Positions 1-64,000 of a DNA stretch of 64,000 bases are shown one piece after another. Both the position numbers and the translations under genes were made by a program. The first letter of the stretch is position 1, and every line of letters begins with the position of its first letter. The notes beneath the pieces are model-generated. The model worked only from the letters and a program-made list of their open reading frames with translations. It was not told the DNA's origin and did not search any database. The stretch lies in NCBI GenBank assembly GCA_015485155.1, contig WFUF01000014.1, positions 124,001-188,000 on the forward strand, written 5' to 3'. Source of the stretch: Robiginitomaculum sp. Lineage in GTDB: Bacteria > Pseudomonadota > Alphaproteobacteria > Caulobacterales > Maricaulaceae.

Positions 1-128
1 TCAGGAGAATTAGATGCCCCATCCGCAAGGCCCAGCCGGGCTGTAACTGATGAAGCGTCAGTTGACTGCTCATGCTGCTTGGCAGTTGATGAGCGAGCGC
101 TGGACGGATTTACTGAACCATGTGCCAT
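1..128 (-). CDS. Unidentified protein, N-terminal 42 residues only
   Basis: The reading frame is open from an ATG (complement of 126-128) to the left edge, so only 42 codons are visible. A good ribosome binding site, GGGGGAA (complement of 137-143), lies 8 bases before the ATG, which supports a real start. The visible residues are rich in Ser, Thr and Ala, as in a flexible N-terminal tail, and contain no motif I recognise. It lies downstream of putA on the same strand, separated by about 430 non-coding bases, so it probably has its own promoter. Confidence 0.45.
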   Translation of the reverse strand, partial: MAHGSVNPSSARSSTAKQHEQSTDASSVTARLGLADGASNSP

Positions 129-562
129 AAACTAAATTCCCCCAAAGTACCTCAAACACCGGCGCAACTTTCCCCGGGATCCGACAGCAAAACCATCGCA
201 TCAATGTTGCTTATTAAAATAACTGCTTGTCGAAACTTTTCTCTTACGACACTACATATAGTGTTTTGGTTCGCGCGCAGGGTCAATATCTGGGGGAGAA
301 AAAAAATAATTTTCTTGTTAACAAGTGCCTAACGCACTGAAAATTCGTAAGCTTTTTTTAGTGATTTAATTTCCACAAAGCTTAAAAGCCAGCAAGTGAT
401 TTTTCAGTTTCAAAACAGCCGCGCCGACAAATATTTACAATTTCCTTGCATTCCAACACTTTATCAAGCTGTAATCTGGCTTGCAGAATATATGCCTGTT
501 AGATGACTGTGTTTGTGTAAAACCTGTGCTGGCAGTATTGCTGCAATTGGTGATTGTGCAGA
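129..562. other. Intergenic region with a CtrA-like half-site pair
   Basis: No gene was found in these 434 bases. A 70-codon plus-strand frame at 120-332 has no ribosome binding site and looks fortuitous. The stretch is A+T-rich and should hold the promoter of the leftward gene that starts at 128. At 318-332 it contains TTAA-N7-CTAA, close to the CtrA consensus TTAA-N7-TTAA. No clear rho-independent terminator for putA was seen. Confidence 0.4.
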
Positions 563-3500
563 TCAGTCCAGATTTAATAATTCCGGGTCTCCTCCTTGTG
601 CGGAGATGTTAACAGTTACTACCTGCTCGGTGGCAAACCGGTGCAGATAATGCGGCCCGCCTGCTTTGGGGCCAGTGCCGGAAAGACCTATACCGCCAAA
701 TGGCTGCACGCCGACAACAGCACCGATTATTGAACGGTTGATATATACATTTCCTGCTACCAGGTGCTTTTGAACCTGTGTGGCAAAGGCGCTGATACGC
801 GAATGAACACCCAAGGTTAAACCATATCCTTTGGCAGCCATTTCATCCAGCATATCTGGCAATTGTCCAGGGCTATAGCGAATCACATGCAGGAACGGCC
901 CGAATGTTTCTCGCTCCAGCGCCGCAAGCGAGCTTATTTCCACCAGTGCCGGGCCAAAGAAATGTCCATCCGATTTTAGGTGTTGTACCTGATAGTGCAG
1001 TCCTTTGGCTATTTGTGGGGACAGCAAATGAGTTTGCAGCCCCTTCATTGCGTCTTCGTCTATCACTGGCCCTATATCTGTTTTCGGGTTGGCCGGGTCA
1101 CCTAATTGCAACTCGGCCATGGCACCGGTAATGGCTTCGATCATCATCGAGGCGGTATCTTCTGGCAAGAATAATACCCGCAAGGCGCTACATCTTTGCC
1201 CGGCAGAGCCAAATGCCGAAGCGATAACATCGGCAACCACCTGTTCACGCAAGGCACTGGTATCAACGATCATCGCATTAAGGCCGCCGGTTTCAGCAAT
1301 TAACGGCACAATAGCCCCGGGACGCTTGGCAAGGGCCTGATTGATCATGCGTGCAGTATCAGTGCCTCCGGTAAACACCACGCCATCATGGCCGGGGTGT
1401 GAGACCAAAGCTGCCCCAATGGTTTCACCAGTGCCGGGCAATAAATGTAAAACATCTGTCGGTATTCCAGCTTCATGAAACATACGCACCGCCTCAAACG
1501 CAACTAACGGGGTTTGCTCTGCAGGTTTTGCCACTACAGTATTGCCCGCTGCCAATGCCGCCATGATTTGTCCGGTAAAAATAGCCAAAGGAAAATTCCA
1601 TGGACTAATGCAAGTAAATACCCCCCTGCCATTAAGTCTGTGGTGGTTGGTTTCTCCGGCCGGGCCTGGTAGTTTTGTTGGCGTCGTAAATTCCTGTTCC
1701 GCCTGAACAGCATAATATCTGCAAAAGTCCACAGCTTCGCGTACTTCGGCAATGCCATCTTCAAGAGTTTTACCAGCCTCTTTTGCCATCAGGGCAATAA
1801 AAAACGGTGCGGCTTGTTCCAGTTCATCAGCACAGGTATGGAGCAAGGCAGCTCTTGCGGTTCCGCCCAATTCATTCCACTTAAATGCGGCTTTCCGGGC
1901 GCTGGCAAAGGCCTTGTCTACATCTGCTAATGTGCCGTTACTGGTTATGGAGACGTTTTGGTTCTTGTTTGCCGGGCTGGCAATGGGCGCTGGATTTGCG
2001 ACTAAAACATTGCCATCTACTATCGGCCCGCACGACAGTGGCAGTTTTTTATCCAGTGTAATTACCGCTTGTTGCAGTTCATTGCGAACTTTTTGCATGG
2101 ATAGATCCCACCCCGCCGCATTGCGTCTTTGCTGTTTGAACAGATCCACAGGACGGGAAATTTTAGGATGCCTGCTTAATTCAGAAATTCCGGCAAAAGG
2201 ATCTCCTGCGACTTTTTCCGCCGGGACACTTTCATCCAGAAACGAATGCACAAATGAGGTGTTGGCCCCATTTTCCAATAATCTTCGCACCAGATAGGGA
2301 AGTAAATCATCATGACTGCCTACGGGGGCGTAAATTCGACAGCTTACATCGCCATATGCTTCATTGGCTGCCCGGTATAAGGCTTCTCCCATGCCATGCA
2401 GCCGTTGAAACTCAATCTCAACGCCCTGCTGTTCTGCCATCCATTGCACAGCGGCCAGTGAGTGAGCATTATGGGTAGCAAATTGGGCGTATATTTCCTC
2501 AGGAGTTGACAGCAAGGCTCGGGCGCAGGCCAGAAAGTTCAGATCCGTAGCCTGTTTTGTGGTCCAGACGGCAAAATCCGGGGTTCCCATTTGCTGGGCA
2601 TGTTTGATTTCCGTATCCCAATAGGCACCCTTGACCAGTCTGACCATAAATTGCCTTTTGGTTTTCTTTGCCAGTTTTTGCAAATTGCGAATCACACCAA
2701 GGGCGCGTTTTTGATAGGCTTGTACGGCCAATCCCAAACCTTGCCATCCTGACAAGCCTGGCTCCCTTGCCAGTCGATCCAGTAATTCCAGCGATATAAT
2801 AAGGCGGTCGGCTTCTTCGGCATCAAGACAAAACCCGATATCATAGTCTTTGGCTAATTTTGCCAATTTCAGCAATGCAGGGTAAAGCTCCTCATGCACC
2901 CGCGCCCCGTTTACTGCTTCATATCGTGGAAACAGAGCCGAGAGTTTTACCGAAACACCGGATACTTTGCGTATTGACCCGCTTTTGCGTTCTTTGCCTA
3001 CATCGTGGATGGCGGAAGCATAGCGCTCAAAATAGCGCTTTGCGTCATCTTTGGTACAGGCACCTTCGCCAAGCATATCAAAGGAAAAAATGGCAGGTTG
3101 TGCCTTGCTTCCGAATTTGCCGCCGCGTTTTAAGGCCTTCTTGATATTGCGACCCAGTACAAATTGTTCACCCATAATGCGCATTGCCTGCAACATGGCG
3201 GCGCGAATAGCCGGTTCTCCCATGCGTGAAACCAGCCGCTTTACCAGTCCCGCCGGGTCTTTTTCTATTTGTCGGCCACCATCAATGACTTTGCCAGTTA
3301 GCATCAGGCCCCAGGTGGATGCATTAACCAAGAGTGAATCAGATTTACCGGCATGATCAGCCCAGTTCCCAGAAGAAATCTTTTCTGCGATCAAGGCATC
3401 TGCCGTCTTGTCGTCAGGCACACGCAGCAAAGCCTCAGCCAGACACATCAGAGCCAGTCCCTCCTTGTTCGAGAGGCCAAATTCGCTAAGAAAGCTTTCC

Positions 3501-3679
3501 ATCATGCCCTTGGGGTGCTTTTGTCCCCGGGCCAGCTCCACCAGTTCCACTGCCTGCAAACGGATTTGTTCCCTTGCATCTGCATTAAGGACACTAAGTC
3601 CACCAAGACGGGACAGCATTTTGTCTTCGTCTTCATATTTGTGGTTATCAAGAGCGTTCCAGTTGATAGCTTCAGACAT
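563..3679 (-). CDS. putA: Bifunctional proline dehydrogenase / L-glutamate gamma-semialdehyde dehydrogenase (PutA)
   Basis: PutA oxidises proline to glutamate in two steps. The 1038-residue product has an N-terminal PutA region and FAD-dependent proline dehydrogenase barrel (about residues 1-510) and a C-terminal aldehyde dehydrogenase (about 560-1030). The dehydrogenase half shows FTGGT and AETGG motifs and the catalytic Cys in GSAGQRCSALR. At this length it is a short-form PutA without the N-terminal ribbon-helix-helix DNA-binding domain of trifunctional enzymes, so it should not repress its own gene. I chose the ATG at 3679 because AGGAAA lies 7 bases upstream; the longer frame to 3724 has no such site. 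It is divergent from the glycosyltransferase at 3848. Confidence 0.95.
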   Translation of the reverse strand: MSEAINWNALDNHKYEDEDKMLSRLGGLSVLNADAREQIRLQAVELVELARGQKHPKGMMESFLSEFGLSNKEGLALMCLAEALLRVPDDKTADALIAEKISSGNWADHAGKSDSLLVNASTWGLMLTGKVIDGGRQIEKDPAGLVKRLVSRMGEPAIRAAMLQAMRIMGEQFVLGRNIKKALKRGGKFGSKAQPAIFSFDMLGEGACTKDDAKRYFERYASAIHDVGKERKSGSIRKVSGVSVKLSALFPRYEAVNGARVHEELYPALLKLAKLAKDYDIGFCLDAEEADRLIISLELLDRLAREPGLSGWQGLGLAVQAYQKRALGVIRNLQKLAKKTKRQFMVRLVKGAYWDTEIKHAQQMGTPDFAVWTTKQATDLNFLACARALLSTPEEIYAQFATHNAHSLAAVQWMAEQQGVEIEFQRLHGMGEALYRAANEAYGDVSCRIYAPVGSHDDLLPYLVRRLLENGANTSFVHSFLDESVPAEKVAGDPFAGISELSRHPKISRPVDLFKQQRRNAAGWDLSMQKVRNELQQAVITLDKKLPLSCGPIVDGNVLVANPAPIASPANKNQNVSITSNGTLADVDKAFASARKAAFKWNELGGTARAALLHTCADELEQAAPFFIALMAKEAGKTLEDGIAEVREAVDFCRYYAVQAEQEFTTPTKLPGPAGETNHHRLNGRGVFTCISPWNFPLAIFTGQIMAALAAGNTVVAKPAEQTPLVAFEAVRMFHEAGIPTDVLHLLPGTGETIGAALVSHPGHDGVVFTGGTDTARMINQALAKRPGAIVPLIAETGGLNAMIVDTSALREQVVADVIASAFGSAGQRCSALRVLFLPEDTASMMIEAITGAMAELQLGDPANPKTDIGPVIDEDAMKGLQTHLLSPQIAKGLHYQVQHLKSDGHFFGPALVEISSLAALERETFGPFLHVIRYSPGQLPDMLDEMAAKGYGLTLGVHSRISAFATQVQKHLVAGNVYINRSIIGAVVGVQPFGGIGLSGTGPKAGGPHYLHRFATEQVVTVNISAQGGDPELLNLD

Positions 3680-3847
3680 GCGTATTTCCTGTGTCTTTCT
3701 TGTTGGTTTTGCTTCTACATCCACAAATATAAGACAGGCAAATGCTTTTTAAAAAAAGCCAGATCAGGTTCAGCGGTAAATCTCTCGCCAATCCGGTGAA
3801 TTCGGGCTAGAAGCAGGCTTTTGAACAATAAGATCAGGGTTTTGTTT

Positions 3848-4975
3848 ATGCGTATTTTACTGGTTACCGATGCGTGGGAACCTCAGGTCAATGGAGTGGT
3901 TCGCACTTTAACCAAAACGGTAGCTGAATGTGAGGCATTGGGCCATGAGGTTGAAGTTATTCACCCAGGTCTTGGCTATCGTTCATTTCCTTTGCCAACC
4001 TATCCGGAAATTCGCATGTGCTTTGGTGCCAAACCAGATATTGAGCGCCGAATTCGTGAATTTGAACCAGATGGTATTCATATTGCTACTGAAGGGTCAT
4101 TGGGACAGGTGGCCAGATCCTTGTGTCTTAAATGGGGTTGGCCATATTCAACATCGTATCACACCAAATTCCCCGAATATGTTAATGCCCGTTTCAAGTT
4201 TATTCCGCTAAGTGTCGGCTATTGGTTCATGCGCCGGTTTCATAATTCCGGTGGCTGCATGATGGTAGCAACCCCAAGCATGCGTGACGATCTGCACAAG
4301 CGGGGTTTTCACAACATTATTCCGTGGGCCAGAGGTGTAGACACAGAAGTTTTTCGTCCTGATTTTCGCAGTGCAGATGGCGGGGTTTATAAAGGCTTGC
4401 CACGACCAGTTTTTGTAAATGTTGGCCGGGTTTCTGTTGAAAAGAACCTTGAAAAATTCCTGGAAACCGATCTGCCGGGAACCAAAGTCATCGTTGGCGA
4501 TGGCCCGCATTTGGAGACGTTGAAAAATAACTATCCTGATGCGGTGTTTACTGGTGCCAAATTTGGTGATGAGCTGACCCGTCATTTTGCAGATGCAGAT
4601 GTATTTGTCTTTCCCTCTCTTACCGATACTTTTGGTTTGGTAATTCTTGAGTCCATGGCCTGCGGCACACCGGTTGCAGCTTATCCGGTTCCCGGCCCCA
4701 AAGATATTATTCCAGGCTCAGATGCTGGTGTTATTGATGAGGATTTACGAAAAGCAGCCATGGCATGTCTTGATCTGGATCGGGAGCAAGCACGTAAATA
4801 CTCGCTGACCTATTCGTGGCGTTCCTGCGCGGAGGAATTTATCCAGAATCTGGAAGTTCCGCCGATGCCGGAACGGCGCAGGTTCTGGAAACGTCTAAAG
4901 CGTCTGGGCGGAAAATTTGGCAGCAAGGTGCGTTTGCGCCTGCCTAATCGCTGGCGCCGACGTAAAGACCTGTAA
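3848..4975 (+). CDS. Glycosyltransferase family 4 (GT-B fold)
   Basis: The product (375 residues) is a retaining GT-B glycosyltransferase using a nucleotide-sugar donor. Its N-terminal domain opens with RILLVTDAWEPQVNGVVRT, typical of the GT4 group containing PimB/MgtA-type mannosyltransferases and SqdX-type sulfoquinovosyltransferases. The C-terminal donor domain has GRVSVEKN, GDGP and the E-x7-E-like FPSLTDTFGLVILE element. A basic Arg/Lys-rich C-terminus could bind the membrane surface. The start is the ATG at 3848, with AGGG about 9 bases upstream; a TTG at 3821 would add nine residues. The acceptor and sugar cannot be read from the sequence. Because sqdB is in the same window, an SqdX-like role is possible but unproven. 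Confidence 0.85.
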   Translation: MRILLVTDAWEPQVNGVVRTLTKTVAECEALGHEVEVIHPGLGYRSFPLPTYPEIRMCFGAKPDIERRIREFEPDGIHIATEGSLGQVARSLCLKWGWPYSTSYHTKFPEYVNARFKFIPLSVGYWFMRRFHNSGGCMMVATPSMRDDLHKRGFHNIIPWARGVDTEVFRPDFRSADGGVYKGLPRPVFVNVGRVSVEKNLEKFLETDLPGTKVIVGDGPHLETLKNNYPDAVFTGAKFGDELTRHFADADVFVFPSLTDTFGLVILESMACGTPVAAYPVPGPKDIIPGSDAGVIDEDLRKAAMACLDLDREQARKYSLTYSWRSCAEEFIQNLEVPPMPERRRFWKRLKRLGGKFGSKVRLRLPNRWRRRKDL

Positions 4976-4991
4976 TATTTGTCAAGAATCA

Positions 4992-5019
4992 AAACGCCAC
5001 GACATAACCCGTGGCGTTT
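4992..5019 (+). terminator. Rho-independent terminator after the GT4 gene
   Basis: A 10-bp perfect stem (AAACGCCACG at 4992-5001 with CGTGGCGTTT at 5010-5019) closes an 8-base loop and ends in a short T-run. It lies 16 bases beyond the glycosyltransferase stop codon. Confidence 0.8.
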
Positions 5020-5040
5020 CTTATCAGATTCCGCCGGGGT

Positions 5041-5221
5041 GCTAAAAATGCAAATCTTTATTTTATCGCATTTTTGGCCGCAAAACCCGCGCTTAAAATA
5101 GCGAGGCTTGCCGTCGCGGTAGCGCACAAAAGAGCTTCCCACTTTTGCTAAAAATGCAAATCTTTATTTTGTCGCATTTTTGAACCGCAAAACCGGTGCC
5201 CACTTTTGCTAAAAATGCTCT
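5041..5221 (-). repeat. Modular intergenic repeat, locus A (tandem)
   Basis: Read on the minus strand this begins at the TAG stop of rplS as TAGAGCATTTTTAGC, continues AAAAGTGGGCACCGGTTTTG, then CGGTTCAAAAATGCGA, and returns to GATTTGCATTTTTAGC. The unit is present twice (5041-5093 and 5147-5220). A spacer between them holds GTGCGCTACCGC and CTCGCTATTTT. The same modules recur at 19125-19372 and 23362-23417. The AAAAGTGGG plus CCGGTTTT core resembles dispersed intergenic repeats common in alphaproteobacterial genomes. Confidence 0.8.
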
Positions 5222-5630
5222 ATTTAGCCTTTTTCTTGGCTCTTTTGGCTCTGCTTTCGGCCATGCCGCGTCCGGTGGTGCGCTCGGCAATCCGGGCAGC
5301 TTTACCAGTAAGACCACGCAAATAGTATAATTTGGCCCGGCGTACCTTGCCTTTGCGCTTTATTTCAATGCTGTCCACATTGGGGCTGTATAGCGGAAAT
5401 ACCCGCTCCACACCTTCGCCAAATGACAGTTTGCGCACGGTGAAGGTTTGATTCAAACCGCCGCCTTGTCTGGCGATACATACACCCTCAAAGGCCTGCA
5501 GGCGTTCACGAGTGCCTTCAACAATTCGCACCATGACCCTAATGGTATCACCGGGTGAAAATTCTGGATGGGATTTTTCGCCGAGAACCCGAGTGGCTTC
5601 TTCTTGTTCAATTTGCTCGATGATGTTCAT
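5220..5630 (-). CDS. rplS: 50S ribosomal protein L19
   Basis: L19 is a large-subunit protein at the 30S-50S interface. The 136-residue product has the family landmarks [49 protein letters not shown] and [19 protein letters not shown], followed by a short basic Lys/Arg-rich tail. The start codon overlaps the trmD stop by 4 bases, so translation is probably coupled. It is the last gene of the rpsP-rimM-trmD-rplS block. Its TAG stop forms the edge of the intergenic repeat at 5041-5221. Confidence 0.97.
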
Positions 5631-6334
5631 CTTTTCAGCTTTCCTTCTGGCAGGTTCTCCAGTAAATCCGGACGAACCCGCTTGGTAATTTCCATTGCCG
5701 TATCATGGCGCCAGCGGGCTATACCCTTATGATCGCCACTTAGCAATACCTTTGGTATGTGCTTTTGCTCCCATTGCCGCGGTCTTGTGTATTGGGGGTA
5801 TTCCAGCAAGCCTTGTTCAAAGCTTTCCTCGATGGTGGAATCAGCATCTCCCAGAACCCCGGGAACCAGCCTGACACAAGCCTCAATCATGGCCTGCGCT
5901 GCAACTTCCCCGCCGGCAAGCACAAAATCACCAATACTGATCTCTTCCATTTCGCGCCCGTCAATTACCCGTTGATCAAGTCCTTCAAAGCGACTGCAAA
6001 ACAATATCATTCCGGGCCCGGCCGCCAGCTCGCGTATCCGGGACTGTTTTAGGGGTTTTCCGCGAGGACTAAGGTGAATAAGCGGCCGTCCATCCCGTTC
6101 AATGCTGTCTATGGCTGCTGCAGCCACATCGGCCCGCAAAACCATTCCCGGCCCGCCACCAGCAGGGGTATCATCAACAGAGGCGTGCTTGTGATCAGAA
6201 AACTTCCGAATATCTACTGCCTGCAATTGCCATTTTTGTTGCGCCAATGCCCGGCCAATTAGCGACACCCCAAGCACGCCCGGAAAAGCCTCCGGGTACA
6301 AAGTTAAAACGGTTGCGGTGAATGGTTTAGTCAC
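5627..6334 (-). CDS. trmD: tRNA (guanine-N1-)-methyltransferase
   Basis: TrmD uses S-adenosylmethionine to make m1G37 in tRNAs and so prevents frameshifting. The 235-residue product starts [19 protein letters not shown] and has the SPOUT trefoil-knot motifs [33 protein letters not shown] and [14 protein letters not shown] take the GTG at 6334 as start: it sits at the family's usual N-terminus and overlaps the end of rimM by 8 bases. The frame remains open upstream to 6559, but that part runs inside rimM and does not match the family. It ends 4 bases inside rplS. Confidence 0.95.
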
Positions 6335-6884
6335 CTTGCTCTGCCTTTTTTGATGTTTCTTTGCTGTCCAGCAAAAAATCCTGCCAATTGGTAATCTGCA
6401 CCTTTTGTTCAGTAATGGAAACCACTGGAACATGATCCATAGTAAATGGCAGCATCCACGATCCCTTGACGCCAGGCGTATCACAAATCTCCAGCAAATC
6501 CGAAGCACCAAAATTAAGTACATCCCCGATCCGGCCCATGGGCTTGTCATCGGGGCCAAAAACCGTAAGCCCGATTAGATCCGAATTATAAAATTCATCA
6601 GGCTCAGGCTCAGGCAGTTGCTCGCGCAGACAATAAAGCCGTGTACCACGCAATGCTGCGGCCTCGTCGCGATACTTGATATCTGGGCTGCGCACAGCAA
6701 AGCCGCCTTTGACTGTACGCCATTTGTTTATTTCCAAGATCACCTGACCTTGCTCGTCAACAAATGGCGCATAAGTCATGCACGCAGCCGGGTCATCGGT
6801 AAAGGATTTTACTTTAATCTCGCCTTTGGCGCCAAAGGCGCCAGTGACTACCGCCACCAAAACGGTTTGCGAAAGATCAACCAT
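6327..6884 (-). CDS. rimM: 16S rRNA processing protein RimM
   Basis: RimM assists maturation of the head of the 30S subunit and binds protein S19. The 185-residue product has the N-terminal RimM domain (VAVVTGAFGAKGEIKVKSFTD, LYCLREQLPEP, EFYNSDLIGLTV) and the C-terminal PRC-barrel domain (IGRIGDVLNFGASDLLEI, MLPFTMDHVPVV). It lies between rpsP and trmD, the conserved gene order, and its 3' end overlaps the trmD start. Confidence 0.95.
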   Translation of the reverse strand: MVDLSQTVLVAVVTGAFGAKGEIKVKSFTDDPAACMTYAPFVDEQGQVILEINKWRTVKGGFAVRSPDIKYRDEAAALRGTRLYCLREQLPEPEPDEFYNSDLIGLTVFGPDDKPMGRIGDVLNFGASDLLEICDTPGVKGSWMLPFTMDHVPVVSITEQKVQITNWQDFLLDSKETSKKAEQGD

Positions 6885-6921
6885 AATGTAGATGTTCTCG
6901 CATCATGGCCTTGTCAGGATT

Positions 6922-7374
6922 TTAGCCTTCTGATTTTTCTGCATCTTTTGCAGGTTCTTCTGCCTTGGCAGCTTCTTTGGCTTCAGCCGCAGCGGCTTTT
7001 GCTGCTTCTTTTGCTTCCTTTTCAGCCTCTAGGCGGGCGGCAGCTTTTTCTTTTTTCTCTTCAGCACGTTCCAGAGCTTTTTCACCGGGCTTGCCTTTAT
7101 TTGGGTTGTTGCCGTGTTTCCACTCCCACAAGCCAACAGTGCTTAAAAATCTGGCTACACGCTCGGTAGGCTTTGCCCCCTTGGAAATCCAGTATTTGAT
7201 CCGCTCTTCATTCATCCGCACCCGGTTTTCATGATCCTTGGGCAGTAATGGATTATAATTGCCAACCTGTTCAATATAACGACCGTCACGCGGTGCGCGA
7301 ACATCCGCGACCACAATACGATAATAGGGACGCTTTTTTGCGCCGCCTCTGGCCAATCTAATTTTTACAGACAT
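6922..7374 (-). CDS. rpsP: 30S ribosomal protein S16
   Basis: S16 is a small-subunit assembly protein. The first 85 or so residues are the conserved domain ([57 protein letters not shown]). The remaining 60 or so residues form an Ala/Glu/Lys-rich, probably helical tail that makes the protein (150 residues) longer than the usual 80-90. Such tails occur in some alphaproteobacterial S16 proteins. It heads the rpsP-rimM-trmD-rplS block, 41 bases after ffh on the same strand. Confidence 0.96.
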
Positions 7375-7415
7375 TTTGTTTTCCTTGTCTTTTTGAGTTG
7401 TTCAATGAAGTAATT

Positions 7416-8888
7416 TTACTTTTTTCCTGGCAATCCTGGCAGACCGCCTCCGGGAAGCCCTGGCAAACCACCAGCGCCTAATTTCTGTTTCATCTGTTCC
7501 AATTGCGCCGGGTCGATATCCCCCGCAGGCATTTGGCCCGGCATTCCGGCGCCCATACCACCAAACATGCCTTTTTTGCCGCCCTTTCCCATTTTTTTCA
7601 TCATGGAGGACATTTGCTTGTGCATTTTTAACAACTGATTGACCTGTTGCACTTCGGTACCTGAACCAGCAGCAATGCGTTTTTTGCGGCTGGCTTTGAT
7701 GAGTCCTGGCTTGGCCCTCTCCAAAGGGGTCATGGAAGAAATAATCGCCAATTGCCGGGTGAATACGCTGTCATCCATACCAGCGCCATCCATTTTCTGT
7801 TTCATTTTGCCCATGCCCGGCAGCATCCCTATAATCGCCTGCAAGCCGCCCATTTTTTGCATTTGCTTTAATTGCTTGGCCAAATCATCAAAATCAAAGG
7901 TTCCCTTCTTCATTTTGGCCGCAAGTTTGTCTGCTTGCTTTTTGTCGATCATTTCTCCGGCTTGTTCAACAAGAGAAACAATATCACCACGGCCCAAAAT
8001 CCGCCCGGCTATTCTGCCGGCATCAAACTCATTAAGACCGTCAATTTTTTCAGATACACCCAGAAACTTTATCGGCAGGCCGGTAACGCTTCGCATTGAC
8101 AAGGCTGCACCGCCTCGGCCATCGCCATCTATTCTGGTAAGAACCAGACCGGTTAAGGTAAGACGTTCATGAAAGCGCTGCGCAGTTTCCACCGCGTCCT
8201 GACCGGTTAAGGCATCTGCCACCAGCAGGGTTTCTGTTGGTTTGCTGACATTGGCGATGGCAGCAACTTCAGTCATAAGCTCGTCGTCAATACTGGTGCG
8301 CCCTGCCGTATCCAGAATTACCACATCAAACCCGCCTTGTCTGGCGTGTGTCATGGCACGGCTGGCGATTTGTACTGGAAGTTGCCCGCCTATGATAGGC
8401 AGGCTTTCGACCTCGGCCTGTATTGCCAATTGCGCTAATTGTTCCATTGCCGCCGGGCGCCGGGTATCAAGTGAGGCCAGCAGCACCTTCTTGTTAAATT
8501 TTGTCCGCAGGCGAAGAGCAATTTTGGCAGCAGTGGTGGTTTTGCCAGAGCCTTGCAGACCCGCCATTAAAATTGCAACCGGGGGCGTGGCTGCCAAATT
8601 GATAGAAGGAGCGGCTTCCTCATTGCCTCCAAGCATATCAACCAAAGCATCATGAACCACTTTGATCATTTGCTGGCCCGGCGTTACCGAGCGCAATACT
8701 TTGTCGCCAACGGCCTCTACCTCTACTTTGGCAATAAAGTCTTTTACCACCGGCAAGGCAACATCGGCCTCAAGCAAGGCGATTCGCACCTCGCGCAAGG
8801 CTGATTTTACGTCTTTCTCTGACAGGGAACCGCGACCGGTAAGACGATCAAATACACCGCCTAACTGTTCGGTTAAATTGTCAAACAT
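7416..8888 (-). CDS. ffh: Signal recognition particle protein Ffh (SRP54)
   Basis: Ffh binds 4.5S RNA and signal sequences and, with FtsY, delivers ribosomes to the inner membrane. The 490-residue product has the helical N domain, the GTPase G domain (GLQGSGKTTTAAK, DTRRPAAMEQL, DTAGRT, TRIDGDGRGGAALS) and the Met-rich M domain. The tail is very Gly/Met/Pro-rich with GLPG repeats. The gene sits just upstream of rpsP. The 230 bases in front of it form several potential hairpins (see 8889-9119). Confidence 0.97.
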   Translation of the reverse strand: MFDNLTEQLGGVFDRLTGRGSLSEKDVKSALREVRIALLEADVALPVVKDFIAKVEVEAVGDKVLRSVTPGQQMIKVVHDALVDMLGGNEEAAPSINLAATPPVAILMAGLQGSGKTTTAAKIALRLRTKFNKKVLLASLDTRRPAAMEQLAQLAIQAEVESLPIIGGQLPVQIASRAMTHARQGGFDVVILDTAGRTSIDDELMTEVAAIANVSKPTETLLVADALTGQDAVETAQRFHERLTLTGLVLTRIDGDGRGGAALSMRSVTGLPIKFLGVSEKIDGLNEFDAGRIAGRILGRGDIVSLVEQAGEMIDKKQADKLAAKMKKGTFDFDDLAKQLKQMQKMGGLQAIIGMLPGMGKMKQKMDGAGMDDSVFTRQLAIISSMTPLERAKPGLIKASRKKRIAAGSGTEVQQVNQLLKMHKQMSSMMKKMGKGGKKGMFGGMGAGMPGQMPAGDIDPAQLEQMKQKLGAGGLPGLPGGGLPGLPGKK

Positions 8889-9119
8889 CCGTCTTTCTTC
8901 CGTTCCTCAAGTGTTGGGGCATTAAATTGCCTGCCCACAAGTTTCCTGCCACAGCAAAACGACCCCACTGAGCAAGCCATTGCCGGGTGGGGGCTCCGCT
9001 TGTCTCCCCCCGCATGAGCAGGTTGTACAACCAGAGGCGTCGTCTGACGCTGTGAGATAGGCGGCGTCTTCTAGACCGAAGCGCAAGCTGCGTCAACGTC
9101 AATCTGTTTACAGCACTTT
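8889..9119 (-). other. Upstream region of ffh with competing inverted repeats
   Basis: I see no convincing gene here; a 73-codon TTG-initiated minus-strand frame (9102-8881) is Arg-rich and unlike any family I know. The stretch looks more G+C-rich than its surroundings. GTGGGG (8987-8992) can pair with CCCCAC (8963-8968), while the overlapping GGGGG (8989-8993) can pair with CCCCC (9006-9010); the two are mutually exclusive. A GCGTC-GTCT-GACGC hairpin lies near 9029-9042. This could be a structured ffh leader or an unrecognised small RNA. The conserved SRP RNA GGAA-loop motif was not found. Confidence 0.3.
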
Positions 9120-9503
9120 CTACTGACCGGGCTTCTTAGTTTGACCTTGCATCTCAGCTAATAGCGCCAGCACCTTTTGCGGATCAGTGGTTTGCCCCTG
9201 ATAGATACGCAATAACTGCTCGCATGATGGATATAAGGGACGGGACTTTTCCGGATCCAGATATACCGGCTTGCCGGCATAACAATCTATTACCTGTTCC
9301 ATGGCCGTACTCGACAAACGGTTTCCAGAAGCAGAAGAAGCTTTGGTATTTTCTGAAGATGGCGCAAATGGCAAGTCTGATCCTGATTCATAGGCTCTTG
9401 CCGAGTATTGTTTATTTGTGGTGCCAACCGCTCTTACCATCACAGCATAAGAGCCAATGATAAGTGCCAGTGCAAACAAAAATAAAACAACCATTCCTCT
9501 CAT
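9120..9503 (-). CDS. Unidentified small membrane-anchored protein
   Basis: The 127-residue product begins with one strongly hydrophobic segment (about residues 3-24, VVLFLFALALIIGSYAVMV) that should act as a membrane anchor or uncleaved signal. A Ser-rich linker and a C-terminal region of about 55 residues with two cysteines (near CYAGKPVYLD and PSCEQLLRIY) follow; these could form a disulfide if the domain is periplasmic. I do not recognise the family. The first ATG lacks a strong ribosome binding site; a second in-frame ATG three codons later touches an AGAGGA. The gene stands alone, divergent from the diiron protein gene at 9637. Confidence 0.6.
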   Translation of the reverse strand: MRGMVVLFLFALALIIGSYAVMVRAVGTTNKQYSARAYESGSDLPFAPSSENTKASSASGNRLSSTAMEQVIDCYAGKPVYLDPEKSRPLYPSCEQLLRIYQGQTTDPQKVLALLAEMQGQTKKPGQ

Positions 9504-9551
9504 AACCAGAATATAGCATGGATCGCATAATAAACAAAATTTACAGAAATG

Positions 9552-9568
9552 AGTGAACGCTGTTCACT
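9552..9568. promoter_or_regulatory. Perfect 17-bp palindrome, probable repressor operator
   Basis: AGTGAAC-GCT-GTTCACT lies 69 bases before the diiron protein gene and about 50 bases before the divergent gene ending its 5' side at 9503. Perfect arms of 7 with a 3-base centre are typical of TetR-family operators. The AGTGAAC half resembles what I recall of fatty-acid desaturase regulators (DesT/FabR type), but that is memory, not a search. No TetR gene is in the window. Confidence 0.5.
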
Positions 9569-9636
9569 TTATGAAAGAAGTGCGCTATCCTTACGGTGCG
9601 CTTCGGCGATGAACCTGTTTTGAAAGAGGAAAACCA

Positions 9637-10722
9637 ATGTCTTTACGCGATATTTATGCAGTGCCCGATGTCGATGCCAGCTGGCATGTTCCGCAGACTT
9701 ATGACGGGATTTTTGATTTTGAGTTTGATAAGGGCCGGGACACTTTGATGCACTTGTATCAGAAGGGTAAGGACATGCAGTGGGATGCCGTAAAGCGCAT
9801 TGACTGGGATCTGGATCTTGATCCGGAAAACCCTATGGAAATGCCTTTGGAATCCAACGCCATTTACGGCACTCCTTTGTGGGATAGATTATCCAAGAAA
9901 GACCGGATTGAACTGCTGACCCATGGTCAGGCATGGAATATTTCGCAGTTTTTACAAGGAGAGCAGGGCGCATTGATCTGTGCATCGAAGATTGTCACTC
10001 AGGTTCCGACCATGGATGCCAAGTTTTACGCTGCGACCCAGACCATGGATGAGGCGCGCCATATCGAGGCCTATCAGAAACTATTGGGTAAATTTGGTGT
10101 GGCCTACCCAATGACCCAGCCCTTACAGCAACTTATCAATGATGCCTTACGGGACAGCCGCTGGGATATTACCTATCTGGCCATGCAGATTGTTATCGAG
10201 GGCCTGGCACTGGCGGCCTTTGCTACAATCAGGGATGTGGCCCAAAACCCGCTGGCACAGATGGTAAATGCCTATGTGATGCAGGATGAGGCACGCCATG
10301 TGATGTTTGGGCGGCTGTCATTGCGCGATTATTACCCGCAATTAAGTGACGCCGAACGGGATGAACGCGAAGAGTTTCTGGTGGATGCATGCTATCATAT
10401 GCGAGATCGTTTTCAGGGGCGTGAAATTTATGAGCGGCTTGGTCTGCCCGTAGAAGAATGCGTTGCCTATGGCGAAAACTCCGAGACCATGAAATTGTTC
10501 CGCACGTTTTTGTTCCAGCGTATTGTGCCTGTGGTCAAGGACATTGGTCTTTGGGGGCCGAGAATTCAAAAAGCTTACACGGATATGGGAGTTATTGGAT
10601 TTGCCGATATGGATGTGGACGCATTGCATGATGAAGACGAGCGCATTGCCAAGGACTTTGATGCCCGCAGAGCCTATGTAAGCTCAGTGATCAGTGAAGG
10701 CAAAGGCGAAGCGGCAGAGTAA
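9637..10722 (+). CDS. Ferritin-like diiron oxygenase/oxidase family protein
   Basis: The 361-residue product has the helical-bundle diiron pattern: Glu in QFLQGEQGAL, ExxH in MDEARHIE, Glu in IVIEGLALAAF and a second ExxH in QDEARHVMFG. Such proteins activate O2 at two irons, for example ribonucleotide reductase R2-like oxidases, AurF/CmlI N-oxygenases and acyl-ACP desaturases. The paired DEARH motifs match a family of uncharacterised ferritin-like proteins in marine bacteria. GAGG precedes the ATG by about 7 bases. A perfect palindrome at 9552-9568 lies in its promoter region, so expression is probably repressed by a TetR-type protein. The substrate is unknown. Confidence 0.8.
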   Translation: MSLRDIYAVPDVDASWHVPQTYDGIFDFEFDKGRDTLMHLYQKGKDMQWDAVKRIDWDLDLDPENPMEMPLESNAIYGTPLWDRLSKKDRIELLTHGQAWNISQFLQGEQGALICASKIVTQVPTMDAKFYAATQTMDEARHIEAYQKLLGKFGVAYPMTQPLQQLINDALRDSRWDITYLAMQIVIEGLALAAFATIRDVAQNPLAQMVNAYVMQDEARHVMFGRLSLRDYYPQLSDAERDEREEFLVDACYHMRDRFQGREIYERLGLPVEECVAYGENSETMKLFRTFLFQRIVPVVKDIGLWGPRIQKAYTDMGVIGFADMDVDALHDEDERIAKDFDARRAYVSSVISEGKGEAAE

Positions 10723-10776
10723 GGCCAGGTCTTAAGTAAATAAGGTTTTTTCAAGGTTTCAGGGTCAAAACCCTAA

Positions 10777-11205
10777 CTATATCGCTATGCCAAGTTCTGT
10801 GCACAGCCGGGCGCCGGTTTCGCCGCCGTCCCCGGTAAGTCGCTGGTGCAGGACTGTATGTAAGGCCGCGGATAATTGCATGATACGCGGCACGTCTTCG
10901 CGCTTGGGATTGTTTTTCGGGCGGGAAATCTCGCACAGTTCTTCGCCGATTGTTGTAACCAGATCATAGCCAAAGGTCTGGCCCTGACCCTTAAAATTAT
11001 GAGCCAGTGAAAACACCTCTTCAATGGCTTCCTGCCATGGGGCCTCTTCTTGTATTTGGTGAACCGCTTCAGCACATTTTAACAATCTGTCAGCATCTTT
11101 GGATGCGTCTTGTGCGTATTCCTCACCCATATTGGCCAGTGCCGCGGCCGCCATATCGGCCATATCATCCAAACCATCAGGTAATTCAAAATCATCGTCA
11201 AACAT
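10777..11205 (-). CDS. HPt domain protein
   Basis: This small soluble protein (142 residues) carries a histidine phosphotransfer motif, LAHNFKGQGQTFGYDLV, with His69 as the likely phosphorylated residue, followed by a helix (GEELCEI) as in HPt bundles. The N-terminus is acidic and Ala/Met-rich. The ATG at 11205 has GGAG 9 bases upstream; a TTG at 11220 overlaps that site and is less likely. It has no kinase or receiver partner next to it; the closest phosphorelay genes in the window are cheA and ctrA more than 16 kb away. It is convergent with the diiron gene. Confidence 0.75.
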   Translation of the reverse strand: MFDDDFELPDGLDDMADMAAAALANMGEEYAQDASKDADRLLKCAEAVHQIQEEAPWQEAIEEVFSLAHNFKGQGQTFGYDLVTTIGEELCEISRPKNNPKREDVPRIMQLSAALHTVLHQRLTGDGGETGARLCTELGIAI

Positions 11206-11282
11206 GACAATAGGCTCCAAACGAGTTTTAAGCCTATGTCAGTTTTGTTAATATCAGCCTAAAACCATCAAATTACTGTAGT

Positions 11283-12005
11283 TTAAGGAATTTCTGGCAG
11301 TTCGCGCGCCCGTTCCTGATCCAGATAGCGCACGGAAACCGGTTTTTGATCTGGGCCTAACTCAATGAGCAGCGGATTGCCGGTTGGAATTTCCACATTG
11401 ACTATTTGTGCATCGGCCACCGCGAACAGGTATTTTATCAATGCGCGCAAAGAATTGCCATGAGCAGAGATCAGCAGGTTTTGCCCTCTGGCCAATTCCG
11501 GCTCTATTTTACTTTGGTAATAGGGCAGAACCCTTTCAAGAGTTGTTTTTAAGGATTCTGTCCTTGGCAGCACATTTGGCGACAATTGGGCATATCTGCG
11601 ATCCTTGCAGGGATTTAAGGGATTGTCCCACTCAATTGGCGGCGGCGGAATGTCATATGACCTGCGCCAGATATGAACCTGTTCGGCACCATGCTTTTTA
11701 GCAGTTTCTGCCTTATCAAGCCCGGTAAGGCCGCCATAATGGCGTTCATTTAGCCGGTAATCCTTGGTTACAGGCAGCCAGCAGGTATTCATCTGTGTTA
11801 ATGCCAGCCACAAGGTTCTAATGGCACGGGTTTGCACCGAGCAAAAGGCCTGATCAAATTCAATAGAGCTTTGCATCAGCAAGTCTCCGGCTTTCATGGC
11901 TTCAGCCTCGCCGGTTTCGGTTAAATCCACATCTACCCAGCCGGTAAAGCGATTGGCCAGGTTCCACTTACTTTGACCATGGCGTAGTAATACAAGTACT
12001 GACAT
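11283..12005 (-). CDS. gpmA: 2,3-bisphosphoglycerate-dependent phosphoglycerate mutase
   Basis: GpmA interconverts 3- and 2-phosphoglycerate in glycolysis and gluconeogenesis through a phosphohistidine. The 240-residue product begins [22 protein letters not shown], with the catalytic RHG, and contains [26 protein letters not shown] and the second catalytic His in [16 protein letters not shown]. Length and motifs match the family. GGAAAA precedes the ATG. It is transcribed alone, divergent from the phosphohexomutase gene at 12116. Confidence 0.95.
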
Positions 12006-12115
12006 CTGGTTTTTCCATTGTTTTAGGGCATAAGAATCACGGCAAGGTCAAAATCAGGCTTGCACCGGGGCCTGTCAATTGGCAATACCAAGCAAATTCC
12101 TTACGGAGAGCTGTT

Positions 12116-13636
12116 ATGCCTGTACCCAAGTCAGATTTGCAACCAAATACGCTGGAGTTTGAGACCGAGCCCCTGATCAAACCCACAGGTTTTCGCGAAT
12201 ATGATGCAAGATGGTGGTTTGGTCGCCCGGATTCGGCCCGTGCCCCAGAGATCAATTTGCCGGGTATTCAGGCTTTGGGGCTGGGCCTTGGTACATTGAT
12301 ATATGAATTGGGCAAAAGCCCTGAAATTGTGGTTGGTCAGGATTATCGCAGCTATTCAACTTCGATAAAACAGGCTCTGATTATTGGCCTGATGAGCGCC
12401 GGTGTCAAAGTCCATGATATCGGTCTGGCCTTGTCTCCTACGGCCTATTACGCTCAGTTTGATCTGGACGTTGATTGTGTAGCCATGGTTACGGCTAGTC
12501 ATAATGAAAACGGCTGGACCGGGGTAAAAATGGGGGTGGAGCGCCCTCTCACCTTTGGCCCTGAGGAGATGAACCGCCTAAAAGAGATTGTCCTGGGTGA
12601 TGCCGGTAAGGCTCGCGCTGGCGGGGAATATGTTCTTACAACCGGGGTCAGGGAACGTTATATGGCGGACTTGGTGGCTAATATCAAAATATCTCGTCGC
12701 CTGAAAGTCGTGGCCGCCTGTGGCAATGGCACGGCGGCAGCATTTGCAACACAAGTTTTGCACCAGGCCGGGGTGGAAGTGATACCAATGGACTGCACCT
12801 TAGATCACAGCTTTCCAAACTATAATCCCAATCCAGAGGATATGAAAATGCTCCATGCAATGGCGGCAAAGGTCAAAGCAACTGGCGCCGATCTGGCTTT
12901 TGGGTTTGATGGTGATGGCGATCGCTGCGGCGTGGTTGACAATACCGGCGAAGAAATTTTCGCCGATAAAGTCGGCGTAATGCTGGCCAGAGATTTATCA
13001 GCACAGTTTGACAAGCCGGTATTTGTGGCTGATGTAAAATCCACCGGAATTTATGCCATGGATCCAGTTCTGAGCGCCAATGGTGCCACAACCGATTATT
13101 GGAAAACCGGGCATTCTTATATCAAGCGCCGTACAACTGAACTTGGTGCGGTCGCCGGTTTTGAAAAATCCGGACACTATTTTTTTCGTCCGCCCATTGG
13201 CCGTGGTTATGATGATGGACTGGTAACAGCTTTGGCGATTTTGGCGATGCTGGATCGCAACCCGGATAAGTCCATGGCTGACCTTAAAGACGATTTGCCC
13301 AAAACCTGGGCCTCGCCTTCCATGGCTCCGGCCTGCGCCGATGAAGAAAAATACGCAGTGGTGCAAAAAATTACCGATAGTGTGCAGGATGATTTTACTG
13401 CCGGCAAACGGATAATGGGCCAGAAAATTGTCTCCGTTGTTACTGTAAACGGGGTTCGTTTTACCGTTGAAGACGGCACATGGGGGCTGGTTCGCGCCTC
13501 CTCCAATACCCCGAATTTGGTGGTGGTGGTGGAAAGCCCAAGCTCGCGCGAAAACATGGTGGCAATGTTTCATCACATCGAAAACTTGCTCGCAAATCAC
13601 CCACAAGTCGGTGAATTTGACCAGAAGGTGGGTTAA
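12116..13636 (+). CDS. Phosphomannomutase / phosphoglucomutase (AlgC/ManB type)
   Basis: The 506-residue enzyme belongs to the alpha-D-phosphohexomutase superfamily, which interconverts hexose 6- and 1-phosphates through a phosphoserine. It has FREYDARWWFG at the N-terminus, the phosphoserine loop MVTASHNENGWTGVK, the Mg-binding FGFDGDGDRCGVVD and the sugar-binding GAVAGFEKSGHYFF. ACGGAGAG precedes the ATG. Glucose-1-phosphate from such an enzyme would feed galU at 17044. Whether glucose or mannose phosphate is preferred cannot be told. It is separate from glmM at 15570, which has the same fold but different specificity. Confidence 0.9.
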   Translation: MPVPKSDLQPNTLEFETEPLIKPTGFREYDARWWFGRPDSARAPEINLPGIQALGLGLGTLIYELGKSPEIVVGQDYRSYSTSIKQALIIGLMSAGVKVHDIGLALSPTAYYAQFDLDVDCVAMVTASHNENGWTGVKMGVERPLTFGPEEMNRLKEIVLGDAGKARAGGEYVLTTGVRERYMADLVANIKISRRLKVVAACGNGTAAAFATQVLHQAGVEVIPMDCTLDHSFPNYNPNPEDMKMLHAMAAKVKATGADLAFGFDGDGDRCGVVDNTGEEIFADKVGVMLARDLSAQFDKPVFVADVKSTGIYAMDPVLSANGATTDYWKTGHSYIKRRTTELGAVAGFEKSGHYFFRPPIGRGYDDGLVTALAILAMLDRNPDKSMADLKDDLPKTWASPSMAPACADEEKYAVVQKITDSVQDDFTAGKRIMGQKIVSVVTVNGVRFTVEDGTWGLVRASSNTPNLVVVVESPSSRENMVAMFHHIENLLANHPQVGEFDQKVG

Positions 13637-13644
13637 TAGCTTTT

Positions 13645-14100
13645 TTGAAAGCTGGCAGCAGCGCATACCGAGACGGGAGCTGGATGGGCTGTCTTCCGGG
13701 AGAAAGTAAGTTGCAAAAGCAGGTTTTAGCTCTCTTTGAACGACTTGGCGAAAAGCCGGAGAATGTGCTTTCCGGTAATTTGATTCCGTTCCGGTCGCCC
13801 GACTGGAAAAGTTTGAAAGAGCCACAGTCCGCTATAGAATTCGGCGAAGAACTATGGTCCACGGTTCTACGAAACGCGCAGCCATCGTTAGTTGTTACTA
13901 TGGGGTCGCAGGTCTTAGACAGCGTTAGCCGCCTGTTGCAAGTCCGGGATGTTCAAAAAATCAGCGTTGGATGGGGGAACATTACGGCTTCCAAAGGTCG
14001 GTTCAGCGGCGGCACCTTCGTTGGGCTGCCCCACCTATCTAGGTTTGGAATCATGAATAGGCCAGAAAGTGCCTCTTGCCTTGAAAAGCTATTTTCCTGA
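13645..14100 (+). pseudogene. 5'-truncated uracil-DNA-glycosylase-like gene remnant
   Basis: The frame (about 150 codons, only a TTG at 13645 as possible start, no ribosome binding site) encodes SKLQKQVLALFERLGEKP, then SGNLIPFRSP, and ends with SVGWGNITASK and GLPHLSRFGIM. These are the later motifs of a uracil-DNA-glycosylase-superfamily group whose members are normally about 190-230 residues. The N-terminal part carrying the first catalytic loop is missing. It begins 9 bases after the intact phosphohexomutase stop, as if a fragment was joined there. It could still be expressed through read-through, but a truncated remnant is more likely. Confidence 0.5.
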
Positions 14101-14278
14101 GGGGCCTTGTTAAGGGAGCATGTTAAGCAATCTTACACTGGTGTTATCAAATCCGCCGACCCCTAGCTATTGATATTCAGCACCTCTAGTTTGCATATTG
14201 GTTGTATGCATAGCTGCCATGAGAAACCTTGGATTGATTAAGATTATACCTGCTTTGGGCGCAAAAGGTGCCGTAATT

Positions 14279-15466
14279 CTACAGATAGCGCAGATACAAC
14301 AGATATAGGCGTTCAAAAAAGTTCTTGACGCCGATCAGCTTTTTCGAGTGGCGCGGGAAAATATTCCACATTGGCGGCTTGTCATCACTGGCAGCATGCA
14401 GCCACAAGGCATCATTTTCCATATTCAAAATACAAGAAAGCTCAAAACGATAGGTGTGCGAGGGCGCATCGCCTTTTAACACTTGTTGCATGTTTTTGGC
14501 TGCGGCCTCAGAGCGTAATTGTGCCATGTGGGCCTGATGAGGAACCCAAGGCGGCGGGCTTTCATGATTACTACAATCGCCTGCGGCAAAGACATTTTTC
14601 AGGCCCTTAACCTGACCATATTTATCGACATCGATATGACCACCAACCGAAACCGGCAGACAGGTCTTTTTGATCCATTTCGGTGCCGTGATGCCCGGAG
14701 TGAACAGCACCAGATCAGCTTTTCTGAACGTACCGTCCGCATCCTTCATACCACCTTCGACAAATTCAGCAGGTTCATAACCATAATTTAGGATAATCCC
14801 GCGCTCCAACAAGCGATCGGTAATTGCGCCCTTGTCACCGGGTTGGATGTTAGGAGAAAACAGATGAATTTCAAATTTGTCCCGCACCCCTCTGGCTTTT
14901 AATGCATAATCCAAAAGACAGGCACATTCATACATCTGTCCACCGCGACCGGCGACAAAGCCGTCGCGTTTATTTAGCTTAAACCCGACATAAATGATGC
15001 CCTCTGGCAATTCATTTAACCGGGCCATAAACTCGTCCATGGCGTCAGGACCGCTGCATGGGGACAAGGTATGTGCAGCGGTTCCGGGAATGTCATCAAC
15101 CATAAAAGCGGGGCCAATGCCGACAAACAGGGCGTCATTGTCATAACGTCCCTTGGTGGTCAAAACAGTTCGGCCCCCGTCCTGAATATCAACAACCTGA
15201 TCCTCAACGAAACGAATATTTCTGCGCCATAACCAGGAGCGTATATCAACGGTAATTCCTTTTTTGTTTTTCTTGCCAATGATGAATTCAGGAATGGCTG
15301 GAAAGTAAACAAATTTACCATTGCCAATCAGGGTAATTTCATAGCGAGAATACAATCGTCGCAAAAAGAATGCGAAAAACGGAAATACCGGTAATACTAA
15401 AAACGCACCTGCAAAAAAAAGTGAGGCAAAGCCATTGCCGATAATAGTGATTTTTTTCTTGGCCAT
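14279..15466 (-). CDS. FAD-dependent NAD(P)H/sulfide:quinone oxidoreductase-like protein
   Basis: The 395-residue flavoprotein resembles type II NADH dehydrogenases and sulfide:quinone reductases. It has an N-terminal FAD-binding IIGNGFAS, a second strand YEITLIGNGKFVYFPAIPEFIIG, GIGPA, and the late FAD motif GLKNVFAAGDCSNH. The unusual part is a hydrophobic stretch (about residues 16-35, LFFAGAFLVLPVFPFFAFFL) where the first Rossmann helix normally is, which might insert into the membrane. The aromatic C-terminus (FFERLYLLYLRYL) looks like an amphipathic membrane anchor. Cysteines of a sulfide-oxidising site are not clearly conserved, so the donor is open. Confidence 0.75.
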   Translation of the reverse strand: MAKKKITIIGNGFASLFFAGAFLVLPVFPFFAFFLRRLYSRYEITLIGNGKFVYFPAIPEFIIGKKNKKGITVDIRSWLWRRNIRFVEDQVVDIQDGGRTVLTTKGRYDNDALFVGIGPAFMVDDIPGTAAHTLSPCSGPDAMDEFMARLNELPEGIIYVGFKLNKRDGFVAGRGGQMYECACLLDYALKARGVRDKFEIHLFSPNIQPGDKGAITDRLLERGIILNYGYEPAEFVEGGMKDADGTFRKADLVLFTPGITAPKWIKKTCLPVSVGGHIDVDKYGQVKGLKNVFAAGDCSNHESPPPWVPHQAHMAQLRSEAAAKNMQQVLKGDAPSHTYRFELSCILNMENDALWLHAASDDKPPMWNIFPRHSKKLIGVKNFFERLYLLYLRYL

Positions 15467-15569
15467 ATCTAAGATATCCAGATGTCAGTTTGCATAAGGC
15501 TAGTACAGATTTTAGCTGGTGCTAAGTGAAATTTGCTCAATTGTTGTTAATTGATATTGGGAACAAATC

Positions 15570-16901
15570 CTAACTAGCTGCAATAATTGCTGTTTCTATT
15601 GCGTTGATGGCGTTTTGCGCCTGTTCTCCGGTTTGTGCCTCGGCCATAATGCGAATTAACGGCTCGGTGCCCGATGCCCGGACCAATACCCGCCCTGTTT
15701 CTCCTAAACTTTGCTGTTGCTGTTCAATCAGCGTTTTTACCCGGTGGTTTTCAAGTGGCCTGCCGCCACTAAAGGAAACATTGCGCAATAACTGCGGATT
15801 GGGAACAAAGGGTTTTAGGTGCTGGCTGGCTGGCCTTGTTGATCTTGCCAAGGACAACAATAGCAATACACCGGCCAACAGGCCATCGCCCGAAGCCAGC
15901 AAATCAGGCAACATTATGTGTCCGGATTGTTCACCGCCTAAATTTGCATCCAGCTCCTTCATTCGAGCCGCCACATGGCGATCGCCAACGGCAACCCGCT
16001 CCAAACGCACCCCGATTGCAGATAAATACCTCTCCAGCGCCATATTTGACATCACTGTAGCAATCACACACCCGGCGCGCAGTCTTCCGGCGCTGTGCCA
16101 ATCATTTGCCATACGGGCAAGAATATGATCCCCATCAATCAATCCGCCAAGCTCATCCACCAAGATTACCCGATCAGCATCGCCATCAAAAGCTATGCCC
16201 GCATCAGCTTTTTGGGCGACAACCTCTCTGCACAGATCCTGCGTATAGGAAGAGCCGCAATTATCGTTAATGTTATTGCCATCAGGTTGATGATGAATTG
16301 CGATAATATCGGCCCCGGCTTCTTCAAGTAATTCCGGTGCCAGCGATGAGGCCGAGCCATTGGCGCAATCAACAACCAGTTTTAATCCGGCAAGCGGCTT
16401 GTTTGATGTGAATTGGCGTATTTTTTTGCGATAAATATCAGCAACGGTATCGGTAAAGGCAGCCCTCTGGTCAAATGGCGCTGGTTTGCCGCTGATGGCC
16501 ATGGCATCGTTTAATATTTCTTCGATTTTTGTCTGATCACTATCGGAAATTTTGCCGCCATTTGCTGAAAACAGTTTGATCCCATTATCAGATGCCGGAT
16601 TGTGTGAGGCTGTAATCATTACGCCCATTCTGGCGCTGGTAGACTGAACAGCCAATGATACCGCAGCCGTAGGAACTACCCCTGCAACCTCTACTTTTGC
16701 ACCGGCCATAATAAGCCCTTTGGCGATTGCTGCTTCCAAAATGGTTCCAGATGCCCTGCTGTCGCGGCCAATCAGGGCGGTGCCTGCTTGTGCCAAAGTT
16801 TTGCCAGCAGCATAACCAATACGGATCATGGTTTGCTCGTCAATTGGCGGCCTTCCGGCTTTTCCACGGACTCCATCAGTTCCAAATTTAATGTGCTTCA
16901 T
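15570..16901 (-). CDS. glmM: Phosphoglucosamine mutase
   Basis: GlmM converts glucosamine-6-phosphate to glucosamine-1-phosphate for peptidoglycan and lipid A. The 443-residue product starts MKHIKFGTDGVRGKAGRPPI and shows the phosphoserine loop MITASHNPASDNGIKLF, metal-binding AFDGDADRVILVD, the sugar-binding NLGGEQSGHI and phosphate-binding VRASGTEPLIRIM. All match GlmM rather than other phosphohexomutases. GGGAAA precedes the ATG. It is divergent from galU. Confidence 0.96.
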   Translation of the reverse strand: MKHIKFGTDGVRGKAGRPPIDEQTMIRIGYAAGKTLAQAGTALIGRDSRASGTILEAAIAKGLIMAGAKVEVAGVVPTAAVSLAVQSTSARMGVMITASHNPASDNGIKLFSANGGKISDSDQTKIEEILNDAMAISGKPAPFDQRAAFTDTVADIYRKKIRQFTSNKPLAGLKLVVDCANGSASSLAPELLEEAGADIIAIHHQPDGNNINDNCGSSYTQDLCREVVAQKADAGIAFDGDADRVILVDELGGLIDGDHILARMANDWHSAGRLRAGCVIATVMSNMALERYLSAIGVRLERVAVGDRHVAARMKELDANLGGEQSGHIMLPDLLASGDGLLAGVLLLLSLARSTRPASQHLKPFVPNPQLLRNVSFSGGRPLENHRVKTLIEQQQQSLGETGRVLVRASGTEPLIRIMAEAQTGEQAQNAINAIETAIIAAS

Positions 16902-17043
16902 CTGTTTTTCCCAAATTGCAGGACTATCTTCTTCCCATGGTGTGGGATTTTAAGGATCCTGTCTTCTGATTTATAATGTATTGTTGCCACAAGCACACAA
17001 GCACTTTAAATGCAAATGAAATACTTTACTGGCGGGTTTATAA

Positions 17044-17922
17044 ATGAACAAAATCAAAAAAGCAGTCATTCCTGTAGCAGGTTTGGGTACAAGGGTATTG
17101 CCTGCGACCAAGTCGATCCCTAAGGAAATGCTGCCGGTAATGGATCGTCCGGCCATTGATTATGTAGTAGAAGAAGCCTGGGAGGCCGGTATAGAGCATA
17201 TCGTTTTTGTTACCGGACGAGGCAAAGGCGCAATTGAGGATCACTTTGACATTGCCTTTGAGCTGGAGGCAAATTTACAGCACAAAAACAAGACCGCCAT
17301 ACTTGCCGATCTTAAGCAGCATCTGCCCAAAGCTGGCTCGATGAGCTTTGTGCGCCAGCAATCCCCTTTTGGGCTGGGCCATGCCATATGGTGTGCCAGA
17401 GATATTATCGGCGACGAACCATTTGCGGTATTGCTTCCTGATGTTCTGATAAAGGGCAAGTTAGGTGCCTTGGCGCAAATGACAGAAGCCTTTACCAAAA
17501 CCGGAGGCAATATCATCGCTGTTGATGAGGTGCCAGAGAGAGATGTCAACAAATACGGAATAATTGACCCCGTGACACAGGATGGTGATTTATACAAAAT
17601 CCGGGGCATGGTGGAAAAACCGGCAATCGACAGCGCGCCTTCAAATTTGAAAATAACCGGACGTTATATTCTGCAGCCAGAAATTTTTGATCTGCTTGCT
17701 GATCAGCAGTCCGGTTCTGGTGGCGAAATACAGCTCACCGATGCCATGGCAAGAATGATGAAGTCCCAGCCATTTACTGCGTTAAAATATCACGGTGTGG
17801 ATTTTGATTGCGGTGATAGGCTGGGCTATTTACGGGCCATTGCTCATTTTGCTCTTGATCATAAGGATCTGGGTGAGGATGCTCGTAATATTCTTGTAAC
17901 GGCGTTACGGCAAAATCAGTAA
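17044..17922 (+). CDS. galU: UTP-glucose-1-phosphate uridylyltransferase
   Basis: GalU makes UDP-glucose from UTP and glucose-1-phosphate. The 292-residue product has the nucleotide-binding VIPVAGLGTRVLPATKSIPKEMLPV, FVTGRGKGAIEDHFD, GLGHAIWCARDIIGDEPF, LLPDVL and VEKP motifs of bacterial GalU. GGCGGG precedes the ATG. The next gene, sqdB, starts 29 bases later on the same strand. SqdB uses UDP-glucose, so the two form a substrate-product pair and very likely an operon. Confidence 0.95.
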   Translation: MNKIKKAVIPVAGLGTRVLPATKSIPKEMLPVMDRPAIDYVVEEAWEAGIEHIVFVTGRGKGAIEDHFDIAFELEANLQHKNKTAILADLKQHLPKAGSMSFVRQQSPFGLGHAIWCARDIIGDEPFAVLLPDVLIKGKLGALAQMTEAFTKTGGNIIAVDEVPERDVNKYGIIDPVTQDGDLYKIRGMVEKPAIDSAPSNLKITGRYILQPEIFDLLADQQSGSGGEIQLTDAMARMMKSQPFTALKYHGVDFDCGDRLGYLRAIAHFALDHKDLGEDARNILVTALRQNQ

Positions 17923-17951
17923 CAGAGGATGGCTTGCGGGCCAAAAAACAT

Positions 17952-19127
17952 ATGCGCGTACTGATCCTGGGTGGTGATGGTTTTTGTGGTTGGCCAAGTG
18001 CCCTGCATCTGTCAGAGAAAGGCCATGACGTTACCATTATCGACAATCTGTCCAGACGTAATATTGACAATGAGCTGGAAGTGGATTCTCTGACCCCTAT
18101 CCGGCCAATGAATGAACGCATTAAAGTCTGGCAGGAAGTATCAGGCAAAACTATTTCCTTTATCCGTCTGGATGTAGCCAAAGAATACGGAGCCTTGCTT
18201 GCTGTCCTGCGTGAGTTGAAACCACACAGTATTGTGCATTTTGCCGAACAGCGTGCAGCGCCTTATTCAATGAAATCTGCTTGGCATAAGCGATATACGG
18301 TAGATAATAATTTAAATGCCACCAATAATGTGCTGGCTGCGATTGTGGAATCTGAAATTGACGCGCATCTGGTTCATCTGGGCACTATGGGCGTATATGG
18401 ATATGGCACCGCAGGGGCTAAAATTCCCGAAGGCTATTTATCCGTAAAAATAGAAGACGAACAGGGAAATCTGGTGGAGCAGGAAATTCTCTACCCCGCC
18501 AATCCCGGTTCTATATACCATATGACCAAGACCCAGGATCAGTTATTTTTTGCGTTTTACAACAAGAATGACAAAATCAGAATCACAGACCTTCATCAGG
18601 GCATAGTCTGGGGCACCCAGACACCTCAGACCCGCAAGGATGAGCGCCTTATAAACCGTTTTGATTATGATGGTGATTACGGAACAGTTCTAAACCGTTT
18701 TTTAATGCAGGCAGCAGTTGGCTATCCGCTTACGGTTCATGGCACTGGCGGTCAGACCCGTGCATTCATTCACTTGCAGGACACAGTGCAATGCATTGAA
18801 CTGGCAGTAGAAAACCCGCCGCAAAAAGGCGAGAGGGTTTGTATATATAACCAGATGACCGAAACGCACAGAGTGCGTGATCTTGCACATATGATTGCTG
18901 AAAAAACTGGTGCTAAAATTGCCAATGTGAAAAATCCGCGCAACGAAGACGCCGAAAATGATTTACTGGTTGAAAATAGCCGCCTGCTTGGATTGGGCTT
19001 AAAGCCCATTACCCTGGAACAGGGCCTGATGGACGAGGTTTCACAGATTGCCCGTAAATACTCAAGCCGCTGCGATCACTCAAAAATCCCGTGTGTTTCT
19101 TATTGGAGCGACCCTGGGGCAGGCTAG
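17952..19127 (+). CDS. sqdB: UDP-sulfoquinovose synthase
   Basis: SqdB converts UDP-glucose and sulfite to UDP-sulfoquinovose, the head-group donor for sulfolipid. The 391-residue SDR-type protein starts MRVLILGGDGFCGWPSALHL and has family signatures IIDNLSRRNIDNELE, VHFAEQRAAPYSMKS, NNLNATNNVLAAI, LGTMGVYGYG, the catalytic YHMTKTQDQ and DLHQGIVWGTQTP. I use the ATG at 17952, where family members usually start; a TTG at 17934 has a better-placed GAGG and would add six residues. It follows galU. Its TAG stop is the edge of the repeat at 19125-19372, so the last residues could be repeat-derived. No glycosyltransferase follows it. Confidence 0.93.
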   Translation: MRVLILGGDGFCGWPSALHLSEKGHDVTIIDNLSRRNIDNELEVDSLTPIRPMNERIKVWQEVSGKTISFIRLDVAKEYGALLAVLRELKPHSIVHFAEQRAAPYSMKSAWHKRYTVDNNLNATNNVLAAIVESEIDAHLVHLGTMGVYGYGTAGAKIPEGYLSVKIEDEQGNLVEQEILYPANPGSIYHMTKTQDQLFFAFYNKNDKIRITDLHQGIVWGTQTPQTRKDERLINRFDYDGDYGTVLNRFLMQAAVGYPLTVHGTGGQTRAFIHLQDTVQCIELAVENPPQKGERVCIYNQMTETHRVRDLAHMIAEKTGAKIANVKNPRNEDAENDLLVENSRLLGLGLKPITLEQGLMDEVSQIARKYSSRCDHSKIPCVSYWSDPGAG

Positions 19128-19372
19128 AGCATTTTAGCAAAAGTGGGAAGTTCTTTTAATGTCCTACCGCCTAGCGGCTACTTGAGGACGGGTTTTGCGG
19201 TTGAATAAATGCGGTAAACAGGATTTGCATTTTAGCAAAAGTGGGAAGGTTTTTTGTGTCCTATCGCTTCGCTACTTGAGGACTCCTTTAATATCCTATC
19301 GCTTCGCTACTTGAGGACGGGTTATGTCCTATCGCTTCGTACTTTAAGGACAGATTTGTGGCCAAAATGCGA
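19125..19372 (+). repeat. Modular intergenic repeat, locus B
   Basis: It begins at the sqdB stop as TAGAGCATTTTAGCAAAAG followed by TGGGAAG, identical in form to locus A at rplS. GAGG- and GGGTTTTGCGGTT modules follow, then a second GATTTGCATTTTAGCAAAAG at 19222-19242. Interspersed are four copies of a small hairpin unit of the form GTCCT-(A/C)CGC...ACTTGAGGAC (about 19160-19189, 19257-19283, 19293-19320 and a degenerate one at 19325-19351). The end (GGCCAAAATGCGATA) matches the GCGGCCAAAAATGCGATA module of locus A. Confidence 0.75.
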
Positions 19373-19687
19373 TAGACAGATAAGGGCAAGTTTCAAGTAT
19401 TTTGAATCTGAAAAATTTTCCGGGCCGTAATGAAGTTCAACAACCTGGTTTTTCAGAACCCGGGGCCTGATCTAATCAAGACGACCATATTCAATGAGGT
19501 TCAAAATGCCGAACAAGGCAACGGTTCCAAGTAAAGCCCACAAAGGTGCCATTTTAATCCCCTTAAAATCCACTGTGTTTATAAATGTGTTTATAAAATC
19601 CAAGGTGTTTATCTTACTGATCTGCCCGAATATAATCAGCTTGTTTGACTTTGACCAGACCCATTGCCCACAGAATCTACAGTAATT
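19373..19687. other. Intergenic region, no gene recognised
   Basis: Between repeat locus B and the 3' end of thpR I see no convincing gene. A 63-codon plus-strand frame (19494-19685) has a mediocre start context, and part of it is made of a short A+T-rich direct repeat (GTGTTTATAAA near 19573-19595 and GGTGTTTAT near 19605). Confidence 0.4.
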
Positions 19688-20233
19688 TCAAGAGCAGGGG
19701 AACTCTGCAATAATTTCATATCGTGAAGGATGTTTGCCTAACCTTGATAAATAAAGGGCAAACTTCCTACAGGTAAAATCAAAAGCTAAAAACCCGTTAT
19801 TTTCCTGTAGATATCTGGCAATATCCTCCTGACGGGAGTTCTTGCAATAGGCCAGAGTAATATGGGGCCGGTAATTGGAAGATTGCAGCGCAATCCCGGC
19901 ACTGCGCCCGGCATTAAAGCAGTTACGAGCCAGCTCCCGCAGATTATTTTGATCATGAGTGTTGGCACCATCAGCTCCGGCCCACAACACAAATGGCTTT
20001 TTGCGGCCAAAAGTGCCAAGTCCAGACACCTGTAAATCAAGAGCAGTAAAACTTATTTGCTGTAAAGCATCTTCAAGAGCAGGAAGGTTTTGCTCAGGCA
20101 CTTCATCATAAAACTGCAAGGTAATATGAAAATTTTCCTCCGGTCGCCAGCGGGCACCGGCCAGACCGCCTTGCAAGCGCACTAATCTTTCCTGAGCCAG
20201 AGCAGGAACTTTAAGCCCGGCAAACAAACGCAT
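19688..20233 (-). CDS. thpR: RNA 2',3'-cyclic phosphodiesterase
   Basis: This is a LigT/2H phosphoesterase (181 residues), which opens RNA 2',3'-cyclic phosphates. Both catalytic HxT motifs are present: NFHITLQF and RPHITLAY. The opening MRLFAGLKVPALAQERL and GTFGRKKPFVLWAG are typical of the bacterial family. I chose the ATG at 20233 because the family starts there; the frame is open to 20287 but that part is not conserved. It is divergent from the Bax-inhibitor-like gene. Confidence 0.9.
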   Translation of the reverse strand: MRLFAGLKVPALAQERLVRLQGGLAGARWRPEENFHITLQFYDEVPEQNLPALEDALQQISFTALDLQVSGLGTFGRKKPFVLWAGADGANTHDQNNLRELARNCFNAGRSAGIALQSSNYRPHITLAYCKNSRQEDIARYLQENNGFLAFDFTCRKFALYLSRLGKHPSRYEIIAEFPCS

Positions 20234-20337
20234 GACAAATAATCCATAACTTGCAAAACGTGCTGGATTTAGACTGAGATTGCACAATTGTCACCTGCGC
20301 AGCATCCGGAAACTCTTGATTTTGGCCACAAAACAAC

Positions 20338-20366
20338 CGATATTAAGGGCAATGGTCCCAATATCG
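20338..20366 (+). promoter_or_regulatory. Hairpin in the leader of the BI-1 family gene
   Basis: CGATATT (20338-20344) pairs with AATATCG (20360-20366), with an inner GGG/CCC (20347-20349 with 20357-20359). The hairpin ends 27 bases before the ATG at 20393. A conserved RNA (ybhL motif) is known in front of genes of this family in Rhizobiales; I cannot confirm that this is the same structure. Confidence 0.35.
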
Positions 20367-20392
20367 GGATGTTGATTTTGAGGAAACTACTG

Positions 20393-21106
20393 ATGGATAA
20401 CCAACATCGCACTTTTGCTGGTGCACAAACCATGGATATGAGCACCGATCAGGGCTTACGAACATTCATGCTGGGCATATACAACCACATGATTGTTGCA
20501 ATGGGAATTACTGGTTTTGTTGCCTTCTTTTTCTCGCAATCAGCGCAATTGATGAAGGCTGCTTTTACCGCCCCACTTAGCTATGTCGTAATGTTTGCTC
20601 CGCTTGGATTTGTATTTTTTCTGGCGGCAAGAGTAAACAAGATGAGCCCTAGCGCGGCGCGCATGACCTTTTATATATTTTCCGCAGTCATGGGCGTATC
20701 CCTGTCCACGATCTTTCTTGTTTATACCGGAATGGCAATCGCGCAAATTTTCTTCATGACCGCGGCCATGTTTGGCGCGCTTAGTTTGTGGGGTTACACC
20801 ACCAAGAAAGATATTTCCGGGTGGGGCAGCTTTTTGTTCATGGGCTTGATCGGTATTATTATTGCCTCGATTGTAAACCTGTTTCTTGGCTCCAGCGCCA
20901 TTGAGTTTGCGGTTTCAGTATTAGGCTTGCTTATTTTTGCCGGTCTTACAGCCTATGATACCCAGCGACTGAAACACAGCTATTATGAACTGGCTGGCGA
21001 TGCGACCATGGCAGCAAGAGTTTCGATCATGGGTGCGCTTAGCCTGTATCTGAACTTCCTGAATATGTTCTTATTCCTGCTTAACCTGTTTGGTGGCAGA
21101 GATTAG
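20393..21106 (+). CDS. Bax inhibitor-1 / YccA family membrane protein
   Basis: The 237-residue protein has about seven hydrophobic membrane segments (for example IVAMGITGFVAFFFS, VVMFAPLGFVFFLAA, IFFMTAAMFGALSLWGY, GLIGIIIASIVNLFL, LGLLIFAGLTAYDTQRLK). The last contains the AYDTQ-type signature of the BI-1/YbhL/YccA family, proteins linked to ion leak and stress responses. I start at the ATG at 20393 with GAGGAA 7 bases upstream; the open frame extends 35 codons upstream without support. A leader hairpin lies at 20338-20366. Confidence 0.92.
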   Translation: MDNQHRTFAGAQTMDMSTDQGLRTFMLGIYNHMIVAMGITGFVAFFFSQSAQLMKAAFTAPLSYVVMFAPLGFVFFLAARVNKMSPSAARMTFYIFSAVMGVSLSTIFLVYTGMAIAQIFFMTAAMFGALSLWGYTTKKDISGWGSFLFMGLIGIIIASIVNLFLGSSAIEFAVSVLGLLIFAGLTAYDTQRLKHSYYELAGDATMAARVSIMGALSLYLNFLNMFLFLLNLFGGRD

Positions 21107-21195
21107 GAATTGAAGAAGTCTGTTGGCCATGCTGTGTTCTCGTACTAATAGGGACAGGGCATGGCCAGTATGCATATGGTACGGAATTACCTGTT

Positions 21196-21414
21196 ATGAA
21201 CATTCTGGAAACTGGATTTAGCGGCCTGGCGGAACTGGAATATGGTGATGGTGACTTTACCATTATCCGTCCCGGAGCTCACGTGTTGTGCGCTGAAACC
21301 GGACAACAGATCAGCCTGCACAATTTAAGCTATTGGTCAGTTGATCTTCAAGAAGCTTATATTGACGCCGATGCGGCAATTACACGATGGAAAACCTTGC
21401 AGGCTAAAAAATGA
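21196..21414 (+). CDS. DUF2093 domain protein
   Basis: This 72-residue protein matches the small alphaproteobacterial DUF2093 family, with LEYGDGDFTIIRPGAHVLCAETG, then ISLHNLSYWSVDLQEAY. The function is unknown; the compact fold with one Cys and a C-terminal YWSVDxQEAY block suggests a small nucleic-acid or metal-binding protein, but that is only inference. The stop overlaps the start of the M23 peptidase gene by 4 bases, so the two are translated together. Confidence 0.88.
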   Translation: MNILETGFSGLAELEYGDGDFTIIRPGAHVLCAETGQQISLHNLSYWSVDLQEAYIDADAAITRWKTLQAKK

Positions 21415-22268
21415 TCCGGGTACTTAGCCTGGTACTTATTGGCTTTTTTTCAATGGCAGCATTTGCAAAACCTGCCAAAACCCTAAAACTTTCATGCGAA
21501 GGCCCACTGGTTCAAGGGGGCTTTGTTATATGTTATTTGCCCCCGGATAGTGGGACATATGAAATTGTCTCCTCTGGCAATAAATCAAGCGCCCTGATTT
21601 CCGGTGATCGCCCAGCTTTAATCCCATTTGCCAGAAATTCCGATTTACAAGTAAGCTTACGACACAAAACCACAAATGCGGATGAGGCACCGGCGTTTGA
21701 CCCTGTTTTTCTGAATTTACAGGAATCCAAATGGGCAATTGAACGAGTTGATGGCCTGCCGCCGGGCAAAGTAACCCCGCGCACACCGGAGCAACAAAAA
21801 AGGGTTGAGGCCGACTGGCTCAAAAAACAGGCAGCATGGAAACACCGGGCGGCAGCAAGCTGGTATGATGACGGTTTTCTGGAGCCAGTTGCCAATTATC
21901 GGACATCTGGTGAATATGGCTCGCAACGCATCTTAAACGGGCAGCCCAAAAATCCGCATTTGGGCCTGGATTTTGCAGCTCCGTCAGGTACCGATATTAC
22001 TGCCCCGGCCGGTGCAATTGTCGTACTGGCAGAACCGGACATGTATTTTGAGGGCGGCCTGCTAATTCTTGATCATGGTGATGGTGTAATGAGTGTAATG
22101 CTGCATTTATCACGTCTTGATGTCAAAGTCGGCGATACAGTATCCAAGGGCGACTTAATTGGCGCAATTGGGATGACTGGCCGGGCAACGGGGCCTCATT
22201 TACATTGGGGGGTTAAAGTGCGCGGCACCTATATCAATCCAAAATTATTATTGGGCTATAAGAGATAA
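21411..22268 (+). CDS. M23 family metallopeptidase (LytM/NlpD type)
   Basis: The 285-residue protein has a signal peptide (residues 1-19, VLSLVLIGFFSMAAFA) and a C-terminal M23 domain. The zinc ligands appear as HLGLD and GPHLHWG, with typical AAPSGTDITAPAGAIVV and DHGDGVMSVMLHLS. All catalytic residues are in place, so it is probably an active cell-wall endopeptidase in the periplasm. The N-terminal beta-rich region of about 120 residues is like those found before M23 domains in other alphaproteobacteria. It overlaps the DUF2093 gene by 4 bases. Confidence 0.92.
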   Translation: MIRVLSLVLIGFFSMAAFAKPAKTLKLSCEGPLVQGGFVICYLPPDSGTYEIVSSGNKSSALISGDRPALIPFARNSDLQVSLRHKTTNADEAPAFDPVFLNLQESKWAIERVDGLPPGKVTPRTPEQQKRVEADWLKKQAAWKHRAAASWYDDGFLEPVANYRTSGEYGSQRILNGQPKNPHLGLDFAAPSGTDITAPAGAIVVLAEPDMYFEGGLLILDHGDGVMSVMLHLSRLDVKVGDTVSKGDLIGAIGMTGRATGPHLHWGVKVRGTYINPKLLLGYKR

Positions 22269-22440
22269 AAAAGATTGGGTTCCGGCTGCTAGTCATGCTT
22301 CGGGCCTTGAGCCAGTCTTTAAGTCCTGCATGCTGGAAAACAGCACTTAAAATTAGGTTTGTTTGTATCTTTTTGATACAGCTACGGCATGCATGCTGAA
22401 TATATGATGCATATTTCTCGTTAAATAGTTTATAAAAACA

Positions 22441-22785
22441 ATGGCTTGGCTTTTCAGCCTTTGGCCTCTGCTTTGCACCTTGCTGGTTATGAGCGCTATA
22501 CCGGCCATATCAACAACTTTTGGTTCGTCACAGCGACGTACGCCAAACCATAGCAAGGCTGCACCTGCTAATGTGGTCTCTAATGTGCCGATGGTAATCA
22601 AGCCTGCGCGCACCCGTATGGATACACAAAGCATAAACAGCCATAGTTCAGCATTTCTTACGCAATTGATTGCCGGGCCTGCCCCACGGGGCATTAAGGC
22701 CAATATGGTCGAAAAAAACCGGTTCCTTGCAGCTTATGGTGCTAAGATACCAGTATCGGGGTCAAGGGTAGAGAAGTGGGCCTAA
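22441..22785 (+). CDS. Possible secreted or anchored small protein
   Basis: This 114-codon frame begins with a hydrophobic stretch (residues 1-22, LFSLWPLLCTLLVMSAIPA) like a signal peptide or anchor, and continues as a basic, Ser/Pro-rich region. I know no family. It has no ribosome binding site before the ATG and a competing minus-strand frame covers the same DNA (22353-22703). It runs convergently into the next gene with a 4-base overlap. It may be a real short gene, a decayed one or chance. Confidence 0.3.
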   Translation: MAWLFSLWPLLCTLLVMSAIPAISTTFGSSQRRTPNHSKAAPANVVSNVPMVIKPARTRMDTQSINSHSSAFLTQLIAGPAPRGIKANMVEKNRFLAAYGAKIPVSGSRVEKWA

Positions 22786-23207
22786 TCCACATACCCATCG
22801 CCGCCAGCGATATCACGGCGTGCCGATACGATTGTAACAATAAACCCGGCCAATACATCAAGCAGTGCCATTACAGTTATGATGAAAAACACTGATGATG
22901 CAAAAGCTCCGAATAATAAAAATTCCACCAGACAGACAATAAACAGCACCAGTGACAGGGCATGGTTTGCAATGGCTTCACGACCGGTACTGGTGGATTT
23001 GAGCAATTCGGCAAATAACATAAGCAAAGAAATCAGTATTAACAGATCACCCGATGAAACCGTCCAGAATGTTCCAGATGCCATGGGAACATCAAACAGC
23101 TTTTTGTTTAGGTTATCGACAATGGACTGGGAGTTCTTGGCAAAGGCTCCTCCGCCGATCGCCATTACATTATAGATGACCACCGGAATCGACAGCAATG
23201 GAAACAT
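22782..23207 (-). CDS. Conserved alphaproteobacterial four-helix membrane protein
   Basis: The 141-residue product has about four hydrophobic segments (LLSIPVVIYNVMA, GDLLILISLLMLFAELL, ALSLVLFIVCLVEFLLF, SVFFIITVMALLDVLAGFIVTI) and a polar end (SARRDIAGG). I remember similar small membrane proteins with SARRD-type ends in many alphaproteobacteria, but no function. The ATG at 23207 sits 14 bases from a G-run ribosome binding site; a TTG at 23216 sits 5 bases from it and could be the true start. Confidence 0.7.
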   Translation of the reverse strand: MFPLLSIPVVIYNVMAIGGGAFAKNSQSIVDNLNKKLFDVPMASGTFWTVSSGDLLILISLLMLFAELLKSTSTGREAIANHALSLVLFIVCLVEFLLFGAFASSVFFIITVMALLDVLAGFIVTIVSARRDIAGGDGYVD

Positions 23208-23361
23208 ATTTAGCAAATCGGCCCCCCCTGGAACAACTTACAATTTGATGTGGTTACAGCAAACCTGTTTTAGAGCTTTCGTCCAGCTAATCATAAAAAC
23301 ACAAGTTTGCAAACTTGCATCCAGTTGTTTTGTGGTACTCTACCCGCAGAAACCTATCATT

Positions 23362-23417
23362 AAAATAGCGAAGCGATAGCGCACAAGAGAGCTTCCCACT
23401 TTTGCTTGCAGATGCTC
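23362..23417 (-). repeat. Modular intergenic repeat, locus C (partial)
   Basis: Read on the minus strand it starts GAGCATCTGCAAGCAAAAGT, continues GGGAAGCTCTCTTGTGCGCT, then ATCGCTTCGCTATTTTA. It matches the second half of locus A (5095-5157) over its length, with a shorter middle. It begins 4 bases after the TGA stop of the amidohydrolase gene. Confidence 0.7.
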
Positions 23418-23421
23418 ATAA

Positions 23422-25206
23422 TCATCTGCCGGCTCGTACCAGTCGCCCGGGTCTGGCACCGGTAATGGTATCATTGCAGATTATCTGCTGGCCGGAAACA
23501 AATGTTGCCCGATAGCCTGTAACCGGCTGTAACAGTCGTTGTCCGCCGGCGGGTAAGTCCTTGACCATGGTTGGAACCTTTAAGCTGAGGTTTTCATAGT
23601 CAATCACATTTATATCAGCTTTTTTTCCGACCTGTAGTCGACCCCGATCAGCAAATCCCAGATAATCAGCGCCATCGGCGCTTAACATTTGTACGGCCCG
23701 GCTAAGGGGTATGGGATTATCACTGCGCCCGCCTTTAGCTTTGGTTTTTGTCCAATAATTAAGTAGATAGGTGGGAAATGAGGCATCACAAATATAACCA
23801 ACATGGGCCCCGCCATCAGTTAGTCCCGGCAGAACAAACGGGTGGGTTAACATGGTGTGAACCGCATCATAATTCATATGGGTATAATTATATGCAGGAA
23901 AATATATTAGTGCCTTGCCATCATCCTTTAATACTTCATCATAAATCTGTTCCCATAGGCTGACCCCGGCATTGCGGGCCTTTTGGGCAATGGAGTTCTC
24001 GGCAGATTGTTCATAGTCCACCTCTCCGTCACCTTTGGGATCAAGACGGAATAATTTTTCAGCAACAAAATCAATCCCCGCAATCAGCAGATCTGCCATT
24101 GGTGGCACCGAAGAACCTGGGCCGGCCAATTGTACCGGGGTTTCAGCAAGCATTTGTTTTTTCATTGCGGGGTCGCGCAATTTTGCTACCCGCTCGGCCA
24201 GTGGCAGATCTGCTATTTCAATATAGCTGGGAAAGGCCATCAGCGGGTGAAAGGTGGATTGCAGCCCCAAAAACACGCCAATAGCGCGCGGAGCTGCCTG
24301 TAAAAATAACTCAACCCCTTCAGCTTGTAGTTTTTCGGTGCGTTTGGCTATGCGCTGCCAGTGATCGGGCACCAGATCACGCTGCATCCATGTGATTGAG
24401 GCCTTATGCCCGGGAGCAGCACGAAAATATTTTTCCAAGACATCAAATTCAGCATCAAATTGATCACCTTCGCGCTCTTGCTTAAAGTCGTTCACCGCGT
24501 GCAATACCCCGTAATCAAAATCATTAAGGGCCCTGGCAATACCTGCAAGTTCTTCGGGCGTGGCTTCGGCAGCAGGGGTTGCTGCGCCGTCCGCGCTTTT
24601 GTGAAAATCTGAACGGCCTGTAGAAAAACCAATGGCACCAGCAGCCAGTGCCTCGCGGGTTAGTTCGCGCATCCTGTTAATATCGTCACTGGTGGCGGTT
24701 TCTTCGGCGATGCCTCTGTCGCCCATAACAAATACCCGCAATGGGTCATGTGGCACCATCATGGCAAAGTCCAAAGTATGAGGTATGGCGTCAATTGCAT
24801 CCATATATTCAGGAAAGGTTTCCCAGTCCCAGGTAATGCCCTCGGACAATGCGGTTCCTGGAATGTCTTCAACCCCTTCCATCAGACGGATCAGCCTGTC
24901 ATGGTCTTCGGCCCGGCACGGGGCAAAACCAACTCCGCAATTACCGGTGACAATGGTTGTTACCCCATGATTGACCGATGGCATCAGCTCTTCGTCCCAT
25001 GAAATTTGCCCATCATAATGGGTATGCAGATCAATAAAGCCGGGGGTCACAATACAGCCCCTGGCATCAAGATTTTGTGCTGCAGAGCCGCTGCACTGGC
25101 CAATTTCGATGATTTGGCCGCCTTTTATTGCAATGTTGGCGGCAAAGGGTTCGGCCCCGGTTCCGTCAATTATGGTTCCATTTTCAATTTTAAGATCATA
25201 TTGCAT
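23422..25206 (-). CDS. N-acyl-D-amino-acid deacylase family amidohydrolase
   Basis: The 594-residue enzyme belongs to the amidohydrolase superfamily close to D-aminoacylases. It opens [18 protein letters not shown], has the metal-binding [48 protein letters not shown] and [10 protein letters not shown], and ends in the usual beta-sandwich ([20 protein letters not shown]). It would hydrolyse N-acyl-D-amino acids or related amides in the cytoplasm. I use the ATG at 25206; a GTG at 25221 is possible. It is divergent from a TonB receptor gene at 25472, which suggests that the receptor could import a related substrate. Confidence 0.88.
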
Positions 25207-25471
25207 TTGCCGCCCACCCACTGGTTTTTCTTATAGCATAGGGGCTATGCAGCTGCAAAACCAGTGTCAGAATTGCTCGTGCCATACATTTCCCGTACCG
25301 GGACGAGCTAATTCCTGCCTTATATTAGCGTGTCCTAATAGACACACATTCTAGTCAATTGACAAAAATACCATAGGTCAGAGCCAAAATCCTGTCTCTC
25401 ATACAAATAAAGCAAGGGAAGCGCCTCGCTTTTGCGTATTCGCAGGGCCAATACAAAGGAGGGGCAAAATC

Positions 25472-27595
25472 ATGAATAAAAGAAATAGTGTTTTGAACAC
25501 ATTGCTGGGGGCAACATGCATATTTGCTCTTGGTGCTGGTGCTGTGTTTGCTGATACAGAGGCAGAAGAAACCAAAAAAGAAAATGATGGTTCATTACTT
25601 GATGAAATGGTCATTACGGCGCAAAAGCGCGAAGCCAATATGCAGGACGTACCGCTTAGTGTTTCGGCATTTTCAGGAGAAATGCTGAACAAGGTTGGTA
25701 TTACCACTATTGAGGACTTACAGTTCTTTGTTCCCGGTATTACGGTGACCAATGACTCAATGGCGATTGTCAATATCCGCGGTATTGGCACCTCAGCCTT
25801 TGGTGTGGCTACTGATCCAAGCGTTACGGTTTATATGGACGGTGTTTATCAACCGCGTCCAACCACTGGCTATCAGGACATGTTTGATGTTGAGCGTGTT
25901 GAGGTTTTGCGGGGGCCACAAGGGGTGTTGTTTGGCCGCAACTCCACCGGCGGTACTTTGAATGTTATATCAAAAGATGCCAGCGATGAGTTTGAAGGTG
26001 CAATTGGTATTACCCTTGGTAATTTGAACAAGCGCACATTCTCCGGAACTGTTGCCGGGCCTCTTTCTGATAAGATTCGCGGGCGTGCAACCTTGCTCAG
26101 GAATACCAGAGACGGAATTTATACCGATATTGTAAATGGCAATAAATATCAGGATCAGGATACTTTTGCCGGTCGTGGTACTCTGGCTTTTGATTTGTCA
26201 GATAATTTTGAATTGGTATTGCGTGGTGATTTTAACTCCGAACGTGAAACCGGCTATCCGGCGCTGCGTGGCGAGTACACGCCTGACATTATTGCTGCCG
26301 GCGCAACTGTTCCGGGTAATGACCGCGAAGTGGCATTTGATACACAACCGGTCAGCAATGTGGATGTCTGGGGTGTTTCATCTACTGCCACATGGACTGG
26401 CGATACTGTGGGCTTCAAGTCTATCACCGGTTATCGTGAAAGCTCTGTAGATATTGCGATTGACGTTGATGTGACAGACCTTTTCATATTTGACATTGGC
26501 TTTCAGGAAAATTCGAAATCCTTTTCACAGGAGTTTCAGCTTTATAACACTGATGCTGGCCGTGTAGATTGGATGGCGGGCATGTTCTTCCTCAACGAAG
26601 ATGGTGTTGGCGGCATTGATATTTTGTTCCAGAACCCTGAAATTGTTATTGGTGAGAGCAATGTAACCACTGCCTATGCCCTGTTTGGTCAGTCTACAGT
26701 TCATGTCACTGATCGTTTGCGGGCAACTGCCGGGCTTCGTTACAGCTATGAGAAGAAAAAATATATCTTTGCAACAGATGTAAATGGCACCGAAGTAGAT
26801 AGCGGCTCTCCAATTGACAGCTGGGGTGCGTGGACACCAAGATTTGCCCTAGATTTTGACTTCTCTGATGATGTTATGGGTTATGTTTCGGCTACCCGTG
26901 GCTTTAAGTCCGGAGGGTTTCAACTGGGTGATGCCGGTTCTTTTGATCCGGAATATCTATGGAGTTATGAGGCCGGAGTTAAATCCAGCCTGATGGATAA
27001 TCGTCTTAGAGCCAATCTGGGAGTGTTCCGCTATGATTATGTCAACTTGCAAGTAGTTGAATATATTGGCGGGGTTGCTACTACCAGTAATGCAGGTAAA
27101 GCTGTTGTAAATGGTGTTGAGGGCGAGTTTCTGGCCCGGGTTTCAGACAATCTGGATCTAAACGCCACAATTGCATATCTTGATGCAACATATGATGTGT
27201 TCTTTGAGGGCGGGGTTGATTTCTCCGGTAATCGTCTGGCTAACTCCCCGGAATGGGCATATTCTTTTGGTGCACAGCATACTACTGATCTGACCAATGG
27301 TGGCACATTGACCATACGTGGTGATTATGCCTGGCGCGATACGGTAAACTTCAGCCGCAGCAATTTACCGCAATTTCGCTCCAATACCTATTCATTGCTA
27401 AATGCCAATGTGAGTTACACATCATCGAACGGTCTGTGGGAAGCATCCATATATGGTACCAATCTTGCCGATACCAAATATGCAACCTATATCACTGCCG
27501 GCAGAAATGCAGCCGGTGCCTCTGATGACAGTATTCCGATCACTGTCCGTGGTGAGCCTCGTGAATTTGGTATTAAACTTCGCCGCAATTTTTAA
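25472..27595 (+). CDS. TonB-dependent outer-membrane receptor
   Basis: The 707-residue product has a signal peptide (about residues 1-27, ending VFA-DTE), a TonB-box-like MVITAQKRE, the plug (VPLSVSAFSGEMLNKVGI, IVNIRGIGTS, GVYQPRPT, RVEVLRGPQGVLFGRNSTGG) and a 22-strand barrel ending in FGIKLRRNF. AGGAGG lies 8 bases before the ATG. VITAQKRE/RRE receptors of this group are numerous in Caulobacterales and sphingomonads, where they import varied organic nutrients. The substrate is unknown; the divergent amidohydrolase is the only hint. A strong terminator follows. Confidence 0.95.
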   Translation: MNKRNSVLNTLLGATCIFALGAGAVFADTEAEETKKENDGSLLDEMVITAQKREANMQDVPLSVSAFSGEMLNKVGITTIEDLQFFVPGITVTNDSMAIVNIRGIGTSAFGVATDPSVTVYMDGVYQPRPTTGYQDMFDVERVEVLRGPQGVLFGRNSTGGTLNVISKDASDEFEGAIGITLGNLNKRTFSGTVAGPLSDKIRGRATLLRNTRDGIYTDIVNGNKYQDQDTFAGRGTLAFDLSDNFELVLRGDFNSERETGYPALRGEYTPDIIAAGATVPGNDREVAFDTQPVSNVDVWGVSSTATWTGDTVGFKSITGYRESSVDIAIDVDVTDLFIFDIGFQENSKSFSQEFQLYNTDAGRVDWMAGMFFLNEDGVGGIDILFQNPEIVIGESNVTTAYALFGQSTVHVTDRLRATAGLRYSYEKKKYIFATDVNGTEVDSGSPIDSWGAWTPRFALDFDFSDDVMGYVSATRGFKSGGFQLGDAGSFDPEYLWSYEAGVKSSLMDNRLRANLGVFRYDYVNLQVVEYIGGVATTSNAGKAVVNGVEGEFLARVSDNLDLNATIAYLDATYDVFFEGGVDFSGNRLANSPEWAYSFGAQHTTDLTNGGTLTIRGDYAWRDTVNFSRSNLPQFRSNTYSLLNANVSYTSSNGLWEASIYGTNLADTKYATYITAGRNAAGASDDSIPITVRGEPREFGIKLRRNF

Positions 27596-27614
27596 GGCCA
27601 GTTTATAAAATAAT

Positions 27615-27655
27615 AAAAGGCGCGGGAGCAAAACAGCTTCCGCGCCTTTTTGTAT
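27615..27655 (+). terminator. Rho-independent terminator of the TonB receptor gene
   Basis: AAAAGGCGCGG (27615-27625) pairs with CCGCGCCTTTT (27640-27650) and is followed by TTTTTGTATTTT. It starts 20 bases after the receptor stop. Confidence 0.9.
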
Positions 27656-27791
27656 TTTCTGCTCTTGTTTGCACCGATGGCATGAGGAGTGCTCAAGGCC
27701 AGACTTATTGATTGGATACATTCTGTTATCACGGGTAGGGATATTCTCGTATTGGAATAGCTGTAAATTTTTTCAACTCTTTAGCGACCCC

Positions 27792-27808
27792 TTAACCACT
27801 AGTGTTAA
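27792..27808. promoter_or_regulatory. TTAA-flanked near-palindrome in the cheA promoter region
   Basis: TTAA-CCACTAGTG-TTAA lies 60 bases before the cheA ATG. CtrA sites are TTAA-N7-TTAA; here the spacing is 9, so this is at best an unusual CtrA site, or a site for another dimeric regulator. An AACCGG/CCGGTT hairpin (27821-27839) lies just downstream. Confidence 0.3.
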
Positions 27809-27867
27809 TTATGCGCAATGAACCGGTGGCTTGCCGGTTTGTTTCAAAGCAGACGGAGTTGTGTGCA

Positions 27868-30612
27868 ATGGATGACCTACTTAGCGATTTTTTATCTGAA
27901 ACGCTGGAAAGCCTTGAAGTTGTCGATGCTGAACTGGTTAAGTTTGAGCAACAGCCAGACGATGATGAAACCCTAAACAACATTTTCCGGTTAGTGCATA
28001 CTATTAAAGGGACGTGTGGCTTTTTGGGCTTGCCGCGTCTGGAGGCTTTGGCTCATGCTGGTGAAACATTGCTTGGAAAATATCGAGATAAGGATCTGGT
28101 TGCCACACCGGATACTGTATCCTTGATTTTAGACTCCATTGACCAGATAAAATCCATACTTGGCCATTTGGCCGAGACCCAGTCCGAACCTGAAGGAACC
28201 GATGAAGAAATTATTGCACAATTGGTTGCAGCTTCGGAGGGACAGGTTGAAGCTGTTGCAAAACCTGAAGAAAAAGCACCAGAGCCACAAATAGAGGCAG
28301 AACCGGAGCCGGAACCGGAATCTGATCCTGTAACAAGCTGCAAAACCGACACCGATCAGACAGAGCAGGGCACTTCAAATTATGATGAAGATCTTGATCG
28401 GGAATTGAGACCCGGAGAAGTGTCACTGGCTGATCTTGAGGCGGCTTTTCTTGCTGCTGAGGGCCCGGATTTGGACAAGCTGGCTGCAGAGGCAGAAGAG
28501 GCCAAACAGGCTGAGAAGAAGAAAAAAGCTGCAGAAGCTGCAACAAAAGCCGCTACTGATCCAATTAAAATGGTGCAAACGGTTCGAGTGAATGTTGAGT
28601 CTCTGGAAGACTTGATGACCATGGTTTCAGAACTGGTTTTAACACGCAATCAATTACTGCAAACAGTGCGTGAAACAGCAAGTGAAGACATAAAAATTCC
28701 ACTGCAAAGACTGTCCAGTGTAACAGCGGAACTGCAAGAAGGTGTAATGAAAACCAGAATGCAGCCCATTGGCAATGCCTGGAAAAAACTTCCAAGAATT
28801 GTACGGGACTCTGCCAAAGCGGTAAACAAGAAAGTTCAGTTAAACATGAGCGGTGAAACCACTGAGCTGGATCGGCAGGTTTTGGAACTGATCGGTGATC
28901 CGCTTACTCATATGGTGCGCAATTCCTGTGATCACGGAATTGAACCGGGAGATATTCGCCTTGCCGCCGGAAAGCCTGAAACCGGACAGATAAATCTATC
29001 TGCCTATCATGAAGGTGGACATATCGTTATTGAGATAGCCGATGATGGAGCCGGTCTGCCCACATCCAAAATACGCAACAAGGCTATTAAAAACGGCACT
29101 ATATCTCAGGCCGAAGCAGACTCGATGACCGATAACCAAATTCATCGGTTGATTTTTGCTGCCGGACTTTCCACCGCAGCCTCTGTGACTTCCATATCCG
29201 GACGGGGGGTCGGTATGGATGTTGTGCGCAGTAATATCGAGCAAATCGGTGGAACCATTGACCTTAAATCCGAAGACGGCAAAGGCACCACTTTCAAGAT
29301 CAAAATACCGCTGACACTGGCTATTGTTTCGGCACTTATTGTTGAAACATCTTCTGGAAAATTTGCCATTCCGCAATTAGCTGTTGTGGAATTGGTGCGT
29401 ACATCGGAAAATGGCGAGCATCGTCTTGAAACTGTTAGCAATACCAGGGTTTTAAGACTGCGTGATACCTTATTACCGATTATTGATCTGTCCCAGATTA
29501 CCGGCGGGCCAATGGAAGACCCTGAGCGCACAACCGGGTTTGTGGTGGTGATGACTGTTGGGGATCAACGATTTGGTGTTCAGGTCGATAGTGTATTTGA
29601 TACCGAGGAAATTGTGGTCAAACCACTTTCAAACCGTCTGAAAGAGATCGAAATTTTCTCTGGCAATACAATTCTGGGCGACGGGTCTGTAATTATGATT
29701 CTGGATCCCAACGGTATTGCCCGTCGGGTTGGAGCTTCACAGGAAATTGAGCAAAATGTAGCCCAAACCACCGAAAAACAAACCAAAGACTGTACAAAAA
29801 CTGCAATGTTGCTGTTCTTTGCCGGTGACAGGGAGCCAAAAGCGGTTCCGCTTAATCTTGTGACCAGGCTTGAGGAAATTGATTCAGAAAAAATTGAAGT
29901 TTCAAACGGACGGCATCTGGTTCAATATCGCGATACCCTAATGCCGCTGGTTCATGCTAGCGGGGTGCCGTCATTTAATGAAGAAAGCGCGCAGCCAGTA
30001 CTGGTCTTTACCGAAAACGGGCGCTCAGTAGGGCTGGCAGTTGATGAAATCGTTGATATTGTGGAAGAAGAATTGCTAATTGAAATGAGCGATGGATCAC
30101 TTGGCACTATCGGATCTGCAATTATCAAGGGGCAAGCTACAGAAATTCTGGATGTCGGGCATTTCCTGACCCTTGGTTTTGACGACTGGTTTGACCGGGC
30201 CGTTGATGAACAGGCTGGAGATTCCACTGCAAAAAAGAAGGTTTTGCTGGTGGATGATAATGCTTTCTTCCGCAATATGGTAAAACCATTGCTCAATGCT
30301 GCCGGATATGAAGTTACAGCAATTGAAAGCACTTCTGAGGCCTGGGAGCTTAATGATGCCGGCGCTGATTTTGACGTCATAGTCAGTGATATTGAAATGC
30401 CAGACGATAATGGCGTTAACTTCGCCCATCGCTTGGCTGAGGATTTACGCTGGAGCGGGGTTCCACGCCTGGCACTTTCGGCATTGGGCCAGCATGATCT
30501 GGAAAAAATTGGCGCAACAACCGCCTTTACAGATGTAGTTCGTAAATCAGATAGAGAATCCCTGATCTCCACAATCAATTATGTCTTGCAATCGCAAGGA
30601 GAAGCCGCATGA
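27868..30612 (+). CDS. cheA: Hybrid chemotaxis histidine kinase CheA with C-terminal receiver
   Basis: The 914-residue protein holds P1 HPt (1-110, phosphorylated His44 in RLVHTIKGTCGFLG), a long acidic linker, an Ala/Lys/Glu segment, P3 dimerisation helices (about 250-320), P4 kinase (HMVRNSCDHGIEPG, IADDGAGLP, GRGVGMDVV), P5 CheW-like, a second CheW-like domain (about 640-770, LLFFAGDREPKAVPLNLV) and a C-terminal receiver (VLLVDDNAFFRNM, VIVSDIEMPD). No clear P2 domain was seen. I use the ATG at 27868 with GGAG 10 bases upstream. It overlaps cheW by 4 bases. The receiver may serve as a phosphate sink or internal relay. Confidence 0.95.
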   Translation: MDDLLSDFLSETLESLEVVDAELVKFEQQPDDDETLNNIFRLVHTIKGTCGFLGLPRLEALAHAGETLLGKYRDKDLVATPDTVSLILDSIDQIKSILGHLAETQSEPEGTDEEIIAQLVAASEGQVEAVAKPEEKAPEPQIEAEPEPEPESDPVTSCKTDTDQTEQGTSNYDEDLDRELRPGEVSLADLEAAFLAAEGPDLDKLAAEAEEAKQAEKKKKAAEAATKAATDPIKMVQTVRVNVESLEDLMTMVSELVLTRNQLLQTVRETASEDIKIPLQRLSSVTAELQEGVMKTRMQPIGNAWKKLPRIVRDSAKAVNKKVQLNMSGETTELDRQVLELIGDPLTHMVRNSCDHGIEPGDIRLAAGKPETGQINLSAYHEGGHIVIEIADDGAGLPTSKIRNKAIKNGTISQAEADSMTDNQIHRLIFAAGLSTAASVTSISGRGVGMDVVRSNIEQIGGTIDLKSEDGKGTTFKIKIPLTLAIVSALIVETSSGKFAIPQLAVVELVRTSENGEHRLETVSNTRVLRLRDTLLPIIDLSQITGGPMEDPERTTGFVVVMTVGDQRFGVQVDSVFDTEEIVVKPLSNRLKEIEIFSGNTILGDGSVIMILDPNGIARRVGASQEIEQNVAQTTEKQTKDCTKTAMLLFFAGDREPKAVPLNLVTRLEEIDSEKIEVSNGRHLVQYRDTLMPLVHASGVPSFNEESAQPVLVFTENGRSVGLAVDEIVDIVEEELLIEMSDGSLGTIGSAIIKGQATEILDVGHFLTLGFDDWFDRAVDEQAGDSTAKKKVLLVDDNAFFRNMVKPLLNAAGYEVTAIESTSEAWELNDAGADFDVIVSDIEMPDDNGVNFAHRLAEDLRWSGVPRLALSALGQHDLEKIGATTAFTDVVRKSDRESLISTINYVLQSQGEAA

Positions 30613-31106
30613 GCACGCCAACACCTGTAATAGAGTCTGCAAAGCCTGATAAAACCGGGGCAATGCGTGAATTTGTTACCATTTATATTGCCGACCAGAT
30701 TTTCGGAATACCGGTTTCAGATATTCATGAAGTATTTCACCCTCAAGCCATTACCAGTGTTCCGCTGGCACCGCCGGAAATCAGAGGGGTTTTGAATCTA
30801 CGTGGGCGAATTGTTACCGCCATTGAAGTGCGCAACAAATTAAATCTGCCGCCACTGGAAAATGACGGCACAAATTTGATGGCTATTGGGGTTGAGATTG
30901 AGGACGAAGCATATGGTCTTATCATTGATAGGGTTGGCGATGTCTTGCAATTACCTGAGGAGGAGTGCGAGGCCATTCCTATAAATATGGATCCGGTATG
31001 GCAAAAGGTTTCCAGCGGAATTTACCGTCTTGAAAAACAATTGCTCATCATCCTCGATATCAAAAAACTGCTGGGTGTGCAGCCTAAGGAAGAACTGGCT
31101 GCGTGA
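30609..31106 (+). CDS. cheW: Chemotaxis coupling protein CheW
   Basis: CheW couples chemoreceptors to CheA. The 165-residue product has an 18-residue leader, then the CheW fold: FVTIYIADQIFGIPVSDIHEV, PPEIRGVLNLRGRIVTAIEV, YGLIIDRVGDVLQL and GIYRLEKQLLIILDIKKLL. It overlaps cheA by 4 bases (ATGA) and is followed by cheY 28 bases later. No methyl-accepting receptor gene is in this window. Confidence 0.95.
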   Translation: MSTPTPVIESAKPDKTGAMREFVTIYIADQIFGIPVSDIHEVFHPQAITSVPLAPPEIRGVLNLRGRIVTAIEVRNKLNLPPLENDGTNLMAIGVEIEDEAYGLIIDRVGDVLQLPEEECEAIPINMDPVWQKVSSGIYRLEKQLLIILDIKKLLGVQPKEELAA

Positions 31107-31134
31107 CGCGGCCTGACTATTGGAAGGTCTTATT

Positions 31135-31500
31135 ATGAAACAGTGTCTTGTGGTTGATGACAGCCGTGTGATCCGAAAAGTCGCCCGCCGGATCCTGGAG
31201 GATATGGAATTTTCTTGTTCGGAAGCTGAAGATGGGGCACAGGCTTTGAATGAGTGTCGCAAAGCAATGCCCGATGCAATTTTGCTGGACTGGAATATGC
31301 CGGTGATGAACGGAATTGATTTTTTAAGAGCCTTGCGCCTTGAAGATGGAGGAGATCAGCCGGTTGTAGTGTTCTGTACCACTGAAAATGATATGGGGCA
31401 TATTACTGAGGCTCTGCGTGCCGGTGCCAATGAATACATTATGAAGCCTTTTGATAGTGATATTCTGGGCGCCAAGTTCACAGAAGCGGGGTTGATTTAA
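31135..31500 (+). CDS. cheY: Chemotaxis response regulator CheY
   Basis: The 121-residue single-domain receiver has the acidic pair VVDDS, the phosphorylated Asp52 in AILLDWNMPVMNG, the Thr switch in FCTTEND and the Lys in EYIMKPFD. It would carry the signal from CheA to the flagellar motor, or act as a phosphate sink. The ATG at 31135 is preceded by GGAAGG, which decides the start over an upstream in-frame codon at 31120. It lies inside the cheAWYBR operon. Confidence 0.95.
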   Translation: MKQCLVVDDSRVIRKVARRILEDMEFSCSEAEDGAQALNECRKAMPDAILLDWNMPVMNGIDFLRALRLEDGGDQPVVVFCTTENDMGHITEALRAGANEYIMKPFDSDILGAKFTEAGLI

Positions 31501-31504
31501 GCTG

Positions 31505-32614
31505 ATGGATCCGATGCGCAGAAATCCTGTCAACACCCCCAAATCTGCCGGAGCCAAAGCAATTTCAGTATTGCTTGTGGATGATTCGGCTGTGGTTCGC
31601 GGGCTGCTTACCAGATGGCTGGAGGCTGAACCTGGAATTACCGTTGTCGCCAAGGCCATAGATGGTGTGCAGGGTGTTCGCCTTGTTGAACAACACAAGC
31701 CGGATGTTGTGGTTTTGGATATAGAAATGCCGCGCATGGATGGTTTGACGGCCCTACCTCAAATCTTAAAAGTATCACCAAAATCGAAAGTGGTTATGGC
31801 CTCGACCCTTACCCATCGCAATGCTGATATTACTTTAAGGGCGTTGTCCGCTGGTGCCAGTGATTATACGCCCAAGCCAGATTCTGGTGGTTTGGCCAAT
31901 GCCGAGGATTTTCGTAAAGCACTAATCGAGAAGATCCGGGTGCTGGGCTCTTCAGGGCCCGCCAAAACTACAGGTTTCCGTCCAAAGCCCAAGGCACCTG
32001 TTGCGCGGGCCAAAAGGCCACAACCCGCCAGCTTCAGCGTTCCCCAGGCTATTGTTATTGGCTCCAGCACTGGCGGGCCGCAAGCCTTACGTGACCTGAT
32101 TAGCGTCATCGGCCCCAGAGTTAATATTCCGATCTTTATTACCCAGCATATGCCCAAAACATTTACTGTTGTGCTTGCTGAACATTTAAGTCGTAATGCC
32201 AGGAAAAAAGTTGTTGAAGGTTGCGATGGCATGCCGGTAAAGCCTGGTGGAATTTATCTTGCGCCAGGGGACTTTCACATGACGGTTCGCAAGGCCGGCA
32301 TGGGCACTGTCATCGGCTTAAATCAAAAACCACCGGAAAATTATTGTCGCCCTTCGGTTAATCCATTGTTCCGATCAGCAGCCAAGGTTTATGCTAATAA
32401 GGCGCTTGCCATTATGCTGACCGGAATGGGCCAGGATGGACTGGAAGGTACTCAAAGCCTGCATGATGCTGGGAACCGGGTGATTGCACAAGATGAAGCC
32501 AGTTCCGTTGTCTGGGGCATGCCAGGGGCCATTGCCAATGCCGGACTGGCCCACGAAATTCTACCCATAACAAAAATCGGCCCGAAAGTGCTGCAAATTG
32601 TTCAAGGAAAATAA
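31505..32614 (+). CDS. cheB: Chemoreceptor glutamate methylesterase CheB
   Basis: CheB removes methyl groups from receptors during adaptation. The 369-residue product has a receiver (LLVDDSAVVRGLL, phospho-Asp in VVVLDIEMPRMDG, KPD), a basic linker and the methylesterase domain with Ser in GSSTGGPQAL, His in ITQHMPKTFT and Asp in LTGMGQDGLEG. It sits 2 bases before cheR, its antagonist. The start at 31505 has no strong ribosome binding site; coupling to cheY (4 bases upstream) is likely. Confidence 0.96.
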   Translation: MDPMRRNPVNTPKSAGAKAISVLLVDDSAVVRGLLTRWLEAEPGITVVAKAIDGVQGVRLVEQHKPDVVVLDIEMPRMDGLTALPQILKVSPKSKVVMASTLTHRNADITLRALSAGASDYTPKPDSGGLANAEDFRKALIEKIRVLGSSGPAKTTGFRPKPKAPVARAKRPQPASFSVPQAIVIGSSTGGPQALRDLISVIGPRVNIPIFITQHMPKTFTVVLAEHLSRNARKKVVEGCDGMPVKPGGIYLAPGDFHMTVRKAGMGTVIGLNQKPPENYCRPSVNPLFRSAAKVYANKALAIMLTGMGQDGLEGTQSLHDAGNRVIAQDEASSVVWGMPGAIANAGLAHEILPITKIGPKVLQIVQGK

Positions 32615-32616
32615 AA

Positions 32617-33450
32617 ATGAATAAAGCTAATTTTGACTTTTTGGCAGACATGTTATTGAAAAAGTCCGGCCATGTACTGGCGCCTGAAAAGGGTTATCTG
32701 CTGGACAGCCGTTTGGGGCCAATTGCCAGAAAAGAAGGTGCCGCCAGCGTTGATGAGCTGATCACCACAATGCGCAGCCGTAATGATGAGCGCCTGAACT
32801 GGGCCGTTACCGAGGCCATGACCACCAATGAAACTTTTTTCTTTCGTGATCGCACCCCGTTTGATCTGTTCAAATCTGAGGTAATTCCGCATCTGGTGGA
32901 AAATCGCAAACCTGGCGTCAAGGCCAGAATATGGTGTGCTGCAGCCTCCGCCGGGCAGGAGCCATATTCCCTGGCAATGATATTGCGTGAAGAGCGCAGT
33001 GCCTTGCGCGGCATGCAAATGGATATTTTGGCCTCTGACATTTCTGGAAAAGTAATCGAAAAAGCCAAGGCCGGAATTTACTCGCAATTCGAGGTGCAGC
33101 GCGGTCTGCCAGTGCAGCTTCTGGTGAAATATTTTCAAAAACAAGGTGATATGTGGCAAATAGATCCATCTTTGCGCCAGAACATAAATTTCAAGACTTT
33201 CAATTTGCTGGAAAGTTTTCGCCAATTAGGAAGCTTTGACGTGGTTTTCTGTCGTAACGTCCTTATTTATTTTGATCAAAAAACCAAACAGGACATTTTG
33301 AATAGAATTGCCGAAAGAATGCCCCCCGACGGGTTTTTATTCCTTGGGGCCGCAGAGACCGTGCTTGGGCTAAGTAACGCCTTTGAGCCTATTGCTGGAA
33401 AGCGTGGATTATATCGCCGCACACAAATAGCGCAGGCCAAAGTAGCATGA
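32617..33450 (+). CDS. cheR: Chemoreceptor methyltransferase CheR
   Basis: CheR methylates glutamates of chemoreceptors with S-adenosylmethionine. The 277-residue product has an N-terminal helical domain and a methyltransferase domain with NETFFFRDRTPF, AAASAGQEPYSLAMI, ILASDISGKVIEKA and VFCRNVLIYFDQKTK, all family signatures. GGAAAA precedes the ATG. It is the last gene of the chemotaxis operon and ends before a shared terminator facing ctrA. Confidence 0.96.
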   Translation: MNKANFDFLADMLLKKSGHVLAPEKGYLLDSRLGPIARKEGAASVDELITTMRSRNDERLNWAVTEAMTTNETFFFRDRTPFDLFKSEVIPHLVENRKPGVKARIWCAAASAGQEPYSLAMILREERSALRGMQMDILASDISGKVIEKAKAGIYSQFEVQRGLPVQLLVKYFQKQGDMWQIDPSLRQNINFKTFNLLESFRQLGSFDVVFCRNVLIYFDQKTKQDILNRIAERMPPDGFLFLGAAETVLGLSNAFEPIAGKRGLYRRTQIAQAKVA

Positions 33451-33489
33451 ATAATTTGATCTGCCTGAATTAAAATGGTGATTAAACCA

Positions 33490-33517
33490 AAAAGGGTAGC
33501 CCTCGGGCTACCCTTTT
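33490..33517. terminator. Bidirectional terminator between cheR and ctrA
   Basis: AAAAGGGTAGCC (33490-33501) pairs perfectly with GGCTACCCTTTT (33506-33517) around a CTCG loop, with T-runs on both strands. It serves the convergent cheR and ctrA genes. Confidence 0.9.
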
Positions 33518-33547
33518 CGTTACATTTATCAAGACATCTGAAAAATA

Positions 33548-34240
33548 TCAGGCCGCAGCTTCTTCTGCCGGATTGCGCAAGACATAACCTCGGCCCCATA
33601 CGGTTTCAATATAATGATCGCCACCGGTTGCATTGGCCAGTTTCTTACGCAGTTTACAAATAAATACGTCAATGATTTTCAGTTCTGGCTCGTCCATGCC
33701 ACCGTACAAATGGTTTAAGAACATTTCCTTGGTCAAGGTTGTTCCCTTGCGCAAAGACAGCAATTCCAGCATTTGATATTCTTTGCCGGTCAAATGCACA
33801 CGCTGCTTGTTCACATCTACGGTTTTTGCATCAAGATTTACAGCAATGGACCCTGTAGTAATAATAGACTGGGAATGTCCCTTTGATCGGCGAACCACGG
33901 CGTGAATACGTGCTACCAGTTCATCTTTATGAAATGGTTTGGTTAAATAGTCATCAGCACCAAATCCAAGACCCCGAACCTTGATGTCGGTATCGGCAGT
34001 GCCTGATAAAATCAGCACCGGTGTATCAACCTTTGAAACCCGAAGCTGTTTTAACACGTCGAATCCCGGCATGTCAGGCAAGCCCAAATCGAGCAGGATA
34101 ATGTCGTAATCATAGAGCTTGCCAAGATCCACACCTTCTTCACCAAGATCGGTAGTGTAGATATTAAAGCCTTCTGATTTTAACATTAACTCGATTGATT
34201 GCGCGGTCGCGCGGTCATCTTCGATCAGTAGAACCCGCAT
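33548..34240 (-). CDS. ctrA: Cell-cycle master response regulator CtrA
   Basis: CtrA is the OmpR-type regulator that controls the cell cycle, replication and flagellar genes in alphaproteobacteria. The 230-residue product has a receiver starting [20 protein letters not shown], Asp51 in [17 protein letters not shown], and the winged-helix DNA-binding domain ([49 protein letters not shown]). The C-terminus ends in Ala-Ala-Ala, like the ClpXP degradation tag of Caulobacter CtrA. I use the ATG at 34240, preceded by AGGGAGGGG; the frame continues to 34276. Its promoter region has two GANTC sites and a TTAA pair. Confidence 0.97.
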
Positions 34241-34269
34241 TGAAGCCCCTCCCTGTTTGCATCGCCCGC

Positions 34270-34346
34270 GAATCACTTGTGTGCCACGAGGCCATCCATA
34301 GTTAACTCCTGATCAACGCTATGTGAATCCCGTTAACCAAAGTTAA
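34270..34346 (-). promoter_or_regulatory. ctrA promoter region with GANTC sites and TTAA pair
   Basis: Two GAATC sequences (34270-34274 and 34325-34329) fit the CcrM methylation site GANTC. TTAA (34333-34336) and TTAA (34343-34346) are separated by 6 bases, one short of the CtrA consensus, and another GTTAAC lies at 34301-34306. In Caulobacter the ctrA promoters carry a GANTC site and CtrA sites, so methylation-timed and autoregulated transcription is plausible here. Confidence 0.5.
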
Positions 34347-34603
34347 ACAAACCAGTCTCATGTCAATAAGATTTCAAGGTTCTGTAAATTTTTGTGAAAA
34401 AAAGCCAGTATTTTAAGCATTATCGCCAAAAGCAAGGAGGCTATATCCGTCGGGGATATTTTTTCGCCTGGAAGTATTTACAAAAAAAATACCCGAAATG
34501 GAAAATTAACAGAGCAATCTTTACGAGACTGCAACTCTGTTGCTGTAGGTTTGGACATATTCGGGACTAATATTTTTCTGGGCTTTTTTGAAAGAGTTTC
34601 TTT
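34347..34603. other. Divergent ctrA-fliI intergenic region
   Basis: No gene is visible. A hairpin ATATCC-GTCGG-GGATAT (about 34444-34460) followed by TTTTTT could terminate transcription moving toward fliI, or act in its leader. A GTATTT-type inverted repeat near 34473-34492 and a GCAAC-TCT-GTTGC hairpin near 34531-34543 also lie here. No sigma-54 type GG/GC promoter was found by eye. Confidence 0.35.
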
Positions 34604-35962
34604 ATGCGCGAACTTGTCGCCAAAATTAACGAGATTGAACCACGAAGGTTCGACGGAAAGGTGGCTGCCGTAAACGGGACATTGGTCGAAGCTGTTGGTC
34701 CGATAAATTCACTGGTACTTGGTGCCCGGGCATCGGCAACCACCAGAGCAGGAGAAATTCCTTGCGAGGTTATAGGGTTTAGAGACGACAGGGCCTTGTT
34801 AATGCCGTTTTCCCCACTTGATGGTTTGTATGCCGGTGCCAATATTCATATCGATCCTGAATCTGGTCATATCCGTCCAACTCAATCCTGGCTCGGCCGG
34901 GTGGTCAATGCATTTGGCGAGCCTTTGGACGATAAGGGAGTATTGCCACAAGGTCTGGTTGCCTGTCCTTTGCGCGGCGCACCGCCACAGGCCCATGCCC
35001 GCGACCGGGTCGGCCCGCGAATTGATCTTGGGGTGCGGGCGTTAAATGTATTTACCCAGATCTGCCGTGGACAACGTCTGGGCGTATTTGCCGGTTCCGG
35101 AGTTGGCAAATCCGTATTGATGTCAATGCTTGCCCGCAATGCCGAGTGTGATGTTACCATTATCGGACTGATCGGGGAACGGGGCCGTGAGGTTAAGGAA
35201 TTTATTGACGATGTGTTGGGCGAAGAAGGCCTAAAGCGATCAATCGTCGTGGTTGCCACATCTGATGAACCGGCATTGGCCCGTCGTCAGGCTGCGCAAA
35301 TGACCATGACCCTTGCTGAGTATTTTCGTGATCAGGGCAATCATGTGCTGTGTTTGATGGATTCTGTTACCCGCTTTGCCATGGCTCAGCGCGAAATTGG
35401 TCTGGCCGCCGGTGAGCCTCCAACCACCAGAGGCTATACTCCAAGTGTATTTAATGAATTGCCCCGATTGCTGGAGCGTGCCGGGCCTGGCTGTGGTCTA
35501 AACAGTCAAGGCGGGGCAATTACAGGAATTTTTACTGTTTTGGTTGATGGCGACGATCATAATGAGCCAATTGCAGATGCTGCCAGAGGTATATTGGATG
35601 GCCATATTGTAATGGAGCGCGAAATCGCCGAGCGCGGCCGCTTTCCTGCTATCAATGTGCTAAAATCAGTTTCAAGAACCATGCCCGGCTGCCTTGAAGA
35701 AGGTGAGGACGAAATTATCCGTACCGCCCGCAAGGCCATGGCAGATTATTCAAACATGGAAGAGCTGATCCGCCTTGGCGCATATTCCAAAGGATCAAAC
35801 CCGCAAGTTGATCTGGCCATTGAGCTACATCAGCCACTCGAAGAATTTCTCAGCCAAAGAGCTGACGAAGTAACCAGTCTGGAGGCGAGTTTCTCGCGTC
35901 TGAATGACATTTTACCAATCAATAAGAACAACCCGAACAAGGGTGACGGAGAAGTATCATGA
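34604..35962 (+). CDS. fliI: Flagellum-specific ATP synthase FliI
   Basis: FliI is the ATPase of the flagellar type III export gate. The 452-residue product has the beta-barrel N-terminus, Walker A in [29 protein letters not shown], Walker B in [27 protein letters not shown] and the C-terminal helical region. The length is typical. fliJ overlaps its end by 4 bases. The 360-base region between it and the divergent ctrA holds regulatory sites of both. Confidence 0.96.
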
Positions 35963-36369
35963 GAAGTTTTGCATCATTGGTTAAGCTAGCGCGTTTCAAA
36001 GTAGAGGAATTGCAGCGTCAAATGGCAATGCTTGATGATGCCCGCGCTCACCTTGAAGGCCGGGCTGCAGATCTGGAACGCAGTGTTCCCGAAGAACAAG
36101 TAGCAGCCAATGCCACCAAAGAGGGATATCTGGCCTATGGTTCCTATGCTCAGGCAGTTATTGTCCGCAAGGAAAACCTGAAAACTTCCATGATAGAAGT
36201 TGATGCGCAAGTTGCTGCCTTGCGGGTGCAGCTTGAAGATGCTTTTCGTGAGCTAAAGAAATTTGAGCTGATGGAAGAACGTCGCTTGAAGCAATTGGCT
36301 GCAGCCAAGGCAAAATCCGAACAGGATGAGCTGGACGAAATGGCTGGAGTACGCACTGCACGCCGCTAA
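35959..36369 (+). CDS. fliJ: Flagellar export protein FliJ
   Basis: FliJ is the coiled-coil stalk protein of the FliI ATPase. The 136-residue product is almost wholly helical with heptad-like patterns ([62 protein letters not shown]). Sequence identity in this family is low, so the call rests on size, coiled coil and the 4-base overlap with fliI. It ends the fliI-fliJ operon. Confidence 0.88.
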
Positions 36370-36871
36370 TAGTTTAAGTCTTCAAGCCGGATCGAATAAA
36401 GAGACGCATAACTATCTGTGCCGGACGCAAGTGACGGTTTGGGGTAGGGTCACTCTTAAGGGTCATCGCAATTTTTGCTGTCCCTTGAGTGATACTTGAT
36501 ATCCCCTGTAATCACACTAAAACAGCACTTTTTGATAACCAGATGACCCTTAAATGACCCTTGTTGATACTAACTGACCCTTGGGATAAGGGGATAAGTG
36601 TAAAAGGCGCCCGCACTTGCCAGAGCTATTATAATGTAAGGGTTGGAGGCGAAATGCCAAAAACATAAGCTCTTTGACAGGTGAATATTCTTCCAAACCC
36701 GGTAATTTCAAGGGTTTTGCAGGCTGTCCTGCACGTAAATATTCGATTTGCTCTTAAAGCGGGCCTGACAGGACAGCATATTAGTGCCATCTGCCTTTGT
36801 CCTTATCCACGGGAAAAACAGGATAAGGTTTTTTGCAGCGGCAATTTAGTTCATCCTGGATCTAAAGTACC
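36370..36871. repeat. Gene-free region with TGACCCTT direct repeats
   Basis: No gene is supported in these 500 bases. TGACCCTT occurs at 36544-36551, 36555-36562 and 36575-36582 on the plus strand, an inverted AAGGGTCA at 36458-36465, and GGGTCA at 36448-36453. Downstream, TATAAT (near 36632) and GGAGG precede an ATG at 36654 that opens only a 4-residue frame, like the start of a deleted gene. The repeats look like binding sites for a replication, recombination or regulatory protein. No integrase or att duplication was seen. Confidence 0.45.
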
Positions 36872-37513
36872 CTAGCGAGTGCGTTGCACCCTTATCGCAC
36901 TGCCTTTGCCATTGATCCGTAAGAAATAAGTACCCATGGCAGCTTTCTTGATTTCGGCCTTTAGGCCTTCAATCTTTCGGGGGATTTTGATGTTTTTCGG
37001 ATTGGTCTGCGCCCAAACCTGCCCATTTTCCAGATAAAACACTATTTTTCCATTGGCCTTTTTTTTGATTTTGGCAATGGTATACATAATTTTGCTTATT
37101 TCGCCGGTTTTGGTTTTTTCCAAAACCTGCGAACTGCCTGTAGGTTTTTCAGCAATATTGGCAGGCGCGGTATCGCTGATATTATTTTTTGCCGCTTGCA
37201 GGCGCACCAGTGTCGGAATGCGGAATTTAGGCAGGCTGGGCAGATTAAACCCAAAGGCCTCGCGCTGCAAAGTCTGTACCTGGCTCTTATCAACAGCCAC
37301 CAGATCTCCGGTTTCTTCTGCGGATTTTACTGATTTTACTGCCCGATCAAAACAGGCCAGACGCTTGTCATCATCTTCTATGGCAGCGCAGGAATAAATA
37401 TCGTTTAAGGCAGAGCTGCTTGCCATATCCTCAGCAGCAACAGCATGGGTAAATGGCCCGGCAATAACAACGCCAAGCAAAACCACGCCAGGCATATAGC
37501 TTATCCTTTTCAT
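36872..37513 (-). CDS. Secreted conserved hypothetical protein with CFDR motif
   Basis: The 213-residue product has a signal peptide (about residues 1-26, VVLLGVVIAGPFTHAVA-AED). Just after it comes IYSCAAIEDDDKRLACFDRAV, a Cys-x14-Cys block that is widespread in periplasmic proteins of proteobacteria and probably forms a disulfide. The C-terminal part has IVFYLENGQVWAQTNP and TYFLRINGKGSAIRVQR, typical of a conserved alphaproteobacterial family with an SH3-like beta domain. No enzymatic function is known to me. The ATG at 37513 gives a Lys/Arg-headed signal peptide; an ATG at 37495 has a better-placed AAGGAT. Confidence 0.75.
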   Translation of the reverse strand: MKRISYMPGVVLLGVVIAGPFTHAVAAEDMASSSALNDIYSCAAIEDDDKRLACFDRAVKSVKSAEETGDLVAVDKSQVQTLQREAFGFNLPSLPKFRIPTLVRLQAAKNNISDTAPANIAEKPTGSSQVLEKTKTGEISKIMYTIAKIKKKANGKIVFYLENGQVWAQTNPKNIKIPRKIEGLKAEIKKAAMGTYFLRINGKGSAIRVQRTR

Positions 37514-37718
37514 TTGTTTTTTAGGTAATTTCCCACAGAGCCCAAAAAAGTGAGTATAAGAAAACCTGCCCGCTAAAAGTGCTCTTAACATCAGAAAATT
37601 CCAGTTCAGGGTAGCGCAATAAACGAATAGAGTTTAAACATTCTGTAGGCGTTGTCGACGATATTTTATCGAATTCCAGATAAACCGTATGGGCCACTTG
37701 GCCTTTTGAGGAGTAAAA

Positions 37719-39326
37719 ATGTTAGTCAAATTTCTAAAAAGTTATAGCTGGATTTTAGCAGGATTATTGGCATTAAGTGCTTGCTCTGCACCTGAGCAGC
37801 AAAATACTGATGCCAAGGTTTTACACCGTGGCAATTCTGCTGAACCGTTATCGCTTGATCCACATCTGGCCAGCGGCACGTGGGAAAACAATATTATCGG
37901 CGACATGTTCATTGGCTTGTTTACCGAGAATGCTGCTGGAGAGCCGATTCCAGGCATGGCCAAAAGCTGGAATACCAGTGAAGACGGATTAACTTGGGAA
38001 TTTGAACTGATTGATGCCAAATGGTCAGATGGTGAACCGGTAAAGGCAAGTGATTTTGTTTTTAGTTTCAGGCGCATTTTGAATCCAGAAACCCAGGCGC
38101 AATACGCTTCATTATTGTATCCGATTAAAAATGCTGCGGCGGTCAATGCTGAAGAAATGCCAGTTGATGCCCTTGGGGTTACAGCATTAGGGCCGAAAAC
38201 CTTACGGATCGAGCTAGAATATCCGGCGCCTTATCTTACCGGTCTGCTCACTCATTATACAACATTTGCAATCCCTGAACATGTAGTCAGGGAGTTTGGA
38301 TCAAAGTGGATACAGCCAGAAAATATTCAGGTTAATGGCCCCTATAAGCTAAAAAGCTGGCGAACCAATGATTTTGTACAATTGGTACGTAATCCTGACT
38401 TTTATGATAATGAAAATGTTTGTCTCGACGAAATTTATTTTTACGCCATTACCGACAACAACACCGCAGAACGGCAGGTTCGCGAAGGCCGCCTTGATGT
38501 GAACAATGACTTTCCGGGACGAAAAATGGATTTTCTGAACAAGGAGCTGCCCGGGTATGTGCGGGTGCACCCTTATCTTGGCCTGACCTATTTTTCTTTT
38601 AATACAACGGTTAAGCCCTTTGATGATAAAAGGGTTCGCCAGGCACTGGCCATGGCCCTTGATCGTGATCACATCACCAAGCAGGTAATTAAATCAGGCT
38701 ATATTCCAGCTTATTCGATGGTTCCGCCGGGTATCGGAAATTACCCTGATGGTGCTGTGGCAAGCTGGGCCAAGCTGCCATTTGAAGAAAGAAAACAAAA
38801 AGCAAAAGATCTGTTGATCGAAGCTGGTTTTGGCCCTGATAATCCGTTGCAATTTGAATTTGCTCATCGCTCTACAGGTGACAATCCAGCCGCCGCGCCT
38901 TCGGTGCAAAGTGACTGGAATAATATTGCGCCATGGGTGAATGTAACCATCGCGCAAGTTGAGACCCAGATTCATTATGCAAATCTTCGCAGCGGAGACT
39001 TCTCCATAGGCGATGGTGGCTGGATTGCTGACTTTAATGATGCCAGCAATTTCCTGTACCTGATGGAAACCCGTGCCGGAGCCATGAATTATTCCAGATA
39101 CTCAAACTCTGAATATGACGAGATAATGGATAAGGCAAATCGTGAAATGGATATGATGAAACGAGCTGAAATGATGAAAGAGGCCGAACGTATCATGCTC
39201 GATGACATGCCGATTATTCCAATGTGGTTTCTGGTGAACCGGGCTCTGGTCAATCCAAAGATAACCGGCTGGGTTGATAATATTGTTGATATACATCGCT
39301 CACGGTTTTTGTGTTTTGCCGAATAA
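37719..39326 (+). CDS. Oligopeptide ABC-transporter substrate-binding lipoprotein (OppA type)
   Basis: The 535-residue protein is an SBP family 5 solute-binding protein. It has a lipoprotein signal (WILAGLLALSAC) and the family motifs RGNSAEPLSLDPH, GLTWEFELIDAKWSDGEPV, ASDFVFSFRRILNPET, NGPYKLKSW, DKRVRQALAMALDRD and DMPIIPMWF. GAGG precedes the ATG. No permease or ATPase gene lies next to it, so it is an orphan binding protein that would use a transporter encoded elsewhere, or bind murein peptides for recycling. Confidence 0.93.
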   Translation: MLVKFLKSYSWILAGLLALSACSAPEQQNTDAKVLHRGNSAEPLSLDPHLASGTWENNIIGDMFIGLFTENAAGEPIPGMAKSWNTSEDGLTWEFELIDAKWSDGEPVKASDFVFSFRRILNPETQAQYASLLYPIKNAAAVNAEEMPVDALGVTALGPKTLRIELEYPAPYLTGLLTHYTTFAIPEHVVREFGSKWIQPENIQVNGPYKLKSWRTNDFVQLVRNPDFYDNENVCLDEIYFYAITDNNTAERQVREGRLDVNNDFPGRKMDFLNKELPGYVRVHPYLGLTYFSFNTTVKPFDDKRVRQALAMALDRDHITKQVIKSGYIPAYSMVPPGIGNYPDGAVASWAKLPFEERKQKAKDLLIEAGFGPDNPLQFEFAHRSTGDNPAAAPSVQSDWNNIAPWVNVTIAQVETQIHYANLRSGDFSIGDGGWIADFNDASNFLYLMETRAGAMNYSRYSNSEYDEIMDKANREMDMMKRAEMMKEAERIMLDDMPIIPMWFLVNRALVNPKITGWVDNIVDIHRSRFLCFAE

Positions 39327-39416
39327 ATCAAAACTCTGCTAACCGGAACTGATCTTGACCTTGCGATAATGCAATCAGCGGCTTAAACTTTACTGCTTGC
39401 ATCATTGCGAGGGGTT

Positions 39417-40706
39417 ATGGAAGAAGAACTTATTGCCACAGCAACAAGTGATGCAATTGCGGCATCAACTCTTAGTCCCGAAGAAATTCAACAAAGAGCA
39501 GATGATCGGCAATCGCTTTTTCGCTCCAGAACTCCAATTGGCACCTGTTCAAACTGCCAGACAAAACTGCAAGGGCGCTATTGCCACAGATGCGGTCAGG
39601 TCGCAGACACATTTCATCGTCCCCTATGGTCGCTTTTTATCGGGGCTTTTGACGGCTTGTTTGGGGTTGATGGCCGAATTTGGCAGACGGTTATACCATT
39701 ACTGCTCAAACCAGGAGAGATAACCAGACACTATCTAACTGGAATCAGAAAGCCATTTATTCAACCATTTAAGCTGTTTCTGGGCAGTGCCATTTTATTC
39801 TTTTTGACCTTCGCCATTATAGTACAAAGGCCATCTACTGATAACCAATACGTAATTGAACCGGCTACCAGTCACAAACAGGTAGCTAAACCAGCAGATC
39901 ATAAAACACTTGCCGATCTTGAGCATTTACAAGAACATCTGAGCAAGAACCTGCCCAAAAGCACGGCAAATGATCTGGCCCAGACAGTGGTTCAAGATGC
40001 CATTGATCGCACTAAAACAATGATAGATGCTGATATGGATGCAAACGCCCTTGATGATCAGAAATTACAAGACACGGAACATGCTGATCAGACAATTAGC
40101 CAGCTAAACAAGGAAACTGCTCATGAAGGCAACTTTAATGAGATATCCATCTGCGCTGTTAAGCAGGAGCTAATTCCAGAGGAAATAAGCCCCGATTGTT
40201 TGCAAATTCTTGCCGATTCAAATGATCTTGAAGAAAACCAACCACAATCCATGACATGGCTGAGCCTGGAAACCCGTCGGTTATTGGCAAATAATATTGA
40301 AACCGTTATCCGTGACCCTGGGCGATATATCTCCACAATAAGTCAATGGGCACCAAGAGTGGCTTTTGTTCTGGCCCCGGTTTATGGACTATTGCTTGCA
40401 ATCAGTTTTTTCTGGAGACGGGATTTATTTATCTATGACCATATGGTTGCAGCTTTGCATTTTCATGCCTTCTTGTTTTTGTTGCTAAGCCTGCTGGTTA
40501 TGAGCAATTTGATCAGCGGGCCAATAATCACTACTGTGATTTTCATTGGCTGGAGCAATTTTTATCTCTATCGTCTGCACCGGCAGGTCTATGAGCAAGG
40601 CCCGGTAATTTCAGCATTTCGTACATTCCTGCTGGATATGGTTTATCTTGGCATATTGATATTGGCTTTGGCATTGTTATTAATATTGGGCATATTGTTC
40701 GTATAA
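39417..40706 (+). CDS. DUF3667 domain membrane protein with zinc ribbon
   Basis: The 429-residue protein has an N-terminal four-Cys zinc ribbon (CSNCQ ... YCHRCGQ), then DGRIWQTVIPLLLKPGEITR and HYLTGIRKPFIQPFKLFLG, which are DUF3667 signatures. About five membrane segments follow (LFLGSAILFFLTFAIIV; VAFVLAPVYGLLLAISFFW; and three near the C-terminus). A long acidic, coiled-coil-like insert of about 150 residues lies between the first segment and the rest. The function is unknown. The ATG at 39417 is 2 bases from a GAGGGG, so spacing is tight; a TTG at 39405 is an alternative. Confidence 0.85.
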   Translation: MEEELIATATSDAIAASTLSPEEIQQRADDRQSLFRSRTPIGTCSNCQTKLQGRYCHRCGQVADTFHRPLWSLFIGAFDGLFGVDGRIWQTVIPLLLKPGEITRHYLTGIRKPFIQPFKLFLGSAILFFLTFAIIVQRPSTDNQYVIEPATSHKQVAKPADHKTLADLEHLQEHLSKNLPKSTANDLAQTVVQDAIDRTKTMIDADMDANALDDQKLQDTEHADQTISQLNKETAHEGNFNEISICAVKQELIPEEISPDCLQILADSNDLEENQPQSMTWLSLETRRLLANNIETVIRDPGRYISTISQWAPRVAFVLAPVYGLLLAISFFWRRDLFIYDHMVAALHFHAFLFLLLSLLVMSNLISGPIITTVIFIGWSNFYLYRLHRQVYEQGPVISAFRTFLLDMVYLGILILALALLLILGILFV

Positions 40707-40755
40707 TAGCGAGATGTCTGTAGCCCATCGTCCAGAAAACTGAATTACCAGCAAT

Positions 40756-41865
40756 TCAAAACACCACCACAGAACGGATGCTTTTGCCCTGATGCATAAG
40801 CTCAAATGCCTTATTTATATCGGATAAAGGCATTTTATGGGTGATAAGATCATCAATATTGATGCGGCCTTGCATATACATATCAACAATTTCAGGCACA
40901 TCAGTACGTCCTCTGGCACCGCCAAAGGCCGTTCCCCGCCAGCTACGCCCGGTGACAAGTTGAAAGGGACGGGTTTTTATTTCCTGCCCGGATCCTGCAA
41001 CACCAATAATATAACTTTCCCCCCAACCCTTGTGGCAGCACTCCAAAGCATCACGCATTACATCCACATTGCCGATACACTCAAAGGAATAATCCGCTCC
41101 GCCTCCGGTAAGCTCTACCAAATGTCCGACCAGATCTCCATCAATCTGGTTTGGATTGACAAAATCTGTCATGCCGAACCGGGCTGCAATTTGTTTTCTG
41201 TCATTATTGATATCAATACCGATAATCTGTCTGGCCCCGACAAGTTTTGCCCCTTGAACGACATTAAGACCAATCCCGCCCAGACCAAACACCACCACCG
41301 TAGATCCGGGCTCGACCTTGGCATCAAACATTACGGCACCAACACCCGTGGTCACGCCGCAGCCGATATAGCATATCTTGTCAAATGGTGCGTCCTTCCG
41401 CACCTTGGCCAGAGCAATCTCCGGCACTATCGCATGATTGGCAAAGGTAGAGCAGCCCATATAATGATAAATCTGCTTTTTCTTATATGACAGCCTTGAA
41501 GTTCCATCGGGCATCAGGCCGCGGCCTTGTGTTTCTCTGATCGCCTGACACAAATTGGTTTTCGGATGCAAACAGTACTCACATTGACGGCATTCAGGCG
41601 TATAAAGTGGAATAACATGATCCCCCGGAGCAACTGATGTTACTCCCGTTCCAACCTCTAGAACCACTCCTGCTCCTTCATGACCCAGAACACTTGGAAA
41701 CAAGCCCTCTGGATCATCGCCGGATAAGGTAAAAGCATCAGTGTGGCAAACTCCCGTGGCTTTAACCTCAATTAACACTTCGCCTGCTTTTGGGCCTTGT
41801 AACTCAACTTCATCAACAATCAATGGCCGACCCGGAGCCAATGCAATAGCAGCAATGGTTTTCAT
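40756..41865 (-). CDS. S-(hydroxymethyl)glutathione dehydrogenase / class III alcohol dehydrogenase
   Basis: This zinc enzyme (369 residues) oxidises the formaldehyde-glutathione adduct and so detoxifies formaldehyde. It has the catalytic zinc motif [20 protein letters not shown], the structural zinc Cys cluster [25 protein letters not shown] and the NAD-binding [14 protein letters not shown], all class III signatures (AdhC/FrmA). It stands alone; no S-formylglutathione hydrolase gene (fghA) lies next to it. Confidence 0.96.
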
Positions 41866-41940
41866 ATTGTCCTCCTCATAAGCCCTGTAAAACAGTGTAA
41901 CTTCGCAAGCTGTAATGCCAAGGGCTTATACAGAAAACAA

Positions 41941-41970
41941 AAAGGCCCGCCGGTTCAAAGGCGGGCCTTC
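41941..41970 (-). terminator. Rho-independent terminator of the 1004-residue TonB receptor gene
   Basis: On the minus strand AAGGCCCGCC pairs with GGCGGGCCTT (arms 41942-41951 and 41960-41969) and is followed by TTTTTGTTTT. It lies 25 bases after the receptor stop codon. Confidence 0.9.
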
Positions 41971-41993
41971 TATATTATTGTTTTAATTCAGGC

Positions 41994-44900
41994 CTAGAAT
42001 TCCTTGACCAGATTAATAAAGGCACTGCGGCCAATAAGGTCATAACCAGTACCCAATGGAACATTTGATGCACCAAGGGCAGCACCAACATTTTGGTCAA
42101 CCATTGGCGGAGTTACATCAAACACATTGTTCAAACCGGCAGTAACCGACCAAGTATCAGTCTCATAGCGAATTGACGCCGTGTTCAGGAAATAATCATC
42201 CACAGACTGCACAACTTTATCAGCCGGAGTAAAAAGACCTGTAGTTTCTGCAAAACGACCATCAGGGTTACTTACATTTACTTCACCAGTAAGAGTGTTC
42301 AGATCTTCTTGTGAGCCAATATGTACAACCCGCCAGAAGCCGGTCCACGCACCAGAGGCAAGACGAAGATTGGTGACACTGCGCCATTTTGGTGTACCAA
42401 AATCGCCAACCCGGTCGCCAATTGGAGCAGAATCCAGGTTCTGGAACTCACTGGAAAGCTGACGGGTAATTTGTGTATCACCGCTAAATGTCCATTCACG
42501 ACCCATGCCGCTAAAGTCAATTGAGCCACTTAGGTTAAAGTCCAGACCTTCACTACGGAAAAATGCCAGATTGAACGGCGTGGTATCTACCGATACCAAA
42601 AACCCGGTGTTTGGATCCCGCTCCCGACGAAGACAGAATGGATCATTCGGAAAGTTAGTGGAATTATAGCACTGACCAAGAATAAACCCTGCACCCGGAT
42701 CGGCCGTTGCACCACTTACCTTGACATTAAAATAATTCATGCCAAAGCGTAAGTCATAACGTTCGGTAAATGGTTGCTCGAGCACAAAGCCGGCAGTAAC
42801 CGAAGTTGATGTTTCCGCATCCAATCCATTATTACCAGCAGTAAAGGCTTCAACAGAAGGTGCACCACCAAGACCCAAAGAGGTTGGATCCACACCATCA
42901 GCGATACAGTTAGCCAAAACTACAGGCAAACGTGTATCCTGACTTGGGTCATAAACACCGCCAGGACTTGCGTCTGGTGGGACCAGGCAGGGATCTACAA
43001 ACGCGCTGGCAAAGCTGGACTGTCCACCAAGGAACAATTCACGCAATCCAGGGGCGCGGAATGAGGTGCCATAGGTGCCGCGGAAGTTCAAAAAGTCGGT
43101 CGGTGCCCAATTACCCTTAATGCTGTACACTGATTTTGAGCCAAAGAACTCATGGTCAATATAACGACCGGCAAGCTCAAGATTGGCATTGTCTACAAAT
43201 GGCTGATCGGCAGCAAGAGGAATAATTGCCTCACCAAACAGCTCGAACAAGGATACGGTACCACGTGAGGGCTGATCAGCAAAGAAGCCGGCTGCACCAC
43301 CGGTAGCAGCAATGGTATCGGTGCGGGTATCAACACTATCGGCGCGATACTCAAAACCCAGCACCATATTCAAATCACCGGCAGGCAATGAAGCAATAGG
43401 ACCGGTAACATAACCACCAAGCAGTTTTTGATCATTAAAAGTGGTGGCTGTGCGGGTTCCGCTTAAATAGTCAAGCTCGGCCTGTGTGGCAAATTGCGGA
43501 TTGGCTGGATCATAAAGACTTGGTGCAAACAGGTTGATCGGCACACAGGTCTCGGCAGTCACAAAACCAAACAGATCCGTCAGATTATTACCACAGCTAT
43601 AGGTACCATCAGGATTTTGAACCGTAGTGGCCAATGACAGGGCAAGACGCTCTTCCAGAACCGCAGGACGTGATGAATAACCCTGTGAACGGGTATAGGA
43701 CGCGTATAATTCATAATCCCAATTGCGACCAAAATTCAGCTCACCATTCATACCGATCAGGAATTTCGCCTGATTTACTTCCGTGTCAATATTGCTGCGC
43801 GGGATTGGCGAGGCAATTACCGGAACCAGGGGAACACCTGGGAGAATATTAAACGGATTACCCGCAGGAACTGTCGGGAACAATTGTCCGGCAAAGCCGT
43901 TTCTGGCCTGTGCCTGACGATTGCTGTAGGAGGCTTCAGTAAAGATATTGGTGGAATGACCAAACAAATCAATTCCCTGATTGGCAGAGAAGTACATGGA
44001 GTACCGCTCCAGACGGTTGATGATCTCATCAGCACCTTCAAGAAGGAAGGCACGACCAATCCGGGTGTTAATCTCAGAAAGATTGGCATCATTAACCATA
44101 AAATTAAAGCCGGTATTGCCAAATGGCGCGCCGGTCGCAAACGGGCTGGCCCGCAGGCGGAATTCCAGATTGGCAAGAGCGCCGTCACAATTGCGGAACA
44201 TCTGGCCAGTGGACTCAACATATTCGATATCCAAAGAACAGGCGATTCCAGCATCAGATTTTGCATAGGCCCGATCATTCAGTGTCAATGGTGTTTGCAG
44301 TGAATATTCACCTGCGAACAAATAATTACCATTGCCGGTCTGACCGCCAACCAGAAAGCTGAGCAATCCGCTTTCAGCGCCAGCCTCAAACGGGTTACGG
44401 CCAGTGGCCTCAAAGCGAACGCCTTCAAAATCGGTGCGAAGAATAATATTTATAACACCTGCAACCGCATCAGAACCATAAACGGAACCGGCGCCATCAA
44501 GCAAGGTATCAACCCGGGCAATCATCGAAGACGGGATCATGTTCAAATCAACCAGTGCCGGAGCGCCTTCAACGCCCGATGGGGCAAGACGACGGCCATT
44601 AACCATGACCAATGTGCGATCTGCACCCAAACCACGAAGCGCCACATTGCTGGCACCAGGGCCGCCATCGGTCACAAAGGAGTTATTGATATTGGTATCC
44701 AGTTGCACACCGGTCACAACTGTTTGCTGTTTCAAAATTTCACCGGTGTCCACCAGGCCCGCAGAGCGGATGGTGTCTGCAGTGATAACCTGTAGCGGAG
44801 CAATACTGTCAAATGTGGAACGACGGGCACGCGAACCGGTAACGGTGATGCTGTCTTCATCGTCATCTTCTTCGACATCAGCAGCCTCAGGAATAGTTTC

Positions 44901-45008
44901 CACTTCTTGTGCCGATGCATAGCTAGGCAAGCCAATCAAGGCCGTAATGGCGACGCCCATGAGCGCAGCGCGGCGAATATTCGCCAAATGATCTTTCTCG
45001 TATGACAC
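41994..45008 (-). CDS. TonB-dependent outer-membrane receptor (long form)
   Basis: The 1004-residue receptor has a signal peptide (about residues 1-34, ending YASAQEV), an acidic stretch, the TonB-box region DSITVTGSRARRSTF, plug motifs (VALRGLGADRTLVMVNGRRL, DTLLDGAGSVYGSDAVAGVINI) and a long barrel that ends FINLVKEF. Several Cys pairs in loops suggest extracellular disulfides. The start is a GTG (45008) supported by AGAGGGG 7 bases upstream. ITVTGSR(I/A) receptors of this length are typical in Caulobacterales and sphingomonads, and their substrates are mostly unknown. It ends at a strong terminator. Confidence 0.94.
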   Translation of the reverse strand: MSYEKDHLANIRRAALMGVAITALIGLPSYASAQEVETIPEAADVEEDDDEDSITVTGSRARRSTFDSIAPLQVITADTIRSAGLVDTGEILKQQTVVTGVQLDTNINNSFVTDGGPGASNVALRGLGADRTLVMVNGRRLAPSGVEGAPALVDLNMIPSSMIARVDTLLDGAGSVYGSDAVAGVINIILRTDFEGVRFEATGRNPFEAGAESGLLSFLVGGQTGNGNYLFAGEYSLQTPLTLNDRAYAKSDAGIACSLDIEYVESTGQMFRNCDGALANLEFRLRASPFATGAPFGNTGFNFMVNDANLSEINTRIGRAFLLEGADEIINRLERYSMYFSANQGIDLFGHSTNIFTEASYSNRQAQARNGFAGQLFPTVPAGNPFNILPGVPLVPVIASPIPRSNIDTEVNQAKFLIGMNGELNFGRNWDYELYASYTRSQGYSSRPAVLEERLALSLATTVQNPDGTYSCGNNLTDLFGFVTAETCVPINLFAPSLYDPANPQFATQAELDYLSGTRTATTFNDQKLLGGYVTGPIASLPAGDLNMVLGFEYRADSVDTRTDTIAATGGAAGFFADQPSRGTVSLFELFGEAIIPLAADQPFVDNANLELAGRYIDHEFFGSKSVYSIKGNWAPTDFLNFRGTYGTSFRAPGLRELFLGGQSSFASAFVDPCLVPPDASPGGVYDPSQDTRLPVVLANCIADGVDPTSLGLGGAPSVEAFTAGNNGLDAETSTSVTAGFVLEQPFTERYDLRFGMNYFNVKVSGATADPGAGFILGQCYNSTNFPNDPFCLRRERDPNTGFLVSVDTTPFNLAFFRSEGLDFNLSGSIDFSGMGREWTFSGDTQITRQLSSEFQNLDSAPIGDRVGDFGTPKWRSVTNLRLASGAWTGFWRVVHIGSQEDLNTLTGEVNVSNPDGRFAETTGLFTPADKVVQSVDDYFLNTASIRYETDTWSVTAGLNNVFDVTPPMVDQNVGAALGASNVPLGTGYDLIGRSAFINLVKEF

Positions 45009-45225
45009 GATTAAACCCCTCTATTGTTTAACATATGGAGTAAATGACTCCGGACCCCAGTCAGACCGCAATCCGACACGTAGCTTGGTTCTATTAGAAT
45101 TTGCAAAAAAGGGCTAATGGAATCATACCACACATAGGGTTTTTGAAACCGGCCTGTTACATAATTGGCACAAACACGGCTCTAAATTGTAAAGGTTACG
45201 CTCCAAAAAACCGCCAAGCAGGAGA

Positions 45226-46728
45226 TTATAGTCCCAATTTTTCCCATTTTGCGGTAACTGCAGCAATTACATTCTCGTCCATGGCAATCTCATGGCCCCA
45301 TTCACGGCTTGTCTCCCCCGGCCACTTATTGGTGGCATCAAGCCCCATTTTGGAGCCAAGGCCAGATATCGGAGAGGCAAAATCAAGATAATCAATTGGT
45401 GTATTTTCCACCGGAACACAATCGCGCACCGGATCCATGCGTGTTGATATCGCCCACATTACTTCATTCCAGTTGCGGGCATCCACATCTTCATCAACCA
45501 ATATCAACCATTTGGTGTAGGTAAATTGACGAAGGTATGACCACGCCCCCATCATTAATCGCCGGGCATGTCCGGCATAGGCCTTTTTCATAGAGATCAC
45601 TGCAATCCGGTAAGAACAGGCCTCAGGCGGAAGCCAAAAATCCACAATCTCAGGAAATTGCTGTTGAATCAATGGGATAAATACTTCATTTAGAGCCTCA
45701 CCCAACACGCTGGGCTCGTCCGGCGGCTTGCCGGTATAGGTGGTCAGGTAAATCGGGTTTTTACGCATGGTAATGGCTGATACATTAAAAACCGGAAACT
45801 CCTCCACCGAATTGTAATATCCTGTATGATCACCATAGGGCCCTTCAGGTGCCGTGGCTTCAGGGTCAACAAATCCTTCAATCACAATTTCAGCTTGTGC
45901 CGGAACCTGCAAGGGCACCGTCTTGCAATTGACAAGGTCGACCCTTGCTCCGCGCAACAGGCCGGCAAATTGATACTCTGAAAGAGTATCGGGTATCGGA
46001 GTAACCGCCGCCAATATAGTTCCAGGATCAGCGCCAATAACGGCTGCAAGAGGCATCGGCTCACCGGGTCTGGTGCTTTTCCATCTGGCAAATTGCTGCG
46101 CGCCGCCGCGTGTAGCCAGCCACCGCATTAGGGTTTGATGCTTGCCCAGCTTTTGCATCCGGTAAATACCTAAATTGGGACTATCAGTGGGTGCGCCGCC
46201 CGGCCCCTTGGTGACCACTAGCGGCCAGGTAATCAATGGTGCAGGCTCACCCGGCCAGCAGGTTTGAATTGGCAGGCGATCCAGATCGGCATCCTCACCC
46301 GTCCACACTGTTTCCTGACAGGGAGCCTTGCGCACGGTTTTTGGCTTCATCATCAAAATGGTTTTGATCAGTGGCGCCATCTCCAAGGCCTCACCAATAC
46401 CTTTTGGCGGATCTGGCTGGCGCAAAAATGCCAATAATTCGCCAACTTCGCGCAATTCTTTGGCCGTGTGCCGTGAACTACCGCCAAGGGTTACCGCCCG
46501 TGCCACCCTCTCAACGGTACCAAATAAATTGATCAATGCAGGAAATTCAGATTTTTCCCCGCGCTCATTGATAACATTTTCAAACAATACTGCCGGGCCA
46601 CCATTGGCGATCAGCCGGGTCCCGATCTCGGTCATTTCAAGATCGGTGGAAACCGGCTCCGTCACCCGGCGCAATAAACCATCGGTTTCCAGTTCATCCA
46701 AAAATTCACGAAGCGAAGTATAAGCCAT
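45226..46728 (-). CDS. UbiD family decarboxylase
   Basis: The 500-residue enzyme matches the UbiD family: [22 protein letters not shown] at the start, [43 protein letters not shown], then [18 protein letters not shown] and DATNKWPGE near the end. UbiD decarboxylates 4-hydroxy-3-polyprenylbenzoate in ubiquinone synthesis using prenylated FMN; the motif pattern fits UbiD itself rather than distant relatives. No ubiX (which makes the prenylated FMN) is next to it. Confidence 0.9.
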
Positions 46729-46880
46729 GCGTATTGCTAACGCGCCGGAGCCAAACTGTCACCTGCCAGCTTGCAGCATAAATAAAAATATTCCTGTAAA
46801 ACCACTACCTTTATAATTCCGGCTAAATGTGAACCGATTCAGGCTCATTCTGAACTTAAAATCTGTTCCAGCTCACAGGC

Positions 46881-49187
46881 TTACAGTTTGGCGCGCCGCA
46901 GCCTCAGGGCATTGGTAATTACCGAAAATGAACTAAGGCTCATGGCAGCAGCAGCGATTATTGGTGACAGCAACAATCCAAATACCGGATATAACACCCC
47001 GGCTGCTACTGGAACTCCAAGAGAATTATAGGCGAAGGCAAAGAACAGGTTTTGCTTGATATTTGTCATTGTGGCTTCTGCCAGTCGCCGAGCCCGTATA
47101 ATCCCGCGCAAGTCACCGCGCAGCAGGGTTATTCCAGCGCTTTCCACGGCTACGTCGGCCCCGGTTCCCATGGCGATCCCAACTTCGGATTGGGCCAGAG
47201 CCGGGCTGTCATTGACACCGTCACCAGCCATGGCCACCACATGACCTTCACTTTGCAGGCGTTTGACCAGCGCAGCCTTGTCCTCCGGCATTACATCTGC
47301 CCATATCTCATCTATGTCCAGCCTGTCAGCCACTGCCTGAGCCGTGCGTTTATGGTCGCCAGTAGCCATAATTATGGTCAGGCCTTCTTTATGCAAAGCG
47401 GCAATGGCTTCTTCGGTGTTTTCCTTGATCGGATCGGTCACCACCAGAATTCCGGCAGCCTTACCATCTATGGCAATGAACATGACGGTTGCGCCCGTGG
47501 CCCTAAGCTCGTCAGCCCGTGCCTCCATGCCCTGGTCTTCAATGCCAATGCTTTTCATCATCTTGGCGTTACCAAGAGCCAGAGACCTATTGTCTACTTT
47601 GCCGCTAACTCCCATCCCGGAGTGCGAGTGGAAGTCTTCAGTTTTCGACAGTTTTAACGCCCTTTCTTTTGCAGCATCAACAATGGATTCAGCCAAAGGA
47701 TGGGCGCTACCTTGTTCGAGACTGGCGGCCAGAGTTAGCAAATCGTCTTCGGAAACGCTGGCATCAAGGCAAACAATTTCAGTAAGTTTTGGTTTGCCTT
47801 CGGTTAAAGTGCCGGTTTTATCAACGATCAGCGTATCAACCTTGGCAAACAGTTCCAGAGCTTCAGCGTTCTTTATCAAAACCCCGGCAGTGGCCCCCCG
47901 GCCGGTGGCAACCATGATCGAAATCGGGGTTGCCAGTCCCAAAGCACAAGGACATGCAATTATTAGCACGGAAACCGCAGCAATCAGCCCATAGGCCATG
48001 GGCGGGATTGGCCCCCAGAGGGACCATGCAATAAAAGATACAATTGCAATCAAGATAACTGCCGGAACAAAGATCGCAGATACACTGTCAGCCAGTTTTT
48101 GAATAGGAGCGCGGGAGCGCTGGGCTTCGGCAACCATTTCAACGATTTGCGATAGCATGGTGTCAGCACCAACCCTGGTGGCACGCAGGACAAAACTGCC
48201 ATTACCGTTAATGGTTCCACCCGTAACCATATCTCCAACAGTTTTTTCTGCGGGTATTGGTTCGCCAGTAATCAGGGATTCATCAATATGCGATGATCCT
48301 TCGACCACCTCTCCATCCACCGGAACCTTATCACCGGGACGAACCCGTAATAAGTCTGCAGTTTTCACATGCTCCAGAGGAATATCTTCCTCTGAACCAT
48401 CATCACGAACAATTCGAGCGGTTTTCGGGGCCATGTCCATTAAAGCTAAAATGGCGCTGCCAGTACGAGCGCGGGCGCGCAGCTCCAGCACCTGACCCAG
48501 CAATACCAGCACCACAATTACTGCGGCAGCTTCAAAATAAACCTCAACCGTTCCAGCCTCACCACGAAATGTATCCGGAAAGACACCAGGAGCAATGGTT
48601 GCTGTGATACTGTATAAAAGAGCCGCCCCGGTACCAATGGCGATCAAAGTGAACATGTTCAGGCTTTTATTGATTATTGATTGCCAGCCCCGGACAAAAA
48701 ATGGCAGACCCGCCCAGGCTACTACCGGGGTTCCCAGAATCATTTCTATCCATTTTGCAACTGTAGATGAAGACCAATTGCCAACATGCGGTATCCATTC
48801 CTTTACTGGCAAGCCAACAAATGGCCCCATGGCAATTATCAGAACCGGTATTGTCAGCACCAGCCCTATCCAGAATCTGCGGGAAAAATCAACTAGCTCC
48901 GGATCTGGCCCGGCATCAGGATCGGGTAAGCCTTTTGGCTCCAGAGCCATGCCACATTTTGGGCAGCTTCCCGGGCCAATCTGCTCAATTTCCGGGTGCA
49001 TTGGGCAGGTATATACCGCATTTTCATCAACGGGGCCTACAGGGGTTGATGGAGTATGACCGTGACAGCATCCGCCTTCGGCTTCTGGTGCGGTGGGCTC
49101 GACTTCGTGATCGTGACAGCTTTGATCCTCGGCCTTTTCGGGTGCCGGTGCTTTCTTTTGTGTTTCGTGCTCGCAATCATGTGCCAT
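46881..49187 (-). CDS. Copper/silver-exporting P1B-type ATPase with His/Cys-rich N-terminus
   Basis: The 768-residue pump starts with a His/Cys-rich stretch ([16 protein letters not shown]) and a heavy-metal-binding domain ([20 protein letters not shown]), but no HMA domain. The P-type core is complete: [12 protein letters not shown] in [32 protein letters not shown] and [10 protein letters not shown]. The last membrane segments show YN and MSLSSFS, the P1B-1 pattern for Cu+/Ag+ export. AGGAG lies 11 bases before the ATG. It is the last minus-strand gene of the metal island, after the Met/Lys/His-rich lipoprotein. Confidence 0.93.
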
Positions 49188-49257
49188 TGATCATAACGCT
49201 CCTGTTTCCACGGAAATTCGACCGGATTGAAACATCCAGCTTGCCTAGCTCAAAATA

Positions 49258-49296
49258 TAGAGCGCTTCTGATTATATTGGAATCAGAAACGCTCTA
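49258..49296. repeat. Palindromic element between the lipoprotein and ATPase genes
   Basis: TAGAGCGCTTCTGATT (49258-49273) and AATCAGAAACGCTCTA (49281-49296) are 16-base inverted arms with one mismatch around a 7-base loop. On the plus strand ACTTTTTTG follows, so it could also terminate plus-strand transcription. The AGAGCG...CGCTCT form resembles palindromes I remember as repeated in other alphaproteobacterial genomes. It lies in the 187-base gap before the ATPase start. Confidence 0.65.
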
Positions 49297-49374
49297 CTTT
49301 TTTGTCATATCAAAATTCATTTTTGAGTCCATGCACAGCTTGGATCCAAAACAATTGTTATGGCCGAAAAGGAG

Positions 49375-50031
49375 TTAGTGCTTGTGCTCCGGCGCTGACT
49401 TGTCATCGTCCTTTGCTTCGGTTTTTTTCATTTCTTCGTGTTTTTTATCACCATGCATTTTTTTGTGTTTTTCTTTCATTAGCTTGTAGCATTGTTTTTG
49501 CGCATGGTTCATGCCCTCACCGCTTTTCATTTTTTCTTTCATGGCAGCCTTGTCCATGCCAGCAGCTTTCATATCTTTCTTCATTTTTTTCATCATTACC
49601 TTGCACTGCTTAAAAGCGCTGCCGTCGCCATTTTCTTTCATGGCATGCTTTTTCATCTTGTGTTTCTTTTTCATTTCTCCGTGTTTTTTATCACCGTGCA
49701 TTTTTTTATGCTTTTCATGCATCATCTTGTGACATTGTTTTTTCGCGGGACTCATGCCTTCACCGCTTTTCATTTTTTCTTTCATAGCGGCCATATCCAT
49801 TTCGCCGCTTTTCATTTTTTCTTTCATTTTTTTCATCATGGCCTTGCACTGCTCAGGCGTAACCTGTGCGTCTTGTGGCTTGGAATGATGTTCTGCATTA
49901 GTCGCAGTCGCCGTTTCTGGTTCCGGAGCAGATTCAGCCGCAGCTCCCTTAAAGCCATAGGATGCGCATGAACTTAATAACAGGCCGGCAGGGAGCACCA
50001 TTGCCAGCATCCATTTTTTTGAAATTTTCAT
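49375..50031 (-). CDS. Met/Lys/His-rich lipoprotein with duplicated 81-residue unit
   Basis: The 218-residue protein has a lipoprotein signal (LPAGLLLSSC, lipidated Cys22), a Glu/Ala/Pro linker, then two tandem units of 81 residues. Each has QCKxMMKKMK, MKEKMKSGEGM, a second Cys in KQCxKxM, and EKHKKMHGDKKH. Dense Met, His and Cys in a periplasm-facing lipoprotein points to Cu(I)/Ag(I) binding (inference). DNA copies are offset by exactly 243 bases, so the duplication is recent enough to be seen in the bases. GGAG precedes the ATG at 50031. It lies upstream of the copper ATPase gene on the same strand. I know no described family with this unit. Confidence 0.85.
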   Translation of the reverse strand: MKISKKWMLAMVLPAGLLLSSCASYGFKGAAAESAPEPETATATNAEHHSKPQDAQVTPEQCKAMMKKMKEKMKSGEMDMAAMKEKMKSGEGMSPAKKQCHKMMHEKHKKMHGDKKHGEMKKKHKMKKHAMKENGDGSAFKQCKVMMKKMKKDMKAAGMDKAAMKEKMKSGEGMNHAQKQCYKLMKEKHKKMHGDKKHEEMKKTEAKDDDKSAPEHKH

Positions 50032-50157
50032 AAGTTTTCTCCAGAGTTGTCGCCAGATAGGGGCTACAGGCAACCAGAAAATCGCAGCTGTGGCAAATAA
50101 AAACGATCTGAATAGCTTTGTGTTACCGTTTTTTCATCAAATTTGAGAAAAAGGGTC

Positions 50158-50188
50158 TTGTCTCTATAGCGACTATAGGAAATAGGTT
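50158..50188 (+). promoter_or_regulatory. MerR-type metal-responsive promoter
   Basis: TTGTCT (-35, 50158-50163), a 19-base spacer and TAGGTT (-10, 50183-50188), with the dyad CTATAG-CGA-CTATAG inside the spacer (50164-50178). A 19-base spacer with such a dyad is the hallmark of promoters twisted open by MerR-family regulators (MerR, CueR, CadR, PbrR). It points toward the small CxxC gene and the RND operon, 204 bases before the first ATG. No MerR gene is in the window. Confidence 0.55.
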
Positions 50189-50391
50189 GATCAACTTATA
50201 AACTGTATTGGTGTTTTAATGGTGTTTGCATTCATGATTTCAGGCGACTTAAAAGCAATACCGGCAATCAGTACCGGCCGCATGGCGGCATGCTCGACCC
50301 GCCGCATATTACCATGGGCACAGCCTGTTGCAGGTTTACGTAGCTGGCTTTGGGCGTTACAAGGCGACAATTCAATACGGTTTGCAGGTGC

Positions 50392-50715
50392 ATGAAGCAG
50401 TTTATTTCAAAGTTTCTGGTTGTTTGCTTGTTAGCGATATCCTTGCATGGATTTGGCGCAGCAGAACACGTGGCAATGGCCAAGGACATTCAGACCATCA
50501 CTGAAGTCTCAAGCCTGGACATGGAAGAACCCAGGGATAATATGCTGCAGACCTTGAACGCTGCTTGTGATATTTGTCAGGCGGTTCACCAATACCTTAT
50601 AGTTGCTGATGGCTCTCAAATTGAGTTGAGAGCTGTGGCCAGAATCAAGCAAATGAAATTTGCCCCCCCTCCTGATCGCGGGCACTGGGATATTTTACAC
50701 CCTCCTACAATCTAA
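50392..50715 (+). CDS. Small secreted CxxC protein upstream of the RND operon
   Basis: The 107-residue protein has a signal peptide (about residues 1-22, FLVVCLLAISLHGFGAAE) and a CDIC motif followed by a His (AACDICQAVHQYL), which could bind a metal or form a disulfide. It ends in a Pro-rich tail (FAPPPDRGHWDILHPP). Small proteins with such CxxC motifs often precede metal RND operons, but I cannot assign this one to a named family. The ATG at 50392 has AGG 5 bases upstream. Confidence 0.65.
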   Translation: MKQFISKFLVVCLLAISLHGFGAAEHVAMAKDIQTITEVSSLDMEEPRDNMLQTLNAACDICQAVHQYLIVADGSQIELRAVARIKQMKFAPPPDRGHWDILHPPTI

Positions 50716-50864
50716 ATTGCTGTGTAAATCACGTCTTGCATATCGTGCGGGATCTGATTTGCCAGATTAGCAGCTATGGGTTTGCTTTAAGGCAGACACA
50801 TTTTCCTGCACGCTTATTTTGCCGCTTTTTTATGTGACGGCTTCATACAAAAACGAGTATTTCA

Positions 50865-52133
50865 ATGAGATATATTATTCCGGTGCCGCTGGGCGCCATT
50901 CTGATCGGACTGGTTATAGCTTCCGCATCTTTTGCCCAATCTGAGCAAAATGACACCTTGTCATCTCAAAGTTCAAGGCCACTTATTGCAGGCTTTGTGC
51001 AATCGGTTACATCACGTCATCCGGCGATCATTGCTGCTCAGGCTGAAGTGGATGCTGCTTCGGCTCGTGTTGCTGGTGCTGGCCGGGCGCTTTATAATCC
51101 GGAGTTGGAGGCCGACTTTGAGGATGCCGATGTCACTACCAAAACCGTAGGTGTTGCGCAGACCATTGACTGGTCCAAAAAGCGTCAGGCGCGTACGGAT
51201 ACTGCTGAGGCTGACCTTATAGCAGCGAAGGCCGCTTTGGAACTGGTACAAAAATCAGTAACCACTGATCTGCTATCGGCGCTTGCTGAACATCAGAGCG
51301 CCTTTGAGCAAATGCAACTGGCCAAGGCGCAGATCCGGCTGGCACAGGATTTCCTGGAATTGGCTAAAACCCGAAAATCTGCCGGTGACTTATCACAATC
51401 GGAATACCTCACTGCGCGCTTGTCTTTATCTCAAGCCTTGGCACAGCAAGCCAGTATTCAGGTTCAGCTTTCACAGGCCAGGCAACAATTGGCCGCTCTT
51501 TCCGGAGAGCAAAAGGACGTGTGGCCCCTATTGGTCGGGGTGCCGCAAAGCGGGCTGCTTAGGGCCGGAAATATTCAGGTGGATAGCTTGCCTGAGGTGC
51601 GTTTTGCAACCGCAAAAACCAATGGGTTTCGTTCAAGAATTAAGCTGGCCGACAGAATGAGAAAGGCAGACCCAACCATTGGCCTGCGCTTTGGTCAGGA
51701 AGGCGATGGTCTTGGCGGCAATAGTACCTTGTTTGGCGTTCGTGTGGCTATTCCCTTGCAGATATTCAACAATTACAGCGAGAGCGTTACAGCGGCTCGT
51801 GCCGAAGCTATTGGCGCAGAAGCCAGTGCCAGGAATGTGCATAGACAAATTGGCGCCAGACTACAGGCAACTACCGAGCGTTATCTGGCTTCGGAAAAGG
51901 CCTGGAGACTGTGGCAGGATGCTGGCACCGCCCAACTGGGCGAGCAGCGTGAATTGCTGAATACTCTTTGGGAGGCTGGAGAGACCGACGCTGTGGCTTA
52001 TCTTATTCAACTTAACCAAACATTTGATGCCGAAGCTGCAGCCATTGAGCTGCGCAGCGCCTTGTGGCGTAGCTGGTTCGACTGGCTGGACGCATCTAAT
52101 TCTTCTTCTTACTGGCTGGAGGCCATTCAATGA
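50865..52133 (+). CDS. Heavy-metal RND outer-membrane channel (CzcC/CusC/TolC family)
   Basis: The 422-residue product has a signal peptide (about residues 1-24, VIASASFAQS) and two OEP repeats. Long helices with heptads appear at ARVAGAGRALYNPELEADF, LEFEQMQLAKAQIRLAQDFLEL and later at ARAEAIGAEASARNVHRQ. It would form the trimeric exit duct for the RND pump. It overlaps the adaptor gene by 4 bases, so the operon order is outer channel, adaptor, pump. Confidence 0.92.
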   Translation: MRYIIPVPLGAILIGLVIASASFAQSEQNDTLSSQSSRPLIAGFVQSVTSRHPAIIAAQAEVDAASARVAGAGRALYNPELEADFEDADVTTKTVGVAQTIDWSKKRQARTDTAEADLIAAKAALELVQKSVTTDLLSALAEHQSAFEQMQLAKAQIRLAQDFLELAKTRKSAGDLSQSEYLTARLSLSQALAQQASIQVQLSQARQQLAALSGEQKDVWPLLVGVPQSGLLRAGNIQVDSLPEVRFATAKTNGFRSRIKLADRMRKADPTIGLRFGQEGDGLGGNSTLFGVRVAIPLQIFNNYSESVTAARAEAIGAEASARNVHRQIGARLQATTERYLASEKAWRLWQDAGTAQLGEQRELLNTLWEAGETDAVAYLIQLNQTFDAEAAAIELRSALWRSWFDWLDASNSSSYWLEAIQ

Positions 52134-53302
52134 CTTTTGAACTTAAACTTGATAAATCAATTCTATTGGCAGGCGCATTATTGCTGATTGCTCCGATCGG
52201 GATGTCCTTGTCAACCCATGCTATTGCTGCCGGTGCTGAAGAAGACGGCCATGGCGATCAGCATGGTGAAGAAAAAGAAGAAAATGTCGTTGAAATGAAC
52301 GCTGCTGAACGCAAGAAGCAGGGCGTGGAAGTTGCACGGGTTTCCTTTCGTGCCTTAAATCAGGAAATCAGTGCTCCGGGTGAGGTATCATTTGATCAGT
52401 ACCAAAGCTCACAGGTTACGCCGCGTATTCCAGCACAAATACTGACCCGTCATGTTAAACTTGGAGACCATGTGGCGGCAGGTGACAGGCTGGTAACCTT
52501 GTCCAGTGTGCAAATGGCCGAAGCCCAAGGTGAGTTGATCGTAGCATCCCGTGAGTGGAAGCGGGTCAAGAACCTTGGCAAAAAAGTAGTATCTGATCGC
52601 CGCTATATCGAAGCCAAGGTGACAGCACAGCAGGCCAGAGCCAAGGTGTTGGCTTTTGGGATGACTGCTGCGGCTACGGAGCAATTGGCAGCAAGCGAAG
52701 ACGCTACCAAAGCTGTTGGTGCCTTTACCTTGTTTGCCAGACAAAGTGGCACCATTATGAACGATGATTTTGTTATCGGGGAGTTCGTACAGCCAGGTCG
52801 GGTTTTGTTCGAGATCACCGATGAGAGTACCGTCTGGGTTGAGGCCAGGCTATCAGCAAGCGAAGGATCGCAGGTTGAGGCTGGTGCACCGGTTCGTGTT
52901 CAAACCAGTTCTGGCGCTTCTTTTGCCGGGACTATCTTGCAGGTGCGCCATCAGGTAGACGAAACCACCCGTACCCTGTCCGCCAGAATTTCAGTCGATA
53001 ACAGTGCTGATCAATTGCATGCAGGTGAATTTGTCACTGCCTTTGTAGAGAGCGGCTCTTCAGATCCGGTTTTAGCAGTACCACAACAGGCGGTTACGCT
53101 AATGGGTGGTCAAACCCAGGTTTTTACCTTGCACGGCACTGATGAATTGGAGCCAACACCGGTTCTGCTCGGCCGGGAGATCGGCGGCTGGGTTGAAGTA
53201 AAAAGCGGCCTGTCTGCAGGTGATCAGATTGTAGTATCGCAGATTTTCAAAGTGAAATCCCAGGTTCTGAAGTCAAAAATGGGAGGGGGGCACGGTCACT
53301 AG
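52130..53302 (+). CDS. Heavy-metal RND periplasmic adaptor (CzcB/CusB family)
   Basis: The 390-residue membrane-fusion protein has an N-terminal signal anchor, a His/Asp/Glu-rich segment (GHGDQHGEEKEENV), then the barrel-sandwich hybrid and helical hairpin (VTPRIPAQILTRHVKLGDHVAAGD, REWKRVKNLGKK) and the membrane-proximal domain, ending in GGGHGH. The His-rich ends are good candidates for metal hand-off to the pump. It overlaps the outer-channel gene by 4 bases and lies 86 bases before the pump gene. Confidence 0.93.
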   Translation: MTFELKLDKSILLAGALLLIAPIGMSLSTHAIAAGAEEDGHGDQHGEEKEENVVEMNAAERKKQGVEVARVSFRALNQEISAPGEVSFDQYQSSQVTPRIPAQILTRHVKLGDHVAAGDRLVTLSSVQMAEAQGELIVASREWKRVKNLGKKVVSDRRYIEAKVTAQQARAKVLAFGMTAAATEQLAASEDATKAVGAFTLFARQSGTIMNDDFVIGEFVQPGRVLFEITDESTVWVEARLSASEGSQVEAGAPVRVQTSSGASFAGTILQVRHQVDETTRTLSARISVDNSADQLHAGEFVTAFVESGSSDPVLAVPQQAVTLMGGQTQVFTLHGTDELEPTPVLLGREIGGWVEVKSGLSAGDQIVVSQIFKVKSQVLKSKMGGGHGH

Positions 53303-53388
53303 ACCTGCACCTGTTAAATAACTCGTTGGCACCACAGATCTGGTTTCTGCGTGCCTGAAATGCGACGAATGAAAGAAGTAGAGTTATC

Positions 53389-56300
53389 ATGTTAAACAAA
53401 CTCGTAGAATTTTCTTTACAATACAAAGCTTTGGTGATTATCGCCTTTGGCGTTGTGGCCTTTTTGGGGTTTCGTGCCGTTAACACCATTCCCATTGATG
53501 CTTTTCCGGATGTAACTCCGGTACAGGTTAACATTTACACTGAATCCCCCGGTCTTGCAGCCGAGGATGTGGAGCAATTGCTTACATTTCCGGTAGAATC
53601 AGGCATGGCCGGTTTGCCTGATGTGCAACAGATACGCTCGGTAAGTCTGTTTGGATTGTCCTATGTTGCGGTTTATTTTGAAGACAGCATGGACATTTAT
53701 TTTGCCAGAAGACTGGTAATGGAGCGGCTGGCAGAGGTGGCAGATCGTATTCCCGAAGGTTATGGCACCCCGGAAATGGGGCCTAACACTTCCGGGCTTG
53801 GGCAGGTTTTCTGGTACACGTTGGAGCGAGCTGATGAGAAGCTGAATTCTGACATTACGGATATGGATTTGCGGACAGTGCAGGACTGGAATGTGCGGCT
53901 TATTCTTCGTACGGCTCCTGGTGTTGATGATGTTATGTCCTGGGGTGGTCAGGAACAGCAGTTTCAGGTGCAAATTGATCCGCTGAAATTGATCAAATAT
54001 GAACTTGGTTTTCGCGATGTAATGGATGCGTTGCAGATCAATAACCGACAGGTTGGCGGTCAATATATTGATCGTGGCCCGGAGCAATATCTGGTGCGAG
54101 GTCTCGGGCTGGTCAAAAGCAGTGACGACATTGGCGACATTGTATTGAAGGTTTCGGACGGAACGCCGGTTTATATGCGCGACGTTGCCACAATAGTTAA
54201 GGCCCCGTCTTTGCGCTTTGGTGCGGTGACAAGGGATGGCAAGGAAGTGGTGCTGGGCATGGCTTTGTCGCGGATTGGTGAAAATGCCAAGGCGGTGGTT
54301 GATAATGTCAAGGATAAAGTCGAAATCGTTGAAGGGGCTTTGCCTGAGGGTCTGGTCATTAAGCCGATTTATGATCGAACTGAATTAGTGGAAAAAGCCG
54401 TACATACGGCCGAGAAAGCCTTGATTGAGGGTTCGATTCTGGTTGCCATTGTCTTGTTTTTGTTTCTTGGAGAAATCAGATCGGCTCTGGTGGTGATTAC
54501 CGCTTTGCCTTTGGCGATGTTAATTGCTTTTATTTTCATGCAGCAAATGGGTCTTTCAGCCAATTTAATGTCATTGGCTGGTCTGGCGATTGGTATTGGC
54601 ATGATGGTTGATGGCGCGGTTGTGATGGTGGAGAACTCGTTCCGCATCATGGCAGAGCGACGTTCCGAGGGTAAGGGTCCAGTCAATCGAACTGCGGCGG
54701 TTTTAACCGCAGCTCGTGAGGTGGCCAACCCTGTTACCTTTGCAATTGCCATTATCATTATTGTGTTTCTGCCATTATTTTCACTTGATGGTCTGGAGGG
54801 CAAGCTGTTCAAGCCCATGGCCTTTAATATCAGTTTTGCCATGGCTGGCTCCATGTTGTTGACCTTGACCATTATTCCGGTTCTGGCAGCGTTGATTCTA
54901 AAGCCCAAGGAAGAAAAGGACACCATGCTGGTGCGCTGGATCAAAAACGGCTATCTGCCGCTGCTTGCCTTTGCCTTGCGCCGCAAAGCGGTTGTGATTA
55001 TCAGTGCAATCGCTTTATTGCTCGGGTCGCTTTCACTGTTTCCCCTGCTTGGCAAGGAGTTCATGCCGCAATTACAAGAAGGCTCTATCATGTGGCGGGT
55101 GACCTCTATACCGTCGACATCCTTGGACGAGTCTATCAAAATATCAATTGATATTGAAAACGCCTTGAGCGCTTTTCCGGAAGTGGACACTACCATTGCG
55201 ATGATCGGTCGGGCCGAGAAAGGTGAGACCGCTGACGTAAATTATATGGAGATTTATACCGCCTTGAAACCTCATGACGAATGGCCTGATGCAAAGCGCT
55301 CATTTGAAGACCTTGCTGATGCCATGCGCGAGAGGCTGGAGGTAGTAGCTCCTAATTCGGTTGTTGCCTTTACCCAACCAATTCAAATGAGGGTTGAGGA
55401 GTTGATCTCCGGGGTGCGGGCCACATTGGCGGCCAAGCTCTATGGCGAAGATCTTGGTGAACTTGATCGCTTGAGCCAGGAAATCAAGAACGTCATCAGC
55501 AATATTGACGGTGCTGCGGACTTGTCTTTGGAAGCCAATATCGGCAAACCGCAAATTCGTGTTTCGGTGGATCGCAAGGCTTTGGCCCGCTATGGTATGA
55601 ATGCCGACGAGGTGCTGGAATTGGTACGAACCGGTATCGGCAATGAGCCGGTAAGCACCTTGATTGATGGCGTAAAGCGCTTTGATATTACCGCTCGCCT
55701 CAATGATGCCAGTAAGGCCTCGGTTATTGCTATTGAAAACATACCATTACGTACAGCAACCGGTGCGATCATTCCGCTAAAGCGGGTAGCGAACATAACT
55801 ACGGCTGAAGGGTATTCATTCATTCGTCGTGAGCAATTACAACGCTATGCCGTGGTGCAAATGGATGTGCGTGACCGTGATGTGGACGGGTTTGTACAAG
55901 AAGCAAATGCCGCTATTGCCAGCCAGATCGATATGCCGCCAGGATATTGGGTTGAGTGGGGCGGAGCCTTTGAAAACCAGCAGCGTGCAATGCAGAAGCT
56001 GGGCGTGATTGTTCCGATCACTATCTTCTTCATTTTTGTGCTACTATATACCGCATTTAACTCTTTGCGGTTTGCGGCTCTAATCATTGCCAATGTCCCG
56101 TTTGCCACTATTGGCGGCCTGTTTGCACTTTATTTGAGTGGTCAATATCTCTCTGTGCCATCAGCCATTGGTTTTATTGCCGTGTTCGGGGTGGCGATGC
56201 TGAACGGTATCGTGCTGATAAGTTTTATTAACGAGTTGCGCGATAAAGGCATGAATATTGCCGAATCGGTGCGAAAAGGCGCTGAAATGCGACTGCGCCC

Positions 56301-56517
56301 GGTGATGATGACTGCGTCAGTAGCCATTCTTGGCCTGATACCAATGCTGCTTTCCAGCGGAGTTGGTGCCGAAACCCAGCGACCATTGGCCGCCGTGGTA
56401 ATTGGTGGACTAATTACCTCCACCCTGCTTACCCTGTTGTTGTTGCCGGTTATTTACGAGTGGATGGAAACGGGCATTGAGCGCCGCCAACTTGCAAAAA
56501 GGAACGCACAATCATGA
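53389..56517 (+). CDS. Heavy-metal efflux RND pump (CzcA/CusA family)
   Basis: The 1042-residue inner-membrane proton antiporter has 12 expected membrane segments and two large periplasmic loops. It starts MLNKLVEFSLQYKALVIIAF, has TIPIDAFPDVTPVQVNIYTESPG and the HME-type LAIGIGMMVDGAVVMVENSF in TM4, whose Asp carries protons, and ends ITSTLLTLLLLPVIYE. The TM4 signature is not the VDAAIVMIENAHK of copper-specific CusA, so the metal is not settled. It overlaps the PII-like gene by 4 bases. Confidence 0.95.
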   Translation: MLNKLVEFSLQYKALVIIAFGVVAFLGFRAVNTIPIDAFPDVTPVQVNIYTESPGLAAEDVEQLLTFPVESGMAGLPDVQQIRSVSLFGLSYVAVYFEDSMDIYFARRLVMERLAEVADRIPEGYGTPEMGPNTSGLGQVFWYTLERADEKLNSDITDMDLRTVQDWNVRLILRTAPGVDDVMSWGGQEQQFQVQIDPLKLIKYELGFRDVMDALQINNRQVGGQYIDRGPEQYLVRGLGLVKSSDDIGDIVLKVSDGTPVYMRDVATIVKAPSLRFGAVTRDGKEVVLGMALSRIGENAKAVVDNVKDKVEIVEGALPEGLVIKPIYDRTELVEKAVHTAEKALIEGSILVAIVLFLFLGEIRSALVVITALPLAMLIAFIFMQQMGLSANLMSLAGLAIGIGMMVDGAVVMVENSFRIMAERRSEGKGPVNRTAAVLTAAREVANPVTFAIAIIIIVFLPLFSLDGLEGKLFKPMAFNISFAMAGSMLLTLTIIPVLAALILKPKEEKDTMLVRWIKNGYLPLLAFALRRKAVVIISAIALLLGSLSLFPLLGKEFMPQLQEGSIMWRVTSIPSTSLDESIKISIDIENALSAFPEVDTTIAMIGRAEKGETADVNYMEIYTALKPHDEWPDAKRSFEDLADAMRERLEVVAPNSVVAFTQPIQMRVEELISGVRATLAAKLYGEDLGELDRLSQEIKNVISNIDGAADLSLEANIGKPQIRVSVDRKALARYGMNADEVLELVRTGIGNEPVSTLIDGVKRFDITARLNDASKASVIAIENIPLRTATGAIIPLKRVANITTAEGYSFIRREQLQRYAVVQMDVRDRDVDGFVQEANAAIASQIDMPPGYWVEWGGAFENQQRAMQKLGVIVPITIFFIFVLLYTAFNSLRFAALIIANVPFATIGGLFALYLSGQYLSVPSAIGFIAVFGVAMLNGIVLISFINELRDKGMNIAESVRKGAEMRLRPVMMTASVAILGLIPMLLSSGVGAETQRPLAAVVIGGLITSTLLTLLLLPVIYEWMETGIERRQLAKRNAQS

Positions 56518-56822
56518 AAGAGCTAAAAGCATATATCCACAGAAACCGGGCTGCTGATGTGGTCCGGGCTCTGCGTCTTGCTGATTTTGAGCATTTTACC
56601 CTGGTTGACGTAAAACAGGTGATGCAAACTCTGGAGGCTAGGGAACAGGAGTATTCCACCGAATTTGGTGCCCGTGTGCAAACAGAGGTAAAGCTGGAGC
56701 TTGTTTGTAAGGCGGAGCAATTGCAAGAAGCAATTCGCCTGATCACAGAAAATGCCAAAACCGGACAGGAGGATTCCGGCTGCATTTATGTTAGCAATAT
56801 TTCTGAACGCTACATGATTTAG
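56514..56822 (+). CDS. PII-like protein coupled to the RND pump
   Basis: The 102-residue protein has a GlnB-like ferredoxin fold: MKELKAYIHRNRAADVVRAL, VKLELVCKAEQLQEAIRLI and the end TGQEDSGCIYVSNISERYMI, parallel to GlnB's TGxxGDGKIFV. The T-loop region lacks the canonical GlnB sequence with its uridylylated Tyr. PII-like proteins (PII-NG group) are known next to CusA/CzcA pumps, where they are suspected to sense metal or nucleotides and control the pump. It overlaps the pump gene by 4 bases and is the last gene of the operon. Confidence 0.8.
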   Translation: MKELKAYIHRNRAADVVRALRLADFEHFTLVDVKQVMQTLEAREQEYSTEFGARVQTEVKLELVCKAEQLQEAIRLITENAKTGQEDSGCIYVSNISERYMI

Positions 56823-56909
56823 GCTGAGGGTTTCTGCTCTTAATTTTAAGGATTACAATCTGCCAATAAATTTTGCATTTAGGCTTGTCTTTGTTTACTG
56901 GGTATTGAG

Positions 56910-57932
56910 ATGAGTCATGAAAAATTGAAAAACCTGCTAACTGATGTCGGTGAAATTGCGGTCGGTAATTCCCATGATGGTGCCGCTCGTACCGGAGTTA
57001 CGGTAGTGCGCTGTCTTTCGCCTATGGTGTGTGCGGTTGATGTGGCTGGCGGCGGCCCCGGCACAAGGGAGACCGAGGCGCTGGCTCCGGAGAATCTGGT
57101 GGATATGGTTGATGCCGTCGTTTTGGCTGGCGGATCAGTATATGGATTGGCCGCAGCAGACGCTGTGGTGGCACAGCTGGGAGCTGCGGGCCAGGGTTTT
57201 GGCCTTGTGGATCTGCCGGATGTTCCAAAATCACCTATTGTCCCTGCGGCCATTTTATATGATCTGGCCAATGGTGGTGCCAAGAATTGGGGTGAGACAC
57301 CGCCTTATTATGCCTTGGGCAAGCAGGCGCTTGCCAATGCCGGGCCGGACTTTAAGCTGGGAAATTCTGGTGCTGGTTTTGGTGCGCTGGCCGGAGCTAT
57401 CAAGGGTGGTCTTGGTTCTGCAAGTTATCGCAGCAAGCAAGGCTTTACAGTTGCGGCTCTTGTTGTTGTTAATTCATTCGGATCGGTAACAGAGCCAAAT
57501 TCCACACGTTTATGGGCGACACCATTTGAGCAGGATGGAGAATTTGGCAAGGTGTGTTTGCAAAATGAGGCGACTGGTTTTGCTCTTGAGGACTGGGGTG
57601 CTGCCAAGCAAAACCCTGGAGCGCGGCAGAATACAACTTTGGCGGTAATTGCCACTGATTTACCGTTAAGCCCGGCGCAGGCCAAGCGCATGGCCAAAAT
57701 GGCTCAGGCCGGGCTGGCACGAGCCATTAGACCAATAGCTGCGCCCTTTGACGGTGATGTGGTCTTTGCCTTGGCGCAAGGGGATAGCTCAACGAATAAA
57801 ACCGATTCGTTTTTATTGGCGCAAGCCGGCTCACTGGCAGCAGATTGCCTTAGCCGTGCCGTTGCCAGAGGGGTAATTTCAGCAAGCTCACTTGGTGAGC
57901 ATCCATGCTATCGTGATCTGTGCCGGTCTTGA
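56910..57932 (+). CDS. P1 family peptidase (DmpA/L-aminopeptidase, S58)
   Basis: The 340-residue product belongs to the self-processing peptidase S58 family. It has VAGGGPGTRETEAL, AVVLAGGSVYGLAAADAVV, LGNSGAGFGALAGAIKGGLGSAS, AALVVVNSFGSV and a downstream ATNKTDSF-like motif (STNKTDSFLLA). These enzymes cleave N-terminal residues or beta-amino peptides after autoproteolysis. All main blocks are present, so it is probably active. It lies 87 bases after the PII-like gene on the same strand and convergently faces the alpha/beta hydrolase. Confidence 0.9.
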   Translation: MSHEKLKNLLTDVGEIAVGNSHDGAARTGVTVVRCLSPMVCAVDVAGGGPGTRETEALAPENLVDMVDAVVLAGGSVYGLAAADAVVAQLGAAGQGFGLVDLPDVPKSPIVPAAILYDLANGGAKNWGETPPYYALGKQALANAGPDFKLGNSGAGFGALAGAIKGGLGSASYRSKQGFTVAALVVVNSFGSVTEPNSTRLWATPFEQDGEFGKVCLQNEATGFALEDWGAAKQNPGARQNTTLAVIATDLPLSPAQAKRMAKMAQAGLARAIRPIAAPFDGDVVFALAQGDSSTNKTDSFLLAQAGSLAADCLSRAVARGVISASSLGEHPCYRDLCRS

Positions 57933-57941
57933 GAGCTGTTC

Positions 57942-58874
57942 CTAAACGTCAAGAAATGCATCCAGCCTGTTCATAAGGCTGTTGCGAATTTCGTCACGCT
58001 CTTGCAGTATTTCGTGCAAGGCATCCGGGTAATTTTCAAGAATGGCGCCGGGAATTATTTCGCAGGCATGTTGAATTTGTGCATTGCTGACCAGTTTCTC
58101 ATGCCCTGCCATGGCAAATAAAACCGGCATTTTTATTTTCTCCAGGCGTTCATCATGCCAGAATGATTTGTGCAGTTTTAATGCTGCATTTAGCCAGCCG
58201 ATTGTCGGCCCACCCAGTTGCAATTTTGGTTCAAGCGTATTGCGGCGAAAATCCCGGTCAAAGCGGGTCTCGTCGGAGGTTAAAATTTTTGCAGCTTGCG
58301 GATCAAGCGCACCGCCTCCTGATACCCCTGGCGGAGGTAGTTTCTTCAAGCCAGCAATGGCCAGAATTTTGATCAATCCGGCAAGGAAAGCGCCGCCAGC
58401 AGCAAACCCCATCATTGGTGCACAACAGGCCATTTTTTCAAATTGTATCTGACCCCGGCGCACAAGGTCAGTAGCAATTGCTCCACCCATTGAATGAGCC
58501 ATAAGAAAAACAGGCCCCGACATTTGATCTTTAATCAGCGGCCACAAGGTTTCCATATCCATGGCATAATCAGAAAAATCCACCACATGGCCAAGCAGGG
58601 GATTGGGCAATAATCTATCTGACAGGCCCTGCCCGCGATGGTCAATTATTGCTATTGTCAGGCCCTTGGCATTCATCTGCCGAATAAATTCAAAATATTT
58701 TTCAATGTATTCGGTGCGGCCCGGAGCAAACAATATTGAGCCTTTAACAACTCCCTGTGCCGGGGAAATGGCCGCTCTCAAGCGCAAGCCGTCTTTGGAG
58801 GTAAACCAAAAAGCCTGCAATCCATCAGGTGTTGGATCATCGGCAAGTTCAACAATTGGCGCAGATTCAAGCAT
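57942..58874 (-). CDS. Alpha/beta hydrolase (monoacylglycerol lipase/PldB type)
   Basis: The 310-residue hydrolase has AWFTSKDGLRLRAAI at the start, oxyanion region LFAPGRTEYIEKYFE, IDHRGQGLSDR, the nucleophile elbow MAHSMGGAIATDLV, a later GHEKLVSN (Asp/Glu region) and YPDALHEILQERDEIR with the catalytic His. The HRGQG and AHSMGG pattern is that of lysophospholipase PldB and monoglyceride lipases. It overlaps the SCP2 gene by 8 bases and ends the minus-strand run. Confidence 0.9.
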   Translation of the reverse strand: MLESAPIVELADDPTPDGLQAFWFTSKDGLRLRAAISPAQGVVKGSILFAPGRTEYIEKYFEFIRQMNAKGLTIAIIDHRGQGLSDRLLPNPLLGHVVDFSDYAMDMETLWPLIKDQMSGPVFLMAHSMGGAIATDLVRRGQIQFEKMACCAPMMGFAAGGAFLAGLIKILAIAGLKKLPPPGVSGGGALDPQAAKILTSDETRFDRDFRRNTLEPKLQLGGPTIGWLNAALKLHKSFWHDERLEKIKMPVLFAMAGHEKLVSNAQIQHACEIIPGAILENYPDALHEILQERDEIRNSLMNRLDAFLDV

Positions 58875-59214
58875 TTGCAGCCTTTAGTCTTTTAGCAAGC
58901 TCCAATGCCGCATCCATTTCTCCGGATATCTTAAGGCGCCCGGAAAAAACAGCCATCATCGGGTCAAGAGATCCATCCACCAGCTTTTTTAATGTACTGA
59001 TTTTGGTTTTTACCCTGCAATCAGCACGTTGTTCAAAACGAGCAGCGTGTTCAAATGTTACCGGGCTCACACTAGCATTGACGAATACTCTGCCCAAATC
59101 ACCAAAATCAAACAATACTGTTTTGCCAAAAGGCACCATGTCCCTGGAAACACGTTGTGCCCGATCCATAAATTCAGCCAATTGCAGATCGTCCAATTGT
59201 GACGCCTGCATCAT
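58867..59214 (-). CDS. SCP2 sterol-carrier domain protein
   Basis: The 115-residue protein is a stand-alone SCP2 lipid-binding domain: TVLFDFGDLGRVFVNA, then ISTLKKLVDGSLDPMMAVFSG and RLKISGEMDAALELAKRL, the standard SCP2 ending. It would bind acyl-CoA or other lipids. It overlaps the methyltransferase-like gene by 4 bases and the hydrolase gene by 8, so all three are co-translated. Confidence 0.88.
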   Translation of the reverse strand: MMQASQLDDLQLAEFMDRAQRVSRDMVPFGKTVLFDFGDLGRVFVNASVSPVTFEHAARFEQRADCRVKTKISTLKKLVDGSLDPMMAVFSGRLKISGEMDAALELAKRLKAANA

Positions 59215-60140
59215 TGCCCGGTAGTTTCTTCAGTTGTTGTTTCTTCTGCTGGTTTGCGGAAGCGCAATGTCATGCGGTCACTTTCACCAATGGCATCATA
59301 TTTTGCCCGGTCAAAGTCGGGGTTTGCCTGTTTTTCCTCGTCTGAGTTAGGTGAGCGCCTTGTTGGTGGCAGTGTCCATACTCCAAACGGATGATCAGCA
59401 GTATCCTTGGGATTGGCATTGATCTCGGATCGTTCTTCAAAGACGAAACCGGCTTCACTGGCCAGAGCCTTGACCATGGCCTCTTGAACATAGCCAGAGC
59501 CTGCAACCGCGTCTTGCACAGCATCAGAGGGCAGACGATGTTCAACCAGACACAAAACCCCACCAGGCTTTAATGCAGCATAAAAATCGGCAAAGGCTTT
59601 TTCTGCCATATTACGCCCCATCCACGAATGAACATTGCGAAAAGTCAATACGAAGTCCTGACTGGCGGGTGCAGAAAACAGCTCAGAGTCTGCACTTAAT
59701 GGTGCCGTGGTGATTTCACCAAATTGTTCCTTGTCGGAAAACTGTTCAAGATAACGAGTAAGTAGATTTGCTGCACCCTCTGAACTTTGCGGGTCAATTA
59801 TAGCAGCGGTAAAATTACCACCATTTGCATGAATCCATGGCACAAGAATTTGTGAATACCAGCCGGAACCAGGCCATATCTCGGTAATATTAGTAGCTGG
59901 GTTCACCTGACAAAATTCGAGAGTTTCAGCCGGATTACGAAACTTGTCACGAGCTTTGGCTTCATCGGTGCGCCAGTCTGCTGCAAGTACAGTTTCAAGC
60001 AAAGCCGGGTCTGCAACAGGCTCCGGCGCAGGTTCGGGTGCAGTCGCCGGTTCTGGCGCAGTATTTTCGGCTACAGGTTTAGCTTCGCAGCCCAACAGCA
60101 AAAGGGCAGTTAACCCAACAAATCCAGATTTCATCAACAT
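59211..60140 (-). CDS. Lipoprotein with class I methyltransferase fold (COG4798-like)
   Basis: The 309-residue protein has a lipoprotein signal (FVGLTALLLLGCEAK), a Pro/Glu/Ala-rich linker and a domain typical of predicted methyltransferases: ITEIWPGSGWYSQILVPW (the SAM-binding glycine motif), AAIIDPQ, FVLTFRNVHSWMG and ALKPGGVLCLVEHRL. Methyltransferase-like proteins with a lipoprotein signal are known in this COG, but how they would get SAM outside the cytoplasm is unclear. GGGGG precedes the ATG by about 6 bases. It overlaps the SCP2 gene by 4 bases. Confidence 0.85.
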   Translation of the reverse strand: MLMKSGFVGLTALLLLGCEAKPVAENTAPEPATAPEPAPEPVADPALLETVLAADWRTDEAKARDKFRNPAETLEFCQVNPATNITEIWPGSGWYSQILVPWIHANGGNFTAAIIDPQSSEGAANLLTRYLEQFSDKEQFGEITTAPLSADSELFSAPASQDFVLTFRNVHSWMGRNMAEKAFADFYAALKPGGVLCLVEHRLPSDAVQDAVAGSGYVQEAMVKALASEAGFVFEERSEINANPKDTADHPFGVWTLPPTRRSPNSDEEKQANPDFDRAKYDAIGESDRMTLRFRKPAEETTTEETTGQ

Positions 60141-60239
60141 AATATACCCCCAAAAACAAATTATGGTTATTGGTAATGGTTTGTGGCCCCGGTGACAAGG
60201 TCGTTTGGGGTGATCGCGCGCTCTTGGTCGGGCGTAAGG

Positions 60240-60830
60240 TCAAGCCTGATCCGGTGAGGGGCTTAGCGGTACGCCGCAACTGACCCCGACGCCTTCCATT
60301 GCGGGCTCCAATGGCACATCCAGAGCGCTGGCTATGGTGCTGGTATAGCGCATTAGGGCCACAGCAGCTACAACTTCGACAATTTCGCCGTCGCTCCAGC
60401 CAATTTTGCGCATATCATCAGTCATCTCATCGGTGACACTCTCCGGATTTCTGGCAACAGTTCTGGCAAAATTAACGGCGGCATTTTCCTTGTCATCAAG
60501 TCGTGGCGAAGGATTGCCGGTGACCACTTCAACACATTCTTCGTGACTCCATTCTTTGCCAAGCAGCGCCAGCATATGTGCCGCCGTACAGTATTCACAA
60601 CCTACTTCATGGGCGGTGACAGCAAAAAACACCCGCTTTAATTCCTCGCGAATACTGCCCTCACCGGCAGTCATCAGACTAAGATCCCAAAGGGCATTGG
60701 TGGTTTCAGGCAGGTAAGCCAGCCCCTTTTGCAGGCCCGGAACCATGTGATAATAGCTTTTGACCCGGTCAAAAACTTCGCGTGTGCGCCCTGTTGCCTG
60801 TTCTGGATCAATGAGTTTAATGCGTGCCAT
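60240..60830 (-). CDS. AhpD-like carboxymuconolactone decarboxylase family protein
   Basis: The 196-residue helical protein has the redox motif EVGCEYCTAAHM, a CxxCxxxH as in alkylhydroperoxidase AhpD, and VTGNPSPRLDDKENAAVNFAR, typical of the CMD/uncharacterised peroxidase-related family. It probably reduces peroxides. AAGGAG lies 8 bases before the ATG at 60830, which decides the start over 60851. It is 57 bases after sseA on the same strand. Confidence 0.9.
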   Translation of the reverse strand: MARIKLIDPEQATGRTREVFDRVKSYYHMVPGLQKGLAYLPETTNALWDLSLMTAGEGSIREELKRVFFAVTAHEVGCEYCTAAHMLALLGKEWSHEECVEVVTGNPSPRLDDKENAAVNFARTVARNPESVTDEMTDDMRKIGWSDGEIVEVVAAVALMRYTSTIASALDVPLEPAMEGVGVSCGVPLSPSPDQA

Positions 60831-60887
60831 GATATTGCTCCTTTTGTCCAATATGGGAAGTCTCTTGTGTCTTGCTGCCTCGCTGTT

Positions 60888-61766
60888 TTAGGAACCGGTT
60901 TCAACCGGCAAGGTTTCATCGCGCCCCCACTCCATCCATGAAGCATCATAAAGCGCAGTATTTTCATGGCCCATCAAAGCCAGCACAAACAGGGAAAAAG
61001 AAGCAAATACCCCGCCACCGCAATAGGTAATAACCCTTTGCTCTGGCCGAATACCGGGCTTTGCCCACAGTTCTTGCAATTCCTGCATCGGTCTTATGCG
61101 CAAGGTTGCAGGGTCAAGATTGGCTTCGGCTGGTACATTGTGGGCACCCGGGATATGGCCCTTGCGATGCTCTGGATACAGTCCGGCCAGACCCCGATAA
61201 AACGGTGTCGGTAAAGCATCTATAATACAGGTGTTTTCCTGCGTAATTGCCGCCAGCACTTCTTCTTTTTCTACCCGCAAATGAGGTTGCGGCCTTGATA
61301 TAAAGCTACCGGGCTTTTTTGCAGGTGGGCTATGGGCCTCAAGTGCCAAGCCTGCTGCCTGCCATGCCACAAGACCGCCATCAAGCATTTTTACGTTTTC
61401 ATGGCCATAATAGCGTAGCGCCCACCATAGTCGCGCTGCCCATACCCCTCCACGGGCATCATACACCACCACACAGGATGTTTCATTTACGCCAAGACTG
61501 CGCATCAATCCGGAAAAGCCCTCCGGGCCGATTATTGCGGTCGGATCATCAGGATTTGCAAGATCAGCTTGCAGATCGACAAATTGTGCGCCAGGAACAT
61601 GACCTTGTTCGTAATCCTCACGACCTCGTATTTCTGAAAAACTGCCATCGGCATTGGCCCGCACATCAAACCTGGCATCCAGTATTATAATATTTGGATC
61701 TTCAAGGTTTTCTTGCAGCCAGTTCACATCCGCCAAAAAGTGTGAATTGGGAAAACTATGGTTCAT
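60888..61766 (-). CDS. sseA: 3-mercaptopyruvate/thiosulfate sulfurtransferase
   Basis: The 292-residue enzyme has two rhodanese domains: an inactive N-terminal one (IILDARFDVRAN, GHVPGAQFVDLQ, VVYDARGGVWAARLWW) and a C-terminal active one with the catalytic Cys in ITYCGGGVFAS. The CGGGV loop is nearer to mercaptopyruvate sulfurtransferase than to thiosulfate rhodanese (CRKGV). CAGGAG lies 9 bases before the ATG at 61766. It is part of the minus-strand run from the epimerase to the hydrolase. Confidence 0.92.
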   Translation of the reverse strand: MNHSFPNSHFLADVNWLQENLEDPNIIILDARFDVRANADGSFSEIRGREDYEQGHVPGAQFVDLQADLANPDDPTAIIGPEGFSGLMRSLGVNETSCVVVYDARGGVWAARLWWALRYYGHENVKMLDGGLVAWQAAGLALEAHSPPAKKPGSFISRPQPHLRVEKEEVLAAITQENTCIIDALPTPFYRGLAGLYPEHRKGHIPGAHNVPAEANLDPATLRIRPMQELQELWAKPGIRPEQRVITYCGGGVFASFSLFVLALMGHENTALYDASWMEWGRDETLPVETGS

Positions 61767-61832
61767 GAACTGGCTCCTGCTTGTCAAAAATTATATCAAT
61801 TAACAGAATTACATGGGGCTTTAGGAAGATTA

Positions 61833-62225
61833 TTATTGAGGTGCGCCGGGTAATTTGTCCAATCCTAATGCTTTTTGTTGCTTTTTTGTAAGGTTTTGCA
61901 CCACCAGATGATAAGAGCTGCGCAAATATTCTTTAAGCTCGGCATCGGTTAAGCCCGGCTGAGAATAGGATTGTATCCATTTCATGCCGCGCGCGGCAAA
62001 ATACGGAGCTCCGCGACAGCCCTTCATGGATCGCAGGTTCTCAAATACCAGTTCAGATGTCTTAAAGGTAAAGGCCGGTTGATCTTCATCACAACCATCA
62101 TCAGCCCAGCCGCCAATGGCAAATACCTTTCCACCGACTTTCCACACATATGAGCCGCCCCATTGAAACACCATTTCTGTAGCTGGCAGCGATCCACAAA
62201 AGCGATTGAACTCATCATAGGTCAT
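61833..62225 (-). CDS. MmcQ/YjbR family protein
   Basis: The 130-residue product matches the YjbR/CyaY-fold family: MTYDEFNRFCGSLPATEMVFQW at the start, VWKVGGKVFAIGG, FKTSELVFENLRSMKGCRGAPYFAARGMKWIQ and LKEYLRSSYHLVVQNLTKKQQKAL. Family members are DNA-binding-like proteins of unknown role. It overlaps the epimerase gene by 4 bases. Confidence 0.9.
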   Translation of the reverse strand: MTYDEFNRFCGSLPATEMVFQWGGSYVWKVGGKVFAIGGWADDGCDEDQPAFTFKTSELVFENLRSMKGCRGAPYFAARGMKWIQSYSQPGLTDAELKEYLRSSYHLVVQNLTKKQQKALGLDKLPGAPQ

Positions 62226-63184
62226 TTAGCAGATACCAGCTCCTGTAAGCCCTCTTCAAACGATATAACCGGCTTATATCCCAGTTCACGCTTGGCTTTG
62301 GCGCAATTGATAGTGCCTTCGCGCCGGGTCATATCAATGGCAATACGGGTCAGTGGCGGGGTTGATGACAGACGAAACAACCGCCAGACGGCTTCTGAGG
62401 ATCGCGCAAGCATATTGGCCAGCCAGCCGGGAATTTTCCTGTTTGGCGGGGTAATGCCTTTGGTTCTGGTCAGGCTGCTGAAAAAGTCGTGCAATGTGCG
62501 CGTGCCATCATCGGTGATGAAATAGGCATTGCCGCCTTTGCCCTTTTTTATTGCCAGATCAATGCCATGCACCAGATTATCAACATGGGTAGTACTGGTT
62601 AGAGCCTGTCCGCCATCAATCCACATAAAGCGTCCTTGCTCAATCATTCCCAATATCACCGGCAAAATGGTCTTGTCATCTGGCCCCCACACCATCCGCG
62701 GGCGTACGCTTATTGTGCGAAAATCAGGAGCATTTGCCGCCAGAACTGCAGCTTCGGCATGGGCTTTGGTGCGTGAATAGGGATAGGGCGAAGCCAAGGC
62801 CAAAGCCATGGTCTCGTCAATATTGCGCAAATGCTGGCCGTAAAAAACCGAAGCCTCGGTACCAATATGGATAAAGGTTTTAACTCCTGCCATTTTGGCA
62901 GCTTTTAGCAATTGCGTGGTGCCTTCCACATTTGCTGACCAGTATTCAGACCATTTGCCCCATTCTTCAACCTTGGCTGCTGAGTGGATAATAACATCCA
63001 CGCCCGCCAGATGCTTTGGGCTTACCTCGCCAAGCTGGCAGCGCACAGCACTGGCCCCCAAAGTCTCGATGATCCTGTCAGAGGTTTTAGAGCGCGACAT
63101 TGCTGTAACCTGATGGGTTTTGGCAAAATAAGCCGCAACAGCCCCCCCGATAAACCCTGATGCGCCGGTAATAAAAATTTTCAT
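62222..63184 (-). CDS. NAD-dependent epimerase/dehydratase (3-beta-HSD-like SDR)
   Basis: The 320-residue extended SDR has the nucleotide motif MKIFITGASGFIGGAVA, VIIHSAAKVEEWG, the catalytic YPYSRTKAHAE, VRPRMVWGPDD and TSTTHVDNLVHGIDLA. The HSAAKV and VRPRxVWG blocks are like 3-beta-hydroxysteroid dehydrogenase/isomerase-type enzymes acting on lipids or isoprenoids. AGGAA lies 8 bases before the ATG at 63184. It heads the minus-strand run, overlapping yjbR. Confidence 0.85.
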   Translation of the reverse strand: MKIFITGASGFIGGAVAAYFAKTHQVTAMSRSKTSDRIIETLGASAVRCQLGEVSPKHLAGVDVIIHSAAKVEEWGKWSEYWSANVEGTTQLLKAAKMAGVKTFIHIGTEASVFYGQHLRNIDETMALALASPYPYSRTKAHAEAAVLAANAPDFRTISVRPRMVWGPDDKTILPVILGMIEQGRFMWIDGGQALTSTTHVDNLVHGIDLAIKKGKGGNAYFITDDGTRTLHDFFSSLTRTKGITPPNRKIPGWLANMLARSSEAVWRLFRLSSTPPLTRIAIDMTRREGTINCAKAKRELGYKPVISFEEGLQELVSAK

Positions 63185-63331
63185 AACGGGTTCCTGATAG
63201 CAAAGCTCACAATTACAAGCTGATAACAGCTTGATTTGCACCCAAAACACACAATAAAGCAAGTCTGATGCTTTTTATATGGTAATGCCTGCTCGATTGT
63301 GCATGTTTCAGGCTAAAACAAAGGTGAAAGA

Positions 63332-64000
63332 ATGAATATATCCAAAGCGATTTGGCTGATAATAATTGTAGTCTTGTTGGTTTCTGCCTGCAAAAGAGAA
63401 GCAGAGGCACCCAAGACAGCAATAAAGAAAGCGAGCGATTCTTATGTGCTAGACAGACCGCTTGGCAGCTTTTCTGATTTTATTATCGTAAAAACCGAAA
63501 TGGGAGATGTGGTTCCACAGGTAATCGAGCTTGATGAAATTGTTGCAGATCTTGGCCAATATGATGTGATTATTGCAGCAGAAGCCCATAATCATGCTAC
63601 AAATCATTATGTTCAATCAAAATTGTTTTCCAGATTACAGGCAGAATTCGGCAATATGACACTGTCAATGGAGCAGTTTGAACGGGACAAACAAGAAATT
63701 ATTGATCAATATCTTGCGTCGGAAATTGGCGAAGAGACTTTGGTATTTGAGGCAAAGGCCTGGCCCCATTATCGTGCATCATATCGGCCATTGGTGGAAT
63801 TTGCCAAAGCCAACTCACTACCGGTAATTGCAGCAGAGATTCCGGCTAATCTGGTATCATGTATTAGCGAAAAGGGGCCGGAATTTCTTATTTCCCTGCC
63901 TGAAAAGGTTCGCAAATGGGTAGCAGAAGATCTTGACCTTTCTGCTGGCGCTTATCGGGACAAATTTTATGCGTTCATGGAGGCGGCTACCGGGCATGGG
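63332..64000 (+). CDS. ChaN family lipoprotein, 5' part
   Basis: Only the first 223 codons are inside the window. There is a lipoprotein signal (IIIVVLLVSAC) and then VIIAAEAHNHATNHYVQSKLF, the ChaN-like His-containing block (GExHxxxxxHxxQ with Ala for Gly), followed by LSMEQFERDKQEIIDQYL, HYRASYRPLVEFAK and IAAEIPANLV. ChaN-type proteins bind haem in some bacteria; the haem-ligand His and Tyr of the family cannot be checked in full here. AAGGTGAAAG precedes the ATG. Confidence 0.85.
   Translation, partial: MNISKAIWLIIIVVLLVSACKREAEAPKTAIKKASDSYVLDRPLGSFSDFIIVKTEMGDVVPQVIELDEIVADLGQYDVIIAAEAHNHATNHYVQSKLFSRLQAEFGNMTLSMEQFERDKQEIIDQYLASEIGEETLVFEAKAWPHYRASYRPLVEFAKANSLPVIAAEIPANLVSCISEKGPEFLISLPEKVRKWVAEDLDLSAGAYRDKFYAFMEAATGHG

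Follow-up and report, generated by a model that had tools for sequence, protein, structure and literature searches.

The window analysed here is a stretch of 64,000 nucleotides from a Robiginitomaculum sp. genome. The following features of the window are considered.

46881..49187, minus strand: P1B-1 Cu+ ATPase gene of the LpCopA type, with a His-rich N terminus and an HMBD domain; conserved downstream neighbour.
49257..49297, minus strand: 17-bp hairpin in the gap that separates the lipoprotein gene from the ATPase gene (z −7.2).
49375..50031, minus strand: lipoprotein gene of 218 amino acids with two Met/Cys/His units; an open reading frame (ORF) with homologs in relatives.
49378..49386, minus strand: C-terminal His-Lys-His at the end of the lipoprotein.
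49450..49608, minus strand: core of unit 2, Q142-G194, with predicted helices at 138-156, 161-170 and 176-207.
49693..49851, minus strand: core of unit 1, Q61-G113, with predicted helices at 59-74, 80-89 and 95-113.
49966..50031, minus strand: lipoprotein signal peptide, which ends in the lipobox LSSC22 and is followed by Ala.
50865..56517, plus strand: TolC-type, adaptor and CzcA/CusA-type RND genes; context outside the conserved unit.

The lipobox LSSC22 agrees with the initial annotation, in which the protein was described as lipid-anchored at Cys22. The two units start at Q61 and Q142, which gives a spacing of 81 residues, and their in-register identity is 77% over 62 residues. The local alignment score of one half against the other was 258, whereas 2000 composition-preserving shuffles gave a mean of 64.1 (sd 9.3) and a maximum of 109, which rules out a chance repeat. 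The corresponding repeat at the DNA level spans 187 nt with 82% identity and a spacing of 243 nt. The description as tandem units of 81 residues holds for this spacing and identity, but the part conserved between species comprises about 53 residues. The pattern HKKMHGDKKH, which had been counted as part of the unit, is a tail peculiar to the window protein and is no feature of the family. The mature protein contains 25.5% Lys, 13.3% Met and 7.7% His, and the precursor carries a net charge of +24.8.

An antisense ORF of 159 amino acids lies at 49492-49971, opposite the lipoprotein gene. A mechanical-ORF artefact was rejected for the lipoprotein gene itself on the basis of the dN/dS of its minus-strand frame, which ranged from 0.06 to 0.19 in the nine computable pairs among the 21 pairs of seven sequences, the other 12 being saturated. 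Seven of these nine pairs have a dS above 1, and the two with a dS below 1 gave dN/dS values of 0.16 (genomes G002/G013) and 0.06 (G014/G009). The lipoprotein is under purifying selection.

A unit profile of 53 positions, built from 15 units, matched 13 of the 137 genomes of the host family, and all 13 belong to the host genus, which has 18 genomes in this sample. The search with the single protein gave matches in 13 of 99 genomes (own genome included), every one in the host genus. The unit profile matched six of the 398 genomes of the order sample, all of the host genus, and in the class (385 genomes) and phylum (398 genomes) samples, which overlap with each other and with the family and order samples, the sole match was the window's own genome. 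No unit was found outside the host genus in any of the four samples. In a genome contig collection, 206 stretches matched the patterns of the profile search and 13 loci were confirmed, all of them in Robiginitomaculum sp. MAGs; the single-protein search of the same collection gave nothing. No locus was confirmed in viral contigs, and tblastn against 72,556 plasmid records gave no match to the lipoprotein, although this was a weak test with the low-complexity filter on. The lipoprotein is a real gene family, narrow in range.

The number of units per protein is one in G017, G015, G011 and G012, three in G009, and otherwise two; the copies of the gene in G004 and G001 are cut by contig ends or N. 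A lipobox is present in 11 of the 13 proteins of the confirmed loci, and the remaining two (L055 and L057) are incomplete because of a contig end or a run of N. After the lipid Cys, the copies seen have Ala, Val or Thr and never Asp. In E. coli, the residue at this position helps decide the membrane in which a lipoprotein resides, and by this rule the constant lack of Asp points to an outer-membrane location. His-x-His stands at the extreme C terminus in 10 of the 13 C-termini seen (own included) and is missing in G017, G004 and G001.

The similarity of the two units within the window protein is 0.75, compared with 0.72 and 0.64 for units elsewhere. Units of the same protein are at least as alike as others also in G005, G007 and G013, with a tie in G002. 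In G014 and G009, the similarity within the protein is lower (0.58 vs 0.81 and 0.95); G004 was left out of the comparison, as its best partner is its own other contig. In the unit tree, 14 of the 20 inner branches are open. It is likely, but not proved, that the units were repeatedly duplicated within lineages or were homogenised.

The consensus core of the unit is approximately ECKAMMxKMHEKMKSGxMDMAAMKxKMKSGEGMSxxQKxCHKMMHxKM. In the 15 units of the profile, the invariant residues are both Cys, one Met, one Asp, one Ser and two Lys; in a later alignment of 22 units, the Ser is no longer invariant and a third Lys becomes so. Over 23 units, Met accounts for 21.9% of the residues, and Leu, Val, Ile, Phe, Trp and Tyr together for 2.0%. 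Each unit contains 10-14 Met in 22 of the 23 cases, with seven in the third unit of G009, and a simple HxxM occurs in 22 of the 23. Two Cys per unit, as first reported for the window protein, were seen in both of its units and in all 23 units of the family. These 23 units came from a pattern that demanded both Cys; a profile search with no such demand gave 25 matches, which are the same 23 units and two cut short.

The net charge per unit ranges from 0 to +11 among the 23 units, and that of the whole protein, where both ends are present, from −1.1 (G012) to +35.9 (G009); the single-unit proteins of G012 and G015 are near neutral. The numbers of Met (10-14) and Cys (2) are steady while the charge varies, which indicates that the soft-ligand load is constant and the charge is not. 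The strongly basic character emphasised at first is therefore true of the window precursor but is no family trait, and strong positive charge was rejected as a mark of the family.

The next gene on the same strand had been named as a Cu-type P1B ATPase, and this identification was borne out. The ATPase (46881-49187) scores above the TIGR01511 cut-off of NCBIfam, carries an HMBD domain (Pfam), and aligns over residues 25-767 with 3rfu, the nearest solved relative, the copper efflux ATPase LpCopA of Legionella; the CPC, YN and MxLSS motifs are visible. The lipoprotein gene lies immediately 5' of the LpCopA-like ATPase gene on the same strand in 11 of the 13 carriers (the own genome and 10 of the 12 relatives). 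In the two exceptions, G014 and G009, the ATPase gene does not adjoin the lipoprotein gene; in G014 it lies on a different contig, and the search of G009 (73% complete) gave none. The genus-type ATPase is present in 12 of the 13 carriers and in one of the five non-carriers (a fragment in G006; Fisher one-sided p 0.008), or in two of the five when the 61%-identical ATPase of the non-carrier G016 is counted (p 0.044), an association that is weakened by the incompleteness of the MAGs. In G017 (L027 2833-9787), an insert that contains a transposase-like ORF interrupts the ATPase beside the lipoprotein gene, and the lipoprotein gene is open.

The one HMA-domain match of the own genome lies on contig C19 (L095 380-3137), within a mer-like set of MerR-, MerT-, MerP- and MerA-like genes assigned by eye. 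Since this sole match belongs to the mer-like set, a CopZ-type HMA chaperone to serve the Cu+ ATPase was not seen.

The lipoprotein and ATPase genes are separated by 187 bp in the window; among the eight relatives with a placeable start (G012 and G001 left out), the distance is 73-151 bp. The hairpin has z ≤ −2.0 in seven of the nine gaps folded, for which stretches were chosen by hand, and is weak in G017 (z −1.5) and G015 (z −0.3). A U-tract follows the stem in six of the eight relatives folded (G011, G005, G007, G002, G013 and G004). A scan for consensus promoters and terminators was at chance level, with six terminator sites against 5.1 expected and the window hairpin not among them, and the Rfam search gave nothing. 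Allowing up to three mismatches, copies of the window hairpin gave seven matches, compared with a chance mean of 1.6 and a chance maximum of 6; these are its own two arms, which are exact, and five others with three mismatches each. The hairpin may act as a partial terminator, which would let the lipoprotein outnumber the pump.

On the other side of the lipoprotein gene, the initial annotation had placed a metal RND operon. A TolC/MFP/CzcA-CusA-type set does lie there on the plus strand, but its reading as a copper system is unsupported and it is adjacent in part of the carriers only. The pump is of the CusA/CzcA type by TIGR00914, and its closest solved structures are ZneA, then CusA. In the alignment, one of the three Met of the CusA methionine triad (CusA numbering) is present, the other two being Arg and Glu. 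In G005, G007, G002 and G013, some 7.3-7.5 kb separate the TolC-type gene from the lipoprotein gene, and in G015 the two are near each other. The RND set was not found in the 20-kb stretches of G011, G017, G009 and G014, although in G014 a TolC-type gene adjoins the ATPase on its other contig; in G012, G004 and G001, the contig does not reach far enough to show whether the set is present. The inconstant position and the single triad Met indicate that the RND set is no evidence for copper specificity.

Other genes were observed in this neighbourhood. A gene for a P-II-like protein (56514-56822, plus strand; PF00543, E 1.8e-9) directly follows the RND pump gene, as one does in G015. A small secreted-looking ORF with the motif ACDICQxVHQY (50350-50715, plus strand), which has no Pfam match and no NCBIfam match over the cut-off, precedes the TolC-type gene in the stretches of five relatives and in G014, as judged by eye. 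An ECF-sigma-like gene stands beside a Metal_resist/CnrX-like gene in the own genome (L094 1390-2404), in G014 (L024 3927-5347) and in G011 (L033 4491-5499); PF13801 was matched in L094 and L024, and L033 and the sigma labels were assigned by eye. In G014 and G011, the distance from the pair to the lipoprotein gene or its ATPase is no more than about 2-4 kb.

The whole window protein was modelled with AlphaFold2 from 13 sequences, with a mean pLDDT of 66.4 and a pTM of 0.34. Both units were modelled as three helices with pLDDT mostly of 81-90, and the N-terminal part is of low confidence; each unit is thus predicted to be a three-helix module. Judging from the helix limits, the two Cys of each unit would lie close to where helices 1 and 3 begin, and these two helices would be parallel in an up-down-up bundle. 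The content of only 2.0% Leu, Val, Ile, Phe, Trp and Tyr suggests that Met forms the core. The Met and Cys residues fall on one face of the consensus helix 1 (moment at 100 degrees, shuffle p 0.0004; p 0.004 over the first 30 residues), and their moment is not significant in helix 2 (p 0.23) or helix 3 (p 0.08).

The view that no described family has this unit agrees with Pfam, NCBIfam, PDB and Foldseek, which gave no convincing match. The profile search with neighbourhood counts, proposed at the outset as a check, likewise yielded a family without a convincing known match whose gene adjoins the ATPase gene in 11 of the 13 carriers. Foldseek with the whole model gave nothing at E ≤ 0.001 and one match at E 9.9. 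The match of the window protein to DUF3502 (E 0.0088, below cut-off), the NCBIfam matches of L049 (about 17.9 bits against cut-offs of 50-285) and the PDB matches at E 0.43 and 0.81 were attributed to chance. Pfam matches of 11 members to SPMAP1-like (4/11, best E 0.025), CCDC53 (3/11, best E 0.0065) and BBS7_GAE (1/11, E 0.00013) are to eukaryotic or unrelated helical families and were judged to be chance because of the biased composition. In the open-access literature, a search of weak scope, no description of the unit was found.

SilE and PcoE, the Ag+/Cu+ sponges of sil and pco operons, are periplasmic, Met/His-rich, helix-forming repeats near Ag/Cu efflux genes, as is the lipoprotein. SilE is reported as binding six to eight Ag+, as disordered without metal, and as carrying the motifs MxxHxxxxxHxxM and HxxMxxxHxxM (PMC5008109). 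For the lipoprotein, AlphaFold2 predicted helices, a result compatible with either metal-free state. Either SilE motif occurs in two of the 23 units, namely window unit 1 (the second motif, HxxMxxxHxxM) and unit 1 of G009, and the other 21 are without. SilE is also not known to have a lipid anchor or a conserved Cys pair, unlike the lipoprotein. No similarity to SilE/PcoE was detected, in that the window protein has no NCBIfam match, no credible Pfam match and, weakly tested because of the low-complexity filter, no tblastn match among the plasmid records, which we assume to hold silE/pcoE. Csp proteins are four-helix bundles lined with many Cys, and the lipoprotein resembles them in its helical-bundle modules carrying soft ligands; its unit differs in being Met-based with three predicted helices and two Cys (23/23). 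DUF326/PF02860, named as the Csp signature in a further report (PMC6769254), is absent among the Pfam matches listed for the lipoprotein family. CusF is a small five-stranded beta-barrel with a His/2 Met/Trp site and serves as the periplasmic Cu+/Ag+ partner of the CopA ATPase (PMC7558416). The lipoprotein would be similar as a periplasmic partner of a Cu+ ATPase with a positive surface, but is predicted to be all-helical and is repeated. Membership in SilE/PcoE or CusF is unsupported by the tests made.

Another Cys/Met/His-rich lipoprotein was found in two of the 137 family genomes, G034 (L080 807-1229, plus strand) and G200 (L092 1501-1923, plus strand). Like the window protein, it has a lipobox and is rich in Met, His and Cys, and its G034 copy precedes an HMBD ATPase gene of the same strand, with one DUF5676-like gene (below cut-off) in between. 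The profile comparison with the window protein gave a probability of homology of 5.4%. Among the 16 ATPase loci outside the carriers with the upstream side listed, G034 alone has such a same-strand gene; in G076, small Met/His-rich ORFs lie on the opposite strand at the ATPase locus, and the comparison showed no homology of the window protein to the G076 protein. The presence of an apparently unrelated lipoprotein of this kind near the G034 ATPase suggests that such partners may arise repeatedly, and the G034/G200 lipoprotein is possibly an independent solution.

The lipobox, the repeated unit with its conserved Cys pair and constant Met load, the purifying selection and the placement before the Cu+ ATPase gene argue for a lipid-anchored periplasmic putative Cu+ sponge or acceptor, made of repeated three-helix modules beside its pump; we assign this reading a probability of about 0.6. 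Export by the lipobox and the neighbouring copper ATPase gene (11 of 13 carriers) are traits of sponge-type proteins. Points against it are the lack of an adjoining ATPase gene in G014 and G009, the replacement of Met by Ile, Leu or Val, which suits a plain hydrophobic core equally, the Lys columns, which are as conserved as those of Met, and the Cys pair, which may be a plain disulfide. The saturation of 12 of the 21 dN/dS pairs, the low overall confidence of the model and the lack of a Foldseek match also weigh against it. A more specific version is possible but tentative, in our judgement rather doubtful: a new modular fold with a core of nearly all Met, together with Ala and the Cys pair, in which bound Cu+ or Ag+ would replace the usual hydrophobic core, and whose tandem multiplication in this one genus would raise the copper capacity beside its own Cu+ pump.

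The placement of the gene before the ATPase gene would also suit a periplasmic chaperone that binds copper at few specific sites and would pass Cu+ from the ATPase to the RND adaptor or a cuproprotein with no bulk storage. The basic charge had been considered odd for a metal binder, and this objection does not stand, since the positive surface of E. coli CusF is reported to dock on a negative periplasmic loop of CopA (PMC7558416), which also favours a chaperone. The ATPase loop examined is more acidic in carriers (mean charge −1.9, n = 12) than in non-carriers (−0.4, n = 11; Mann-Whitney p 0.001), in a comparison of related rows uncorrected for phylogeny. One ATPase per genome was used, the 11 non-carriers include G016 of the same genus, and G023, G019, G071 and G067 (unmatched) and G059 (cut short) were dropped. 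However, among carriers the protein charge does not track the loop charge, as judged by eye, so docking remains a suggestion. The one to three units with many Met each suit capacity and not one site, and the RND neighbour is inconstant; we consider a chaperone unlikely.

Still less likely, in our estimation, is a cationic helical lipoprotein held by a disulfide that serves the envelope in general, for instance by contact with the outer membrane or LPS or by the trapping of oxidants by Met, and that has no direct metal role. The Cys pairing is compatible with a disulfide, the Lys content is high, and the net charge reaches +35.9. By a hand count over 12 Met columns, with column 53 left out, 159 of the 180 cells retain Met, and 14 of the 21 exceptions are Ile, Leu or Val, which indicates that these Met positions are also core positions; the conservation is 0.83 for Lys columns and 0.84 for Met columns. 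The retention of Met, the variable charge and the linkage to the Cu+ ATPase stand against this alternative. A relative of Spy, CpxP or CnrX (LTxxQ, Metal_resist) turned Met/Cys-rich, acting as a metal sensor or chaperone, is very improbable: helices 1 and 3 start in part of the units near TPEQ/SEQQ-like stretches, which we regard as resembling the LTxxQ motif, but the PF13801 match is not significant (E 0.041) and is limited to one of the 11 members, and the prediction for the unit is a three-helix module.

For the putative sponge, the following course can be proposed. Cu+, and probably Ag+ too, would leave the cytosol via the ATPase or enter from outside, and would be captured in each module by Met thioether, His imidazole and possibly Cys thiolate. 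The Cys pair of each unit may form a Cu+-thiolate site, or a disulfide in the oxidising periplasm. The number of units, from one to three, would set the capacity, and the hairpin between the genes would allow more sponge than pump to be produced. In members that have it, positive charge may aid docking, either on the acidic face that the pump turns to the periplasm or on the outer membrane.

By analogy, the best reading is a known kind of job, that of a sponge like SilE/PcoE and partly that of a pump partner like CusF, carried out by a family that matched nothing in the libraries searched. The lipid anchor, the predicted folded Met-core module, the paired Cys and the variable number of units are its new traits. 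The lipoprotein would add an unrelated, folded and lipid-anchored solution, paired with a single pump, to the job described for the disordered SilE/PcoE and for CusF. With 22% Met and 2% other large hydrophobic residues, such a core offers a test of whether Met alone, or Met together with metal, holds a fold. Within one genus, the neutral single-unit and basic multi-unit members provide a series that separates metal capacity from charge.
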